Positions 1-64,000 of a stretch of DNA of 64,000 bases are shown piece by piece (the first letter of the stretch is position 1; every line of letters begins with the position of its first letter). Source of the stretch: Candidatus Heimdallarchaeota archaeon (GTDB taxonomy: Archaea > Asgardarchaeota > Heimdallarchaeia > Hodarchaeales > Hodarchaeaceae); assembly GCA_019057635.1 (NCBI GenBank), contig DXJL01000104.1, positions 43,512 to 107,511 on the forward strand, in the 5' to 3' direction. The position numbers and the translations under genes are program-made. The notes under the pieces are model-generated. The model did no database searches. It saw nothing but the letters and a program-made list of their open reading frames with translations, and was not told the origin of the DNA.

Positions 1-55
1 CGACCCGTTTTAAAACGAATTTTCTACACCGCTGAGTTCAATTAGAATATCGGAT

Positions 56-292
56 TTGACAAATATGAATTATGATATTAAATTACCAGAAGAACTAGTT
101 AACTTCTTCGATTCTGTTTTTACAGTGTTCGATTTAGAATTTACCGACAAGGAAAATATGTTGAAGCACGTATTACTCGAGAGTCTCGAGCATAGATTAG
201 AACATATGGCTGAAAACCAAAGTTTTGAGCAACATAAGAAGTATCACAATTTAATTGGTAATGAAAAAGTTAAATGTGTTAGTTCTGAGTGA
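56..292 (+). CDS. small hypothetical protein (78 aa)
   Basis: ORF track; acidic/helical small protein; no recognised motif. Confidence 0.4.
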   Translation: MTNMNYDIKLPEELVNFFDSVFTVFDLEFTDKENMLKHVLLESLEHRLEHMAENQSFEQHKKYHNLIGNEKVKCVSSE

Positions 293-352
293 TTTCACAT
301 TATCCAATTTATATTCTGAAACTCCTCAAGAGCGCATATCCTTGAGGATACT

Positions 353-538
353 TTATTCTTTTTCCCCGTATTCAATTTCCAGAGAAATTTTTTGAATATC
401 CATTCCTTTTATACGTAATGAACTTACCATTCCAAAAGTTGAGTATCCAATAAAGTCTTGAACAAACTGTTTGAGGCCAATAGACTTACCATTTACTTTG
501 AGCTTTAATTCATTAACTTCTTTCATTTTCAACACCAA
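353..538 (-). CDS. small conserved archaeal protein (VNGKxI...FVQDFI...GMVSSL pattern)
   Basis: 61 aa ORF; pattern 'LKVNGKSIGLKQFVQDFIGYSTFGMVSSL' recalls a widespread uncharacterised archaeal small-protein family. Confidence 0.6.
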   Translation of the reverse strand: MVLKMKEVNELKLKVNGKSIGLKQFVQDFIGYSTFGMVSSLRIKGMDIQKISLEIEYGEKE

Positions 539-607
539 GCCATATTTTAGAATCTTCAGGAGATAATTATTAAAATTCTATCCTAGAATTTAGGGGAGTG
601 TGATCCG

Positions 608-1357
608 GTGTCAGTTGTGAACTTAATTAATCTTGAGAATGTATCCAAATATTATACAATGGGAGAAGTCCAAGTTAATGCACTATCGGACCTTTCCTTA
701 GAGATTGATAGAGGGAAATTTGTCGTTCTGATAGGTCCCTCTGGTACTGGAAAAAGTACATTATTAAATATAATAAGTGCGATTGATACCCCATCTAAAG
801 GAAGAATTCTAATTGAAGGAGTTGATATCTCATTCCTGACCCGAAAACAACGTGCTCAATTTCGAAGACACAAGATTGGGTTTATATTTCAGTTTTTTAA
901 TCTTTTACCAACCTTAACTGCAGTAGAAAATGTTGAATTCGGTCTTGCATTAGTAGGTGTTACCAATTCATCTGGAAACATTTCCTACGATACAAGAGAC
1001 ATTCACTCGACAGCTTTGGGATGGCTTGAAAAGGTTGGATTAACTCACAGAGCCAATCACTTTCCCAGCCAAATGAGTGGGGGAGAACAACAAAGAGTTG
1101 CAATTGCGAGGGCATTAGCTAAAGATCCTCCTATTATAATAGCTGACGAACCAACAGGAAATTTAGATTTTCGTACAGGGATTAAAGTTCTTAAATTAAT
1201 GAAAGAATTAAACAAACAAACTCAGAAAACATTCATCATTGCTACTCACAACAGTCAACTTGCAAAAATTGCTGATTATGTAATTTCTCTTCAAATGGGA
1301 GGGGTAGAAACCTATGATCAAATACCCAAGGAAGATCTTGACAATCTCATATGGTAA
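608..1357 (+). CDS. ABC transporter ATP-binding protein (LolD/MacB type)
   Basis: Walker [10 protein letters not shown], signature [15 protein letters not shown], Walker [13 protein letters not shown]. Confidence 0.95.
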
Positions 1358-1360
1358 GAT

Positions 1361-4048
1361 ATGACAAAAAGGACGAAGAATATGAATTTTCTTTCTCAAT
1401 ATTGGCGTAAAAAACTGATTGGAGATATCAAACAGCAAAAGTTGTTGTTTTCAGCCTTATTTTTCCTTTGTATCTTTGGAGTAGGTTCCTATGTAACTCT
1501 CACCATGGGATATACGAATTTATATGCTTCTTTGGATAGAATATATGCAACTACTAATTTTGCTGATGTGGAAATAAATACACACTCTGATATATGGTTT
1601 AATATCTCAGAAGTTGAGTCATTCGTCAAAAATTTTTCTAAACAGAACCCTGAAGTCGGTACAATAAATTTTCGTCTATTAGCCGCATCAGGATATAATT
1701 CGTCAATTGAAACTAAAGACGGTACTCGTTTTCAGCTTACTGCTGGACGAGCTATTGGAATTGACTGGACTTTCTCTCAAACTGAGATGGTTAATGGATT
1801 TATTTTTACAGAAGGGATGGAAAATCCTAATCCAGTGAATAATTCGATCCTTTTAGAAGCTCATTATGCTCGTACTTACGATTTGCATGTCAATGATTCA
1901 CTCCAAACTAAGATAAACGGACAGGAATTTAATCTTACTATTCAAGGTATTGTTTATAATCCAGAATCACTAATTGTAATTCCTTCACGTCATGATTTTT
2001 TACCCAATAATCGATTTGGTAATATTTATCTACCTTTAAGAGCTTTACAAGAATATACTAATCTCACTGATCTAGCAAATAATATTATAATTAAATTAGC
2101 AGATGATTTACACGATGAAGCGCGTTCTTCAATAGTTTCTAACTTCTATAGAGAGCTTAATCTATACACCACCAATTCGTTTGCACCACCTATTTTTCAA
2201 GAATACCAGGTCTCGAATTGGGCAATTAATATGGATTTAGAGGAAATCAATAAAATTGCTATTGTCCTACCTATTCTAATTCTTGGTGTAGCAAGCATTG
2301 CCATTTTTATTACTTTAAATCGTCTAGTACAAAGTCAACGTCGAATAATCGGAATTGCTTCAAGTCTTGGTTATACACCCAATGACATTCTTCTCCATTA
2401 TACCTCTTTTTCCCTAATACTGGGGATTTTAGGGAGTCTCGTAGGAATAATTTTGGGAATTTTATTATCTGGAGGTATAACCTGGGTATATGCCTACTTC
2501 ATGGGTTTTCCAGCCATTATTTCGGTGGAATTACAACTAGAAGTAATCCTAAGTGCATTTTTCATCGGGGTATCAGTGACATTTATCAGTGGTCTAATCC
2601 CCGCTGTTAAAGCTAATTTAATTTCACCACGAGAGGCACTTCAGGGGAATATCACAGTCGGAAAGGGACGATTTTCATTCATTGAGAAGTTATTAAGGAT
2701 TCGATCATTTCGTATCCGCTTTACAATTCCTCTTCGTAATCTTTTTAGGCAAAGATCGCGCACTATTGCAACGATATTCGCGATTTCTGCCTCTGTGATG
2801 ATTTTAGTTGTATCAGGTGCATTTAACGATTCAATAAACACTGGAATCTCCAAACAATTTTCTGAAACATCACCGTATCACTTAACGGTTAGTTATGATG
2901 GTTTTAAATTTGCAGACCTTGGATTACTAGATGATATTGCTTTTATTGAACAACTACCAGGTGTTGAGTCAGTAGATCCAGTTTTAGAGCTTCCCTCTAT
3001 ACTTGAGACAAGTAGTCGAAAGGAAGAAGCTCTAATCATAGCATGGAACTCCTCATCTCCTCGAGCTCACAATTTTCAATGGACTTCGAAAGGAGATCAA
3101 TTATTACCCAACAGCAGTCTTATACTCACTTCTGGTCTAGCTAGGACTTTAGGTTCCTCTACAGGCAGTATTTTATCTTATGGATATCCAAGAATTCCTT
3201 ATTTGAATTCTGCTTTTGAAATTGCTAATGCAACATGGAATATATGGTTTACATTTGGTGAAGAGCGTGCTAGAAATGAGACTTTAGATGAAATATATTC
3301 ACTCATCACCCGAAACAAAGAACGCTTATCATTCTCCCAGACCTCGGAAGGTGTTAACCTTAGGAATGCAGATATCACGGTAACAGGAGTATCTGAAGAG
3401 ATATGGGGCAGTGTAGCTTATACCACTGTACAAACTCTTACAGAATCAATGGGTATTGATATTTTCAAAAATTCTCATCTTGACATTGACTTATCTCCTT
3501 ATTCCAAGTTAATTCTAAAGGTAAAAAATCCAAACAATCTTACTATTTTAGAAAATATAAAAACAGAGATCAGTTCTCTTAGTGAAATACGTTCTATTAC
3601 TTTTGGGTACGATTTCCGAACATCAGTCAACCTCACTATGACTGCTTTCAATGTAATTGTAACCATTTTCATTATTTTTGCCTGTATTTTAGCAGGAGCT
3701 GCAATTTTCACAACTATACACATAAACTTTCAAGAACGAGCACGTGAAAGTGCCACAATGTTAACACTTGGTTTATCGGATCAAGAATTCCTATTCATCA
3801 TTACAATTGAAAATGTCTTCCAAACAATAATGGGTATCCTCGGTGGAATTCTTCCTGGTCTTTTACTTGCAGATTGGATTCTTAGTAATGCTTTAAGAAC
3901 TTTTTACTTCAGGATCATAGTTACACCCCAAACCTGGATTATTTTATGGTTTGGTGTATTATTAATTGTCCTTATATCACAGATTCCTGCGATAATACAA
4001 GGAGTCAAGATGGATCTTGCAGAAGTCACAAAGGAATTTTCTCATTAA
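1361..4048 (+). CDS. ABC transporter permease, FtsX/MacB type, 895 aa
   Basis: 3 bp after the ATPase; multiple TM segments in two FtsX-like blocks (SIAIFITLNRLVQSQRRIIGIASSLGYTPNDI; GAAIFTTIHINFQERARESATMLTLGLSDQEF). Confidence 0.9.
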   Translation: MTKRTKNMNFLSQYWRKKLIGDIKQQKLLFSALFFLCIFGVGSYVTLTMGYTNLYASLDRIYATTNFADVEINTHSDIWFNISEVESFVKNFSKQNPEVGTINFRLLAASGYNSSIETKDGTRFQLTAGRAIGIDWTFSQTEMVNGFIFTEGMENPNPVNNSILLEAHYARTYDLHVNDSLQTKINGQEFNLTIQGIVYNPESLIVIPSRHDFLPNNRFGNIYLPLRALQEYTNLTDLANNIIIKLADDLHDEARSSIVSNFYRELNLYTTNSFAPPIFQEYQVSNWAINMDLEEINKIAIVLPILILGVASIAIFITLNRLVQSQRRIIGIASSLGYTPNDILLHYTSFSLILGILGSLVGIILGILLSGGITWVYAYFMGFPAIISVELQLEVILSAFFIGVSVTFISGLIPAVKANLISPREALQGNITVGKGRFSFIEKLLRIRSFRIRFTIPLRNLFRQRSRTIATIFAISASVMILVVSGAFNDSINTGISKQFSETSPYHLTVSYDGFKFADLGLLDDIAFIEQLPGVESVDPVLELPSILETSSRKEEALIIAWNSSSPRAHNFQWTSKGDQLLPNSSLILTSGLARTLGSSTGSILSYGYPRIPYLNSAFEIANATWNIWFTFGEERARNETLDEIYSLITRNKERLSFSQTSEGVNLRNADITVTGVSEEIWGSVAYTTVQTLTESMGIDIFKNSHLDIDLSPYSKLILKVKNPNNLTILENIKTEISSLSEIRSITFGYDFRTSVNLTMTAFNVIVTIFIIFACILAGAAIFTTIHINFQERARESATMLTLGLSDQEFLFIITIENVFQTIMGILGGILPGLLLADWILSNALRTFYFRIIVTPQTWIILWFGVLLIVLISQIPAIIQGVKMDLAEVTKEFSH

Positions 4049-4106
4049 TTTTATCATATACGATTGTCTACAAAATAAGATTTGTGGGTCATGTGTCTAT
4101 AGTGGA

Positions 4107-5510
4107 TCAATCAGAGGTGGGTATGTTGGCAACAACTCGTCCATCATGTTTTAAGTCGATTAGATCACGCTGATGTAACGGCTTAAGCTGGTTTTCTAAA
4201 ACGATTGGATCCATACCAACACTTTTGGCTAAGGCATCTAAGCTCATTTCCCCATTCATTCTAATAAGGATTGTAATCGGTGCATAGTTAGAAAGGGATA
4301 GAACTTGTTCAATATAATCATTAATATTTCTAACTCTGTTCAAAGTTTGAGTTGTGATCTTTGTTAGCTTTATTTCTGATTCACGATCCCTAGCTTCTTC
4401 TAATTCTGCGTTTACTTTATCTATTTCTATTTTATAATCTGTTAAATTTTTGGATATATTGTCATTTAGCTCTACGAGCTCCGTTATCTGTACATCCATT
4501 TGTGTTGCGTTATTTTCAAGTGAAGCATTTCTTGCAGATAATTCTGTAATTTGAGTATGCAATTCTTTCGAGATATCAGCTTTCTTTGTTTGAGCTTCTA
4601 CCAGTTTAGCTTGTAGTTCTTCTATTTCCGCCTGGAATTGTTTGGTGTTATCTCTTAAGCGCGTTTTAGCTGATTCTTCATATTCTTGTTTAACTTTAGT
4701 TAATGAGATCTGGAACTGCTCGTTTTTAAATTTGTATTTTTCTTGTTGCTCTTGTATTAGCTTCTGATATTCTTCCTGTTGTTCAGAATATGCACTGGCC
4801 CAAGTTTCCATTGCTTCCGATGCTTGAGAATCCGTAAGAGAGTTTAATCGGGAAATTTCAGCAGTTTTGTCAATTAATTCCATCTGTAAGGAGGCATTTT
4901 TCTCTTCTAGCGTAACGAAATTTTCACCTTTATTATCTAACTTACTTGTTTTTTCACTCAATTCGTTTACAGTTTCTTCCAGTTGAAATGATAAATCTTC
5001 ATTTTTGGTTTTCTCTTCGATTATAAGATTCTGCATTTCTTTTTGATAACTGTCGAATTTTGACTCAATTTCAGCATACTCTTTCTCTTTCATCTTTAAT
5101 TGTTCTTGCAAGGATTCATTTATATGATTCAATCGGGACAGATCATTAGTTTGATTTTTTAGCCTTTCTCGGTCGTATTTGGTAAATTTTTCGTTTGCAC
5201 CTGTGTCATCGAACGTAACATCTTGGATTAACATATTTTTTATCCAATTAAATGAAGACATTGTAATACGTGTTAATTGGCTCTCGATAGACCTATTAAC
5301 ATCATCATCAAGTGATTTCAACAATGAATCAACATATACTCGATCTTCATGTCGTGTGATGATATTCGACCGATTCAGTAGGTCATTTTTGAATCCACTG
5401 AATGACACTCCCAATGTTTGAATTGCTATCTTTCTATCCTTCGCTAAATCCTTAATAAATTCTAACCCATATTTTCGTAATTTGGATTCATTCGATTCAT
5501 CCATGGTCAT
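4107..5510 (-). CDS. coiled-coil protein with C-terminal winged-helix-like domain
   Basis: long heptad-rich E/K/Q/L region, then 'MSLDALAKSVGMDPIVLENQLKPLHQRDLIDLKHDGRVVANIP' wHTH-like tail. Confidence 0.7.
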   Translation of the reverse strand: MTMDESNESKLRKYGLEFIKDLAKDRKIAIQTLGVSFSGFKNDLLNRSNIITRHEDRVYVDSLLKSLDDDVNRSIESQLTRITMSSFNWIKNMLIQDVTFDDTGANEKFTKYDRERLKNQTNDLSRLNHINESLQEQLKMKEKEYAEIESKFDSYQKEMQNLIIEEKTKNEDLSFQLEETVNELSEKTSKLDNKGENFVTLEEKNASLQMELIDKTAEISRLNSLTDSQASEAMETWASAYSEQQEEYQKLIQEQQEKYKFKNEQFQISLTKVKQEYEESAKTRLRDNTKQFQAEIEELQAKLVEAQTKKADISKELHTQITELSARNASLENNATQMDVQITELVELNDNISKNLTDYKIEIDKVNAELEEARDRESEIKLTKITTQTLNRVRNINDYIEQVLSLSNYAPITILIRMNGEMSLDALAKSVGMDPIVLENQLKPLHQRDLIDLKHDGRVVANIPTSD

Positions 5511-5640
5511 TTTTGTCCGACAAAGTGATTTTCTTCATATTCGCTGACCTCTCTCTCTCACAACCTTAAAAGGTCTCCCTCCCTCACATCTTCAACCTTG
5601 AGGTGATGAAAAAAATACTTCCTTAGCTCCAAGGTCATAA

Positions 5641-5685
5641 TCTCTTGTAACTTCGTTAGACGAGTTACCCGTCAAAGGCAAGAGA
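5641..5685. other. candidate structured RNA / stem-loop in 421 bp intergenic region
   Basis: outer stem TCTCTTG (5641-5647) / CAAGAGA (5679-5685); inner stem TAACT(t)CGT / ACGAGTTA with TAG loop. Confidence 0.35.
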
Positions 5686-5823
5686 GCATTGCCCCAAATA
5701 TGTTGAAAATTATTGATGTTGTGGATGTCAAAACTAGATGTGTTTCAAGTAGTCCCAACGGAAAGCATACATTCTCTTGTTGCTAACCTGCCGGATAGTA
5801 GATGTGTGACTCATCCAGTCCAT

Positions 5824-5843
5824 AACTATTTTTCTAAATAGTT
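5824..5843. repeat. perfect 8-bp inverted repeat (AACTATTT-TTCT-AAATAGTT)
   Basis: read directly from sequence. Confidence 0.6.
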
Positions 5844-5931
5844 GTCTGACAAATTTAGTCATGAGACTTTTATGTAGAAACTGCAGCAAAAATATTCGCT
5901 AACAGATTGGTGATCCTGCAAATATTTTTAA

Positions 5932-6978
5932 TTATCCTTTCCACACATTGCTAGTATTGCGAGGAACGGGAATATCTTTCATTGTATAGAGTCCTTCACT
6001 GGAATTACATGCCTGTGGAATTAAATTTACGACCATAGCTGCTGTACCAAGATCACCATGTACGCCTCCAATTATTTTTTGATTGATATTAGGCGTTCCT
6101 TGTATATTAACACTATCATATTCCTCATGATCCCCAGCGAAGGCAATAAAATCCATTGAGATGAAAATTTCTCCTTTATCCAAATTTATTTGAGTAGCGT
6201 TACTTTTCAAGCCACAAACATCCCCTTTTTGAATTAATTTACCATAGGAAGTCATGAAATCCTGTGTAGCAAGTATGGGTTCAGGGAGTGATTCTACAAT
6301 CCTTCCGTAAGATAAACCTAATGCTCCGATAATCATCTGAATTGATTCTTTTAATCCTACATGACCAGTTATTTCTTTCTTCTTAATTTTATCTTGAAAC
6401 TCACTCGGTGACAAACCCGTACCAATCTTTCTTTGAAAGGGTTCTCTTCTTTTAGATGAGTTCATCATTCGTGTAATAGATATCTTTTCTACTTCTTGAC
6501 AGGGAGCTGTTAACACTATTGGTAATAGATCCATCAAATATCCTGGATTAATACCCGTTCCAATAATAGTACACCCCTTTTCCTTTGCCAATTTGTCTAA
6601 CTCCTGTGACAATTCTGGGTGGTTAATATATGGATAAGAAAGCTCTTCACAGATAGATATGACATTTATCCCCTCTAAGACTATCTCTTTGATAGTAGAT
6701 GCAGCACTTATTAAGGAGGAGGTCGTAGCAACGATAACAACGTCAACTTGGGTACTAGCCAATATTGGTTTGAAGCTCTTTTGGATTTTAATTTGAGGAG
6801 CTGATGAATTTTCCAAAACATCACTTAATAATTGACCCTCAAGCTGAGGATCAATATCTACAACCCCTAGAAGATTGATATTTTCACGAGAAATTAGCAA
6901 ACTGGTAATAAGTTTACCCATTGGACCTAAACCGATTTGTACAATATTAAAACCTTTAGCCATTCTAATTCGAACCAC
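5932..6978 (-). CDS. dihydrodipicolinate reductase-like / 2,4-diaminopentanoate dehydrogenase-like NAD(P)-binding protein
   Basis: N-terminal Rossmann GLGPMG, DapB-like fold; 'GTGINPGYLMDLLPIVLTAPC'. Confidence 0.65.
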   Translation of the reverse strand: MVRIRMAKGFNIVQIGLGPMGKLITSLLISRENINLLGVVDIDPQLEGQLLSDVLENSSAPQIKIQKSFKPILASTQVDVVIVATTSSLISAASTIKEIVLEGINVISICEELSYPYINHPELSQELDKLAKEKGCTIIGTGINPGYLMDLLPIVLTAPCQEVEKISITRMMNSSKRREPFQRKIGTGLSPSEFQDKIKKKEITGHVGLKESIQMIIGALGLSYGRIVESLPEPILATQDFMTSYGKLIQKGDVCGLKSNATQINLDKGEIFISMDFIAFAGDHEEYDSVNIQGTPNINQKIIGGVHGDLGTAAMVVNLIPQACNSSEGLYTMKDIPVPRNTSNVWKG

Positions 6979-6980
6979 TT

Positions 6981-7940
6981 TTATTTGCTTAAATTAAAGA
7001 ATTTTTCTGCATTCTTCCAGTAAAAATGTTCCAAGATCTTATCTGAAAGATTCAAGCCATTAATGTATGTCGGGGAATTTGGATTATCTTCATCAGGAAA
7101 AGGAAGTTCAATTTTTTGGTGGTTACTTTCCCAGAATAACCTCTGGGCCCAATAACGAGTAGCTAGATACTTTTCGTCGCGGTCTTCCCATCCAACAGAT
7201 AGATCTGTTGCAAAAAGTATCCTTTTGTAATGTTGTTCAAAGAATTCTTTTGTACGTTCGATATTATTCCCTAGTTCCCTAATCATCCATTTAGTTGAGG
7301 CCGTGTCAATGTAGAGGTTTGGAAAATCATGTAAATCCTGAGTAACTTGTTTTAAATTCTCTGGGAGACTATGAAAATGAACACTAATTAATTTCAAAGA
7401 CAAATGATTTCTCATTACTTCTCGAAACTCGCTCAATGCCTGCTCTTTTGATCTATATCGCTCCACGTCTTGATATTTTGTGGCATACCAGATGTCTGGA
7501 TCAGCAACATGAATATCCATTGGAATGTGGTAATTTTCAATTAATGTAAAAGCTGGATCGAAAATTGGGAGATTAAGAGAAAATGGTTTATCTGCTTCAA
7601 AAAAATCAAGGAATCTAGGACCAAACCAAACCTTAACCATCGAGTAATTTTCCAAGTGCGCTTCTTCAATAGCAGTGAGTATTCTCTCTGGTTCATGTTT
7701 GGCAAATGCATCAATCGGGAGATAATAAGCAAACTTGATCAGATCGTCGTGTCCATCCTCTTCTAAAGTTTTTTTTACATCAGGCGCAGCGATTCCCATG
7801 AAACGATGCACACCATATTTCCTACCAATCTTTAATAATGGTTCAAAGGCATCAGCGCTCCATATGTGAACATGCGAATCCCATATCTTCGTATTAAGCT
7901 TTGATAGTCCGTTTAGTGGATTAGAAAGATCAAACTGCAT
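6981..7940 (-). CDS. amidohydrolase family protein (metal-dependent TIM barrel, COG2159-like)
   Basis: 'IWDSHVHIWS' HxH motif, later 'ISVHFH', 'ILFATDLSVGW'. Confidence 0.75.
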   Translation of the reverse strand: MQFDLSNPLNGLSKLNTKIWDSHVHIWSADAFEPLLKIGRKYGVHRFMGIAAPDVKKTLEEDGHDDLIKFAYYLPIDAFAKHEPERILTAIEEAHLENYSMVKVWFGPRFLDFFEADKPFSLNLPIFDPAFTLIENYHIPMDIHVADPDIWYATKYQDVERYRSKEQALSEFREVMRNHLSLKLISVHFHSLPENLKQVTQDLHDFPNLYIDTASTKWMIRELGNNIERTKEFFEQHYKRILFATDLSVGWEDRDEKYLATRYWAQRLFWESNHQKIELPFPDEDNPNSPTYINGLNLSDKILEHFYWKNAEKFFNLSK

Positions 7941-8154
7941 GTTTTTGCCATTTTCTCATCAATGCAATAAACTTGATGTTTTTTGAAAAGGTAAAATTGA
8001 GTTGAAGTTTTAGTAACAAAACAGATCTCAGAAAGGATTAATAAAACTAAAAGACACCAACCTTTAAGATCACACAAAAAATTACTCTATGTGGAAGATA
8101 ATAAACGACTATCATGAAAAACAGTTTTTCCTTACCAGGATATTATCAAACTAG

Positions 8155-8889
8155 TTGATGGAATCGAATCATATGTCTAACTTAACTCCTGTATCACTTA
8201 AAGCTATACTTTTTGATTTCGATGGCACTTTGGTCGACACAAAATCATTTTATTTCGGACTAATTGCTGATTATCTTGGTACAGACCATATCAAAACAAT
8301 TTCCTTAGCGGGTGAGATTATCGAGGCTAAATTAGTACCTGAAGATGCTAATGTAAGATGGAAAATTATAAAGGCTTCCTACCAAGTTTCCCGAAAAATG
8401 GGATTTGGTATTATTCGATCCCTGAAGGCAATTTGGTATCTTTCACAAAATCATTCTAAGCATTTCTCCTCTGCGAAACCAACAGAGGGGACAATTCAAG
8501 GGATAATTAAACTAAAGAAACTAGGAGTTCAAATTGGGATTATCAGTTATACTTCTCGTAAAAAAATCTTATCTTTCTTATCTAAGTACTTTCAAGACAG
8601 TAGCATAATACCAGAAAGAAATATTCTGGCTAAGGGAGAATTTGGAAAATCGAAGGAAGCGGGAATTGAAAAATTCATTAGATCATTTGACCTTGTAGAA
8701 CATAAATATTTGTGCGCAATTGTTGGTGATCTAGGAGGAGATATTCTTGCAGGCAATAATCTTGGTATCACAACAATTGGATTAACAACGGGTTATGCCC
8801 CCTCAAAAATACTAAAATTAACTAAACCCTCTAAGATATTTAATTCGGTAATCGAATTAGCCGAAGCCGTCGAAATCCCTTCTAACTAG
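8155..8889 (+). CDS. HAD-superfamily hydrolase (phosphoglycolate phosphatase-like)
   Basis: ILFDFDGTLVDT motif; 'VGDLGGDILAGNNLGITTIGLTTG'. Confidence 0.85.
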   Translation: MMESNHMSNLTPVSLKAILFDFDGTLVDTKSFYFGLIADYLGTDHIKTISLAGEIIEAKLVPEDANVRWKIIKASYQVSRKMGFGIIRSLKAIWYLSQNHSKHFSSAKPTEGTIQGIIKLKKLGVQIGIISYTSRKKILSFLSKYFQDSSIIPERNILAKGEFGKSKEAGIEKFIRSFDLVEHKYLCAIVGDLGGDILAGNNLGITTIGLTTGYAPSKILKLTKPSKIFNSVIELAEAVEIPSN

Positions 8890-10396
8890 GATCTACCCAT
8901 GCTTTGGCCTTTGTTACCGCCTTATTCCAATAGTGAAGGTGTTTTTTACGTTCATCCTCACTCATACTCGGCTTAAAAATCCTATCAACAGCCCATGTTT
9001 CCTTTAGCTCCCTTAAATCCTGCCAGTATCCTACAGCTAACCCCGCTGCGTATGCGGCTCCTAAAGCTGTGGTTTCCTCAATTCTTGGTCGAATGCACTC
9101 AATCCCCAAAATATCCGCTTGAAATTGCATCAACAAGCTATTCTTTGATGCCCCTCCATCTACTCTTAAATTAGATAACTTAACTTTACTATCTACTTCC
9201 ATGGCATCGAAAACATCTACAGATTGAAATGCGATAGATTCCAATACAGCACGGGTGATATGTGCTTTGTTACTTCCTCTAGTTAGCCCCACGACTGTTC
9301 CACGCGCAGTTATATCCCAATGGGGGGAAAATAGTCCAACAAATGCAGGGACAAAATACACTCCTCCATTGTCTTCAACCGAAGATGCTAATTCCTCAGA
9401 TTCCTTGGCCGTTGAAAAAAAACCTAATTGATCCCTTAACCACTGTACAGCTGCTCCACTTATCGCAATGCTTCCTTCCAACGCATAAGTGATTTCGTTA
9501 CCAACTCCATAGCCAACCGTTGTAATTAATCCTGATTTCGATTGAACAATATTTTTTCCAGTATTCATAAGAAGGAAGTTACCAGTTCCGTATGTGTTCT
9601 TTGCATTTCCACTTTCAAAACAAGTTTGTCCAAACAAGGCTGCTTGTTGATCTCCTAAGTCACCACATATAGGGGGACCTTTTCCTTCGGCTTTCCATAC
9701 GTATCCATAAATATTTGAATCGCTAGAAGGACGAATATCAGGTAACATAGATCGAGGAACTTTTAAAATTTCTAATAGCTCATCATCCCATTTTAGTGTT
9801 TTTAAATTCATCAACATTGTACGAGACGCATTTGAAAAATCTGTGACATGAACTCCACCTTTAATCCCTCCAGTTAAATTCCATAGAATCCATGTATCAA
9901 TATTCCCAAAAAGAAGCTGTTGATTTGTAACTTTTGAGCGTGATTTACTTACATTATCTAAGATCCATTGAATTTTGGGACCTGAAAAGTAAGTTGCTGT
10001 AACTAAACCAGTTCGAGCTTTGATCTCATCTTCTAATCCTTCCCTCTTTAACGATTCACAGATGTCATTAGTACGAGTACACTGCCAGACGATGGCATTA
10101 CAAATCGGGATTCCAGAATTTTTATTCCAAACAACTGTCGTTTCTCGCTGATTTGTTATACCAATAGCTTTTAAATCATCAATAGATAACTTAGCAGATT
10201 GCAGGGCTTTATGTATGGCGAAATCCGTATTTTTCCATATTTCCAGAGGATCATGCTCTACCCACCCAGGTTTAGGAAAGATTTGTTGATGTTCTTTGTA
10301 GTGCGAACTAACCAAATTACTTTCGTGATCAAAAATCATGAATCTTGTGCCTGTGGTACCCTGATCAATAGCACCTATGTACTTTTCTGTGACCAA
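8882..10396 (-). CDS. glpK: glycerol kinase
   Basis: FGGY kinase; 'GAIDQGTTGTRFMIFDH', 'YALEGSIAISGAAVQWLRDQLG', 'LRVDGGASKNSLLMQFQADIL'. Confidence 0.95.
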   Translation of the reverse strand: MVTEKYIGAIDQGTTGTRFMIFDHESNLVSSHYKEHQQIFPKPGWVEHDPLEIWKNTDFAIHKALQSAKLSIDDLKAIGITNQRETTVVWNKNSGIPICNAIVWQCTRTNDICESLKREGLEDEIKARTGLVTATYFSGPKIQWILDNVSKSRSKVTNQQLLFGNIDTWILWNLTGGIKGGVHVTDFSNASRTMLMNLKTLKWDDELLEILKVPRSMLPDIRPSSDSNIYGYVWKAEGKGPPICGDLGDQQAALFGQTCFESGNAKNTYGTGNFLLMNTGKNIVQSKSGLITTVGYGVGNEITYALEGSIAISGAAVQWLRDQLGFFSTAKESEELASSVEDNGGVYFVPAFVGLFSPHWDITARGTVVGLTRGSNKAHITRAVLESIAFQSVDVFDAMEVDSKVKLSNLRVDGGASKNSLLMQFQADILGIECIRPRIEETTALGAAYAAGLAVGYWQDLRELKETWAVDRIFKPSMSEDERKKHLHYWNKAVTKAKAWVDPS

Positions 10397-10475
10397 AGGG
10401 AATGAACTCCATAACTAGGATTTTAGACGATTAAACTCTTATTAAACAATTTTGTAAATGTCAATACTGGTGAGT

Positions 10476-11006
10476 CTACTTCCCCTGAGAAGTCTTATCT
10501 ATTTTTCTTTTCACTTGGTTCAAGAGAGACTGGTTCTTACCAAAACTACATCGAAGCACTTCGTAATCAAATTTTAAACTAAATTCAGATAGAAAATCAT
10601 CAAAAATCGATTCACGAAGAACTATTATATTCCCCTGAGGTCGAGTAAGGGCTGTTTCAAGTACAGGAAAGTACCCTTTTCCATCCATCTCCAAAATGCC
10701 AATTTCATCGATGAAAAGGTATGCACAATCCTGTCCACTAGAAATATGTTGTAGCGCAAGTTGCATGTTCTTTTCACTAATTCGAAATTTCCCAATAGAA
10801 ACTGAGGATTCGTGATTTTTAGCCTCAAATGAAATTTTCTCTTCGCTTTGAATTAAATAAAAACATCTCACTGTGTTCAGGATGGTGATAACCCCTCCAG
10901 CAGAGAGTTCATGGTTTTGAATATGATTTAAAATTTCTAGACATAAGGTAGATTTCCCAGACTTGCTCGGCCCTGTAATGAGAAATGAAGGGTTCTTACT
11001 TACCAT
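10476..11006 (-). CDS. nucleoside-triphosphatase THEP1 family
   Basis: P-loop ITGPSKSGKSTL; Walker B 'YLFIDEIGILEMDGKGYF'. Confidence 0.85.
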   Translation of the reverse strand: MVSKNPSFLITGPSKSGKSTLCLEILNHIQNHELSAGGVITILNTVRCFYLIQSEEKISFEAKNHESSVSIGKFRISEKNMQLALQHISSGQDCAYLFIDEIGILEMDGKGYFPVLETALTRPQGNIIVLRESIFDDFLSEFSLKFDYEVLRCSFGKNQSLLNQVKRKIDKTSQGK

Positions 11007-11158
11007 GATTAACCCTTTTTTACTCTATTTATAAACTCGTATTAGTCTAAATTTCATAATTTGATTTGGTAGGCAACTTAAATTTAAGAGTTCCGAAAGA
11101 AGAATTCGTACTTCAGTTTTTCTATAGCCCACAATTTACACTCGGTTTGGTACAAGGG

Positions 11159-11210
11159 TTGACAATAGTCAATATTTCTGTGGACAAATAGAGACAAATA
11201 TGGACAGATA
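11159..11210. repeat. intergenic dyad plus three tandem decamers (putative regulatory site)
   Basis: TTGAC-AATA-GTCAA (11159-11172) then TGGACAAATA|GAGACAAATA|TGGACAGATA (11181-11210), exact 10-bp period. Confidence 0.5.
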
Positions 11211-11273
11211 TCCCAGAGAAAAGGTGGTTTTCAAGGAAAATTCATATCTCCCTAAAAACCGAGAAATGGCAGG

Positions 11274-12359
11274 CTAGTTCACATCGATAATACCATCGCC
11301 AGTGATTGCGAATACTGTTTCATTTTCAGGCAAAAGAGGTGAGTCGGCAATTCGAGCAATCCGGCGTTCACCCTTGGATTTTCGAAGGTAAACACGAGTC
11401 TGACTTGCATGAGCTACAATATGTCCACCAACAGGCAAAGTTGGATCACCAAAAAACATATCTGGTTTAGAATGGACTTGATTAGTGAGAATGACTGCCA
11501 TATTTCCGACTTCGGCCATTTTTAGTAATGTATGGATATGTTGATTCAATTTTTGTTGTCTGGTAGCTAATGTTCCTCTGCCGATATATTCCGCACGAAA
11601 ATGTGCAATTAAGGAGTCAACTATGACCAATCCGATTGGCTCTGTTTGGCTATCTTGAGCTGCTTTTTCAGCTAGAACCATTTGATGGTCACTATTATAT
11701 GCACGGCCATGCATAATGTTTTTTAAGACTTGTTTGACATCCAAATCACCTTCCCATCTCTTAGTCATATTTAAAATACGTTCAGGCCGAAACGTACCTT
11801 CAGTATCGATATAAATTACTTTTATTGGACCATCAACACGTAATCCTCCTAATTCACGCGGTAGCTGCGCAGCAACACATAATTGATGAGCTAATTGAGT
11901 TTTTCCTGTTCGGAATTCCCCATAAAGTTCAGTAACTGCACCAGTTTCAATCCCACCTCCGAAAAGGTCATCCAACGATGCTGAACCAGTAGTAATCTTT
12001 AACATGTTCCGTCGGCGTTCTAATATTTCATCTGCAGATACAAAGCCGAAATTAAGTGAATCTCTCGCCGCTTGGATAATTTTACTCGAAGTAGCTTCTC
12101 CAAGATTCCCCACTGCAACTAACTGGCCAATACTCACCGTAGCGAGTGATTCCAGTGTTCCAAAACCTGATTCCCTCAGTTTTTTTGCGGTTGCAGGACC
12201 AATACCTGGAAGATCATCAATACTTCCCGTTGATGCTTCATTATTAGTAGCTACATTAGGAACAGAAGTGGAATTTTCTGACATTGTACCTTCCAACACA
12301 CCTTCTTCCTCAACAATTTCATTCTTAGCATTATTTGATTTTTTCTTGCGGGGTGGCAT
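11274..12359 (-). CDS. radA: DNA repair and recombination protein RadA
   Basis: HhH 'DLPGIGPATAKKL', Walker A GEFRTGKTQ, 'LVIVDSLIAHFRAEYIGRGTLATRQQKLNQH'. Confidence 0.97.
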   Translation of the reverse strand: MPPRKKKSNNAKNEIVEEEGVLEGTMSENSTSVPNVATNNEASTGSIDDLPGIGPATAKKLRESGFGTLESLATVSIGQLVAVGNLGEATSSKIIQAARDSLNFGFVSADEILERRRNMLKITTGSASLDDLFGGGIETGAVTELYGEFRTGKTQLAHQLCVAAQLPRELGGLRVDGPIKVIYIDTEGTFRPERILNMTKRWEGDLDVKQVLKNIMHGRAYNSDHQMVLAEKAAQDSQTEPIGLVIVDSLIAHFRAEYIGRGTLATRQQKLNQHIHTLLKMAEVGNMAVILTNQVHSKPDMFFGDPTLPVGGHIVAHASQTRVYLRKSKGERRIARIADSPLLPENETVFAITGDGIIDVN

Positions 12360-12387
12360 CCTAAATCACACCGTAGATTTCATATGA

Positions 12388-13098
12388 GATGATAAGACAT
12401 GATTCACACATCGTTTTAACTAAACAGAGCATATTATCCAAATGATTTTTTGCTTAATCGTAATTCAATGGACTCTACTAGGTAAATCAAAAAAAATATG
12501 TCTGATCTTTGGAAGAGAAGAACAAAGATTTAGTTTCAAGTAGTTATCCCAGCAAGAAATGCGGTAATTACAGGATTTCGTTCATATATTTGCAACTCTG
12601 CAGTTAAATAGATATTCTGGTTTATTCTTGTCATTTTCGAGGAAGTCACTCTCACTCCAAGAGGTAGTTTTAGAATAAGTCCTTGTTAATCACTTTCATT
12701 TTACTCTCTATTGAATAACAATTATCTAGAAAAAAGCAAAGAAGAATCTTAGTAATTGTTTTTAGATATCTCATCTGGTGGTTCTGACAAAAGCTCCGTA
12801 AAACTTCGTTGAACTCTATTTACGAAAGAAAATCCAGAAACATCAACACACTACGGGAATTCTCCTGACTCTAAATCACTTATACTTACTCCTCAACCAT
12901 CTATCTGCGGTTAACCCATATTTAGTTACTATTTGATTTTAATAACTGTGTCCTTAAGACTTTTTTACGAAGCGACAATATATTCACTTAATACCGAATT
13001 AAAAGGTAACTTTCTGATTGAACCCGACTTAATTCTGTTCGAGTTGAAAAAGTCAACTACCCCGCGGTAAAGCATTGGGGTTTCCTTGAGTTGAAAAA
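12388..13098. other. AT-rich intergenic region adjoining orc1/cdc6; candidate replication origin
   Basis: ~700 bp without a credible ORF immediately 5' of orc1/cdc6; no ORB repeat could be assigned by eye. Confidence 0.3.
13041..13098. mobile_element. IS200/IS605-end-like hairpin (possible solo element end/remnant)
   Basis: AGTTGA-aaaag-TCAACT-ACCCC-gcggtaaagcatt-GGGGT-ttccttg-AGTTGA; 11-bp direct repeats GAGTTGAAAAA at 13041-13051 and 13088-13098; no tnpA/tnpB ORF nearby. Confidence 0.4.
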
Positions 13099-14382
13099 AT
13101 GAATACCAATAAAAATTACTCTTTTTCAGATCTTTTTGGTTCTCATCCAACAGTTTTTCGCGAAGATGATGGTGATGTAAATCAAGGAGAAAAAGTGTTT
13201 ACATCTTCATATACACCTCATTCTATCTGGCATCGGGAAGATGAAATGAAAGCCCTTGTTTCATATTTTAAATCTATCATCACAAGTCCGACTGCTTCTT
13301 CAAAGAAAGTAATTCTTTATGGACCAGTGGGGACTGGAAAAACTGTCATCTCCCATGCTTTTGGAACTGAATTGACAACTTATATAGCTAAAAATCGTGA
13401 TCATGGAGAGCCGAGATTTAGATATTTTCATATTAATTGTAGGAAGACTAAAACTCCACATCTCATTCTAACAACCATCCTAAGATATCTAGTGTCAGGA
13501 TTTCCCTTGAGAGGGTTTAGTGTAGATGAATTATTACGAATGTTCACCCTCTTACTATATGAACAGAACTTAACAGTGCTCCTTGTCTTAGACGAAATTG
13601 ATTACCTGTTACCTGAGGAAAGGACTGACTTTCTTTATTCTCTTTCCCGATTAGAAGAATCACCTATTATTAGAGAAGAATTCGAGCTTTCTCAGGACCG
13701 TTTAGAGTCCCGTTTTAATCTTCTCACGATTACTCGGGATAAGAATTTCCGTTATTATTTAGATACTTCCACCGCTTCATCTTTAGGTCGCAATTATATT
13801 ACATTTGCCCCATACACTCGGTATCAACTATTCGATATACTAGCAACCCGAGCAGAGCTGGGGCTATGTGAAGATAGTTATAGCGATGAGCTACTAGATA
13901 CAGTTGCCAGTCTTGCAGAAGAAAAAGGTGATGCTAGATTTGCTATTGAACTTCTTTGGAGAACTGCAAAAATTTGTGAAGCCGAGGGAGAAAAAAAACT
14001 TAGTACAGAGCATGTTAGACGAGCAGTTGTGGAAGTACTACCAATTGAAAAATCAATAATTGATGATTTAAACACCCACCAAAAACTTGTGTTGCTCAGT
14101 ATTGCCCGTCTTCTTTCGGTTTGCAATCAGTCATTTGTAACTACTCTCGAAGTAAAAGGGGAATACGAAAGGGTGTGCGAAGAAGCAAGTATACGTAGTA
14201 GACGGCAAACACAAGTATGGGCATATCTAAAGGATTTAGGTCGACTTGGTTTAATTCAACAAGAAGTGGAAAATCGTCATACTAATGGTCGGTCTTTAGG
14301 ACGAATTTCAACCATAAGGATTCGTGACTTACCGACAGAGGAAATTATCACTTCCCTTGGATCTTTGTTGAACGGAGACTAA
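13099..14382 (+). CDS. cdc6: Orc1/Cdc6-type replication initiator
   Basis: AAA+ Walker A GPVGTGKT, Walker B LLVLDEIDYLL, C-terminal winged helix. Confidence 0.9.
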   Translation: MNTNKNYSFSDLFGSHPTVFREDDGDVNQGEKVFTSSYTPHSIWHREDEMKALVSYFKSIITSPTASSKKVILYGPVGTGKTVISHAFGTELTTYIAKNRDHGEPRFRYFHINCRKTKTPHLILTTILRYLVSGFPLRGFSVDELLRMFTLLLYEQNLTVLLVLDEIDYLLPEERTDFLYSLSRLEESPIIREEFELSQDRLESRFNLLTITRDKNFRYYLDTSTASSLGRNYITFAPYTRYQLFDILATRAELGLCEDSYSDELLDTVASLAEEKGDARFAIELLWRTAKICEAEGEKKLSTEHVRRAVVEVLPIEKSIIDDLNTHQKLVLLSIARLLSVCNQSFVTTLEVKGEYERVCEEASIRSRRQTQVWAYLKDLGRLGLIQQEVENRHTNGRSLGRISTIRIRDLPTEEIITSLGSLLNGD

Positions 14383-14393
14383 AAGAGAAGAGG

Positions 14394-15491
14394 TTACATC
14401 CCAAAGCTCAATGCAACATATATCCAATCAACGGCAAACCAGATAATTGCTCCAAGTACTGCAGTTACTGGAACGGTGACTACCCAAGAAATAACAATTG
14501 TATTCACCATTTTTCGTTGAATTGGTAATCTTTCAGCCCAACCAACGGCAATCATTGCGGCTATAAGAACATGGGTTCCACTTAATGGAAAACCAGCCAA
14601 TGTTCCTATTGTCATAACTAGCGTCACAGCTACCATGGCCGACAAAGCCGAACCTGCATTCATTGAAACGATTTCCTTCGCAACAACTTTGATAACTTTC
14701 CAACCAACCAAGATTAAACCCAAAGCCATCCCCACCCCCCCAATAATCATTAAATATTCAGTAAAGGTTCCAGGAGAGGTACTATCATTTAGAATCTGTA
14801 ATGATAAAACTGGGGCGATAGAGTTCGCGACATCATTCCCAGCTCGAGATGCGGAACTCAGTATTAAAAAAAAACTAAGCAGATATGTATAAACGCGATC
14901 TAAACGTTCTCGCTCGGTCATTTGAAACCCTACCGCTTGTTCCTCATCTATATCCTTTTCTTCAATGTCTTCCAGTTTTTTGGTAAAATAAGTCTCCTCG
15001 AATCGCTGTAACCAGAACTGAACCGTTGAAGCAGCAAAAAATCCAATTATTGGACTTAAAATCCAGCCTGCAGCAATTTCTGTAAGTTGCCAATAATCAA
15101 CTGAGAAAACACCCCATTCTGGGGATTTCAATCCTGCAACTACACATACACCAATTATCGCACCAATCACCTATTGTGTGGTTGAGATAGGTAAACCCTC
15201 AGCTATACTTGTTGATACAAGAACGATTATCATTGCTATCAATATTGAAATTATCATAGGGTCAGTTAAAACACGATTTCCTATCAAATCTTTCCCTATT
15301 TTCTAGGCAACAGGTGCACCCATAAGAAACGCACCTAGAACACTAAAGATAGCTCCAAGAATTACAGCCGTACGCAATGTAAATACACCCGAAGCAATAC
15401 CAGGTGCCATCATTTCATCATTTGTACCTGCAGCAAAAGCTACAGCGAAAGCCATGGCAAGGGCAAAAAGAAAAATGATAACTTCAATCAA
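14394..15491 (-). pseudogene. pit: PiT-family inorganic phosphate permease interrupted by two in-frame TAG codons (recoded gene or young pseudogene)
   Basis: fragments 15303-15491 (GTNDEMMAPGIASG) and 14394-15170 (SRAGNDVANSIAPV, GFPLSGTHVLIAA) lie in the same frame; intervening 43 codons translate as KIGKDLIGNRVLTDPMIISILIAMIIVLVSTSIAEGLPISTTQ; TAGs at 15303-15305 and 15171-15173. Confidence 0.85.
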
Positions 15492-15500
15492 AGAGCGCCC

Positions 15501-16181
15501 TCATTGCCCATATTTTACTGTCATAACTTGAATATAATCAGATGTTTGTTCAGCTGCTTCTGCAACGACAATCAAACTAACGGATATCTTATAGCAATAA
15601 TATGCATCTTTGGCATCATAATCAGGTGAATTTATCCTCCCAAAAATATGGAAATCTAAATCTCGCGCTTCTTCACGGGTACTATCTACCTTCCCTGCAT
15701 ATTTTCTTGCCTTCTCGTGATCCGCATCAACATATTTTAGTGCATCTTGTAAAAAATCAGTGCACTGATGTACTTTCTCTGCTAAAATCGGCATCTCATG
15801 GGGAATTCTCTGTGGAAAATCCTCCCGAGCGACAAGCCGACGGATTACTACTTCTGTTTTATTGACAATATTATCCATATGTCGGACTAACCGATGTCTA
15901 TCTTCTGTTGCTTGCGGTAGGTATGCTCCCTTAGAGAAAATAGTGTCTATCAACTCTTCTTTAATGTCGTCGCATCGACGTTCGGCTTTCACAATTTCAT
16001 CCTTTAAATGCATAATCTTTGATCGAGCTTCTGGATCTTTCTCATGATTTGACCAAATAATAATTGCATCAGCTAGTTTAGCTGAAGCTATTTGTAATTC
16101 CTTTGCTAATTGCACAAATAGCTCCTCGCCTCGTTTCCACAGTTTTTTATCTCTTCGAAATAACAAAAATTCACCATCCAC
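15501..16181 (-). CDS. DUF47 / PhoU-like phosphate transport regulator
   Basis: all-helical; 'LAKELQIASAKLADAI', 'ERRCDDIKEELIDTIFSKGAYLPQATEDRHRLVRHMDNIVNKTEVVIRRL'; immediately upstream of pit. Confidence 0.85.
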   Translation of the reverse strand: MDGEFLLFRRDKKLWKRGEELFVQLAKELQIASAKLADAIIIWSNHEKDPEARSKIMHLKDEIVKAERRCDDIKEELIDTIFSKGAYLPQATEDRHRLVRHMDNIVNKTEVVIRRLVAREDFPQRIPHEMPILAEKVHQCTDFLQDALKYVDADHEKARKYAGKVDSTREEARDLDFHIFGRINSPDYDAKDAYYCYKISVSLIVVAEAAEQTSDYIQVMTVKYGQ

Positions 16182-16356
16182 TAAGAATGTCTTTGATAAC
16201 CATCCTCCAATAATTCATTTATGAATTCCTCGCATTATCCTACAACTAAGTTACATATTCATCTCGGGATATGTTCCATAAATGAAATCTTTATATCCTC
16301 ACCTCCAGTTAATTTGGAAATGAAACTATGCTTTCCGCTAGAGGTTTGTTTTCACA

Positions 16357-17325
16357 TTGTCAAAAGAAAAAGAGTTCTTAATTCAAGATTTAACAATTGA
16401 TGATGAGTATGATACAATTTCAGCCAATGCTTCAGTACAAGAAGCGGCATTAAAAATGAAGGAAAAAGGAATTCCGGATTTGGTTGTCCTTGATGACGAT
16501 AATATGTATCAGGGCATCATAGCTGATTTTGATATTGTAACTGGCTTGGTTGCAGAAGGGTTATCCGTGGATAAGTCGAAAGTAACCGAGATTATGTACA
16601 CAATTGACCCAGTCACAAAAAATACAACAGTATCCGATGCTTTTGCTCGTATGAGAGACTTAGATGTATCAGTCGTTCCTGTTGTAGAAAATAATGAAGT
16701 AATCGGAGTTGCTACGATAACTGATTGCTGGGGATTTTTACCTGAAAAGTATGAAGACCAAAAAGGCCTTATACCTGTTTCTAATCCTCGATTTGCAAAT
16801 TATAGTTTTACCATTCTTATGTCGGTGTTATACCTATTTTTCGGGATTTTTGCTCCCCTTATAGGTATTGTTGGTTACCTAAAAGCACCGATTGCAAGCC
16901 AAGGGGGTTTCACAGCCACGTACTATCTTTTTGAGGCTCGAGGAGCTAGTTTTTGGATCCGATATACAGACATCCAAGGTCAATTTAACTTTTTATGGCT
17001 TTCCCTGTCAATCTTTGGGGTTTTATTTATCGTTCTTGGTCTTGTAAGCATTTATGCAATTTTCCAATGGGCATATGCAGATTATAAGATGATTAAAGTC
17101 AATCGAAATTGGCATGCTATTGGTACATTATTAGGTCTGTTAGGAATTATAGTAGAATGGCTATTCTTTGTTTCTTTCATTCTGATGGATGTCCTACGTG
17201 TTTCTAGTACTCAAATTGATTTTGGTGGATTGTTATTCTCAGTTATAGCCATAATTTGTCTACTCGCAGCCGTTTCTCGTGACCTTGTATTCCGCGAAAC
17301 GTCCGCCACACCCGAGGAGGAATAA
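16357..17325 (+). CDS. CBS-domain membrane protein
   Basis: two CBS-like repeats followed by four hydrophobic TM segments. Confidence 0.8.
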   Translation: MSKEKEFLIQDLTIDDEYDTISANASVQEAALKMKEKGIPDLVVLDDDNMYQGIIADFDIVTGLVAEGLSVDKSKVTEIMYTIDPVTKNTTVSDAFARMRDLDVSVVPVVENNEVIGVATITDCWGFLPEKYEDQKGLIPVSNPRFANYSFTILMSVLYLFFGIFAPLIGIVGYLKAPIASQGGFTATYYLFEARGASFWIRYTDIQGQFNFLWLSLSIFGVLFIVLGLVSIYAIFQWAYADYKMIKVNRNWHAIGTLLGLLGIIVEWLFFVSFILMDVLRVSSTQIDFGGLLFSVIAIICLLAAVSRDLVFRETSATPEEE

Positions 17326-17329
17326 AAAA

Positions 17330-19012
17330 ATGCCTCGTGGTGGTGGTGGATTTCGAGGCGGCGGAGGGGGCGGTTTTCGCGGTGGTGGTGGGTTTAGAGG
17401 TGGAGGTTTCCGAGGTGGAAGCCGAAGCTTCCGAGTAGGCTCAGTAAGAAGCTCAGGACGTCCATTTGGCCGAACTGGTTCTCGTCGAACTGTTTCCCGG
17501 GCTCCACGATCTCGTCCAGGAAGAAATTATCATCGCAGACGTCATCGACGTTATTGGGGTGGTTATTATCGGCCATGGTATCGTCGATGGTGGCATTGGA
17601 ATTGGTGGTGGGGATATCCATACCGAAGATGGTATTATGCACCTGTTTATTGGGGTGGTGGTGCAGTGTTTGGTATCATTGCCCTACTTGTAATTTTGCC
17701 AATAATTGGTATGGCCTTTATTCCTTATCCATTTGCTAGTAGTAATGCAACTGGAACAGTCACATATCAGGATACACAGACTATTTGGTATAATGAGTAC
17801 TGGTATGAACGAGAACCGATGCAAGAAGATCAAATAATCGATTATAGTGTCGAAGCAACGTCTAAGGTGACGTTTTTAATTTGGGATCAACCGTTTGAGA
17901 ATTTACCGCAAGACCAAGACTTATCTGGGAGCTATTCTGAAAGTATAGTTGTTCAGGCTGATCATGACTATGAATACATTGGGTACTTCTTAAAGCCTGG
18001 TTCTGAATTAACCTACCAATTTAACGTGACCTTAGGCGGTGATATCGAATTCTTTGTTGCTGATGCAAATGCCCTTAATCGTTGGAACAATTGGGAGACA
18101 ATAATACCCGAGGATTCCTACACTGGCTCTGAATCCTATGAGAATAACTTTGTGGTTACCTATGCCCAAGATTGGTACTTAGTATGGTACAACCCGACGG
18201 CTTCACCAATTCAGATAGATTTTGTAGTAGATTATGTTGCCACGGACAATATTGATATCTCTGCAGCTGAGTATTATATTGAAGATGTCGAGGATCGACA
18301 ATCTGATACATTTCCTGTGCCCAGAGATGGCACCTGGTATTTCTTCATATATATGAATCCATTTGTCAACTCTGAAGAATCTGTAGACATTACTTTTGAG
18401 GTTCGGTATAATACAGAAGTGACTTACGAAGACCATTGGAAGGATGCAAGGCCAGTTTTGTTCATTATAGGCTTTATTGTTGTCCTAGTTCTCATAGTGG
18501 CAGTAGTTCAAAGAAAAAGTTCTAAGAAAAGTGCAATTGCAGCAGCCACGAGTACAGGTACATCATCAACACAGACTGCTACAACTACTACGGCCCCGTC
18601 ACCTCAAAAGACTGAGTGTCATCGATGTAAAGCGGTTTATAGACCAAGTGATGTCTTTTGTACAAATTGTGGGGCTAAACTTCATGGGCGTGACTATGGT
18701 ACACCTAAAGCGACAACTCCTGCAAATTCTAAATGGTGTAAAAATTGTGGTGATACTTTGAAGTCAGATAGTCGTTTCTGTAAGAATTGTGGAACACCAG
18801 TCGAGCAGAAGTCCGAATCTCACAAATTTTTCCCTGATGAAAGAAAATCTTTCTTTTGTCAATTAGACAATGAGCAGCATCCCTCAACTGACTCTGCTTA
18901 CCAATGTGATCAATGTTCACGAATGGTTTGTGCGAATTGTTATGATGACATCGGAAAAACTGGCATCAGAGTTTGCCCCTATTGTAAAGGAAATCTAAGT
19001 AAAGTTCAATGA
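17330..19012 (+). CDS. membrane protein with RGG/Gly-Arg-rich N-terminus and C-terminal zinc ribbons
   Basis: likely ATG at 17330 after GAGGAGG; MPRGGGGFRGGGGGGFRGGGGFRGGGFRGGSRSFR...; TM; beta region; TM; CxxC pairs CHRCKAVYRPSDVFCTNCG, CKNCGDTLKSDSRFCKNCG, CDQCSRMVCANCYDDIGKTGIRVCPYC. Confidence 0.85.
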   Translation: MPRGGGGFRGGGGGGFRGGGGFRGGGFRGGSRSFRVGSVRSSGRPFGRTGSRRTVSRAPRSRPGRNYHRRRHRRYWGGYYRPWYRRWWHWNWWWGYPYRRWYYAPVYWGGGAVFGIIALLVILPIIGMAFIPYPFASSNATGTVTYQDTQTIWYNEYWYEREPMQEDQIIDYSVEATSKVTFLIWDQPFENLPQDQDLSGSYSESIVVQADHDYEYIGYFLKPGSELTYQFNVTLGGDIEFFVADANALNRWNNWETIIPEDSYTGSESYENNFVVTYAQDWYLVWYNPTASPIQIDFVVDYVATDNIDISAAEYYIEDVEDRQSDTFPVPRDGTWYFFIYMNPFVNSEESVDITFEVRYNTEVTYEDHWKDARPVLFIIGFIVVLVLIVAVVQRKSSKKSAIAAATSTGTSSTQTATTTTAPSPQKTECHRCKAVYRPSDVFCTNCGAKLHGRDYGTPKATTPANSKWCKNCGDTLKSDSRFCKNCGTPVEQKSESHKFFPDERKSFFCQLDNEQHPSTDSAYQCDQCSRMVCANCYDDIGKTGIRVCPYCKGNLSKVQ

Positions 19013-20001
19013 TTTCCTTTCAAATTCTCTTTTTTCATTTCAGGTATTAAATTGGGGGGTATTAATCCCTTTTCGATTGCAATAATATTCTCTGCAACCA
19101 TGATTGCCATTGCTTCACGAGCTTGTTTCGTTGCAGATCCAATATGGGGAGTTAATACTATATTCTTCAATTCGCGCATCTCTTTGGGAATTAATGGTTC
19201 ATTATAGTAGACATCTAGACCCGCACCAGCAATTTTACTTTCACTTAGTGCTTTAATTAGAGCTACTTCATCAATAACCTTCCCGCGCGATGTATTAATC
19301 AGAAAAGCGTTATTTTTCATCAAATCCAGCTCATTTTCCCCAATAAGGTGATGCGTTTCGTCTGTATATGGTACATGGAGACTTACTATATCACAAGATT
19401 CTAATAATTCTTTTAATTTCGGAAGGTATGTCACTTTCATTGATTCGGGTAGATTGTTTGATTTCGAGCGAGAATAATAACAAATTTTCATATCAAAACC
19501 CGTCCCTCTTTTAGCCACCGCTGAACCAATTCGCCCCATCCCCACGATCCCAAGAGTTTTCCCAGATAATTCATACCCTAGCATGTACTCAGGTGCCCAT
19601 CCTGAAAATACAGCTTGTCGACATTCTTGATCCCCTTCAACTATTCTACGTGTAATTGCAAGAATTAAAGCCCAAGTTAGGTCTGCAGTAGCATTAGTTA
19701 AAACATCTGGAGTGTTAGTTACTGGTATACCACATTCAATTGCAACATTGACGTCTATATTATTATAACCGACGGCATAATTCGCAATTCCCTTCAAATT
19801 TGTACAATTTCCTAACAGATTGCTATCTATCCTCACTGATAAAAGAGAGACAAGATAATCAACTGTAGGTAAGATTTTACTCAATTGGATATCTGGTGAA
19901 CTACCAGAATCTAATATAACAACCTCAAAATGGTTCTTTAAAAGTTCTATACCTTTTTTTGGAATTTTATGTGTTAAAAGTACTCGAATTTTTCTTTGCA
20001 T
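19006..20001 (-). CDS. D-2-hydroxyacid dehydrogenase (glyoxylate/hydroxypyruvate reductase-like)
   Basis: 'NYAVGYNNIDV', 'LGIVGMGRIGSAVAKRG', 'LINTSRGKVIDE', 'VLTPHIGSAT'. Confidence 0.9.
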   Translation of the reverse strand: MQRKIRVLLTHKIPKKGIELLKNHFEVVILDSGSSPDIQLSKILPTVDYLVSLLSVRIDSNLLGNCTNLKGIANYAVGYNNIDVNVAIECGIPVTNTPDVLTNATADLTWALILAITRRIVEGDQECRQAVFSGWAPEYMLGYELSGKTLGIVGMGRIGSAVAKRGTGFDMKICYYSRSKSNNLPESMKVTYLPKLKELLESCDIVSLHVPYTDETHHLIGENELDLMKNNAFLINTSRGKVIDEVALIKALSESKIAGAGLDVYYNEPLIPKEMRELKNIVLTPHIGSATKQAREAMAIMVAENIIAIEKGLIPPNLIPEMKKENLKGNH

Positions 20002-20047
20002 TTCTAATCATCATTTCTCCATTAAGAGTGATAGTTCAGAACGGTTA

Positions 20048-21676
20048 TTACATAGGATTTGAAGTTCCATCGTGCACACATAATCCTTCTACATAAGTTT
20101 GTTCAATTCTTAATTCCTTTATCTCACTGGAGTTAATTGTAAATGGCGATTTCTCTAAAATAATGAAGTCAGCATATTTACCCTTCATGATATTGCCTAA
20201 TTCATGCTCTACTGAGAGAGCTACTGCATTACTAATAGTATATGCTTTAATTGCCTCCTCAACAGATATATGGATGTCTTTTGAGGGGAAATTGACTGAT
20301 TGATGTATCCCAAATAATGGAGAAAGGGGCATATTATCAGAGCCGAAAGATAGATTGGCCCTTAGCTGCAGAATTTTATTAAAACGATTTAATGAATATA
20401 TTCTATCTCGTCCGAGCCGTTGCTCATATAATTCTCCAGGATATTGCCATTTCAAGAAATTAGGCTGCATTGACAGTATAATTCCCAACTTGTTAGCTCG
20501 AACAATTTGAGAATCAGATATCATTTCCGCGTGTTCAATTCTATGTTTTTGTTTTGTAGATGTATTTCCTGCATTAGTTATCCCTTCTTCAAAGCAATCT
20601 AGTAATTTTTCTATTGCCTGATCTCCAATTGCGTGTACACATAGGGTACAATGATTTTCCTCTGCAAACTTAACCTGAGATGCCAAATCAGCTTCATCTA
20701 GAAACTTATCTCCCTTTCCACCTTTATCAACATATTCAAAACTTAACATAGCAGTATGAGATCCTATTGCACCATCAAAAAATCCTTTATACCCCGAATA
20801 TCGTATTTTATTCTTCCCTTGATTTCGACGAATCCCTTTTTTAACATATTCTTCCATTAAATCACGAGTTGGATTCAGAAATACTCGTATTGGTATTTCA
20901 TTATTCATTTCTAGCTCAAAATATTCTTTCAAAATATTTTGTTGTCCTTCTGGCACGATGGTGAGATTATCAACAACAGCGGTTATTCCTACAGATGCAG
21001 CAATCTTACATGAGGCTTTAATACTTTCAGAAATGAGATCTTGGAAATAAGGGGTGAGATTAAGCCAAACATCTTTTAAAACTCCCGTCGGATGCCCTTC
21101 AGCATCTTTCATAACTCCTTTATTCTCTAAAGAAACTGGTAACTGCTCAAGTGCTAGTGAATTTACAACAACAAGATGTCCATCCTCTCTTTTCATATAA
21201 AGTGGATTGTTTTGACTTATCCTATCTAAATCTTTTAATGTGGGAAATTCTTTTTTGTCTAACCAAAAGGATTCATCCCAACCAGAAAGAAAGACCCACT
21301 CTCCAGGTTTTTTTGACTTAACTACGATTTCTACTTTGTTTAAAGTTTCTTTATATGTAGAAATTCCAGTTAAATCGATATTTATTATGGGGGCTTCAAT
21401 CCAAAGGTGTGTATGGAGGTCAATAAACCCTGGAAGAACAGTTTTTCCTTCTATATCTATGGAACTGATTGCGTTTTGGATCAATTCTTCATTATGGTCT
21501 CCAACATAACTAAATTTACCATTTGTAATCGCAATCATCTGTGCAGTTTTAAAATTATCGTCAAATGTTACTATATGACCATTATAAATCACTGTGTCAT
21601 TTCGTTCGAGAGTCACTTTCATATTCCTCCTTATCCATATAGCCAACTTCTTGAAATAATGTATGTAAAGAAGCAC
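20048..21676 (-). CDS. amidohydrolase, YtcJ-like (likely true start near 21622)
   Basis: 'VLPGFIDLHTHLW', 'GYKGFFDGAIGSHTA', 'FGSDNMPLSPLFGIHQSVN'. Confidence 0.85.
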   Translation of the reverse strand: MLLYIHYFKKLAIWIRRNMKVTLERNDTVIYNGHIVTFDDNFKTAQMIAITNGKFSYVGDHNEELIQNAISSIDIEGKTVLPGFIDLHTHLWIEAPIINIDLTGISTYKETLNKVEIVVKSKKPGEWVFLSGWDESFWLDKKEFPTLKDLDRISQNNPLYMKREDGHLVVVNSLALEQLPVSLENKGVMKDAEGHPTGVLKDVWLNLTPYFQDLISESIKASCKIAASVGITAVVDNLTIVPEGQQNILKEYFELEMNNEIPIRVFLNPTRDLMEEYVKKGIRRNQGKNKIRYSGYKGFFDGAIGSHTAMLSFEYVDKGGKGDKFLDEADLASQVKFAEENHCTLCVHAIGDQAIEKLLDCFEEGITNAGNTSTKQKHRIEHAEMISDSQIVRANKLGIILSMQPNFLKWQYPGELYEQRLGRDRIYSLNRFNKILQLRANLSFGSDNMPLSPLFGIHQSVNFPSKDIHISVEEAIKAYTISNAVALSVEHELGNIMKGKYADFIILEKSPFTINSSEIKELRIEQTYVEGLCVHDGTSNPM

Positions 21677-21769
21677 ATAAGAACTATTAAAAGTATTTTT
21701 CCGATATTTAGTTTAGCAGATCGATACCAGTTAATTTCAAGTGTACGCTGATGCTCATAAGGAAGGCAA

Positions 21770-22819
21770 TTGATATTGGACAACATTGATTACAAAATTG
21801 TGGAACTTGACATGGGACAGGGAGGAAAGAAAATGGATACTCTCCTTGAATTCATAACAAATCGTATTAAAATAAAAAAAGTTTCTGATGAGGGAATTGG
21901 AGTTGAATCATTCGATGATGGAGCAATTATTCCCTTACCCAATCGATCAATCGATTTGGTACTCACAACTGATTCTTTTACTGTCTCACCATTATTCTTC
22001 CGTGGAGGGAATATTGGTACATTAGCCGCAGCTGGTACAATAAATGACCTTCTCATGATGGGAGCCAAACCTATTGCAATGACATTGGCACTCGTAATAA
22101 GGGAGGGGTTAAAATTCGATGTTCTAGCCAATATTATTGATACAATTGCGGAAATTACCGAAAAATTTAAGATTGCCATAGTTGCAGGTGATACCAAAGT
22201 CATGCCTGTAGGTTCGATGGATGAAACTGGATTAATAATAAATACTACTGGCCTGGGGGAGATACCAGCAGGACAACGAATAACTGACAGTTCAATTCAA
22301 CCAGAGGATATTATATTAACAACAGGCACGCTTGGAGATCATGGATTTGCCATGCTTGTGACGCGAGAGGGAATTGAGTTAGAAACAGAATTAAAATCTG
22401 ATGTTGCGCCATTACAATCCTTAATTCAACCCATTTTACAATATCGTATACATGCAATGAAAGATCCTACTCGCGGAGGCCTAACAGGTGTTTTAACTGA
22501 ATGGGCAATGAAATCGAAAGTGTCAATTTGGCTTGATGAGAAGTCTCTCCCAATTTCTGATGATGTCCAAATTATTTCTGATATATTTGGAATTGACCCT
22601 TTGCATGTTTCCTGCGAAGGAAAAGCGATCATCGCCGTTCATCCAGAAGATGCTGATAAGGTCTTGAGTTTATTAAGATCTAATCCTTTAGGCATTCATG
22701 CGGCAATTATTGGAAAAGTAAAAAACTCTCGAAAAGGACGAGTATTTCTTAAAACTGTTATAGGTGGACATAGAATATTGGATAAATCTGTCGGTGAACC
22801 GATTCCGCGTGTTTGCTAA
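21770..22819 (+). CDS. hypE: hydrogenase expression/formation protein HypE
   Basis: AIR-synthase-like; 'MKDPTRGGLTGVLTEWA'; C-terminal PRVC. Confidence 0.95.
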   Translation: MILDNIDYKIVELDMGQGGKKMDTLLEFITNRIKIKKVSDEGIGVESFDDGAIIPLPNRSIDLVLTTDSFTVSPLFFRGGNIGTLAAAGTINDLLMMGAKPIAMTLALVIREGLKFDVLANIIDTIAEITEKFKIAIVAGDTKVMPVGSMDETGLIINTTGLGEIPAGQRITDSSIQPEDIILTTGTLGDHGFAMLVTREGIELETELKSDVAPLQSLIQPILQYRIHAMKDPTRGGLTGVLTEWAMKSKVSIWLDEKSLPISDDVQIISDIFGIDPLHVSCEGKAIIAVHPEDADKVLSLLRSNPLGIHAAIIGKVKNSRKGRVFLKTVIGGHRILDKSVGEPIPRVC

Positions 22820-23088
22820 GATTGTTGTAGAGAGTTTCTTCCCTCTTCCTCTGATTTCCAAAGCTCCTCCCAAAGATCTAATGTTTCCTTCGCTTCTTCT
22901 GGAGACATTTTTGAAACAGCATAACCCGTATGAATGAGAATCCAATCTCCAACTTGAAGTTCCTCACCTAATAATGCAATACTTACCTCTCTTTTCACTC
23001 CACGACCGAAATCTGCAATGATAAGATAGTCTTCTAGGAATTCTTGAACTTGTGCTGGTATGGCTAGACACATTGTAGGAGGAACCAT
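22816..23088 (-). CDS. hypC: hydrogenase assembly chaperone HypC (likely start at MCLAIPAQV)
   Basis: MCLAIPAQV N-terminus, 'GDWILIHTGYAVSKM'. Confidence 0.95.
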   Translation of the reverse strand: MVPPTMCLAIPAQVQEFLEDYLIIADFGRGVKREVSIALLGEELQVGDWILIHTGYAVSKMSPEEAKETLDLWEELWKSEEEGRNSLQQS

Positions 23089-23224
23089 CCGAATAATTGG
23101 ATGAGAGAGATGAAAAATGAGTGAGTAAAAAATATTATGGCCTATTTTTCAAAGGAAGTCTGTTGGAAGCAGTTATTACTCCGTCCGATACCCCATCGAT
23201 CAATCTCAATATTGAGGTAAGTAT

Positions 23225-25606
23225 GTGTACTGTCAAATCATGATAAATGGTGTGGTTCAAGGTATCGGATTCCGACCATTCGTCTACAATCTTGCTGTAA
23301 AACACAAATTGTTGGGATTTGTCCTCAATAGAGGAGACGCGGGAGTAGAAATACAAATAAAAGGATCAAGAGAGCAGATAAACACATTTATTTATGAACT
23401 ACAGCATAATAAACCTGCTCTTGCTAGATATGAAAAATTTGAATCTGTTTTAGACTTTGAAGCTATAGATGTACAGAATTTTGATAGTTTTCGAATTGCT
23501 AAAAGCACGTTAACTCGTGGGAATGAAGGATCATATATTCCCCCAGATTTACCGATATGTGACAAATGTATGGACGAAATGGGATTTGATCCTCGAAGAA
23601 TTAATTACCCATTTACATCATGTGTGGACTGTGGTCCAAGGTATTCTGTTATTACCTCCTTACCTTATGATAGGCCTAGAACTGTAATGGATGAATTTCC
23701 ATTATGTTCCAAGTGCTTAGCAGAATATACTAATCCAAGCGATAGACGGTTTCATGCTCAAACAACCTGTTGCTGGGATTGCGGACCTCAATACCAACTA
23801 CTAGATAATAAGGGGAATCTAGTACTTTCACCTGAAGAATTCAGGAGAAAGGGGAGTTTACCGTCAAAACTTCTTAATGAAGGCAAGATAATCGCAATTA
23901 AAGGAATTGGCGGTACTCATATTGCATGTAGAACATTGAGTGATGACCCCATCTTAAAGATACGTGATTGGAAAGGTGCCAGAGGAGAAAAACCCTTTGC
24001 AGTAATGTCTAAAAATCGACAAACTACCCAACAATTCGCTCATTGCTCAAAACTTGAAGCAGAATATCTTAATACCCACATCAGACCAATTCTACTTTTA
24101 AATAAAAATGACAAATACTCTTTATCGAAGCATATCTCACCAAATTTACACAATATAGGTGTGTTATTTCCGTATGCGGGGATACACATTACATTATTTG
24201 AGGAGATAAATGATCCAGCGTTAGTGATGACTTCTGGTAACCCCTCCAACTTACCGATACTAATTGAAAATGATCAAATCCAAAAAAACCTGTCTTCTAT
24301 CGTAGATTACTTTTTATTACATGATAGACAAATCTTCCAACGTATTGATGATAGTGTATTACGCCTTCATACATTCAATGACCATAAATATCCATTAATT
24401 ATCCGGAGAAGTAGAGGGTATGTTCCTGAACCAATATCCCTGCCTTGGAAGAACATACATCCGACAGTGATAACGTTAGGAGCAGAAATGCATTCTGTTG
24501 GTTCTATTGGAGTAGGTAATAGAATTTTTCCAACTCAACATATTGGTCACCTTAGTACGTTAGAAAATATAGAATTTCTCAAATCCAGCTTAATACATAT
24601 GAAATCTTTACTCGGAGTTGATAAAATTCAAGGTATTGGCGGCGATTTACACCCACAGTTCTCTTCTACTGCTTTGGGAGAGGAATGGGCTGAAAAAAAC
24701 GGAATAAAGTTTTACCAATTTCAACATCATTATGCCCATTTAAGCGCTTTAGCCGTTGATGCAGGTGTGAGTCCTGAAGATAACATTATTTGTGCAACGT
24801 TAGATGGTACAGGCTATGGAACTGATGGAACTATATGGGGAGGAGAAATATTAATGGGGAATTTCTCAGATTTCAAGAGAGTAGCACATCTAGAACCATT
24901 AACCATCCCTGGAGGGGACTTAGCAATAAAACAACCTCATCGAGGGTTATTAGCATATCTTCTTTCATTCATGTCTCCAGAGGAGATAACTACAAGTATT
25001 AATTCACTTCCCTGGTTAAAATGGATAACTAATTTGGAAAATTATTCTCTATTAATTAGTTCCATGAAGAAGCAGATCAAAACCCAGAATATTCCAAGAC
25101 ATAACATAACCTCTAGTTGTGGTCGTGTTCTCGACATTCTCAGTGTTATGCTTGGTGTGACTAAATATCGTACTTATGAAGGGGAGCCAGCGATAAAACT
25201 TGAATCATTTGCATGGAAAAAGAATAACGATTCAAAGTTAGAACTAGAAATACCATATAGAGAAAATAATCGAGGTGCAATTGAAATTCAGACTAAACAT
25301 CTTTTAAGGGATATTTGGAATAGAATTCAAAAGGATCAGACCAGACATTTATTAGCAGCTGCAGCAGAGAAAGCCCTTGCAAAGACAGTAGCAGAAGTTT
25401 CAATTCTAATGGCGGATAAACATGGCATACACAATATTGGAATGTCTGGGGGAGTGTGCTATAATCAAGCTATATTTTCTGAATTTTATCGAAATATAAT
25501 AAGTGCGGGTAAAAAATACACTTCCATCTATCACAAACAAATCCCATGTGGAGATGGTTGTATATCTATTGGCCAAGTTCCTTTAATCCAAACTAAATTG
25601 ATGTAA
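23225..25606 (+). CDS. hypF: carbamoyltransferase HypF
   Basis: acylphosphatase domain GVVQGIGFRPFVY, zinc fingers CDKCMDE/CVDCGPRYS, YrdC-like, 'FQHHYAHLSALAVDAG'. Confidence 0.95.
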   Translation: MYCQIMINGVVQGIGFRPFVYNLAVKHKLLGFVLNRGDAGVEIQIKGSREQINTFIYELQHNKPALARYEKFESVLDFEAIDVQNFDSFRIAKSTLTRGNEGSYIPPDLPICDKCMDEMGFDPRRINYPFTSCVDCGPRYSVITSLPYDRPRTVMDEFPLCSKCLAEYTNPSDRRFHAQTTCCWDCGPQYQLLDNKGNLVLSPEEFRRKGSLPSKLLNEGKIIAIKGIGGTHIACRTLSDDPILKIRDWKGARGEKPFAVMSKNRQTTQQFAHCSKLEAEYLNTHIRPILLLNKNDKYSLSKHISPNLHNIGVLFPYAGIHITLFEEINDPALVMTSGNPSNLPILIENDQIQKNLSSIVDYFLLHDRQIFQRIDDSVLRLHTFNDHKYPLIIRRSRGYVPEPISLPWKNIHPTVITLGAEMHSVGSIGVGNRIFPTQHIGHLSTLENIEFLKSSLIHMKSLLGVDKIQGIGGDLHPQFSSTALGEEWAEKNGIKFYQFQHHYAHLSALAVDAGVSPEDNIICATLDGTGYGTDGTIWGGEILMGNFSDFKRVAHLEPLTIPGGDLAIKQPHRGLLAYLLSFMSPEEITTSINSLPWLKWITNLENYSLLISSMKKQIKTQNIPRHNITSSCGRVLDILSVMLGVTKYRTYEGEPAIKLESFAWKKNNDSKLELEIPYRENNRGAIEIQTKHLLRDIWNRIQKDQTRHLLAAAAEKALAKTVAEVSILMADKHGIHNIGMSGGVCYNQAIFSEFYRNIISAGKKYTSIYHKQIPCGDGCISIGQVPLIQTKLM

Positions 25607-25759
25607 ATTTAAAATTTTTATCATATACTCCCCTATATCACCTCTTTAGGAAAATTTAGTCATGAATAGATTTAAATGTTCAATGTCCTAGAATTTCGTA
25701 GAAAGAGGCTACTGTCTAAATTTATTTTCTTTTATCCGCAATAAAGACGTGAAACTATC

Positions 25760-26335
25760 ATGGTTAACCCAGATGATGAAACAAGATCCTATCAAGATTA
25801 TTTTGAAGAAGTTTTTGATTCACTGTCATTACTTAAATCACAAATAGATACACCGTTAGAAAAGCCTGATGAGGCTTATAAACAATTAGGTACTATAGAA
25901 GATGTTTTAGAAACTCTATTAAACTGGATAAAATTACAGAAAAATGGTTTACGTAATTTTGATACGATTGTCGATTGGGTGAAGAAATTAGCAATCGATT
26001 CCACTTTGACCAAAGATGAAATTCGTAGTCGTTTACGAATTATTGTTCTCCCTCAAGTTGAATCCTTTACGCAGAATCTCACAACCAATGAAAAAAGCGC
26101 ATTAAAGGTTCTTGATGCTGTAAGCAAAAACTTAGAAGCACTACCTGATTTCTTAAAATCTATTCAGCAGAAAAATTTTAAATTATTAACGCTAATTGGT
26201 TATGATCCTCAAACGGGTTCTTCTCAACTTGATTTGATGTTTCAAAATCTCTATCAAGGTCGTTTTAATGATTTTCAAAAAGAGCTAGACCAGTTAAAAG
26301 AGAATCTGATTCCAAGGAAAGATACTTCCGAGTAA
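25760..26335 (+). CDS. helical hypothetical protein (191 aa)
   Basis: ORF track; helical composition; start of + strand cassette. Confidence 0.55.
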   Translation: MVNPDDETRSYQDYFEEVFDSLSLLKSQIDTPLEKPDEAYKQLGTIEDVLETLLNWIKLQKNGLRNFDTIVDWVKKLAIDSTLTKDEIRSRLRIIVLPQVESFTQNLTTNEKSALKVLDAVSKNLEALPDFLKSIQQKNFKLLTLIGYDPQTGSSQLDLMFQNLYQGRFNDFQKELDQLKENLIPRKDTSE

Positions 26336-26484
26336 TTTTTTATTCATTTTTCAATAGATATTAAACCGTTATTTTAAAAAGTAAAATCATCTATATAGAG
26401 ATTAAAACCGAAAGTAATAGTAAATTATTTCGATATTACTTCAAATCATCGTATTTCGTAAAATAAAATAGAGGGTTCAGAACT

Positions 26485-28431
26485 TTGGCCAGTAACAATC
26501 CCAAACTTGCTTTTATAAGAAGTATTGCCCAACAAGCTCGAAGATTGGAACATGAAATTTCCTCTGAAATGAAAAGCAGTGTAAATAAACTTTATTCACG
26601 ACCGAAATCCTACTATACGTTGCAAGATGTAGAAGAAGTCATAGAAAGCTTAAAAGAGAAAATGATTGTTTTAAATAAGGAAGCACATACAGAATTTTCC
26701 AAAAGAGGGATGAAAGACATTGATAATATTGACCTTGTGCAACCAGAGTCAGATTCAACACTTATAGCAAAATCTGAACTTCAAAGATTGCAGAATGAGA
26801 TTGAATCCTTAAGTCAGCAAGCAACAGATTTGTCACCCTTTGAAAAAAAAATTGCCGATTTGGAAATCTTATTAGAAGAAAAAGAAGCAGAAATTTCTCT
26901 TTTAAATTCAAAGACTGGGTTAACATCTGAAAAATATCAAAATCAATTAGAAGAGATAAATCGTATCCAGGAGCTACTTGATGAAGCTCAAAGAGAATTG
27001 AAACAGACAAAATTAGAAAGGGACAAAATTGAAGCGGAGTATGAAGTCATAGGTAATACATTGATGACTACACGTTTAGAAATTGAGGAACTACAGACAG
27101 TAATAGGAAACAAGGATATAGAATTAGAAAACTTGAACTCGGAAGTACAAGTTCTTACTAGTCATGCAGAAGATAATATTATTCTAAAAGAACAGAACAT
27201 TAAGCTAAATGACGAGATAGCAAATCTCAAAACAGTTGTTCAAAATGAAATTGAGAAGGTAAAAAAAGCATCTTCTAAACAATCGGATGATCTGTTAGAG
27301 GATAAAGAAGCTCTGAATTCACAAATTAGAGAAATTAAAATTGCTATGGCTGAATTAGAAGAAAAAAATCAAATATTGGAGAAAGAGAATGAAGATCTTT
27401 TAATTGATTCAGGAGAAACGACTGAAGAAGCCTTAACTGTTAGAAAAGAATTATCTGAATCTAGAGTTTTGCTTGACCAGAAGATCAAGGAAAATGAAGA
27501 CCTGAATCGTCGATTAAGCGATCTTGAAAATCAGGTTGAATTGCAAGAAAAAGAGAAAGTCGAATTTAAACAAAAACTTGCATCAAGTGAATCTTCTAGG
27601 GAAAAAGTGGAAGGCAATTTGACACATACACAACAAGAAATGGACGATAAGGATGCGCTTATTGAAAAAATTCAATTGCGACTTCAAGAAGCAAAAGAAG
27701 CAGAAGATAAATTACGTACTGAAAATCGTGCTTTTGTAACTTCAACAGAAGACTTACAAGTGGAAATCCAAGGTAAAAATGAACGAATTGACGTAATAGA
27801 AAAAGCTTTGAATGAAGCCCGAGAAAATCTAGCTAATTTGAAAATACATTTTGAAAAACAAAAGTCTTCTATACTCGAGCAGGAGACCCAACTCAAAACA
27901 AAAGACTTGGAAGTAGTTGAAGCAATGAAGGAATTAGACACCATCAGAGAGAAACATGAAAATTTGAGGGAGGAGATTGATGGTTCAAGAACAAAGAGTG
28001 CGGCTTTTGAGCGACAAAAAGAGACATACGATATAGAAATTAAGAGTCTAGGACTCCAGCTTGCTGAAGCGAATAAGGAAAATAAAAGATTAGATAAGAA
28101 AATTAATTCGTTCAAGAATGAAATCACAAAGAGTAATGGGGAAAATGATGCTCTTAATCGTCAGGTAACAAAACTGAAAGAGGAATCTGAACAGTATAAA
28201 CAAGCTGTCGAAGTTCTGAAAATAAATCTGTCCAAAAATCCAAAATATGCGATACTCTTTGTTCTCCAAGATATCCAACAGGCTTCAGTGGAAGAATTGG
28301 CTAAAACTGTCGCAATTCAACTTGTATTTGCAGAACGTCTGATGAAAGAATTAGAATCTGAAGGATGGATTGATTACAATGTAGATCGAGCACAAGTCAC
28401 CCTGAAAAGAAGTTTCTTAGATCTTGAATAA
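26485..28431 (+). CDS. large coiled-coil protein with C-terminal winged-helix-like domain (648 aa)
   Basis: continuous heptad-rich region; tail 'QQASVEELAKTVAIQLVFAERLMKELESEGWIDYNVDRAQVTL'. Confidence 0.75.
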   Translation: MASNNPKLAFIRSIAQQARRLEHEISSEMKSSVNKLYSRPKSYYTLQDVEEVIESLKEKMIVLNKEAHTEFSKRGMKDIDNIDLVQPESDSTLIAKSELQRLQNEIESLSQQATDLSPFEKKIADLEILLEEKEAEISLLNSKTGLTSEKYQNQLEEINRIQELLDEAQRELKQTKLERDKIEAEYEVIGNTLMTTRLEIEELQTVIGNKDIELENLNSEVQVLTSHAEDNIILKEQNIKLNDEIANLKTVVQNEIEKVKKASSKQSDDLLEDKEALNSQIREIKIAMAELEEKNQILEKENEDLLIDSGETTEEALTVRKELSESRVLLDQKIKENEDLNRRLSDLENQVELQEKEKVEFKQKLASSESSREKVEGNLTHTQQEMDDKDALIEKIQLRLQEAKEAEDKLRTENRAFVTSTEDLQVEIQGKNERIDVIEKALNEARENLANLKIHFEKQKSSILEQETQLKTKDLEVVEAMKELDTIREKHENLREEIDGSRTKSAAFERQKETYDIEIKSLGLQLAEANKENKRLDKKINSFKNEITKSNGENDALNRQVTKLKEESEQYKQAVEVLKINLSKNPKYAILFVLQDIQQASVEELAKTVAIQLVFAERLMKELESEGWIDYNVDRAQVTLKRSFLDLE

Positions 28432-28471
28432 AAAATTCTATAAATTAGCTTAAACCAAAATTCTGGGTGAC

Positions 28472-29332
28472 TTGATGCAAGTACAAATGATTCTTAGCAA
28501 GTGTAAAGAGAATTTAGTTGATTTAGATGATCACATCATTCTTATTTTGAAGGCTATTGATCAAAATATCAGTATTATTGTAGAAGGAGAATCAGGAACA
28601 GGGAAAACAGAACTAGCAAAAACCATTGCTTTTGCCCTTGAAAGGCCATTTTACAGAGTTGATGGAGATGAAAATCTAACAATTACACAACTTCGTGGTT
28701 GGTTTGATCCGTCTTTAGTCATCGAATCAGGTTTTGGAGAAAAATCTTTCATACCAGGTCCTCTAACATTGGCAATGTCAAAAGGAGGATTATTCTTCTT
28801 TAATGAAGTCAATCGCGCGCCAAGTGAATCAATTAATGGAGCACTTTCTGCGATGGATTCCAGCGAAAGATCCATTGAAATTCCACAATATATGAATATT
28901 AAGGCAAGAGACGATTTTTATACAATTTTTACCCTTAATCCTTCAGAATATATTGGTACTAATCCGTTACCTGAAGCATTTTTTGATAGATGCATTAGAA
29001 TCCATTTAACACATAAAACTGGAAAAATTGCAGAGGAAATAGTCAAATTAAGGACTAATTGTGCTGATGATGACTTAATACACAAATGTGTATTATTCAC
29101 TGAAAAAACTCGTTCCAATACTGATTTCGAACGTGGTGCAAGTATTCGAGCAGCTATTCAGTTAACGCAATTATTGATGAATGAAGAAAACCAAGATAAA
29201 CACATAATTCAAGCGATCAATGCAGTTTACTCTGGTAAAATTAAACTACAACCTGATATTTCTCGATCAGTCGAAAAGTGTTTACATGAGATAGCTGACG
29301 AGGTTTTTTTTGAGAATAGACCAAAAAACTAG
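28472..29332 (+). CDS. MoxR-type AAA+ ATPase
   Basis: Walker A GESGTGKTE; Walker B-like FFFNEVNRAP; sensor region TLNPSEYIGTNPLPEAFFDRC. Confidence 0.88.
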   Translation: MMQVQMILSKCKENLVDLDDHIILILKAIDQNISIIVEGESGTGKTELAKTIAFALERPFYRVDGDENLTITQLRGWFDPSLVIESGFGEKSFIPGPLTLAMSKGGLFFFNEVNRAPSESINGALSAMDSSERSIEIPQYMNIKARDDFYTIFTLNPSEYIGTNPLPEAFFDRCIRIHLTHKTGKIAEEIVKLRTNCADDDLIHKCVLFTEKTRSNTDFERGASIRAAIQLTQLLMNEENQDKHIIQAINAVYSGKIKLQPDISRSVEKCLHEIADEVFFENRPKN

Positions 29333-29354
29333 AAAAGCGGGACGGAGAGCCCGC
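29322..29354 (+). promoter_or_regulatory. putative -1 programmed ribosomal frameshift signal
   Basis: zero frame CCA AAA AAC TAG (heptamer A_AAA_AAC), 7-nt spacer, stem GCGGG (29337-29341)/CCCGC (29350-29354). Confidence 0.5.
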
Positions 29355-29496
29355 GGTATCAGAACACTCAATTAAATTATCTCACCCTACTCATCAGTAT
29401 GATCTGATTGAAACTATCCTTGAATATCGACTTCAGCAAAAGCTTGATACTTCGAAAACTATCGAATTTACAGAACAAGCACTCAAATCGCGAAAT

Positions 29497-30363
29497 TTGC
29501 ATGCAGTTGAAATACTAGCTGAATCATATCCTCACGTCGTGGCAGACGTCATACAGATGGAAAATTTCGACTCTAATCTTGTTTTAGAATCAAAAAGTCT
29601 AGTTTTTCAAATAAAAGATCATCTAGATCCCTCAATTGAAAAAAAATTGATGCAAATACTAATCCCAAGGATGATAAAACACTCTGAATCATTATTTCAT
29701 AGCATCGATCGTTCAAAATATCCTATCCGAATACCATATATGCCAGGGAGAAAATGGAATGTCGAAAAAACTGTAATGAAATTCTTGGTTTCAGGGGATA
29801 CAAATTTAAACTACTCACATGTCGTTTGTGAGGAACGAAAAGAAAGGAAAGCAACAGTAGTCCTCCTAATTGATAAGAGTCACTCCGTTATTCAGCACTT
29901 GAGATTTATTATTATTTCAGCAATAATATTCAGTTTAGCATTACAAAATAAAGATATAAGTATAATTAGTTTTGACACACGACCATCTGTAGTTAAGAGT
30001 ATGAAAGATAGGCGCGACTCAAGTACTCAAATTGTGAAAAAACTGATAAAACTTAGCTCAGGTGGAAAAACTGATATTTATTCTGCTCTGTTAAAAGCTC
30101 AAAAAGAATTTTCTACTGTCATAAGCAGAAAAAAAACACTCGTACTGATATCCGACTTATTAGCAACGTCTGGAGAGGACTTTTTACCTATTTTAAGAAC
30201 ATTTAACGATGTTAGGATCATTGTAACACCTAGGCGTCAGACTTTACAACTGACAAAACCTCTACTCGGCCATTTACGCAGAATGAATAATGTCAAATTA
30301 TTTCTCTTACCCGAAAATGAACGATTAATCCTTAATATGTTAGAAAAGGTTTTATTTTTTTAA
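29497..30363 (+). CDS. vWA-domain protein (MoxR partner); coding frame appears to extend upstream to ~29329
   Basis: MIDAS motif DKSHS in 'TVVLLIDKSHSVIQ'; track start is TTG; frame is open from 29320 with no ATG/GTG/TTG before 29497. Confidence 0.8.
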   Translation: MHAVEILAESYPHVVADVIQMENFDSNLVLESKSLVFQIKDHLDPSIEKKLMQILIPRMIKHSESLFHSIDRSKYPIRIPYMPGRKWNVEKTVMKFLVSGDTNLNYSHVVCEERKERKATVVLLIDKSHSVIQHLRFIIISAIIFSLALQNKDISIISFDTRPSVVKSMKDRRDSSTQIVKKLIKLSSGGKTDIYSALLKAQKEFSTVISRKKTLVLISDLLATSGEDFLPILRTFNDVRIIVTPRRQTLQLTKPLLGHLRRMNNVKLFLLPENERLILNMLEKVLFF

Positions 30364-30365
30364 TC

Positions 30366-31856
30366 CTAATTGTTGGACACTATATCTTCAGAATTTGTGG
30401 TATCAGGTTGTTCACTTAGAATCTCATCAAGAATCTTGCTGTAATTTTGTGGATGAAAGATTTTATATATTTGTAGGATTCTTGTCCTGAAACTTGGGTG
30501 ATCACTATCTTTCTCTGGAGTTTGTAGGATTTCATGCTCAAATACCATTTTTTGAGGATGAGAAAGTAATGTAACAATAAAATTATCAAGTTCTTCTGCT
30601 TCTAAGTAATAACTTTCGTCTGAATCAAACTTTCTCCAATCAATTGTCTTTTCCTTCAACTTAGTCGGAGTGAGGACTTCATCATTTTCAACCATCGATT
30701 CGAAAAACTTTGTTCGTTTTTCCAGTAATGAAGGAACAGCCTGCGTTATTAGCTGATCTCGATAATCTAGATCTATTTTTAATCCATAGGCTGTCATTAA
30801 TCGATGTAGCTTTTCCTCGAGAAAAATCCTTGGAGCCATTTCTCTGGCTACATCCTCATTTAACTGAGTTCGAGGGAATCGATGATTTATATTACGCATA
30901 AAATCAGCTGAAGGTTTTTTTTCTCCTGCTAAACCATTTAGCCATTCAATCTCGTGAGATAAGATTTGCATTGTTTCACTTCTTTGACCCAGATGGATCA
31001 ACGAGTTGATCAAGATATCGGATCCGACTGTTTGTGCAGCGAAATAATCAGACAAAAATTCAGCCTGTCTATTTGCTGAATACAAGAACCTTACAGTAAA
31101 CTTTGTTAGTATTGCTATGACTAAATATATTAATCCCAAAAATAATGTTCTCTCTATTGCATCAATTAATCGAAATGTTTCAAACAGTGCATTTTGGATA
31201 CCGGTTAGAACCTGGAGATAAATGAATAAATAAGCAAGATTAAGAAATAAACGAGGTATAGACAAGATTAGCCGAAACAAGCTATCCCCATGTTTAACAT
31301 GGGCAAGTTCATGTGCTACAACTGCTTCAATCTCATTATCACTAAGAATTTCTAGCACATTTGTATTTAATACAATATAAGGTCTTCGCAAAAATGGAAT
31401 TGGGATCAAATCCAGACTAAACGCATTAGGTACGCTTTTTCGATAAATAAATATCTTTTTGACCTTAATTTTTGTTCGTTCTGCGACATTTGAAACAATA
31501 TTTATTGTTTTATTAACTAGCTTTTCCTCTTCTGGTAAGTGAGCCATACCTTTCTTAGGTAGTGGGAAAATTTGTATCATATTCTTGTTAGAAAAAACAA
31601 CATTTACTAAGAAGATTAATAATAGGATTTGTAATCCTCCTGTGAGGATTACCAGAACTGCAGTGAATCGTAATTCTGAAAATGGATTAATTGAAATGTA
31701 AAAACCGAGAATTTTTGCGAAAGTGAAATCTGATCCTTCATCTGGAATTTGACTGATAGAAATCCAAGATACTATAATCATTTGCAGGAGTGTTAATAAG
31801 AAAAATACACTTGCATTAAAAAAACGATATACGCGGATCCTTCTAATTGAAACCAT
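30366..31856 (-). CDS. M48 family metallopeptidase (HtpX-like)
   Basis: 'EAVVAHELAHVKHGDS' HExxH, TM segments. Confidence 0.9.
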   Translation of the reverse strand: MVSIRRIRVYRFFNASVFFLLTLLQMIIVSWISISQIPDEGSDFTFAKILGFYISINPFSELRFTAVLVILTGGLQILLLIFLVNVVFSNKNMIQIFPLPKKGMAHLPEEEKLVNKTINIVSNVAERTKIKVKKIFIYRKSVPNAFSLDLIPIPFLRRPYIVLNTNVLEILSDNEIEAVVAHELAHVKHGDSLFRLILSIPRLFLNLAYLFIYLQVLTGIQNALFETFRLIDAIERTLFLGLIYLVIAILTKFTVRFLYSANRQAEFLSDYFAAQTVGSDILINSLIHLGQRSETMQILSHEIEWLNGLAGEKKPSADFMRNINHRFPRTQLNEDVAREMAPRIFLEEKLHRLMTAYGLKIDLDYRDQLITQAVPSLLEKRTKFFESMVENDEVLTPTKLKEKTIDWRKFDSDESYYLEAEELDNFIVTLLSHPQKMVFEHEILQTPEKDSDHPSFRTRILQIYKIFHPQNYSKILDEILSEQPDTTNSEDIVSNN

Positions 31857-31996
31857 TTATTCCACCTTTGCAAGGAGAATCTTCGAATAACGCATGTCAA
31901 AATATACCACGAGTGTCGATTAAATTTCTTTGCTTAGAAAATAACTCGTTGATATATGATTTGTAAATTCATAATTACTCCATATTGGCTTTTTCT

Positions 31997-34747
31997 TCAC
32001 CAATATCCTGCCAAGTAGTGTAATTGTGGTACATTCTTAGCAAGAAATGTACGTATTTCATCAATAAGAACTAATATACTGCCAACAAAAATAACTACAA
32101 ACCAATCGATTAGTCCTAAACCTGTTGTATCAAATATTATCTGAAGAGGGGGAAGATAAAGAATCATCAAATGAAGAGCAATAGAGCTTGAGATAGCTAA
32201 CAGCAGGTAAGGATTTCTAAAGAATTCTTTCCCAATCAAAGAATGCTCTTCTTTCCGAATATTCAAGGCCATAACCATTTGAAAAATAATAAGCATAGTA
32301 AAACTAATTGTTCTGGGGTAAATTATCTCGTCAGGGGTAGGTGCCACACCATTCACAAGATTAGGCCATAAATATAAGAAAAACAATAGCAATGAGCCAA
32401 TTCCGATCATAACACCTGAATAGATGATAAAATATATTGATTTCTTAGTTAATATTTGTTCGTCAGGATCACGAGGTTTTCTAATCATAACATCTGCATC
32501 TGGTGGGTCAAATCCAAGGGCTAAGGCAGGTAAACCATCTGTAACTAAATTTACCCAAAGAATTTGAATCGCGAGCAAAGGTAAAATGGGTTCTTTGAAA
32601 AGAATAGAGGTCAAAATCATACCCAATAACATTACCATTATTTCTCCAGCATTGCAGGAAAGCAAATAGAGAACAAATTTACGCATATTATCATATATAG
32701 TTCTTCCTTCAAGGATCGCACCGACGATCGTTGAGAAATCGTCATCAGCTAACACCATGTCTGATGCCTCCTTGGAAACATCTGTCCCAGAGATTCCCAT
32801 CGCAACACCAATATCAGCTCTTTTTAATGCTGGAGCATCATTAACACCATCACCAGTCATTGCAACAATTTGATTGCTACCCTTTAATGCCGTGACTAGT
32901 CTTAGTTTATGTTCTGGAGAAACCCGGGCAAACACATTTACCTCCTTCACTTTCTCGGATAATTCTGAATCCGACATTTTTGATAATTGGTGTCCCTCCA
33001 ATGCAATATTGGATTCTGTTTCTTCAATTAATCCAATTTCAGAGGCAACTGCAATAGCTGTTTTCAGATGATCTCCAGTAATCATTATAGGTCGTATTCC
33101 AGCTTGCTTACAAGTAGCGATTGCTTCCTTTGTACCTCGTCTTGGAGGATCCATTATTGCAACGGCTCCAATGTAAATCATCCCGGATTCTATCTCTTCA
33201 TTATCCTCAGAAAATATATGTAATTCAGCTTGTTCCTTTTCTATTTGTTTCGATGCCATTCCAAGCATTCTATAGCCCAATGTAGCAATTTTCTGTTCCT
33301 GTTCCTCTAACATTACACGTGCGCTTTCTTCTAGGGGTTTCACTTTTCCTTTCGTTAAATAATGAGTACAAATCGTAATAAGGACATCTGGAGCACCCTT
33401 CATTAATACCGAATACTTTTCACTTGAATCTTTTACAACTACACTCATTCTTTTTGAATCAGAATCAAAAGGAATTTCAAACACTCGTTCAAAGGAAGAT
33501 TTGGCTAGATTCAATCTTTTAGCTACTCTCAATAAGGCTAGTTCTGTTGGATCTCCAACAGCTTTCTCAGTCCGCTTTTCACCAATTTGGGCATTATTAC
33601 ACTCTCTCCCAATCACTAGCAATTCATTTACTGCACTATTTAATTTTAGCTTTTTTGTAACATCAAATTCAGCGTCTACAGTTAATATTTTTCTAACGGT
33701 CATTTTATTCATTGTTAATGTCCCCGTTTTATCGGAACATATGACTGTAGTAGAGCCAAGAGTTTCAACAGAAGGTAATCGTCGAATAATTGCATTTTTC
33801 TTACTCATCTTCTGCACCCCTAGAGCTAATGAGAGGGTAACAACTGCTGGAAGACCTTCAGGTACAGCGGCCACTGCAAGGCCGACAGATACGATAAACA
33901 TCTCAAGAGCTTCCCTACCCAGAATTATTCCAATAGTAAAAATGACTGCGCATATTGCAAGGCTTCCAACACCGATATATTTGCCTAAAATACCTAATCT
34001 TTGTTGTAATGGGGTTTCTTCTTTGGTGTCTTCCATTAAACCCTGAGCGATTTTACCAAACTCAGTTTTCATACCTGTCTGTGTAATAATAACCTGACCC
34101 CGTCCTCTGGAAACATTAGTTCCACTAAACACAGAATTCAGCATTTCTGCGATTTGGGCATCTTTAGATACATTGGCATTTACATTCTTGGCAACTGGAA
34201 AGGATTCACCTGTTAACATGCTTTCATCGATTCTAAGGGCAAGAGATTGAAGTAGTCTTCCGTCAGCAGGAATTTTATCTCCTTCCTCAAGAAATACAAT
34301 ATCTCCAGGAACTAGGTGGGTGGCTTCAATACGTGCTTTTTTTCCGTCCCGAACTACTGTTGAAAATGGAGCTGCCATAGATTTAAGGGCTTCTATAGAC
34401 TTTTCAGCCTTATATTCTTGAACAAAACCAAAAAAGGCATTGAATAAGACAATAACTGAGATTGCAACGGAATCAATGAAATATTCGAGTTTTGCATGTT
34501 CATCTGTAGAAAAAATACCTATTGTTATTGAAATAACAAGGGCCACGAGTAGAATCACTACTAATGGGTCAGCAAATTGCTCAAAAAATAATGTAATAGG
34601 TGATTTACTATCGCTTTTTTTCAACTCATTCAAGCCATATTTACCTATACGGCGAGAGGCTTCTTCAGATGATAAACCTAAATCATCTTTTACTCCTAAG
34701 TCAGCCATCAATGTACGTGTATCAACAGAATACCTATTATCTACCAT
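31997..34747 (-). CDS. calcium-translocating P-type ATPase (P2A type)
   Basis: 'DKTGTLTMNKMTVRK', 'MTGDGVNDAPALKRADIGVAMG', PEGLPAVVT. Confidence 0.93.
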   Translation of the reverse strand: MVDNRYSVDTRTLMADLGVKDDLGLSSEEASRRIGKYGLNELKKSDSKSPITLFFEQFADPLVVILLVALVISITIGIFSTDEHAKLEYFIDSVAISVIVLFNAFFGFVQEYKAEKSIEALKSMAAPFSTVVRDGKKARIEATHLVPGDIVFLEEGDKIPADGRLLQSLALRIDESMLTGESFPVAKNVNANVSKDAQIAEMLNSVFSGTNVSRGRGQVIITQTGMKTEFGKIAQGLMEDTKEETPLQQRLGILGKYIGVGSLAICAVIFTIGIILGREALEMFIVSVGLAVAAVPEGLPAVVTLSLALGVQKMSKKNAIIRRLPSVETLGSTTVICSDKTGTLTMNKMTVRKILTVDAEFDVTKKLKLNSAVNELLVIGRECNNAQIGEKRTEKAVGDPTELALLRVAKRLNLAKSSFERVFEIPFDSDSKRMSVVVKDSSEKYSVLMKGAPDVLITICTHYLTKGKVKPLEESARVMLEEQEQKIATLGYRMLGMASKQIEKEQAELHIFSEDNEEIESGMIYIGAVAIMDPPRRGTKEAIATCKQAGIRPIMITGDHLKTAIAVASEIGLIEETESNIALEGHQLSKMSDSELSEKVKEVNVFARVSPEHKLRLVTALKGSNQIVAMTGDGVNDAPALKRADIGVAMGISGTDVSKEASDMVLADDDFSTIVGAILEGRTIYDNMRKFVLYLLSCNAGEIMVMLLGMILTSILFKEPILPLLAIQILWVNLVTDGLPALALGFDPPDADVMIRKPRDPDEQILTKKSIYFIIYSGVMIGIGSLLLFFLYLWPNLVNGVAPTPDEIIYPRTISFTMLIIFQMVMALNIRKEEHSLIGKEFFRNPYLLLAISSSIALHLMILYLPPLQIIFDTTGLGLIDWFVVIFVGSILVLIDEIRTFLAKNVPQLHYLAGYW

Positions 34748-34939
34748 TAAAATCCCTGAAAGACGATTTGTATCTCAATTTTTTCATCAATGCTAGTATA
34801 CTCAACGTATTCACTCTATTAGTATTCGGCAAAAAAAGTTAGGGCATCTTATCGCTTTTGTGAGATATTCTTTGTAATTGCGGAATTTTCGCAAGTAATA
34901 CCAGTCATTTTTTAAGCCCTTTTTAATATTCTGATAAGG

Positions 34940-35009
34940 GACTTGAGTTAATATCTAATACAGCTGATCTTAAACGGGTAGGGACATTTAAGTGAATAAA
35001 ACTCAAGTC
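34940..35009. repeat. 10-bp perfect inverted repeat with 50-nt loop upstream of the P-type ATPase
   Basis: GACTTGAGTT (34940-34949) / AACTCAAGTC (35000-35009). Confidence 0.55.
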
Positions 35010-35077
35010 TGTCAGAATTCCCCTTGTCGAGAAGAAAGAAGTTCCTAACATTTCGTGAATTTTTAGAGTGATTTTTG

Positions 35078-36256
35078 TTACGCAAATACTTGAATAACGT
35101 CGCCATCTTCTAAAATCCGATCTAATCCTACTTTTTCACCATCAAACTTTGCAGATTTTCCCCATACACGTGCAAATCGAAAAAATCTTAACATTTTCTT
35201 TGATAAGACTTCAATAGCATTTTCTATTGTACTTCCTTTGTCAAGAATTATTGGTCGCTCTGAGATATCTCCAACATTGTTTCTAGTAAATACCCTAATT
35301 TTATTGAGTTTATTGAAAATTGTCTCTTCTATAGAATCAAATCCTTCATTATTAGAGCTAGATACGGGAATTATCTCTAGTGGTAATTTATTAGTAGAAA
35401 TATATTCCATTAGTGTTGAATAATTAGATTTCGATCCTTTCACATCTCCCTTCGTAGCAAAAATTATCGCAGGAAGGTAACTTATTGTATAATCCAAAGC
35501 ATCAAAAAATTGATCTACAGTTGTAGGTCCATGAAATCTCACGATAACATTCATGTAGCCCTTTGTTCTCATAATTTCAGTAATTTCATCATTTCCTTTA
35601 CCTTCATAATAATGAGAATTGAAAACCTGAATATTCCCTGATCCTACTTTTTCAATTATCACTGATGGTTTTTCAGTGTTTAATCGTATTTTTCCGACAG
35701 AAAGCTCCTTTAAAATAAGTTTCAGCTGTTCAACTGGATTATGGGTTAAATCGATGGTTAATATTACACAATCTGAATTGCGAATTCCTGCTAAAACTAA
35801 TTTTCCAGACATTTCTCCGCGGACACTTCCCTCAACAATTGCTGGAAGTTCAACGAGTTGTAAACGAGCTCCTCTAGCTGTTGTCGATCCCACTTCAGGT
35901 TTAACAGTCGTGAATGGATAAGCGCCAACCTTTGCAGCAGAATCTGAATGAGACAAAGAATTCAATATAGATGATTTCCCTGCATTTACAGTACCAATAA
36001 TTGCAATTTGTGCATCTTCACCCTTAGGAACTAACCATCTTTCTCCTGAACCTTTCTTAGCTTGGCGCATTTTTTCCTGGGTGGCTTTTAAGCGTTTTAA
36101 TTTCTGCTTAGCCATCCTTAGATGGTTTTCAACCCCTTTATGCTTTACGACAACCCCCACAAATCGTTCAAGATGTGCGATTTGTTCTTCCATAGAGGAA
36201 GCCTCTAAGTATTTGTCCCATTCAACTTGAGCTTCATGATTGAGATTTATGGGCAC
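35078..36256 (-). CDS. DRG/OBG-like GTPase with C-terminal TGS domain (divergent G3)
   Basis: G1 GTVNAGKSS, G3-like VELPAIVEG, TKGD, C-terminal TGS 'RVWGKSAKFDGEKVGLDRILEDGDVIQVFA'. Confidence 0.85.
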   Translation of the reverse strand: MPINLNHEAQVEWDKYLEASSMEEQIAHLERFVGVVVKHKGVENHLRMAKQKLKRLKATQEKMRQAKKGSGERWLVPKGEDAQIAIIGTVNAGKSSILNSLSHSDSAAKVGAYPFTTVKPEVGSTTARGARLQLVELPAIVEGSVRGEMSGKLVLAGIRNSDCVILTIDLTHNPVEQLKLILKELSVGKIRLNTEKPSVIIEKVGSGNIQVFNSHYYEGKGNDEITEIMRTKGYMNVIVRFHGPTTVDQFFDALDYTISYLPAIIFATKGDVKGSKSNYSTLMEYISTNKLPLEIIPVSSSNNEGFDSIEETIFNKLNKIRVFTRNNVGDISERPIILDKGSTIENAIEVLSKKMLRFFRFARVWGKSAKFDGEKVGLDRILEDGDVIQVFA

Positions 36257-36372
36257 GGAGGTTAATTCCTATATGGATCAATAGAAAAATTTTTTGTTAG
36301 TCGTCTATTAAAGGTTCTACTAGATATTGATTCTATTCTCCTTTGAATTTTATGCTTTATATTACTAGCGCC

Positions 36373-37293
36373 TCAATGTTCCCCTAACATTTCTCGAGTA
36401 TATTCAATGATTTCTCTTGGCTTATTCATTAAGAGTATATTTTTTCGTGCGTTTGCTGCATAGCGGAAATGTTTCAAGAAATCAGAAGACTGTACTCGTA
36501 AATTAAAAAGATTATAATACTCTGTATTCTCCATATATTGTACTAAACGATCATATACATATTGTGATGATAATTGTGGCTTTTTTTGAAATATTTGAGG
36601 ATTTCCACGAGCTGATCTCCCAATTGCAACACCTTTCACTCCGAATTGGTTAATTACTTGACACGCATGATCATAAGATCGAATATCCCCATTCGCTATT
36701 ATCGGGATGGTAGAATATTTGACTGCTTGTTCCCAATAACCCCATTTCGCAGAAATTTGGTAATTATCGGTTGCGAGACGAGAGTGAAAGGTAATAAAAG
36801 ACACACCAGCTTTTTCTGCTATTTTTATCACTTCAGGATAAGTAATTTCATTAAAACCTGCCCGGATCTTTAATGCAAATGGTAATTTTGAGCTTGTACT
36901 TCCGATTTCAAGCAATTCCTTCAGCAAAATATGATTTTGTACAGTTAAAAGGTATGCTCCGAGTCCCGCATTTGTGATTTTAGGTTTAGGGCACCCTAGA
37001 TTTAGTTCTATAAAATCAGAAAGATTTTCTGATTCAATGAGTTCAATTGTGTTCACTAAGTCGTCTGGGCTATTGGTTAGCAATTGTATGCCGTACTTTT
37101 CTTCGGTTTTTGCTCGAGTGATCCTTCTTAATGACTTAGGATCTTTATATAATATGCCCTTTGCGTAGGTCATCTCACTTATAGTTACTGCTCCAAACTC
37201 TGCACATATCCTACGAAAGGGGGGGATAGTAATTTCTGCAAGAGGTGATAAAATCAAAGGATTTTTTAAACCGAGTACAGATACTTTAATCAC
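36373..37293 (-). CDS. tRNA-dihydrouridine synthase family protein
   Basis: 'LILSPLAEITIPPFRRICAEFGA', 'IELNLGCPKPK', 'FITFHSRLATDNY', 'IPIIANGDIRSY'. Confidence 0.88.
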   Translation of the reverse strand: MIKVSVLGLKNPLILSPLAEITIPPFRRICAEFGAVTISEMTYAKGILYKDPKSLRRITRAKTEEKYGIQLLTNSPDDLVNTIELIESENLSDFIELNLGCPKPKITNAGLGAYLLTVQNHILLKELLEIGSTSSKLPFALKIRAGFNEITYPEVIKIAEKAGVSFITFHSRLATDNYQISAKWGYWEQAVKYSTIPIIANGDIRSYDHACQVINQFGVKGVAIGRSARGNPQIFQKKPQLSSQYVYDRLVQYMENTEYYNLFNLRVQSSDFLKHFRYAANARKNILLMNKPREIIEYTREMLGEH

Positions 37294-37369
37294 CTAAGGA
37301 ACAATTTATCCCCCAGATAGTAAACTCTAAAGAATACTTCTCAACGCTTCTTCACCATGAGGATAGTTT

Positions 37370-38059
37370 ATGAAGCCAAAAGCTCTTCTTTTTGATTTAG
37401 ATGGCACTTTAGTGAATACTCTCCGCGTTTTCCCTCAATTAATCGCACAGGAATTCATGTTCAATCCAAATTCAAAGAGTGTACGCAATTACCTTCATAG
37501 ATTAGGGGTTATATATAATTCTGGCAACAAACATTCCTGGTTTAAACCAGAATTTTTCCTTACTCTAAAAGCGGATTTTAATCTCTCATGGTTTACATTA
37601 GGTAAAGGTTTAATGCGTGTTTTGTGGTTATTTCTGAAATGGGACAGTACTCCACATATAATTCCTGGTGTCATCGAAACTCTTACCCAACTCAAATCAC
37701 AAGGATATTTTCTTGGAATTGTATCAAACGGTTCTCCTCGACTTTTAAAAAAACGGTTTGGTGCCTATTTAGACCTTTTTGATGTTTTAATAGAATCTAA
37801 AAGTATTGGAGTTTCAAAACCATCGCCTATTCCACTGTATTATGCTTGTTCGAAGTTAAAAATTAATAAAAAGGATGCGATCTTCATAGGGGATACTTTA
37901 GTTGATTTATTGGCAGCAAAAAACGCAAAAATGCGAGTCATCCTTGTTCGAACAGGTGTTTTTGGGGATAACTTTCCTATTACAGAAGTTGAATATGAAC
38001 CAATATCTATAATTCCTACTGTCGGAAAGGGTCTTATTAAAGTTCTTTCTAAGATGTAA
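37370..38059 (+). CDS. HAD-superfamily hydrolase
   Basis: 'LLFDLDGTLVNT', 'FIGDTLVDLLAAKNAKMRVILVRTG'. Confidence 0.88.
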   Translation: MKPKALLFDLDGTLVNTLRVFPQLIAQEFMFNPNSKSVRNYLHRLGVIYNSGNKHSWFKPEFFLTLKADFNLSWFTLGKGLMRVLWLFLKWDSTPHIIPGVIETLTQLKSQGYFLGIVSNGSPRLLKKRFGAYLDLFDVLIESKSIGVSKPSPIPLYYACSKLKINKKDAIFIGDTLVDLLAAKNAKMRVILVRTGVFGDNFPITEVEYEPISIIPTVGKGLIKVLSKM

Positions 38060-38093
38060 GAGGAAGTAGGAAAAGTACCTACAACATCCTCTT
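38058..38093. terminator. hairpin between convergent genes (putative bidirectional terminator)
   Basis: AAGAGGA-a-GTAGG-aaaagta-CCTAC-aaca-TCCTCTT. Confidence 0.45.
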
Positions 38094-38100
38094 CTACAGC

Positions 38101-39249
38101 TTAATTTTCCTTTAGAGTTAATCTGCTAGCAACCACAAGCATTAAGACAAAGCTAATTTGAAATAATAGTCCAAAATTTAAAGGCTCTAGAACATACCCT
38201 TCTATCGCGATTTGTCGTAATAAATCGACAGAATAAGTGGTTGGTAATAAATAACTAACCCATCTGATAATTTCAGGAATTTGGCTAAGTGGAATTACAA
38301 TACCAGAAAGTAATAAGACTGGAATTATTGTAATAGGAATGAATTGCACCGCTTGAAATTCTGATCTAGCAAATGCTGAAAGGAAGATAGCAAGTACCAA
38401 ACCCGTCCAACCAACTATTATTGCTGCTATATAAAGTGAAATGTAATTAGCAATTGTAACTCCCAAGGATACTTGGAAAACAAGTCCTGCTATAAGAATT
38501 ATCAGAGTAGTTTGGATTGTACTGACGATTGAAAATGCAGCTAGATACCCTAAAATTATTTCAATTTTATCATATGGACATTGAAGAAGTAATGATAATG
38601 TTCCTGATCTTCTTTCTTCTATTAATGTCATTATAACAAGCATAAAAGAGAAAAAGAAGACACCATAGACAATCATACCCGGTGTAAAGAAATCTAAAGT
38701 TGAAATATCTTTTCCATAAGCGTACGTAACATCAAATCCAAGATTTGCACGAAATTCGCCAGTAGCTTGTTGGAAAGACTCCTGGATTGCCTGAATTACT
38801 ACTCCTCCTACCTGTGGATTAGAGTTATCAAAATAAATCTCCAGAGATATATTTGACCCTTGGGGGCTTACAAGATTATAGGTGAAATTCACAGGAATTA
38901 GTACTGCACAAGCATATTTTTTATTATCAACCTCTTTCTTAGCTGATTCGTAATCTGTTAGATGAGTGACATCAACTCTAGGATCATCAAGATCAAGTGT
39001 GTTAGTAATTGAATCACCTAATGATGAAACAGTTTCATTAAAAACAATGAAGATACCGTATGTTATGACTACTTCAGCATCACTATCATTATTGATTATG
39101 GCAATGGGTACATGTTCAATCTCTCCACCAAAGGCGATTCCAAACATTACCATAAAAAGAGCTGGAGCGACTACAACTAGACCGACAGTTCGATGATCTC
39201 GTGATAAGGTTCGAAAAAGTCTTTTCATTATAAGAAATGTTAACCTCAT
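38101..39249 (-). CDS. ABC-2 type transporter permease
   Basis: N-terminal TM, large extracytoplasmic loop, five C-terminal TMs; 'MTLIEERRSGTLSLLLQCPY'. Confidence 0.88.
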   Translation of the reverse strand: MRLTFLIMKRLFRTLSRDHRTVGLVVVAPALFMVMFGIAFGGEIEHVPIAIINNDSDAEVVITYGIFIVFNETVSSLGDSITNTLDLDDPRVDVTHLTDYESAKKEVDNKKYACAVLIPVNFTYNLVSPQGSNISLEIYFDNSNPQVGGVVIQAIQESFQQATGEFRANLGFDVTYAYGKDISTLDFFTPGMIVYGVFFFSFMLVIMTLIEERRSGTLSLLLQCPYDKIEIILGYLAAFSIVSTIQTTLIILIAGLVFQVSLGVTIANYISLYIAAIIVGWTGLVLAIFLSAFARSEFQAVQFIPITIIPVLLLSGIVIPLSQIPEIIRWVSYLLPTTYSVDLLRQIAIEGYVLEPLNFGLLFQISFVLMLVVASRLTLKEN

Positions 39250-39995
39250 TGTGTTTCCCCCTTAATCAGTTCAAAAAACATATTTTCCATATTGTGCTGA
39301 TTTGTTTGTTCCATGAGTTTTTGTGGTGTCTCTATGGCTATGAGTTTTCCATCTCTCATAACACCCACTCGATCAGCCCATTCAGCTTCATTTAAATAGT
39401 GAGTGGTGACAACTATTGTTGTATTTTGAGATCTTGCGATTTGTTTGAAATATTCCCAGAATTCTCTTCTAAGTACAGGATCTAAACCAACAGTAGGTTC
39501 ATCAAGAAACACTATTTGAGGATTATTAACCATAGCAGACGCTAAGGCTGTTCGTTGCTGGGTACCACCCGAGAGATGGACAGCTAATTTTTGTTGATGT
39601 TCTGTTAGTGATAACCTTTTGATCATTGCACTTGTGTTAATCTTAGCATCACTATTTGAGAGTCCTTTCGCTTTTGCAAAGAACTCAATATTTTCTCGTG
39701 CAGTAAGCATATCATAGAGGGCTTTTCGTTGGGGTAAATATCCCATTATTTTCCTTAACTTCTTTTTCTCTGCTGGGATATTAAAACCCTTGACACGAAT
39801 GTTTGTATCTCCTTTCTCTGGTTTAAGAATTCCTAGTATGAGTTTAATTGTTGTTGTTTTACCTGCGGCATTTGGTCCAACTAAACAGAAGATTTCTCCT
39901 TGCTTAATATTTAGATCCAAATTATCTACAGCATTTATCGTACCAAATTTCTTATTGACATTTCTTAACTCTACATCATATTTCAACAATTGCAC
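39246..39995 (-). CDS. ABC transporter ATP-binding protein
   Basis: Walker A GPNAAGKTT, signature LSGGTQQRTALA, Walker B IVFLDEPTVGLDP. Confidence 0.94.
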   Translation of the reverse strand: MQLLKYDVELRNVNKKFGTINAVDNLDLNIKQGEIFCLVGPNAAGKTTTIKLILGILKPEKGDTNIRVKGFNIPAEKKKLRKIMGYLPQRKALYDMLTARENIEFFAKAKGLSNSDAKINTSAMIKRLSLTEHQQKLAVHLSGGTQQRTALASAMVNNPQIVFLDEPTVGLDPVLRREFWEYFKQIARSQNTTIVVTTHYLNEAEWADRVGVMRDGKLIAIETPQKLMEQTNQHNMENMFFELIKGETQ

Positions 39996-40082
39996 CCGTT
40001 AAGTTTGAATGAGAGAATTAGACATTTTTCTTCACGACTTTGTCTAATTTTACGTCCAAAATAAATTATTGATTTATGTTTC

Positions 40083-41051
40083 TCACTTTGAGAGAAGAAA
40101 AATTTGTTGAGCACGTTTCAAGAATTCTATATTTAATTCCTCCATATCGTGATATGCGCTCAAAAGTTCACTAAACCGCTTTTCTATTACAGCTCTATTA
40201 GGTAAAATTGATCTATAGAGGATTGGAAACGTTACTACTACTAAACCATAATTTAATGAATTATTGAGCTTTATCCGTTCATCGACATGGTCTTTTTCAG
40301 TCATCCTAAACCCATAAACTAAACTATGATATTTACTAAAGGGACTTGGAGGTTGAATCGTCTCTTCTTGGTGGTTATTGGAAGCTATAAACGGATGAGG
40401 ACTAGGAACAGGTAGTTCGTATAATCCTTGTGCATAATCATGTCCTGTCCCCGTAGCAGACATGTAATGTGTCCCTAATTTCACAAGAAAGCTTTCTCTG
40501 TCTTGTTCAGATTCAAATGCATTTTCAAAAGGAAGAGGGGATGTGAGATATGGCTCGGGTCCTACTTGGCCAAATTTGAATACGGAAATTGACAATTGTG
40601 TGGGATCAGCTTCCAAGCGTTTAGCTAGGACAGTTTCCTGCAGTAATTTTCGTTCAAGCAAGAGGGGAACAATATTTTCTTTAAAATCTGCTTGTAGGAG
40701 ATCTTCTTTTGTGATATAATCTTGAATACCTAACTTCATTGCCTGCACGGCAATTTGTTCCGATCCTAAACCAGTTACCATAATGATTGGAATTTCTGGA
40801 TTCAAATTTCTAATTTCTCGTATCACATCAATGCCAGAAAGTTCTGTTGGAAGACTATAATCCACTAGAATTAGGTCATAATCTGGTTCTCCCTTAATCT
40901 TCTCAACAGCTTGTTCACCTGTTTCACTTATCGTGATATTGTGGATTCCAAGGCTATTTAGACGTTTTACAAACAGAAGTTGATGATCTTTCGAATCCTC
41001 AACCAGAAGTACCCGTGCGTTGATAATGGGATCGATATTTTCATCACTCAT
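40083..41051 (-). CDS. response regulator: receiver domain plus uncharacterised C-terminal domain
   Basis: 'RVLLVEDSKDHQLLF', 'YDLILVDYSLPTELSGIDVIREIR', 'IIMVTGLGSE'; ~190 aa C-terminus with no recognised output domain. Confidence 0.85.
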   Translation of the reverse strand: MSDENIDPIINARVLLVEDSKDHQLLFVKRLNSLGIHNITISETGEQAVEKIKGEPDYDLILVDYSLPTELSGIDVIREIRNLNPEIPIIMVTGLGSEQIAVQAMKLGIQDYITKEDLLQADFKENIVPLLLERKLLQETVLAKRLEADPTQLSISVFKFGQVGPEPYLTSPLPFENAFESEQDRESFLVKLGTHYMSATGTGHDYAQGLYELPVPSPHPFIASNNHQEETIQPPSPFSKYHSLVYGFRMTEKDHVDERIKLNNSLNYGLVVVTFPILYRSILPNRAVIEKRFSELLSAYHDMEELNIEFLKRAQQIFLLSK

Positions 41052-41194
41052 GTGGGTACCTTCATGATATAATCGTTACGTAGTAAATTCTGATTAGGTT
41101 AGAGAAATTATGTTTTTTATTTGTATCTAAATATTTGTATATTCTCCTCCTTAGTCCTCCCTTTTCTGGATGAGAGAATCTCTCTAAAGTAACC

Positions 41195-42226
41195 CTAATC
41201 CACATTTTGCTTTGGCGGAAAATACCCGTGTGATGTTAACCATTCATACGACTCATCAAGTGTAATTTCCATGTTCTTTTCTGGTTCAAAGTTGAGTTCC
41301 GTTTTTATTTTCGTATCATCATAACGGCGAGACTTGGCAAATTTTGTTACACGATACCTATTCAATGTCGTTTTTCGACCTGAGATCTTTGAATAGAGTT
41401 CGGATAATACAGCTACAGTGTAAACAAGACGGTAATTCATTGGAGAGGGGGCTTTGGTCGGATTAACTAATTTAACAATATACTCTAAGAAATTCATCAT
41501 TTTACTTTCAAAGGATCGGATATTGTATGCTTGTCCTTTCGAACGTGACTTATTAGAATCTAACAGAAGTAGTGCAGAACAAAGATCGAGTGGGTGAATA
41601 AATGTAGCATACATATCTCCTCCTCTTAAAATTGGGAATTTATGTTCATAGACTGCTTTGAATATTTCACCTATCGTTTTAGTGTCTCGTGGTCCTATTA
41701 CACTAGGTGATCTAACAAGACTGAAATTTTCCCATCCTTCATGTTCCTTCAGCTCCCATAAATGCTTTTCCTGGTAATATTTACTCTTTTGATATATACT
41801 TGTAGGATTAAACCGGTATGTTTCAGTTATTCGTGTACTAGGAATATAATGGCCGTAAACTCCCGTAGAACTCACGTGAGAAATGAATGGATCGGTATTA
41901 GCATTCCGACAAACTGATACTAAATTCTCTAGTCCTTCGACATTAACCCTGTAAAGGTCTTTCCATGTAGCCCAATCATCTGCTCTCGCTGCTAAATGAA
42001 TAACAGAAGTAACATCTTTAATTGCTTTCTTTAGACTGGTAATGTCATTTAAATCAGCTTCAATCGGAGTTAATCCGAGTTTTTCAACTTTCAGCCTACT
42101 CTCGGAATTACGTACAATGACACGACATTCACTCTCGTTTAATGAAGGTGTAGCGGTAAATTTTTCTAGTAAAAAACTCCCTACTAGACCAGTACCACCA
42201 GTAATTAAGAAAACCATACTCACCAC
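41195..42226 (-). CDS. NAD-dependent epimerase/dehydratase (3beta-HSD-like SDR)
   Basis: 'FLITGGTGLVGSFLLEKF', 'YQKSKYYQEK'. Confidence 0.9.
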   Translation of the reverse strand: MVSMVFLITGGTGLVGSFLLEKFTATPSLNESECRVIVRNSESRLKVEKLGLTPIEADLNDITSLKKAIKDVTSVIHLAARADDWATWKDLYRVNVEGLENLVSVCRNANTDPFISHVSSTGVYGHYIPSTRITETYRFNPTSIYQKSKYYQEKHLWELKEHEGWENFSLVRSPSVIGPRDTKTIGEIFKAVYEHKFPILRGGDMYATFIHPLDLCSALLLLDSNKSRSKGQAYNIRSFESKMMNFLEYIVKLVNPTKAPSPMNYRLVYTVAVLSELYSKISGRKTTLNRYRVTKFAKSRRYDDTKIKTELNFEPEKNMEITLDESYEWLTSHGYFPPKQNVD

Positions 42227-42290
42227 GGATGTATTCGTGTTTTGCTCCTTGAATTACTGTAATTAATTAGTTGTTTGAAACATTCATGAA

Positions 42291-43088
42291 TCATTTCCCA
42301 GTATCACTTAACCAGAAATCTAAGCTAGTATCCTTAGTGCCAAGATCGATTATTTGGTCTTTTATCCGTCTTTCAGCAATTTGATAGATTTTTTCTGATA
42401 ATTCAAAGCCGATGAACTGTCTATTGTATTTTATTGCTGATAATACCACACTCCCACTCCCTAAAAAGGGTTCAAGTATGGTATCACCCTCATTACTTCC
42501 CATTCGTACACATTTATCAGTGATTGCTAAAGGAAGTCGAGTTGGTGTCTTTTCTCCCCCTTTCTGATAATCTCTGTTAATACGCCAGACATCCTCAAAA
42601 TATAGTTTCCCTGGGGAACTGCTATATTCAGGTACCCTATTAAACGTCCGTAATCTATCCTCCTTCACCCCTAATTTAGTGAAATACAGTATATGGTAAT
42701 GACTTGTGACAAACCGTTTTTTTGTAAACACTCCGAATTGATATTTCCATACAATGTGATTGATAATCCGAAACCCTAATTCAGCAAGCGCATTCAAAAT
42801 ATCCCCCAAATGGTTCCATCCACTGAAAATATAACCACTAGCCCTAGGTTTCATAGCTTCCCAACAGGGTTTCAACCAATTTAAGGTAAAATCATAATAT
42901 TCATCAGCAGAGACCTCATGGTACATTTTACCGAGCTCTTTCTGCTTTCTGTTGTATTGAGTTCCAACTTTATGAAAATCTATTCCGAAAGGAGGGTCGG
43001 TTAGTAAAAGATCAATTGAATTCTTCTCAAGCTGAGCTAGGCCATCAATACAATCCATATTATAGATTTGATTAATATCTAAGGGCAT
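42291..43088 (-). CDS. site-specific DNA methyltransferase (N4/N6, beta-type motif order)
   Basis: 'LLLTDPPFGIDF' precedes 'ILEPFLGSGSVVLSAI'. Confidence 0.88.
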   Translation of the reverse strand: MPLDINQIYNMDCIDGLAQLEKNSIDLLLTDPPFGIDFHKVGTQYNRKQKELGKMYHEVSADEYYDFTLNWLKPCWEAMKPRASGYIFSGWNHLGDILNALAELGFRIINHIVWKYQFGVFTKKRFVTSHYHILYFTKLGVKEDRLRTFNRVPEYSSSPGKLYFEDVWRINRDYQKGGEKTPTRLPLAITDKCVRMGSNEGDTILEPFLGSGSVVLSAIKYNRQFIGFELSEKIYQIAERRIKDQIIDLGTKDTSLDFWLSDTGK

Positions 43089-43225
43089 GGGTAGTCATTT
43101 ACTCCCTGAATTTCACTTAAAAGGTTACAGTTGATAATTCTTTAGATATGAGTTATTAGAAGAAATACCAATCAGAATCGATTGATTGAGGAGGAGTCTG
43201 TTACTATGCTGATAGTGGAGTAACA

Positions 43226-44632
43226 CTATTGCTGAGTTTGAACTCCGTCCAATAATTTGAGCACAATGTCCTCATAAATTGCAGAAAATTGTAACATCGA
43301 TTCTAAGTCAATATATTCATCTACACCATGAATATTTCCTCCTTTGGGCCCGATGTCAATTGCAGGTACTCCAAACATGGTTGCATAACGAGCATCTGAT
43401 GCGCCTTCTTGTTCTTTAGGGGGTTCGTCATCGTCCATTAACTTGTATGCTTTCATAACCTGAGTTGAAATTGTGACCAAAGAATTAGAAGGATCAGTAT
43501 AGAAATAACCAGAGGAACCACGGCATTCAAGCTCTACTTGTTCAAATGATCCTAAACTACTGGTAACTGCATCAATTATCCTTCCTTTTTCATCAGGTGA
43601 CAGAAAGGCACGAATATCGAATTGTACCGACGTACCATCAGTAGTAGAATACGATAAAATATTCGGATTCATAGTTATCCCAAAATCGCTCCGCTTTTCT
43701 GTCTTCACTTTGCTTAAGACTAAACTTCGGAGTATTCGTAATATTTTTGTTAAATTTTCATCATATGTAACCTGTTGCGTTAAGTCAGATTCCGTTTGAG
43801 GATCTACAACGGTGGCATGTACCGTATTTGGGATCACATTCCCCTTTACCCACTCACCGGAAATTGTATTGATTTTTACATGAGGGTTGATGTGTAAATA
43901 CTTGGATAATAATAATAGAGCATGAGAATCTACTCCAGGTACAAAATAAGCACTGTGTCGATTATTATCATATAGAATGCGAGTGAAAAACACTTTCTCT
44001 TTTACTGACGCTGTTGTTTTTTTAACTAATGGTGGGGCCGTCAATCGTAGGTTAAATCCTGCTCGTCTTTTGAAAACTACCTTTGGGCCTCCGTCGACAT
44101 TAATCACACGTTTTGGTAGAATATCAGATTTTTTAGCATAACTAAAAAATTCCCTTGCCCCATATTGCCCTCCACTCTCTTCGTCAGTTGAAAGAAATAA
44201 ACCTATTCTGTTGACTACAGATTTGGCTTTAGGATTTAGATTGATTTTTTTTAAAAACATGAGCACAGACACAACAGATCCTTTGCAATCCTTTGATCCT
44301 CTACCAAAACCCAATTTCTCATCTTTTATTGTCAATTCAAATGGATTGGAATTCCAATCACTTGTAACTGGAACAACATCGAGATGTCCTAGAAATACAA
44401 TATCACTTGGTTTAGTAATATCATTTGATATATAAAGAGAACTATACTTCTCAGTTTCAAAAATTTTCGATTTGTATTTAGGATTCCAACGAAGGAGAGT
44501 TTCTTGAATATCTGCAATAATACTCAGATCAGGAAATTGATTTTCGGAAGGATTATTAACAGTATTATAGTGTATTAAACTTCTTAAAAGATCTATAGCT
44601 GATTCTTCCCAAGTCACTTTCAAGCCATCCAT
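43226..44632 (-). CDS. M20 family peptidase/deacylase
   Basis: 'IVFLGHLDVVPV', 'GFGRGSKDCKGSV', 'LSTDEESGGQYG'. Confidence 0.88.
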   Translation of the reverse strand: MDGLKVTWEESAIDLLRSLIHYNTVNNPSENQFPDLSIIADIQETLLRWNPKYKSKIFETEKYSSLYISNDITKPSDIVFLGHLDVVPVTSDWNSNPFELTIKDEKLGFGRGSKDCKGSVVSVLMFLKKINLNPKAKSVVNRIGLFLSTDEESGGQYGAREFFSYAKKSDILPKRVINVDGGPKVVFKRRAGFNLRLTAPPLVKKTTASVKEKVFFTRILYDNNRHSAYFVPGVDSHALLLLSKYLHINPHVKINTISGEWVKGNVIPNTVHATVVDPQTESDLTQQVTYDENLTKILRILRSLVLSKVKTEKRSDFGITMNPNILSYSTTDGTSVQFDIRAFLSPDEKGRIIDAVTSSLGSFEQVELECRGSSGYFYTDPSNSLVTISTQVMKAYKLMDDDEPPKEQEGASDARYATMFGVPAIDIGPKGGNIHGVDEYIDLESMLQFSAIYEDIVLKLLDGVQTQQ

Positions 44633-44700
44633 ACTAAACGAATACTTTTTTAGGAGGTTGCCTAATAATTCAAACTATGGTATGATTAGGGGAATTACTC

Positions 44701-44904
44701 ATGAAGTTAACTGAAAAAATCATCGATTCTACGACTGGACTCAAAATGAAATCAGGCGCAATAGTGGAAGTACATGTCATTCATAGTCAGAACAGTGATG
44801 AAAAAAGCTTAATGATAAAAACAGATGATGGAGTTCTCTCCCTAGACCAAGATGACATCTCCAGTTTCATGGATCTCTTTAGTAAGTTCCTAGAAAGTTT
44901 TTAA
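44701..44904 (+). CDS. small hypothetical protein (67 aa), paralogous to N-terminus of next gene
   Basis: 'KSLMIKTDDGVLSLDQDDISSFMDLFSKFLES'. Confidence 0.55.
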   Translation: MKLTEKIIDSTTGLKMKSGAIVEVHVIHSQNSDEKSLMIKTDDGVLSLDQDDISSFMDLFSKFLESF

Positions 44905-44923
44905 AATGCAGGATTGATATATA

Positions 44924-45868
44924 ATGGATGTTGAGTATCAAAAAAAGGAAGTTACCTGGTGCTTAGATCGTGTTGGTCCAAAGATTTGTCTGAAAGCAGT
45001 AGCAATAAATGATAAACTTCAACAACTCGAGATTACCAGTGAGGACTTCATTTTAGAATTTGAGAATGAAGAAGCAAGAGAATTTTTAGATATCTTAGGA
45101 AAGATAATTTCTGCGAAACCAGCCTCTATTCTTGAACCTGTAGTGGTATCACCCCATGTTAAACATGTTGAGAAACCCAAAGAAGAAATCGTTTCAATTC
45201 CCGAAACAAAGGTAGTAAAACCAAAACCCATTCTTAAACTCGATACGGCGGAAATTTTAGAAGTATTAAAACAATCCGAGAGTAATGATGAGGAAGAGAG
45301 AATTTCTTTCGTGAAAAAATTTGCTGAAAATGAAGCACTTGTTAAGGAACCTACTACACTACCAATATCACAACAGGTGGCAGAAGAACCTGTACCGGGT
45401 ATATCTGCTGAAGAAAATGTTCGACCATCAGAGATTCTTAGAGAAAAATTAGATACGGCATCATTTTTCGGGGAAGTGGAAGAAAAATCTCCCCTTGAGC
45501 AATTGCTAGAAGAAAAAGAAGATCCTGCTGAAGAAGTTATAACATCAGATCCACTTTCGTCTAGTACAGATTCGTTTACCGAACCAGAAGAAACTCAACC
45601 TCAATCTGAAACAAACGTTCCTTTTTCTCCAGATGACTTAAATTCTACTTCTTTTGTAAGTAATTTTAGTACTGGTTCATTTGAACAAGAAATAAAATCT
45701 GAAAAATTAGAAACTGAAGAAACTGAATCACTAGCCGAACTCGATCATCAAGAACCAGAACCAGATGAACAAAAAGCTTTTTTAAATGAAGAAGAACGAA
45801 AAAAAGATATCGAACGGCAACGTACAGCGAGGAAAAAGCGACTGTGGGAACTTACACGCGGTTTTTAA
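44924..45868 (+). CDS. hypothetical acidic protein: small N-terminal domain plus long disordered E/P/S-rich region and basic C-terminal tail
   Basis: 'QQLEITSEDFILEFENEEAREFLDILGKIISA' then low-complexity acidic linker; ends ERQRTARKKRLWELTRGF. Confidence 0.6.
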   Translation: MDVEYQKKEVTWCLDRVGPKICLKAVAINDKLQQLEITSEDFILEFENEEAREFLDILGKIISAKPASILEPVVVSPHVKHVEKPKEEIVSIPETKVVKPKPILKLDTAEILEVLKQSESNDEEERISFVKKFAENEALVKEPTTLPISQQVAEEPVPGISAEENVRPSEILREKLDTASFFGEVEEKSPLEQLLEEKEDPAEEVITSDPLSSSTDSFTEPEETQPQSETNVPFSPDDLNSTSFVSNFSTGSFEQEIKSEKLETEETESLAELDHQEPEPDEQKAFLNEEERKKDIERQRTARKKRLWELTRGF

Positions 45869-45916
45869 ACTAATCGTTTGATTTACTTTTCTTCAACTTG
45901 TTCTCAGTGATATCAT

Positions 45917-47116
45917 ATGCTAGATAATGATATTAAACCCGAGATAGTCATCGTTTGTCATGCATATCAGCCCCCTAATCAAACTCCAGAAGTTTTAGAT
46001 CGTATTATCAATAATTGTTACATCCCAGTCGCTGAAATGTTAGAGGAAAATCCCGAGATAAAGCTCACTTTGAATTTCAATGCTAGTCTTAGCGAAATGC
46101 TTGAAGCAGGATATACAAATGTAATTGAGAAGTTCGCAAATCTAGCTAGAAATGGCCAAGTAGAATTTCTTGAATCTGGGGCTTATCACCCAATTTTACC
46201 TTTACTATCAGAAAAAGAATCCCGTTACCAAATAACATTGAATCACCAGATGAACTTGAGGATTTTTGGCTCAGTTTGGCATCCAGTTGGTTTTTGGCCA
46301 CCAGAATTAGCTGTATCGCCGATTTTGTTAAACCAGTTAGAATCTTTAGGGTATCAATACACTATTATACCCGAGATTGCCGTGAGTAGTAATGAAAACC
46401 ACCCATCACCTCTATTTCAGAAAATCCCAGTTCATCATTCTGCTCCAAATCTAGCGCTTATCTATAGAAATCGTGAACTCTCAAATAACATTTCCTTCAA
46501 AAATTACCCCAGTGTTGACAATTTTATTGAGCATGTGAATCTTTTAAAGGCTAAACAACCTCAACAATCGGTTCTAGTTGTTGCTACTGATTTAGAAACT
46601 TTCGGAGAGCATCATCTCGGTTATGAGAAATTTCTGAAAAAATTTTTGCGAAGATCTGTTACCCATACAGTTAAAGATATTTTAACATTTCCCAGAGAGA
46701 AAATTGAAGTATTTCAGGAAAGTAGTTGGAGCACATCTGAGGAGGATCTCTATAGGAACATTCCTTATCCTCTTTGGGCGTTTCCTGGCAATTCAATTCA
46801 TGAAATCCTGAATTTTCATTCTGATATTCTCTCGGAATCGTTGGATTTTTTATTGAGACATAAGGAAGAAAGTGATTTTGAAGTACGTCAGGCATTGAAG
46901 GAAGTGGCAAAGGCTCAATACAGTTGTCAGACATGGTGGGCCTCCGCAAAAGATCATTTCAGTAAAGAACTAATAATAAAAGGATTCGAAGAACAGAAAA
47001 AAGCATTAAATGCCATTTTAAAAGCAATTGGGTCGAATTATCCTCATTCTATATTAAATGCAACCTCTGATAGGCTTGAAAAACGATTAAAACGCTATTT
47101 ACAAAGGATTACGTGA
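45917..47116 (+). CDS. glycoside hydrolase family 57 protein
   Basis: N-terminal CHAYQPP, 'HPVGFWPPELAVSP', 'VVATDLETFGEHH'. Confidence 0.85.
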   Translation: MLDNDIKPEIVIVCHAYQPPNQTPEVLDRIINNCYIPVAEMLEENPEIKLTLNFNASLSEMLEAGYTNVIEKFANLARNGQVEFLESGAYHPILPLLSEKESRYQITLNHQMNLRIFGSVWHPVGFWPPELAVSPILLNQLESLGYQYTIIPEIAVSSNENHPSPLFQKIPVHHSAPNLALIYRNRELSNNISFKNYPSVDNFIEHVNLLKAKQPQQSVLVVATDLETFGEHHLGYEKFLKKFLRRSVTHTVKDILTFPREKIEVFQESSWSTSEEDLYRNIPYPLWAFPGNSIHEILNFHSDILSESLDFLLRHKEESDFEVRQALKEVAKAQYSCQTWWASAKDHFSKELIIKGFEEQKKALNAILKAIGSNYPHSILNATSDRLEKRLKRYLQRIT

Positions 47117-47151
47117 GAAGCAGTGGATATACCTTAACTTGAGTCTAATTT

Positions 47152-48147
47152 CTAGCTCAATTCTGGTATCAGAAGAGGGTCAGTTTCATTAGATAAAATA
47201 ACCAAACGACTTACTTCAGATTCTGCAACGATTTTATAACCAGTTAAATTTTCAAGTTGTTTGGCAAATTCCATTATCCTAGAATGTGATGGCATCGCTG
47301 TACGTGGTAATCGCTTTTCAGCTGCACCAACGTGAACTACTCCTTTCACTTCTACAAAAGACGGTTTCATCATTCCAGTTATCATTTCTGCATACCCTTC
47401 TGGATCGATAAGATTTAATCCTTCAGCTACAGTCAATCGTGCAACAGTCCGAAAAGGTACACCTTCTCCGATAATTCTTAAGCTCTCATTAATATTTTCT
47501 AAAGCCTTTTCTTTTTCAAGGGGCCTATGTACACTCAGAAAATTTTTTACTCCAGGAGTGGGTAGAGTTATGTACAATTGTGTTGGATAAGCTCGCTTTT
47601 CTAGAATGGAGCGTAAAGTACTAGGCACACTCCCATTAGTAACGATAAAAACGGTCAAATTTCGACTTTTTAACTCATCAATTAATTCAGGTATCCACGG
47701 ATAAAGAAAGGGTTCTCCTGTTAAACTCAAAGTCGCATGTTTCGGTTTCATTGCTTCATCGTACTTCAAAGTTGAGACATATGGTTTATAACCGCAAATA
47801 ATTTTCTGTTGACTCACAAATAATGCATCTACAACATCTTTAGGGGAGTCAAAGATTTCTATCAGTCTTTCCTGATCTTGCGGATCATATTGCCTAAACA
47901 TGTTTTCAACCCCGATATCAGATTCATGTACTCGCCAACAAAATTTACACAGAAAGTTACAAATTAATACTGGTGAAAATTGTATGCATTGATGTGACTT
48001 AATACCATAAAAGTGCTTGTAACAGTACCTATCCTCTCTTAAAGAATTATGTGTCCATCTACACTTTTTAACAGCAGTATTTTTTCCTGATATTTGGTAT
48101 TTTTGTTTTTTCAGCAGTGCTTGCATTTTAGGATCCGCAAAAGACAT
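47152..48147 (-). CDS. taw1: 4-demethylwyosine synthase (Taw1/TYW1-like radical SAM)
   Basis: CNFLCKFCW (Cx3Cx2C), 'HATLSLTGEPFLYPWIPELIDEL', 'FVEVKGVVHVG'. Confidence 0.88.
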   Translation of the reverse strand: MSFADPKMQALLKKQKYQISGKNTAVKKCRWTHNSLREDRYCYKHFYGIKSHQCIQFSPVLICNFLCKFCWRVHESDIGVENMFRQYDPQDQERLIEIFDSPKDVVDALFVSQQKIICGYKPYVSTLKYDEAMKPKHATLSLTGEPFLYPWIPELIDELKSRNLTVFIVTNGSVPSTLRSILEKRAYPTQLYITLPTPGVKNFLSVHRPLEKEKALENINESLRIIGEGVPFRTVARLTVAEGLNLIDPEGYAEMITGMMKPSFVEVKGVVHVGAAEKRLPRTAMPSHSRIMEFAKQLENLTGYKIVAESEVSRLVILSNETDPLLIPELS

Positions 48148-48257
48148 AATGAACTCACTAGAGCGAATGTTAATATCTTTGTTTAGACGATTTCAATCAA
48201 TTCTAAAGATGGTAGAGTGATAAATGGTCCAAAAATATGATTCAAAAGTTACATTTC

Positions 48258-48590
48258 TTAACGATAGAAATCTAATAGGTTAGGGTCGTCTTCATTACTC
48301 TCATGTGGGTTGAGAATGATACGAAATAGATCCCAAACGATCTCACTTGCATAGCGTCCCCGATTTGATAATACATATAGGATTTCTGTATTATTCTCTA
48401 TTTTAATCTTATAAACCAACCCAATTGCTGCAAGGGTTTTGAGGCTTACTGTTACTTTTTTAGGATTTGCATGGTGCTCGATTGATGCGCAGATTTGACT
48501 AAATGTTTTACCTCTTGGATTCAAATGCAAATATTGAAGTATAAGAAGAATGTACTCTTGTTCGAGCTGTTTTAAAGGATTTCCTGCCAA
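48258..48590 (-). CDS. winged-helix DNA-binding protein
   Basis: 'LEQEYILLILQYLHLNPRGKTFSQICASI...VTVSLKTLAAIGLVYKI'. Confidence 0.65.
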   Translation of the reverse strand: MAGNPLKQLEQEYILLILQYLHLNPRGKTFSQICASIEHHANPKKVTVSLKTLAAIGLVYKIKIENNTEILYVLSNRGRYASEIVWDLFRIILNPHESNEDDPNLLDFYR

Positions 48591-48674
48591 TTCTTTATCC
48601 CATTCAAGAATTATCTTGATCTTTTTTAAGGATTAGGTTATTACCATATTAAGTTTGGAAGTACTGCAGATTAT

Positions 48675-50126
48675 CTATGTCTTCGGTAAAACTACTTTTA
48701 CAGTACTCCCTTTATTCCTCCCGGGAGATACTAAACTAATTTTTCCCCCGTGAATATCTTCGATAATTTTCTTTGTGATAGACAGTCCTAATCCAGTTGA
48801 TTTTGAATGTATCTCGAATCGAGAAAATGGTTGGAAGATTTTCTTTAAATCAGCCTTTCGGAAACCAAAGCCATTGTCTTGTATTGTGATTATAATTACA
48901 TTTTGATGTCCTGCTTTTTTTTCCTCAACATATACCTCTATTTTACCCTTTTCGGGAGGTGAATATTTGATGGCATTATCTAACAGATTTTGTAATGCTC
49001 TCACAATTAATTCTTTGTTTGCTACAATTTCTAATGATTCTGGTACAAAATATGATATTTTTTGACCTCTACGAATCATCTGAGGAAGAACCGCCATTTT
49101 TGCATCTTCGAGAATTGAAATTAAATCGAAAGTCTCCCTTTCCGCAATGTAGGTTGATCGATCATATTGCTCGAATTCAAGAAGACTATCAACCATACGA
49201 ACGAGACGATGTGTATTAGTAATAATTGTACCAAGCTGTTTTTTCATTTCTGGGGTAATCGGTCCGGATAACCCATGTAGGATTACTTCAGAATAACCTT
49301 GGATTGATGCCAGGGGAGATTTTAAATCATGAATAACCGTCGAAAGGATCTGTGTTTTTTGATTGTATTTTTGTTTCAATGAATGAAATTCCATTAAGGA
49401 GATTAAATCTGCGGGAATCTCATGAGAACTTCTAGATTTCCCTTCCTGGGTTAAATAAAAAGATAAAGTTGACTCTAATATGTTACGCTGAGTTGATATT
49501 TGAAATAACTGTTTTTCTAATCGTTCTATCTCCAGTTTTTCTGCTTTCAATTCCTTTATCAGGATTTCTATGGGCTGATATAATTCTCTAAGTGATTCTG
49601 GAAACTTTCTGCTAGAGCCATCATCGTAATAGAAATTTGGATAGATTTGAGAAGGAGTTAAACACAGATATGGAAATCTTAGGGCCAACTGTCGAGATTG
49701 TTGTTTAGAGAGGTGTTGTTCATTAAATATGACAAAAATAGTACACTCGGAATTATTTTTGATGAGATGTTTTTCGAATGTGTCAACAATTAGTAAAATC
49801 TGCTTCGTAGGTAATTTAATATTCGAGAAATCCAAAAAGAGATGGATTTCAAGTGCTGATTTAGGGACTTCTAAAAGGCAGCTTTTCATTTTTTCATTAA
49901 GAAAGGTAAGAGATGTCTTTTTTCGCTTCGTTGAAGCGATCTCTATGAATTTTACATCATATCTTTTTGTAATTTCTGCTTGAAAACCAATAGGTTTTTT
50001 CCCCTCCTCCTTAATAGAGATTAGACAACGTAGAATATCAGATTGGGCAAGATCACTTAGAAAGAATGATTCTAGGCCCTTTACATCACGAAAGAGGCAA
50101 AATACTTTCGTCTGTCTAATTTCCAA
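48675..50126 (-). CDS. sensor histidine kinase with uncharacterised N-terminal sensory domain
   Basis: H-box 'HDLKSPLASIQGYSEVI', N-box 'LQNLLDNAIKYSPP', G-boxes 'DNGFGF', 'STGLGLSITK'. Confidence 0.92.
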   Translation of the reverse strand: MEIRQTKVFCLFRDVKGLESFFLSDLAQSDILRCLISIKEEGKKPIGFQAEITKRYDVKFIEIASTKRKKTSLTFLNEKMKSCLLEVPKSALEIHLFLDFSNIKLPTKQILLIVDTFEKHLIKNNSECTIFVIFNEQHLSKQQSRQLALRFPYLCLTPSQIYPNFYYDDGSSRKFPESLRELYQPIEILIKELKAEKLEIERLEKQLFQISTQRNILESTLSFYLTQEGKSRSSHEIPADLISLMEFHSLKQKYNQKTQILSTVIHDLKSPLASIQGYSEVILHGLSGPITPEMKKQLGTIITNTHRLVRMVDSLLEFEQYDRSTYIAERETFDLISILEDAKMAVLPQMIRRGQKISYFVPESLEIVANKELIVRALQNLLDNAIKYSPPEKGKIEVYVEEKKAGHQNVIIITIQDNGFGFRKADLKKIFQPFSRFEIHSKSTGLGLSITKKIIEDIHGGKISLVSPGRNKGSTVKVVLPKT

Positions 50127-50165
50127 GACGATAAGACCCCTCTATGTACATTTCTTAATAATTGA

Positions 50166-50540
50166 TTATGTAATAAAAACATTTGTAATATCAAAATTGG
50201 ACAATCTAGCATTACTAATCCTGTAAAGCTGACGAATCAAAGTGATACCCTCATCAGGGGTTGTAACTACTCCTAGGATTGAATTTACTACCAGTGCAAC
50301 TTTATTTCTACTCTTTCTCTCCTTTAAGATAATCAAACGAACTAATTTTTGGTCACAATCCCCTCTAACATCAATAATTTGGCCTTTATTTCCCTTAACA
50401 ACTATCAAACCTTTCTTCCAGTCAGTTAAATCCCCTATAAGACATTCACTCATGTCTTCATTGAAAATGACATTATTAAAATCTTCTATCGATTCAACAA
50501 CAGCAGATTCTATTGAAAAGTATTCATCTTCAATTTTCAC
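50166..50540 (-). CDS. hypothetical protein (124 aa)
   Basis: ORF track; 40 bp upstream of the kinase gene on same strand. Confidence 0.5.
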   Translation of the reverse strand: MKIEDEYFSIESAVVESIEDFNNVIFNEDMSECLIGDLTDWKKGLIVVKGNKGQIIDVRGDCDQKLVRLIILKERKSRNKVALVVNSILGVVTTPDEGITLIRQLYRISNARLSNFDITNVFIT

Positions 50541-50597
50541 GATGAGTAATCGCTTACTTTGAGCTTGCAGATTTAATACAACCTAATAGTGATATAT

Positions 50598-51194
50598 TCA
50601 CTCAAATTCAAAACGGGAGTGAATTGAATTATGAAACGCCATATCTTGTATTGACCGTTTCAGTCCAAGGTACCCCTTATCTGCAGTTTTACCAACTGGT
50701 ATTAATCCAATAATTGATAATTCTTCATTTAATCCTAGCATTTCTTCAATAGAATCATCAAAATCGACTATTAGATTAGTTCCCAAATTCATTGTTGTGG
50801 CTGCAAGTATCAATTGATTACTAGCAATAATAGCATCAATGATATTCTTATCGTCATTTTCATCCTGAACAGCAACTACAGCAAATATTACTGCTGCATT
50901 TCTTACATCAATTTCTTTATTAGCAATTTTTTCAGAGATATTTGCCTTCAAATTGGGATCAGTAATGATTATATAAGCGAAGTTCTGAATATCACTCAAA
51001 GATGGTGCTAATTGAGCACAGGCTAATAGTTGCTTTAATTGATCATGATTAAGAGATTCTTCTGACTGGAAAGAGTTATATCTCTTATTCTTAATAATGG
51101 TTTCAAAAAAATCCATAAAATCATCTCTGTTACTCATAAAAAAAAGTTGAAAGGGGTTATCTCCTTTCACCATTCTTTCATTTTTAAGAGTCAT
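50598..51194 (-). CDS. nitroreductase-family protein
   Basis: 'FFETIIKNKRYNSF...LKQLLACAQLAPSLSDIQNFAYIIITD'; 'ASNQLILAATTMNLGTN'. Confidence 0.75.
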   Translation of the reverse strand: MTLKNERMVKGDNPFQLFFMSNRDDFMDFFETIIKNKRYNSFQSEESLNHDQLKQLLACAQLAPSLSDIQNFAYIIITDPNLKANISEKIANKEIDVRNAAVIFAVVAVQDENDDKNIIDAIIASNQLILAATTMNLGTNLIVDFDDSIEEMLGLNEELSIIGLIPVGKTADKGYLGLKRSIQDMAFHNSIHSRFEFE

Positions 51195-51402
51195 GACTAT
51201 TCATTAATTTATCGCAAAAAAAATTGAAAGAAACTTGTATTCAAACACAAGAGATAAGCTATTAAAAACTGCTTTGTTTGTGCAGATTGATATAAATAAA
51301 ACTTCACATTGAAAGAAACAATTGAAAAGATGGTTTCTCTCATTATAAGAGAATAAGAATGTTCCATTCTGAATTTAATAACGAGTATCAGGCGATGATG
51401 AA

Positions 51403-52290
51403 ATGACAAACTCAAATGATCAATTAAAATTATATTATGATCAACAGAGAGAGTTAATTGATCAAATAAAGACTATGAGAAAAGAGCTAGATCAAGAACA
51501 AAAATTAACAACTCGCTATAGGAAACAACGTGATCGATATAAAGCAGAGCGACAGTCATTACTACAAAAAACGACACCTGATGTAGAGGGAAGAGACTCT
51601 AAGAAAGACTTATTAGAGGGATTAAAGAAACGACGTGATTTTCTGAGACGTCAAGCCCAACGAAAAGAAGGGGCTCCATTCAAACTACTTACAAACATTG
51701 AGCTTGAAAAGCTAACAATTGTTGAGCTTAAATTCCATCTTTATGAACTTGAATTTAAACAACAAACAAGTTCTCTCGACAGAGAGGAGGAAGGATTGCT
51801 AATTGACGAAATAAGACGAATTGAAGAAAGAGTTGTTCTTTTGGAAAAACGTAATGAAGCTATCGTAGCAAATTACTTAGGAGATATACCTAAATCCAAA
51901 GAGAGAATTCAAGAAGAAATTTCAAGCATCGAACAGAAAATCTCCGAAGAAGAAAATCTTCGGAAAGATGTTCAGACTAAAATTCAGAAATTATATACGA
52001 GGATTGGTCCATTAAAAGAAGAAGAGGATAAAGCTCATCAAGAATTCGTTGATCATCTTCAACGTGTAGAAGAGTTAAAAGAAGTAGTCCAAGCGAAGCA
52101 AGAAGAACTGGATTCATTGAAAGCGAAGATATCGCAAGTTAAGAAAAAATTGAAGATTGAATCGCAACAAGAGACTTTTGGAAAGATAGAAGAAAGAATC
52201 CAGGGGTTATTAAAGAAAAGGGATGGAGATCAGGTACTTTCACCAGAAGAACAGGAATTTCTAATGAGCTACGGTCATGTTCCATTCTAA
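51403..52290 (+). CDS. archaeal coiled-coil protein (COG1340-like)
   Basis: all coiled-coil; 'LERRRDFLRRQAQRK..LTNIELEKLTIVELKFHLYELEFKQQTSSLDREEEGLLIDEIRRIE' pattern; C-terminal 'KRDGDQVLSPEEQEFLMSYG'. Confidence 0.7.
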   Translation: MTNSNDQLKLYYDQQRELIDQIKTMRKELDQEQKLTTRYRKQRDRYKAERQSLLQKTTPDVEGRDSKKDLLEGLKKRRDFLRRQAQRKEGAPFKLLTNIELEKLTIVELKFHLYELEFKQQTSSLDREEEGLLIDEIRRIEERVVLLEKRNEAIVANYLGDIPKSKERIQEEISSIEQKISEEENLRKDVQTKIQKLYTRIGPLKEEEDKAHQEFVDHLQRVEELKEVVQAKQEELDSLKAKISQVKKKLKIESQQETFGKIEERIQGLLKKRDGDQVLSPEEQEFLMSYGHVPF

Positions 52291-52466
52291 TATTCAAATA
52301 TTTGTAATCAATTGATTGATTAGTATTCGATTAGAGCTATTTTCAGTAACACTTCAATCTAATGATGCCAGAAGACCATAAGAAATTTAAAACAATTCCA
52401 ACTTATTGATACACTCTTGAAAACGAGCTACTCACGTTACAAATAAAAAAACGAGACTCTTTGCGA

Positions 52467-52506
52467 CACCTTAAAAAAGGTGAATTCAGATTGTATAACC
52501 TGAATT
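52467..52506. repeat. two consecutive hairpins in intergenic region
   Basis: CACCTT-AAAA-AAGGTG (52467-52482) and AATTCAG-N10-CTGAATT (52483-52506). Confidence 0.5.
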
Positions 52507-52563
52507 AACACATTATTATCTTAAAGACTTTAGGAAACTTCCTATGATTAGGATTCTACGAAA

Positions 52564-53736
52564 GTGAACCTAAAAAGCTTACAATATTATGATGAACTAT
52601 ATATTTGTGCTTATTGTGCATATTGTGTCAATAACCAAGCTTCATGCCCGACTTATCACTCTGTACTTCACGAAATTGTCACAGGTAGAGGGAAAATAAT
52701 AACCGCTCGGAATCTCGCAGAAGGGTTACTTGATTCAGAGGAAGGGTTAGATGCATTGAGAGATGGGTTATTCCAATGTACTTTTTGTGGTGCATGTGAA
52801 GAGAATTGTATAGTAGATATTCCTCTAACAAAGGTCTATTCTGAACTAAAAACTCTAGTTCAAGATAGATTACCCAAAGACACTTATAAACTGTTTGAAA
52901 AATTGGATAAGGAACATAATATTTATGGATTAGATCAAGAAGACAGAGAAAGTTGGAGCTTTGAGATTGAAGAGCAGTATAATGAATGGGTAAATCTTTC
53001 TCACGAAACTGGTTTTTTCCTTGGATGTGTTTATTCATATTCAGGAAGAGCCGAACGTGGTCCAGTAGCAGTTTTAAAACTCGCAAAGATGGCAAATGAA
53101 AAAATAAGTGTATTTTCCCCAAGTGAATACTGTTGTGGAAACCCCTTCTTATTAGGAGGGCAAAAAGATAAAGCCAAGGAATTTGCGGAACATAATGTAT
53201 CAGAAATTGACAAATTGGGAATTAAGAACCTAATTATCTCTTGTGCAGGGTGTTATCGAGTTTTCACAATAGAGTATCCTCAATTATTGGGAAAGGAGCT
53301 TCCTTTCAAAGTTATCTCTCATATGGAATACCTATTATCATTAATACAGGAGAAAAAATTAATCGTGTCAAATGACTCTCCTCTCAAGGTTACTTACAAA
53401 GACCCATGTGAGTTAGGACGCCATTGTGGAGTATATGATGTTGCTCGGGATTTATTGGCAATTCTACCTGGAGTTGACAATCGGGAAATGTCTAGTCACA
53501 AAGAAAAAGCTCTTTGTTGCGGATCTGGTGGTTTAATCAAAACTAATCATCCTACAATTGCAAATGAGATAGCAGTTCGATTAATTTCACAAATGGAAGA
53601 GCAAAATGTTGATCTCTGCGTTAATGCTTGTCCCTCTTGCCTTTTAAATATTGATGAAAACTTAAGATTGGAAGCATCGAAGATCAAATCCTTAGATATA
53701 GCAGAACTGGTATTGAATCGGACGAAAGATTCATGA
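52564..53736 (+). CDS. (Fe-S)-binding protein with two CCG domains (HdrD/GlpC-like)
   Basis: CAYCAYCVNNQASCP, CTFCGACEENC, CCGNPFLLGG...CAGCYR, CCGSGGLIKTNHP...NACPSC. Confidence 0.88.
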   Translation: MNLKSLQYYDELYICAYCAYCVNNQASCPTYHSVLHEIVTGRGKIITARNLAEGLLDSEEGLDALRDGLFQCTFCGACEENCIVDIPLTKVYSELKTLVQDRLPKDTYKLFEKLDKEHNIYGLDQEDRESWSFEIEEQYNEWVNLSHETGFFLGCVYSYSGRAERGPVAVLKLAKMANEKISVFSPSEYCCGNPFLLGGQKDKAKEFAEHNVSEIDKLGIKNLIISCAGCYRVFTIEYPQLLGKELPFKVISHMEYLLSLIQEKKLIVSNDSPLKVTYKDPCELGRHCGVYDVARDLLAILPGVDNREMSSHKEKALCCGSGGLIKTNHPTIANEIAVRLISQMEEQNVDLCVNACPSCLLNIDENLRLEASKIKSLDIAELVLNRTKDS

Positions 53737-54566
53737 GCCTCTCAGAAGAGCTAAAAATTGTTGCTTTGCAACCAACAATAGCACTCCATAATCTAGAAAA
53801 AAATATTGAAGAATATCGATTATTTTTTCAAGAAAAATTAGATAAGATGAACCAAGTTGATGTCATATGTTTTCCTGAGTACTGGAACGGTTTACGGATA
53901 AATAGTACATCCGAAACGGCCTTTTCTGATTCTGTACAATATTTAAAATCTATTGCACATACGTACTCTACATGGATTGTTGGAGGAAGCCAAATTGTAA
54001 ACGAAAAAAATCAATTCTATAATCGATCATTGATCATTAATCAAAGGGGAGAGATCATTGGAAAATATGATAAACAACGGCTTTTTGGGTACGAGTTAAC
54101 TCAAGAAATCAGCCCTGGAAAATCACTTTTCACATGGAATATAGGAAATTTTCGGGCAGGAGTTCGTATATGTAATGATCTTTGGAACCTAGACTTAGCA
54201 CAAGAACAAATTACGAAAGAAATCGATGTATTATTCGTACCTGCTTTAACAGTGGTTCCTGAAGAATCGTTAACAAATTATGGACAGTATATATGGCATA
54301 ATTTAGCTTTTATAAGAGCAAAAGAAGGAGCAATGGCTGTAGTAGTTAGTGATACAGCCAAATCCATTCTTTCAGATCCATATTGGAGTACAGGCGCATC
54401 TTGTATCGCAGATCCATCCCAGAATTTTACCAATCAGGAACCATATGGTAAGAATATGTTAAAGAAAATAGATTCAGGAGGTCGAGGGGTTCTCACAAAA
54501 ACAATAAACTTGCAGCAACTGAGAGCGCAAAGAAGATATCGAAAAACAGTTGGCCTTTTGGTTTAA
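53733..54566 (+). CDS. carbon-nitrogen hydrolase (nitrilase superfamily)
   Basis: Glu-Lys-Cys triad: FPEYW, GKYDKQRLFG, GVRICNDLWN. Confidence 0.88.
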   Translation: MSLSEELKIVALQPTIALHNLEKNIEEYRLFFQEKLDKMNQVDVICFPEYWNGLRINSTSETAFSDSVQYLKSIAHTYSTWIVGGSQIVNEKNQFYNRSLIINQRGEIIGKYDKQRLFGYELTQEISPGKSLFTWNIGNFRAGVRICNDLWNLDLAQEQITKEIDVLFVPALTVVPEESLTNYGQYIWHNLAFIRAKEGAMAVVVSDTAKSILSDPYWSTGASCIADPSQNFTNQEPYGKNMLKKIDSGGRGVLTKTINLQQLRAQRRYRKTVGLLV

Positions 54567-54609
54567 ACCTTCAATATGCTAAGAAAAAAGGAAAGGAGGG
54601 AGAAAATAT

Positions 54610-56388
54610 TCACACGGTGAATGTAGATAACCCTGTTGCAATCAACGCGAGACCGATAATTATCATTATCCACATGAAAACCCAGTTTGCGCCAGACCAT
54701 CGATTGTGGAATGTTTTCCCTTCTTCAGTTACTATCTTCCAAACTTGTAAGACGGGTTGGGGAGAGCGATGATACCATCCATACGCTTTAACTTTCATTC
54801 CACGAAGACCTGGTGCACGGAATAAGGCGAAAAAGAAAGACATGAAGCCCAAAATAGGACTATAGTTTAGAGTAATTATTCCTGTTTCATCCTGAATAAC
54901 CAGATCTTCGCTTAAGAAATATCCAGGTGTTCCTCTTCCAACGACTTTCCCCACAAAAACTGCACCTTTCCCACGAAGGGGAGACACCTCGTAATAGCTA
55001 TTTTTCGTTTGATCAGTTAAACAATGTGTTATAGTAACAACCGGATCAGAAAGTCTTAATTTCGGATATTTTTCCCAGCGCCGTAGCTTCCAGACTAACG
55101 CAGCCAGTAAAATACCAGTTCCTATACCAATGTTAATATTGATACCTACGTAAGTAGCGAAGATAGCAGAAAGTACGGGTAGAATGATAAATAAGAGAGG
55201 AGCAAAGTACAAAAGAACCAAGTCAATAAGAAATTCATCCCATAAGCTTTCAGGGAGCTTTACTTTTCCCATTTGAGGAAATTCAGGTTCTACGCCACGT
55301 TCTTCTTGCATTGCATTTAATGCGAGAATTCGTTTTGCAGGTAGAGGATGAGTTGACGAAAGTTCTAAAAAACGTCCCCATGGATTAGAAAGATCCCATT
55401 GGGCTGCTTTAGCCACACTTTCATTGTCAAGGCTTAAACCTCGACCGTAAGAAGAAAGTGCTAAATTTTTCGCACTAGCGACATCAAATACTCCTAATGA
55501 ACGCATACCAGTTGTAAAGGCAGATTTTTTTGATGCTTGTCTGCGAACAGTTGGAGAGGCGTTTTCATCACTTATTTTTTCAGCGTTAATTGCATCCTCC
55601 TTAACCATACCATATGCGATCTTTACCAAAGCTCGAGAAAGGGCCCCTGGTTGGCCAGTGGCTTCTGCAGAAAAACTATCGGCATAATACTCTCGAACAC
55701 GGGATAGAAACAGAACTATATATTGAGAAATCCAATATGCAATAAAGGCCCCAACAGCAGCTACCATTGCTGCAGCTCCAACTTTTTCCGCACCCTCACT
55801 TCTACCACCGCTTCTTGAAGTAACTCGTGCGTAAATCCATAATCCTTGATAGAAGGAGTATAATACTAAAGGAATAGCAGCGGCAACTGTCATCCAAATA
55901 AAATCACGATGTACTATGTGTCCAGATTCATGTGCAACTACCGCTAACTGTTCGTCTTCCGTTAAGTAATTGAGAATTCCTTCCGTAATAGCCATACGAG
56001 CACGTTTTTTGGTGTGTCCGTATGTGAATGCATTCGGATTATTATCGTGAATGATTGCCACCCATTTGAGAGAAAAGTTATGTAACTCCATTTGCTGATG
56101 GAGGAAGCTCCGAATGTGTGGAGGAAGCTCATCAACCTGATATTTCGTAGCATCATAAACCCAACCAATAATAAAGTCCATAAGCCATGGAGATATAAGA
56201 AATTGAATTCCTACCATTAAAAATGCGAATAGAACTGGTATTACGATTGCTAGATATTCAGATCCAGGAGGTATTACACCAGGCAGTGCTAATGAGATTA
56301 CTGTTATTAGAACCATCCCTACTACGAATACAAACCCCCAAAGAACTGTCATTACTGCTAAAGAACGTATGTACAAATTTTTTGGCAT
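54610..56388 (-). CDS. M48 family metallopeptidase (HtpX-like) with extra C-terminal domain
   Basis: 'VVAHESGHIVHRDF' HExxH; TM segments; ~150 aa C-terminal beta-rich extension between TM segments. Confidence 0.9.
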   Translation of the reverse strand: MPKNLYIRSLAVMTVLWGFVFVVGMVLITVISLALPGVIPPGSEYLAIVIPVLFAFLMVGIQFLISPWLMDFIIGWVYDATKYQVDELPPHIRSFLHQQMELHNFSLKWVAIIHDNNPNAFTYGHTKKRARMAITEGILNYLTEDEQLAVVAHESGHIVHRDFIWMTVAAAIPLVLYSFYQGLWIYARVTSRSGGRSEGAEKVGAAAMVAAVGAFIAYWISQYIVLFLSRVREYYADSFSAEATGQPGALSRALVKIAYGMVKEDAINAEKISDENASPTVRRQASKKSAFTTGMRSLGVFDVASAKNLALSSYGRGLSLDNESVAKAAQWDLSNPWGRFLELSSTHPLPAKRILALNAMQEERGVEPEFPQMGKVKLPESLWDEFLIDLVLLYFAPLLFIILPVLSAIFATYVGININIGIGTGILLAALVWKLRRWEKYPKLRLSDPVVTITHCLTDQTKNSYYEVSPLRGKGAVFVGKVVGRGTPGYFLSEDLVIQDETGIITLNYSPILGFMSFFFALFRAPGLRGMKVKAYGWYHRSPQPVLQVWKIVTEEGKTFHNRWSGANWVFMWIMIIIGLALIATGLSTFTV

Positions 56389-56549
56389 ATTTATTCAACA
56401 AATTACCGTTGTTTTGCTCAAAGAAAGTCAAAGCTACATTAATGGTAAAAACTTTTGGATTGAAGAATTAGCCTAAATTCTTGCGAAATATTGATTTCTT
56501 TAACAAAATGTTACCTCCCTCTACTTTTACATTCAATGTGCAGTACTAT

Positions 56550-57857
56550 TCATTTCTTAAGTTTTATTTCCTTAGCTCTAACCTGCAAAATCGCATTAAG
56601 TTCTCCTTCATTGATTGATATGTACTTAATACATCTAAACCAACATAATGCAGCAATTAAATAAAAAACTAGGCTTATACTGAACACAGAGTAATAATTA
56701 AGGAAAAGAAGAAAGAATGTAGAAACAAATACACCAAGAGCAGCTCCTAAATGGTCAGTAAGTGAATATAAAGCACCTAGTGTACCACGAAATTCAGGTA
56801 AGGAGATATTGAATAATAAAGAGGTACGATTTGGACCAGATGCGGCTCCAACAAAACTTCCAATCCAAAATAAAAAACCAAAAACAACTTGATTGAATGC
56901 TGATGAATTTAAGATACAGAAAGCTCCAAAGAAGAACAGCGCCTGACTTGCCATCCCCAATCCTGCAATCTTCGCCCTTATTGCGGAATTAGAAGATCTA
57001 GCTGATAGAATATCCCCTAATTTTCCGAAAACTAAATACCCAGGTGCCCTACCACTAGCTACTATAATAGAGATAATACTCGCCTGTTCAATGGAGATCG
57101 CCATTCCTTCAGAAGATGCCAAAAAACTGACCAACCAATAAGTAAAAACGGTGCCAGGAATTAAAGCGAAGATTCCTTGAGCTAATAACCAAAATAAACT
57201 TCTTGTTTGAAATGCTTGGGGGACTATTCCAAAGTTTATGCGCCAAGGATATTGGTATTCTGCGATATCAGAAAATGCTGGTTCCTTCACTCCCCGAATT
57301 GGTATTTTCACTAAAAATTGCCAACAAAATAAGATTAATCCAATTAAAGCTAGTACTCCGAATGAATAATACCAATTTGCAGTAAAAAACGCACCTAATA
57401 TTATTCCCACAGCACTAGAACCAACCCATGCAAGATTTAATCCTGCAGAAATAATTCCACGATCTTCATACTGAGCAAAATCGGCAATAATAGAGTAAGA
57501 AAGTGGAGAAAATGCTGCCAAACCAACAGCCATCGTCAACCTCCCAATAAAATAAATTGCCAATGAATTAGGGAAGAAAAATATGACAGCAGCGGGTATC
57601 AACCAGATAACATTTGCTATTAATAATAATGAACGTCGGTCATATTTATCTACTAAATATCCCCAAATGACTAAAGCGATCATTGAAAAAACTATGAAAA
57701 ATGCTTCAACAATTCCAATTAGTGGAAAATCATATTGTTGCCCAATAATCTCTAGATTTGGTATAGGTAAAGTCACACCTACGCCATTAAGTAGAATTAA
57801 ACTAAATAAAAAAATCAAAGAAGTAAGAGAATTCCGTTTAATGAAGTCAGCAATCAT
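56550..57857 (-). CDS. MFS transporter
   Basis: 12-TM-like; 'IALVIWGYLVDKYDRRSLLLIANVIW'. Confidence 0.88.
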   Translation of the reverse strand: MIADFIKRNSLTSLIFLFSLILLNGVGVTLPIPNLEIIGQQYDFPLIGIVEAFFIVFSMIALVIWGYLVDKYDRRSLLLIANVIWLIPAAVIFFFPNSLAIYFIGRLTMAVGLAAFSPLSYSIIADFAQYEDRGIISAGLNLAWVGSSAVGIILGAFFTANWYYSFGVLALIGLILFCWQFLVKIPIRGVKEPAFSDIAEYQYPWRINFGIVPQAFQTRSLFWLLAQGIFALIPGTVFTYWLVSFLASSEGMAISIEQASIISIIVASGRAPGYLVFGKLGDILSARSSNSAIRAKIAGLGMASQALFFFGAFCILNSSAFNQVVFGFLFWIGSFVGAASGPNRTSLLFNISLPEFRGTLGALYSLTDHLGAALGVFVSTFFLLFLNYYSVFSISLVFYLIAALCWFRCIKYISINEGELNAILQVRAKEIKLKK

Positions 57858-57891
57858 TCCAAGAACCTTAATTTCACTTCGAAATTAGCTT

Positions 57892-59361
57892 TTAAATCCC
57901 AAAAAGTGCGCCTAATCCAATTCCAATAAACGAAAGGGCGGCCCCTACGTACCCTAGAGCTTTGGCACCCATCGTTTTCACGTAAAACTTCAAATCTCTT
58001 TGGACCGAAACCACAATAGAACGTCCAGAAATTATTCCTTCTTGGTCTTCAACTGATATATTCAAAACATGAGTTCCAAAACGATTCGGTCTGAATTGTA
58101 GATTCACTGCATCACCTACTTGTAAAATGCTGCTTACTAATCTTAAAACATCCATTGACTCGGTTGATGAAGAAATTTTTAATGATTGTCCATGTTCAGG
58201 GAGTTTGATTGAGCTCGAGTCTAATGAAAGTGTCTGTGATGCATCATCCGGATCAAGACTACTCATTGAGGTTTGAACCTGTAATCTGACCTTTTTCTTA
58301 TTTTCATAGAGGTTGAGGACAAATACTGTTACTCTGAAAGGATCTATGTTCCCTATATGCGTGCTAGGATGAACAATAGTGATGTAATTGTTTTTATTAC
58401 GTAAGATGTGAATATTCTCAGTGACAAGTACAAATATTCTTTGAACTAGTTTAAATATTTCTGGAATTTCCCTTCTTACATCTCGAATAATCGTAAAAAT
58501 TGTTTTAAGTGATATTTTTGACTTCTTACCCATAATGAAATCGGGCATAAACCTTTCCAGGATAATTTCCTTCATTTCAGAATTAAAAATATCCTCAGAA
58601 ACAAGTTCTGGAAGATATTGCTTAAGGTAGACTAGTAGAAATATTTTCTCACGTGCTTGTTCAAGTCGATTGTGATCATTATGTTGACTAGCAAATTCGG
58701 GGTTCATCGCCTCAGAAATAGTATTTGACCACTCATCCATCTGCATACGTGTTATAGGATCTAATCTAGGAATTATAGAGTCAGTTAAGATGTTGTCCAA
58801 TTTCAATGTTAAGCTCCGAGGCGAATAATACTTCATTAATCCTCCAGGTTGTATTGCTGACTTATTTGGTAAACGTAATAATATTGATGCTCCGCTAGAT
58901 ATCGCTAATAACCCAATACTTGCTACAAAGATGAAAAATCTTGCGAAAATCGCTAAATTCTCATCTGGGTTTAGTAATAATGCAGAAATAAACACAAGAT
59001 AAGAAATAAGAACACTGACTGTAATTGAATAGGAAGCTCTGTACAAAAGCTTGATTTTATTCTGAACTTCATCAAATCCTTCCACACCTTTTATGAGTAA
59101 TCCTGTATTGATTATTCGTTTTATTTCATCATTAAAAGCCCTTTCCATTAGGAATCCATTAAGTGAGAAAGGAATGGCGATGAGTATCAACACTATATAC
59201 AATATTGACGTTAATAGATGCAATTCTCCATACAAATCAGTATCCGTTGAAGGAGAAAAAGCCAACAACATTAATGAAATTGATAAAACAATAGGTATGA
59301 GACTTAAAAACCATATTCCTATTTTTCTACAATAAGTATTGAGTAATGAAGTGAGATCCAT
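57892..59361 (-). CDS. membrane protein with C-terminal extracytoplasmic-type beta domain and terminal TM
   Basis: N-terminal TMs, helical middle, Ig-like beta segment (VRLQVQTSMSSL...NRFGTHVLNISVEDQEG), C-terminal TM. Confidence 0.65.
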   Translation of the reverse strand: MDLTSLLNTYCRKIGIWFLSLIPIVLSISLMLLAFSPSTDTDLYGELHLLTSILYIVLILIAIPFSLNGFLMERAFNDEIKRIINTGLLIKGVEGFDEVQNKIKLLYRASYSITVSVLISYLVFISALLLNPDENLAIFARFFIFVASIGLLAISSGASILLRLPNKSAIQPGGLMKYYSPRSLTLKLDNILTDSIIPRLDPITRMQMDEWSNTISEAMNPEFASQHNDHNRLEQAREKIFLLVYLKQYLPELVSEDIFNSEMKEIILERFMPDFIMGKKSKISLKTIFTIIRDVRREIPEIFKLVQRIFVLVTENIHILRNKNNYITIVHPSTHIGNIDPFRVTVFVLNLYENKKKVRLQVQTSMSSLDPDDASQTLSLDSSSIKLPEHGQSLKISSSTESMDVLRLVSSILQVGDAVNLQFRPNRFGTHVLNISVEDQEGIISGRSIVVSVQRDLKFYVKTMGAKALGYVGAALSFIGIGLGALFGI

Positions 59362-59440
59362 GTCAATATCAACCTTTGTTAACTGTTCTACAGAATTGAG
59401 GTTTAAATAGATAACGTAAAAGAAACGTCAGACGAATTAC

Positions 59441-60652
59441 TCAATCCTCCTCAAAACTATCCATGGTGTTATTATCATATCCTTCTGACTCTTGATCCCC
59501 TTCAGTTTCATTTTCCTCAAATTTGATGTCGCTTTCCAACGATTCTGATTGAGGTTCCTCTGATGTTTCAGTAAGAGGAGTAAATTCTTGCACTTCCGAT
59601 TCAGCATTAGATTTTGTGTCTTCATCTTGAATTTCTTCAGGAATTAGATCCCCACTAGCAGTGACGAGTGTAACAGAAGTTATTCCAAATCCGACATCAA
59701 TTGAATCAATAATCCGCCTGTAGAAAGTCCCCTGGAAGAAAATATTATAGAAAATGGCAATAATTGTTACGATCAGTGAAACATTCACAACACAGAAGAT
59801 TACTAGATCGAAGATTAGTTGCAATTTTGGGAGAAGATCTTCAACAGCTGTGGCTCCCAATCCAATGATTGCACCAACAGTAATAATACCAGCAGTTAAA
59901 TTCACCACTTTTTTGCCTACGAGCCAATTCAATTTTGTGAATGAATTATAAGCCTTTAATTTAGCATCTACTAGCATCCAACCAACGGGATATACTAAGG
60001 TGAATATTAAAGGTACCAAGAAAAAAATAACTAGTGTTCTAATTAAGAAAAGCAACCAGTCACGGCCAGGATTTAGTATCGATGATGGATTTCCTCCTAA
60101 AATGATCCCTGCTATCAGTTGTAATAAAAATGCGGAGAGGGAGACCCAGGCGATGATCAAGGCAATATATTTGTTCAAAATATGGGGCATAGCAATTTTT
60201 CGTTTTTCTACAGGCACATATTCTAGATAGTGAACGTGTCCTTTTGTGAATAATAACTTCAGAATTTTATTATCAACAAGGTAGTGGGCTGCCTTAGGAG
60301 TTACTTCAATCCCCACAAGAAACCAAAGATAAATTTCTAAAAAGGCAATTCCAAAACTAATCAGAATTCCAATTACATTCGGGTAGATAGTAAACGAAAA
60401 AAGCTCAATACCACGACTCGTTCCTGTAGTAAAAAGATAAGGTCCAAGAAAGAAAAAAAGCGAAATAATCGATAACACCACGGATATTATTATCCCAGAA
60501 GGTGCAAATTTGAATTCTGGATGTCTTAACCCGTTAAACATCTCTTTCAAAGTTGTTATCATATGCTTTTGTATTTTATATCGTCTAGTTAGTTCACCTT
60601 TTTGTATACTAATCTCATCAGTCATTGGATCAAGATCTCCTTTATTAAACAT
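59441..60652 (-). CDS. polytopic membrane protein with acidic C-terminal tail
   Basis: ~8 hydrophobic segments; C-terminal ~70 aa acidic. Confidence 0.7.
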   Translation of the reverse strand: MFNKGDLDPMTDEISIQKGELTRRYKIQKHMITTLKEMFNGLRHPEFKFAPSGIIISVVLSIISLFFFLGPYLFTTGTSRGIELFSFTIYPNVIGILISFGIAFLEIYLWFLVGIEVTPKAAHYLVDNKILKLLFTKGHVHYLEYVPVEKRKIAMPHILNKYIALIIAWVSLSAFLLQLIAGIILGGNPSSILNPGRDWLLFLIRTLVIFFLVPLIFTLVYPVGWMLVDAKLKAYNSFTKLNWLVGKKVVNLTAGIITVGAIIGLGATAVEDLLPKLQLIFDLVIFCVVNVSLIVTIIAIFYNIFFQGTFYRRIIDSIDVGFGITSVTLVTASGDLIPEEIQDEDTKSNAESEVQEFTPLTETSEEPQSESLESDIKFEENETEGDQESEGYDNNTMDSFEED

Positions 60653-60720
60653 TCTTACAGTGCTCTCCGATTAATTTACGATTGTAATTACCAATTATCC
60701 TTCGTCAGAATTCATGATTA

Positions 60721-62829
60721 TTAATGTCTTCTTTTTCCCCAATCAAAACTTTTCCAGCTTGAATCAGATTTTTTATCGTCTTTCTGATCGATGAGGACAG
60801 AATTTCGTAGCTTTGCAGAATCGACTTGGGCCAATTTAAAGCTTATATTTTGCTCAAGTGTCTGTAGTGACTCTTCGAAAGATTTCGATTCCACTCCTAT
60901 TTCTTTTAGCTTTGGCAAAATCAATTCGTTAAATTGAGTTGATATAGTCTTTAAATATTCAATAATTTTCACTAAAGCTTCGCCATTAAGAGAAATGGAC
61001 GATTTAGTTACTTCACCAGAGGGGAGTTCAAGTGATTCTTCCTCCACCATTTCACCTGGTGTAAAGACGATTGTGGAAGATTCTGACTCCCTTTCGTCAC
61101 TTACAAAATCTGTACTGATAATTTCAATACTATGATCAATGGAAATTATGGTTCCTTCGCCTTCCTTCCATAATAATCCTTTAACGGGTTCAGTATGACG
61201 ACAAACTTCTTTTACATTGATTATGTTTGGACCATCTAACTCCATTTGGAAAAGAACATTTTTTGCTGCAAAAAACAATTGCGAGTTATCTACAACTTTA
61301 ATGCATTGGATCGACGCAGAGGAGGTGTAAGATCCAATCTTACGATTTGTTGTCTTTTCTAGCAATAATATCTCCCCATTATCAAGACCTACGACATTAT
61401 AAGCAAATTCAAGCGTTGTATATATGGACTTAACTGGTGCAGAAACTTTTAAAGAGCTAATTAACTTACCTGAAGGGTTCCAAAAACGTACGAGTTTATC
61501 ATCAGATCCAGATACGATGACTTCATCATTTAGAAAGAACACCGTACTAATGTAATCGTCATGAGCCGCCCAGCTAGTTATTTTTTTACCCTCTGTATTG
61601 AAAATATGAATACTATTATCTCCACTACAACCTGCTGCAAAGAAGGTTTCTGAAGGAGATAATGCCAATGTTGTTACGAGAGGAACTTCCTTGATTCGTT
61701 TCAATTCCGTTCTTTGTGTTAATTGAAAGAGAGAAATACTATCATCGAATGACCCCGCAATGATTGTTTGTGTTCCTGAAATATAGGCCACTGAAGATAC
61801 TGTTTCCGAATGTGAAGTGAGACTTTCATCATTACCCGAATTAAAGTCCAATCTATGAACAGCATTATCTCCTGATCCATACACTAGAGAATGATTATCT
61901 AAAAATGTTACTGATTCTACTGTCTTCGAACGGCCTTTTGCTGTATCTAGAATCTGTCCTGATTTAGAAAATTGAGAAATACTATTTTCTCCTGATCCTC
62001 TGAGAATGTTACCATGCAAAGTAATTATTGGATTACATCCCGAGAGTTCTTGCGGAGTTAATTCAAGCTGACCTGTCGGCATATCAACGAACAGTAAGTA
62101 TCTGTCACCAGAGACAACAATAATTCTGTGTTGGGAACTGAAAATGACACTTTGAGGAGTGAATTTAAGTTTGAAACCAAATTTCGGCTTGAAATTAAGA
62201 TCATGGACTTTACCTGTTCCATCTTCGGATACTGTTATGATATCCTGTCCATCTCTATGAATTGAAGTGATTAATCCATCGTGTATTTGGTATTCCTGAA
62301 TGATTTCTCGTTCATCACAATCTATTACTGCAATGCTCCCATTACGCTTTGGAATACCTACAGTATGGTTATCAAGCCATATTAAGGAATCACCAGAGAC
62401 ATTATCCACAACAACACGAGTACCTATACTATCAGTGTCATGATTGTAGATATACAACTCATCATCAAATGTGACTATAGCTGTCTTTGAACTATCGGGG
62501 CTAGTTCCAAGAAGACTTCGGAAGACTTTACCTTCTCCTATTTCTCGTTTTGAGTTCTTTCTTAAATCATGTGCATATGCTTTTGAAGAATCAGCAAGAA
62601 CTACAATGAGTTTTTTGTCATCAGGTGTCACTTCTAAACCTTCGATTGCTTCTGGGAAAAAAAATAACACCTTTTGCTGTTTCATTTCATCCCAGATCCT
62701 CACTGTCCCATCAAATGAACACGACGCAAATCGATTTGAGTGATGAAAGGCAGCTAGTCTCATCACACTAAATTTGTGGCCAGTAACACCAGAGAATAAC
62801 ATTTTAGGTCTAGACTTCATGATATTCAC
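60721..62829 (-). CDS. WD40-repeat beta-propeller protein (702 aa) with C-terminal helical region
   Basis: 'GHKFSVMRLAAFHHSNRFASCSFDGTVRIWD', 'HDDYISTVFFLNDEVIVSGSDDKLVRFWN'. Confidence 0.88.
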   Translation of the reverse strand: MNIMKSRPKMLFSGVTGHKFSVMRLAAFHHSNRFASCSFDGTVRIWDEMKQQKVLFFFPEAIEGLEVTPDDKKLIVVLADSSKAYAHDLRKNSKREIGEGKVFRSLLGTSPDSSKTAIVTFDDELYIYNHDTDSIGTRVVVDNVSGDSLIWLDNHTVGIPKRNGSIAVIDCDEREIIQEYQIHDGLITSIHRDGQDIITVSEDGTGKVHDLNFKPKFGFKLKFTPQSVIFSSQHRIIVVSGDRYLLFVDMPTGQLELTPQELSGCNPIITLHGNILRGSGENSISQFSKSGQILDTAKGRSKTVESVTFLDNHSLVYGSGDNAVHRLDFNSGNDESLTSHSETVSSVAYISGTQTIIAGSFDDSISLFQLTQRTELKRIKEVPLVTTLALSPSETFFAAGCSGDNSIHIFNTEGKKITSWAAHDDYISTVFFLNDEVIVSGSDDKLVRFWNPSGKLISSLKVSAPVKSIYTTLEFAYNVVGLDNGEILLLEKTTNRKIGSYTSSASIQCIKVVDNSQLFFAAKNVLFQMELDGPNIINVKEVCRHTEPVKGLLWKEGEGTIISIDHSIEIISTDFVSDERESESSTIVFTPGEMVEEESLELPSGEVTKSSISLNGEALVKIIEYLKTISTQFNELILPKLKEIGVESKSFEESLQTLEQNISFKLAQVDSAKLRNSVLIDQKDDKKSDSSWKSFDWGKRRH

Positions 62830-63004
62830 CTCACGACTGTAAACTTTTTTTTCTTTTGGGTAATTATTCTATAAAATATTTGTATCTAAAGAACAAATGG
62901 CATATATACTGGTTATAACAAATTTACGGGGTTGAAAATAAGAGAACTATGTCAAAAACAGTTGGTTCTCTAAAAGATACTCTATTCCATAATGAAAACT
63001 GGGT

Positions 63005-64000
63005 TTGGAAGTATTGAAAAACGAAGATATTCAACAACGTCGAAGTGGGATCCTTCTGCATCCGACAAGCTTACCGGGCAACCATGGGATCGGAGATATT
63101 GGTCCAGAATTATACCGATTTATAGATTACTTACATAAATATGGACAAACTCTTTGGCAAATTCTGCCTCTAGGACCGACAGGGTATGGAAATTCTCCTT
63201 ATCAATGCTTCTCTGCTTTTGCAGGTAATCCATTACTAATAAGTCCTCAAATACTAATGCAAATGGATTTATTAACAAAACATGATTCTACTCCTCCTAA
63301 ATTTAGTAACAAGTCACGAATTGAATACGAATCTGTTATTACTTATAAACAAAAAATAATCGAAATTGCTTATAGAAATTACACTCAGAAGGCTGATCCT
63401 ACCTTAGAAGCTGAATTAAATAATTTTATTGAAGTTCACGGTTATTGGCTAAACGAATTTGCATTATTCATGTCATTAAAAAAAGCTAACAATATGAAAT
63501 CATGGATTGAATGGAAAACTTCTTTTAAAAAACGAGAGCCATCTACAATCGCAAAATGGATCGAAAACAACACATATGATATTGAGCTGTTTAAATTTTC
63601 CCAATATTTATTCTTTAAACAATGGGAGATGGCGAAAAAGTATGCGAATCAAAGAAACGTAAAAATTGTAGGGGACATCCCTATTTTCGTTGCTTATGAT
63701 TCCGTTGATGTCTGGTCTAATCCTGATTTATATTTTCTGGATGATGAAGGGGAATTACTATTTGTTGCTGGAGTCCCACCTGACTACTTCTCCGAAACAG
63801 GGCAAAGATGGGGGAACCCATTATATCGATGGGACGAAATGAAGAAGAATGGCTATGAGTGGTGGTTAAAAAGAATCAAACACAATTTGGAACAAGTAGA
63901 CATCCTTCGAATTGATCATTTCAGAGGTTTTGAATCTTTTTGGCAGATTTCTGCTGAAGAAGAAACAGCTGTGGAGGGGAAGTGGATTAAAGGACCTGGA
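63005..64000 (+). CDS. malQ: 4-alpha-glucanotransferase (GH77), partial, runs off window end
   Basis: not in ORF track (no stop in window); translates 'RRSGILLHPTSLPGNHGIGDIGPELYRFIDYL...LGPTGYGNSPYQCFSAFAGNPLLIS...DIPIFVAYDSVDVWSNPDLYFLD...IDHFRGFESFWQI...KGPG'; TTG starts at 63005 or 63014. Confidence 0.92.
   Translation, partial: MEVLKNEDIQQRRSGILLHPTSLPGNHGIGDIGPELYRFIDYLHKYGQTLWQILPLGPTGYGNSPYQCFSAFAGNPLLISPQILMQMDLLTKHDSTPPKFSNKSRIEYESVITYKQKIIEIAYRNYTQKADPTLEAELNNFIEVHGYWLNEFALFMSLKKANNMKSWIEWKTSFKKREPSTIAKWIENNTYDIELFKFSQYLFFKQWEMAKKYANQRNVKIVGDIPIFVAYDSVDVWSNPDLYFLDDEGELLFVAGVPPDYFSETGQRWGNPLYRWDEMKKNGYEWWLKRIKHNLEQVDILRIDHFRGFESFWQISAEEETAVEGKWIKGPG

Follow-up and report, generated by a model that had tools for sequence, protein, structure and literature searches.

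How is a vWA protein made when its reading frame has no start codon near the end of the gene that it overlaps? The window, by which we mean the whole stretch of 64,000 nucleotides of Candidatus Heimdallarchaeota DNA that was analysed, contains five overlapping tandem ORF pairs, and in the MoxR/vWA pair alone no start codon lies close to the stop of the upstream ORF. A preliminary description, made from the sequence alone, inferred that the ribosome produces both the ATPase alone and an ATPase–vWA fusion. Comparison with other Asgard genomes supports this (the cassette and its −1 offset are kept, and natural fusions exist), while the actual products and the efficiency remain inferred. We hold with high confidence that the locus is one gene with two readings, in which a programmed −1 ribosomal frameshift gives MoxR alone and a MoxR–vWA fusion; there are no transcript, ribosome-profiling or peptide data.

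Architecture of the window locus

The locus has the following features:

28475–29332, + strand: MoxR-type AAA+ ATPase, the 0-frame ORF (Pfam AAA_5 8.2e-18, AAA_3 1.1e-11; Walker A GESGTGKT)
29323–29329, + strand: slippery heptamer A_AAA_AAC in 0-frame phase (sequence reading; 0-frame AGA CCA AAA AAC TAG)
29330–29332, + strand: 0-frame stop TAG, abutting the heptamer (sequence reading)
29330–29336, + strand: 7-nt spacer from heptamer to stem, stop included (sequence reading)
29337–29354, + strand: presumed stimulatory hairpin GCGGG-ACGGAGAG-CCCGC (sequence; 10 distinct congeneric sequences retain the stem)
29332–29496, + strand: start-free stretch from the 0-frame stop to TTG 29497, coding in the vWA frame (codon-position substitutions, identity to relatives)
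29329–30363 (codon phase of 29329), + strand: −1 frame with linker, helical region and CoxE-like vWA domain (Pfam VWA_CoxE 2.3e-10, VWA_2 2.1e-9)

A −1 cassette comprises an X_XXY_YYZ heptamer that lies in the ORF overlap in phase with the 0 frame, an RNA structure 5–9 nt 3′ of the heptamer and a downstream −1 ORF without its own start. The window meets all three (A_AAA_AAC; a GC hairpin after a 7-nt spacer; no start of its own), and some loci of our group B have a later ATG. The heptamer in canonical phase with the stop directly after it, the GCGGG/CCCGC stem 7 nt beyond, and a vWA ORF in the −1 frame that is open from 29320 without ATG, GTG or TTG before 29497 had all been claimed in the preliminary description, and a renewed reading confirms them. 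The −1 frame runs to a stop at 30361–30363. Its first start-like codon, TTG 29497, lies where it had been placed, but it is a mechanical ORF start and not, as it had been called, annotated. The MoxR frame is open from 28454 and may begin at TTG 28472 or at an ATG one codon later (28475). Taken alone, the hairpin is moderate, being short (five GC pairs) with an MFE z of −1.87.

On the minus strand, the hairpin and the TTTTCTAGTTTTTT after it (window 29354–29330) resemble an intrinsic terminator by score. We rejected a minus-strand intrinsic terminator made of hairpin and A-run, as the hairpins of other clades have no T-tract there.

The two proteins form a MoxR/CoxE-type couple: the AAA_3/AAA_5 and VWA_CoxE matches exceed the curated cut-offs, and the MIDAS motif (DxSxS...T...D) is intact, with D183, S185, S187, T249 and D277 invariant in our alignment (A1). 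By inference from NorQD (PMC9976466), they may form a hexameric ATPase ring bound by a vWA protein. An AlphaFold model of the vWA frame, computed from a three-sequence alignment, is poor (mean pLDDT 42.5) and reaches fair confidence only for the helices in residues 20–74; TTG 29497 corresponds to residue 56, where the third helix begins, and we give the model little weight. The best solved-structure matches of both Asgard MoxR proteins (window 28472–29329; L063:1939–2817) are eukaryotic midasin AAA domains (6e-26 for the window protein). A link to midasin was dropped because bacterial MoxR proteins match it even better (4e-33 and 3.5e-40 for two from Rhodococcus); the likeness is a general family property.

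Upstream of MoxR on the same strand (window 23225–28431) lie a HypF-like carbamoyltransferase (23225–25606), a 191-residue protein and a 648-residue coiled-coil protein. A Pfam search gave no match for the 191-residue protein and none over the cut-off for the coiled-coil protein. This gene order is kept in the genus; the neighbours differ in family f3.

Conservation within the genus

The gene is present in 11 of the 12 genomes of the window's genus. Gene copies are 94% identical in Candidatus Heimdallarchaeota B3_Heim and 83% in a Hodarchaeota MAG, and the whole vWA frame is 94% and 83% identical to loci L031 and L032. The preliminary description had named an indel in the A6 homopolymer as the main alternative and had proposed an alignment of related genomes. 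In that alignment all 11 congeners keep the vWA frame at −1, the stop, a slippery A-run ending 0–4 codons before it and the hairpin (GCGGGA...TCCCGC). In ten a canonical heptamer lies no more than three codons from the stop; in the other (L009) an A13 run is found four codons upstream. Because the 11 congeners share the cassette, two of them being single-contig genomes (G006 and G009), the indel is excluded. A homopolymer within a metagenome-assembled genome does invite suspicion of an assembly or sequencing error, or of a decayed gene, but the same offset recurs in 129 loci of independent assemblies, the two single-contig ones included, and codon-level constraint is present on both sides of the junction; we consider either practically ruled out.

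The hairpin stem is almost invariant across the 10 distinct congeneric sequences and occupies codons that are uncommon in neighbouring genes (CGG, 4.7% of Arg; CCC, 10% of Pro). Rare codons beneath a conserved stem point to a constraint at the RNA level. The hairpin alone is only moderate, but conservation among relatives puts the cassette beyond chance; with site, hairpin and shifted frame recurring in 18 families, error or coincidence is very unlikely. A copy resembling those of the window's genus, hairpin included, was also found in a family f26 genome with 11% contamination (L115, G182:C119), probably on a contaminating contig.

MoxR–vWA junctions across Asgard archaea

We examined 142 MoxR–vWA junctions from Asgard genomes; these loci are not phylogenetically independent. 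The vWA frame is at −1 in 129 (18 families, two paralogous clades) and at +1 in eight (seven from genus g5, one from family f23), and five are single fused ORFs. Within three codons of the stop, 116 of the 129 −1 loci have either a canonical heptamer (80) or G_GAU_UUU (36). The remaining 13 are L009, L100 (U_UUU_UUC six codons upstream) and 11 loci with a P-site-slippable U_UUU codon. Among the first 94 shifted loci, 74 carry a canonical heptamer in the last three codons, against 1.3 expected from the in-frame rate in the bodies of the same MoxR ORFs (0.0046 per codon). Compared with the rest of both genes, the RNA 3′ of the stop folds better, with a mean z of −1.63 and 43 of 94 loci in the lowest 5%. 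The heptamer letters vary by lineage (A_AAA_AAC, U_UUU_UUA, A_AAU_UUU, A_AAC_CCU, C_CCU_UUU, G_GGU_UUU); to judge from these sequences, the conserved property is slipperiness and not the letters. In pea enation mosaic virus G_GAU_UUU serves as the shift site, and a stop codon three bases further on has a strong effect on shifting (PMC5009743); the Asgard sites, too, abut a stop.

The same set bears on the possibility that RNA polymerase slips on an A or T run, which would give an mRNA with an extra base and a fusion without any slip of the ribosome. A hairpin with an A-run could act on polymerase, and runs of six to nine identical bases occur at 60 of the 129 junctions. A long homopolymer at the transition, as transcriptional slippage demands, is thus found in the window (A6) but not overall: 69 of the 129 junctions have no run longer than five, and run-poor junctions still keep A_AAU_UUU, A_AAC_CCU, C_CCU_UUU and G_GGU_UUU, which are sensible only for tRNA re-pairing. 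For this reason we regard polymerase slippage as highly unlikely.

In family f3 the orthologous junction reads CGA AAA AAA G, with the stop two to three codons on, followed by GGTGA and a hairpin. Among 17 distinct f3 sequences, five stem pairs have changed on both sides and still pair; the covariation score is 0.338, compared with 0.217 ± 0.020 for shuffled alignments, none of 500 of which reached it, and no more than 0.142 with the partner strand slid. In G029, of family f6, this junction lies within one uninterrupted ORF of 643 codons (CCG AAA AAA CGC), and natural in-frame fusions at the junction occur in G029 and in G171–G174. Family f23 has a single continuous ORF of 668–730 codons in four genomes (L067, L068, L122, L163); in a further f23 genome, G169 (L162), the pair is split into two ORFs at a +1 offset, either through misassembly or because the gene is broken.

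Beyond what had been described before, the frameshift is phylum-wide, and the window's own genome holds a second frameshifted pair (G000:C113). This paralogous MoxR–vWA pair is present in 143 of 232 Asgard genomes. It is likewise shifted to −1, in the window's genus with U_UUU_UUA and the hairpin TCCCGAG/CTCGGGA; elsewhere its heptamer is U_UUU_UUC (f3), A_AAU_UUU (f10, f11 and f18) or G_GAU_UUU (f12, f19 and f26), with A_AAC_CCU, C_CCU_UUU and G_GGU_UUU in further lineages. When a tree is built from the vWA parts, the two pairs come out as fully supported separate groups, and shifted and fused forms are found in both. We identified no strong hairpin in f19, the largest sampled family, where a lone U_UUU slip codon is all that nine of 34 loci offer.

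Genus g5 of family f4 (L126, L130, L134, L144, L177, L194, L195) speaks against a uniform −1 shift. In these seven loci the vWA frame of the paralogous pair is at +1 (or −2), with an invariant TTTTTTCGG and with TTT TTT CGG kept, and the offset needs another mechanism or a separate start. Either a +1 slip (UUU to UUC before CGG) has replaced the −1 shift or the vWA protein starts at its own ATG; both are possible.

Translation of the stretch past the stop

If the vWA ORF were translated separately, with ribosomes reinitiating past the overlapping stop or starting at a non-standard codon, no frameshift would be needed. Some loci offer material for this: f3-A has a Shine-Dalgarno-like AGGTGA past the stop, of which GGTGA is invariant, and an ATG lies about 56–65 nt past the stop in several group B loci and 7–10 nt past it in most g5 loci (three of the first four). 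Yet there is no ATG, GTG or TTG for at least 20 codons in 72 of the 129 −1 loci and for at least 40 codons in 40 of them; extreme cases are L008 and L189, where the first 193 and the first 120 vWA codons, respectively, contain none. Where an ATG does exist, it falls inside conserved protein (F-[R]GRM versus FGRL). Moreover, a single offset combined with a slippery heptamer at the stop in 18 families is not expected of independent genes.

The preliminary description had remarked that the stretch 5′ of TTG 29497 reads like protein, and the substitution pattern agrees. Over the first 54 codons past the stop, differences among five congeners at codon positions 1/2/3 number 95/62/225, and two further independent groups give 390/145/559 and 232/69/750. 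Because the differences are spread so unevenly over codon positions, the stretch between the 0-frame stop and the first start is, on this comparative evidence, evolving as protein in the vWA frame.

MoxR–vWA pairs with conventional starts look different, which we count in favour of frameshifting: a third pair in the window's genome has an ATG 8 nt past the stop, and a Streptomyces pair has a 4-nt start/stop overlap. Taken together, separate translation appears decidedly unlikely, and we retain the −1 frameshift as the explanation of the locus.

Outside the Asgard archaea the comparison was restricted to plasmid-borne MoxR genes. Two Rhodococcus plasmid pairs (L149:3400–3520 and L151:3370–3540) are in frame with one TGA between them (CCC GGT TGA AGA GC). 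The second has no annotated start for 48 codons, though the region resembles that of the first. Readthrough of UGA in Rhodococcus may be a parallel route to both products.

Discussion

The cassette, its conservation, the coding −1 frame and the natural single-ORF fusions are observed, and on them we base an inferred mechanism of tandem tRNA slippage that the hairpin, and possibly the stop next to the heptamer, would stimulate; the occurrence and the rate of the shift are likewise inferred. Most ribosomes would translate the MoxR AAA+ ORF and terminate at the TAG. Some would be delayed at A_AAA_AAC by the hairpin, perhaps also by the stop entering the A-site, and would slip back by one base, whereupon both tRNAs would re-pair and reading would continue in the vWA frame. 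The product would read ...RPK(N/K)LEKRDGEPA... across the junction, giving a MoxR–vWA fusion of about 630 residues.

Set-ratio −1 shifting of an AAA+ subunit has a precedent in dnaX, where one mRNA yields two forms of a ring subunit; there the shifted product is the shorter one, whereas in the Asgard genes it is the longer. The Asgard locus follows the logic of the chlD frameshift already known, although its AAA+/vWA family is another one. In fs-chlD, a −1 frameshift within the Mg/Co-chelatase gene chlD gives an AAA+ subunit and an AAA+–vWA subunit from one gene (Antonov 2013 PMC3711429; Kuznetsov 2022 PMC9227772); such cassettes are found in bacteria and methanogenic archaea, and 10–63% shifting was measured in E. 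coli (PMC3711429, PMC9227772). Both systems have a 0-frame AAA+ protein, a −1 extension containing a vWA domain, a slippery A-run and fused homologues elsewhere. The Asgard genes differ in being MoxR/CoxE-like, in using many heptamers and in occurring in a genome without detected CobN/ChlH. Chance convergence and deep common descent are both possible. An identity as ChlD/BchD chelatase was rejected (27.9 bits against a TIGR02031 cut-off of 499.55). The window's own genome (91.6% complete) has no match over the ChlD/BchD family cut-off and no large chelatase subunit CobN/ChlH (PF02514), which was found in five control genomes.

A cellular −1 frameshift is known from the α-L-fucosidase gene fucA1 of Saccharolobus solfataricus (A_AAA_AAT plus stem-loop), which a 2021 review gave as the single reported archaeal case, with chlD as a further candidate (PMC8211752). 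The Asgard genes resemble it in being archaeal cellular genes with a slippery heptamer and a stem-loop. However, the fucA1 shift yields one functional enzyme and is limited to S. solfataricus, whereas both Asgard products are whole domains and the system is phylum-wide. We found no earlier report of a MoxR–vWA frameshift or of frameshifting in an Asgard cellular gene, in literature searched mostly without subscription journals.

The most likely purpose, which we infer by analogy, is to set the ratio of ATPase to ATPase–vWA in a hexamer with one or a few vWA arms, as in NorQ6–NorD1 (PMC9976466). In NorQ/NorD and CbbQ/CbbO a MoxR AAA+ hexamer has one ring-binding vWA partner (PMC9976466, PMC13036017); these are two separate genes and proteins without a frameshift, whereas the Asgard vWA domain would be covalently attached to the ATPase subunit. 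Because there is one vWA protein per NorQD hexamer, shifting by about every sixth ribosome would fit a one-arm ring; this rate is an inference and no measurement. The frameshift may have been present in the last common Asgard ancestor, before duplication into the two pairs, and kept since to hold the plain and the vWA-bearing subunits of a mixed hexamer at a fixed ratio; the slippery sequences, the hairpins and even, in g5, the shift direction would then have been replaced while the two-product outcome was retained. We put this at an even chance.

For annotation, the frameshift accounts for the truncated vWA protein and supplies the cloning boundaries of the real product. One orthologous gene pair with variable heptamers in 18 families is also a natural experiment on the slipperiness of the archaeal ribosome, in the archaeal relatives of eukaryotes, the lineage closest to them. 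Finally, the frameshift makes the subunit ratio of MoxR–vWA machines directly testable.
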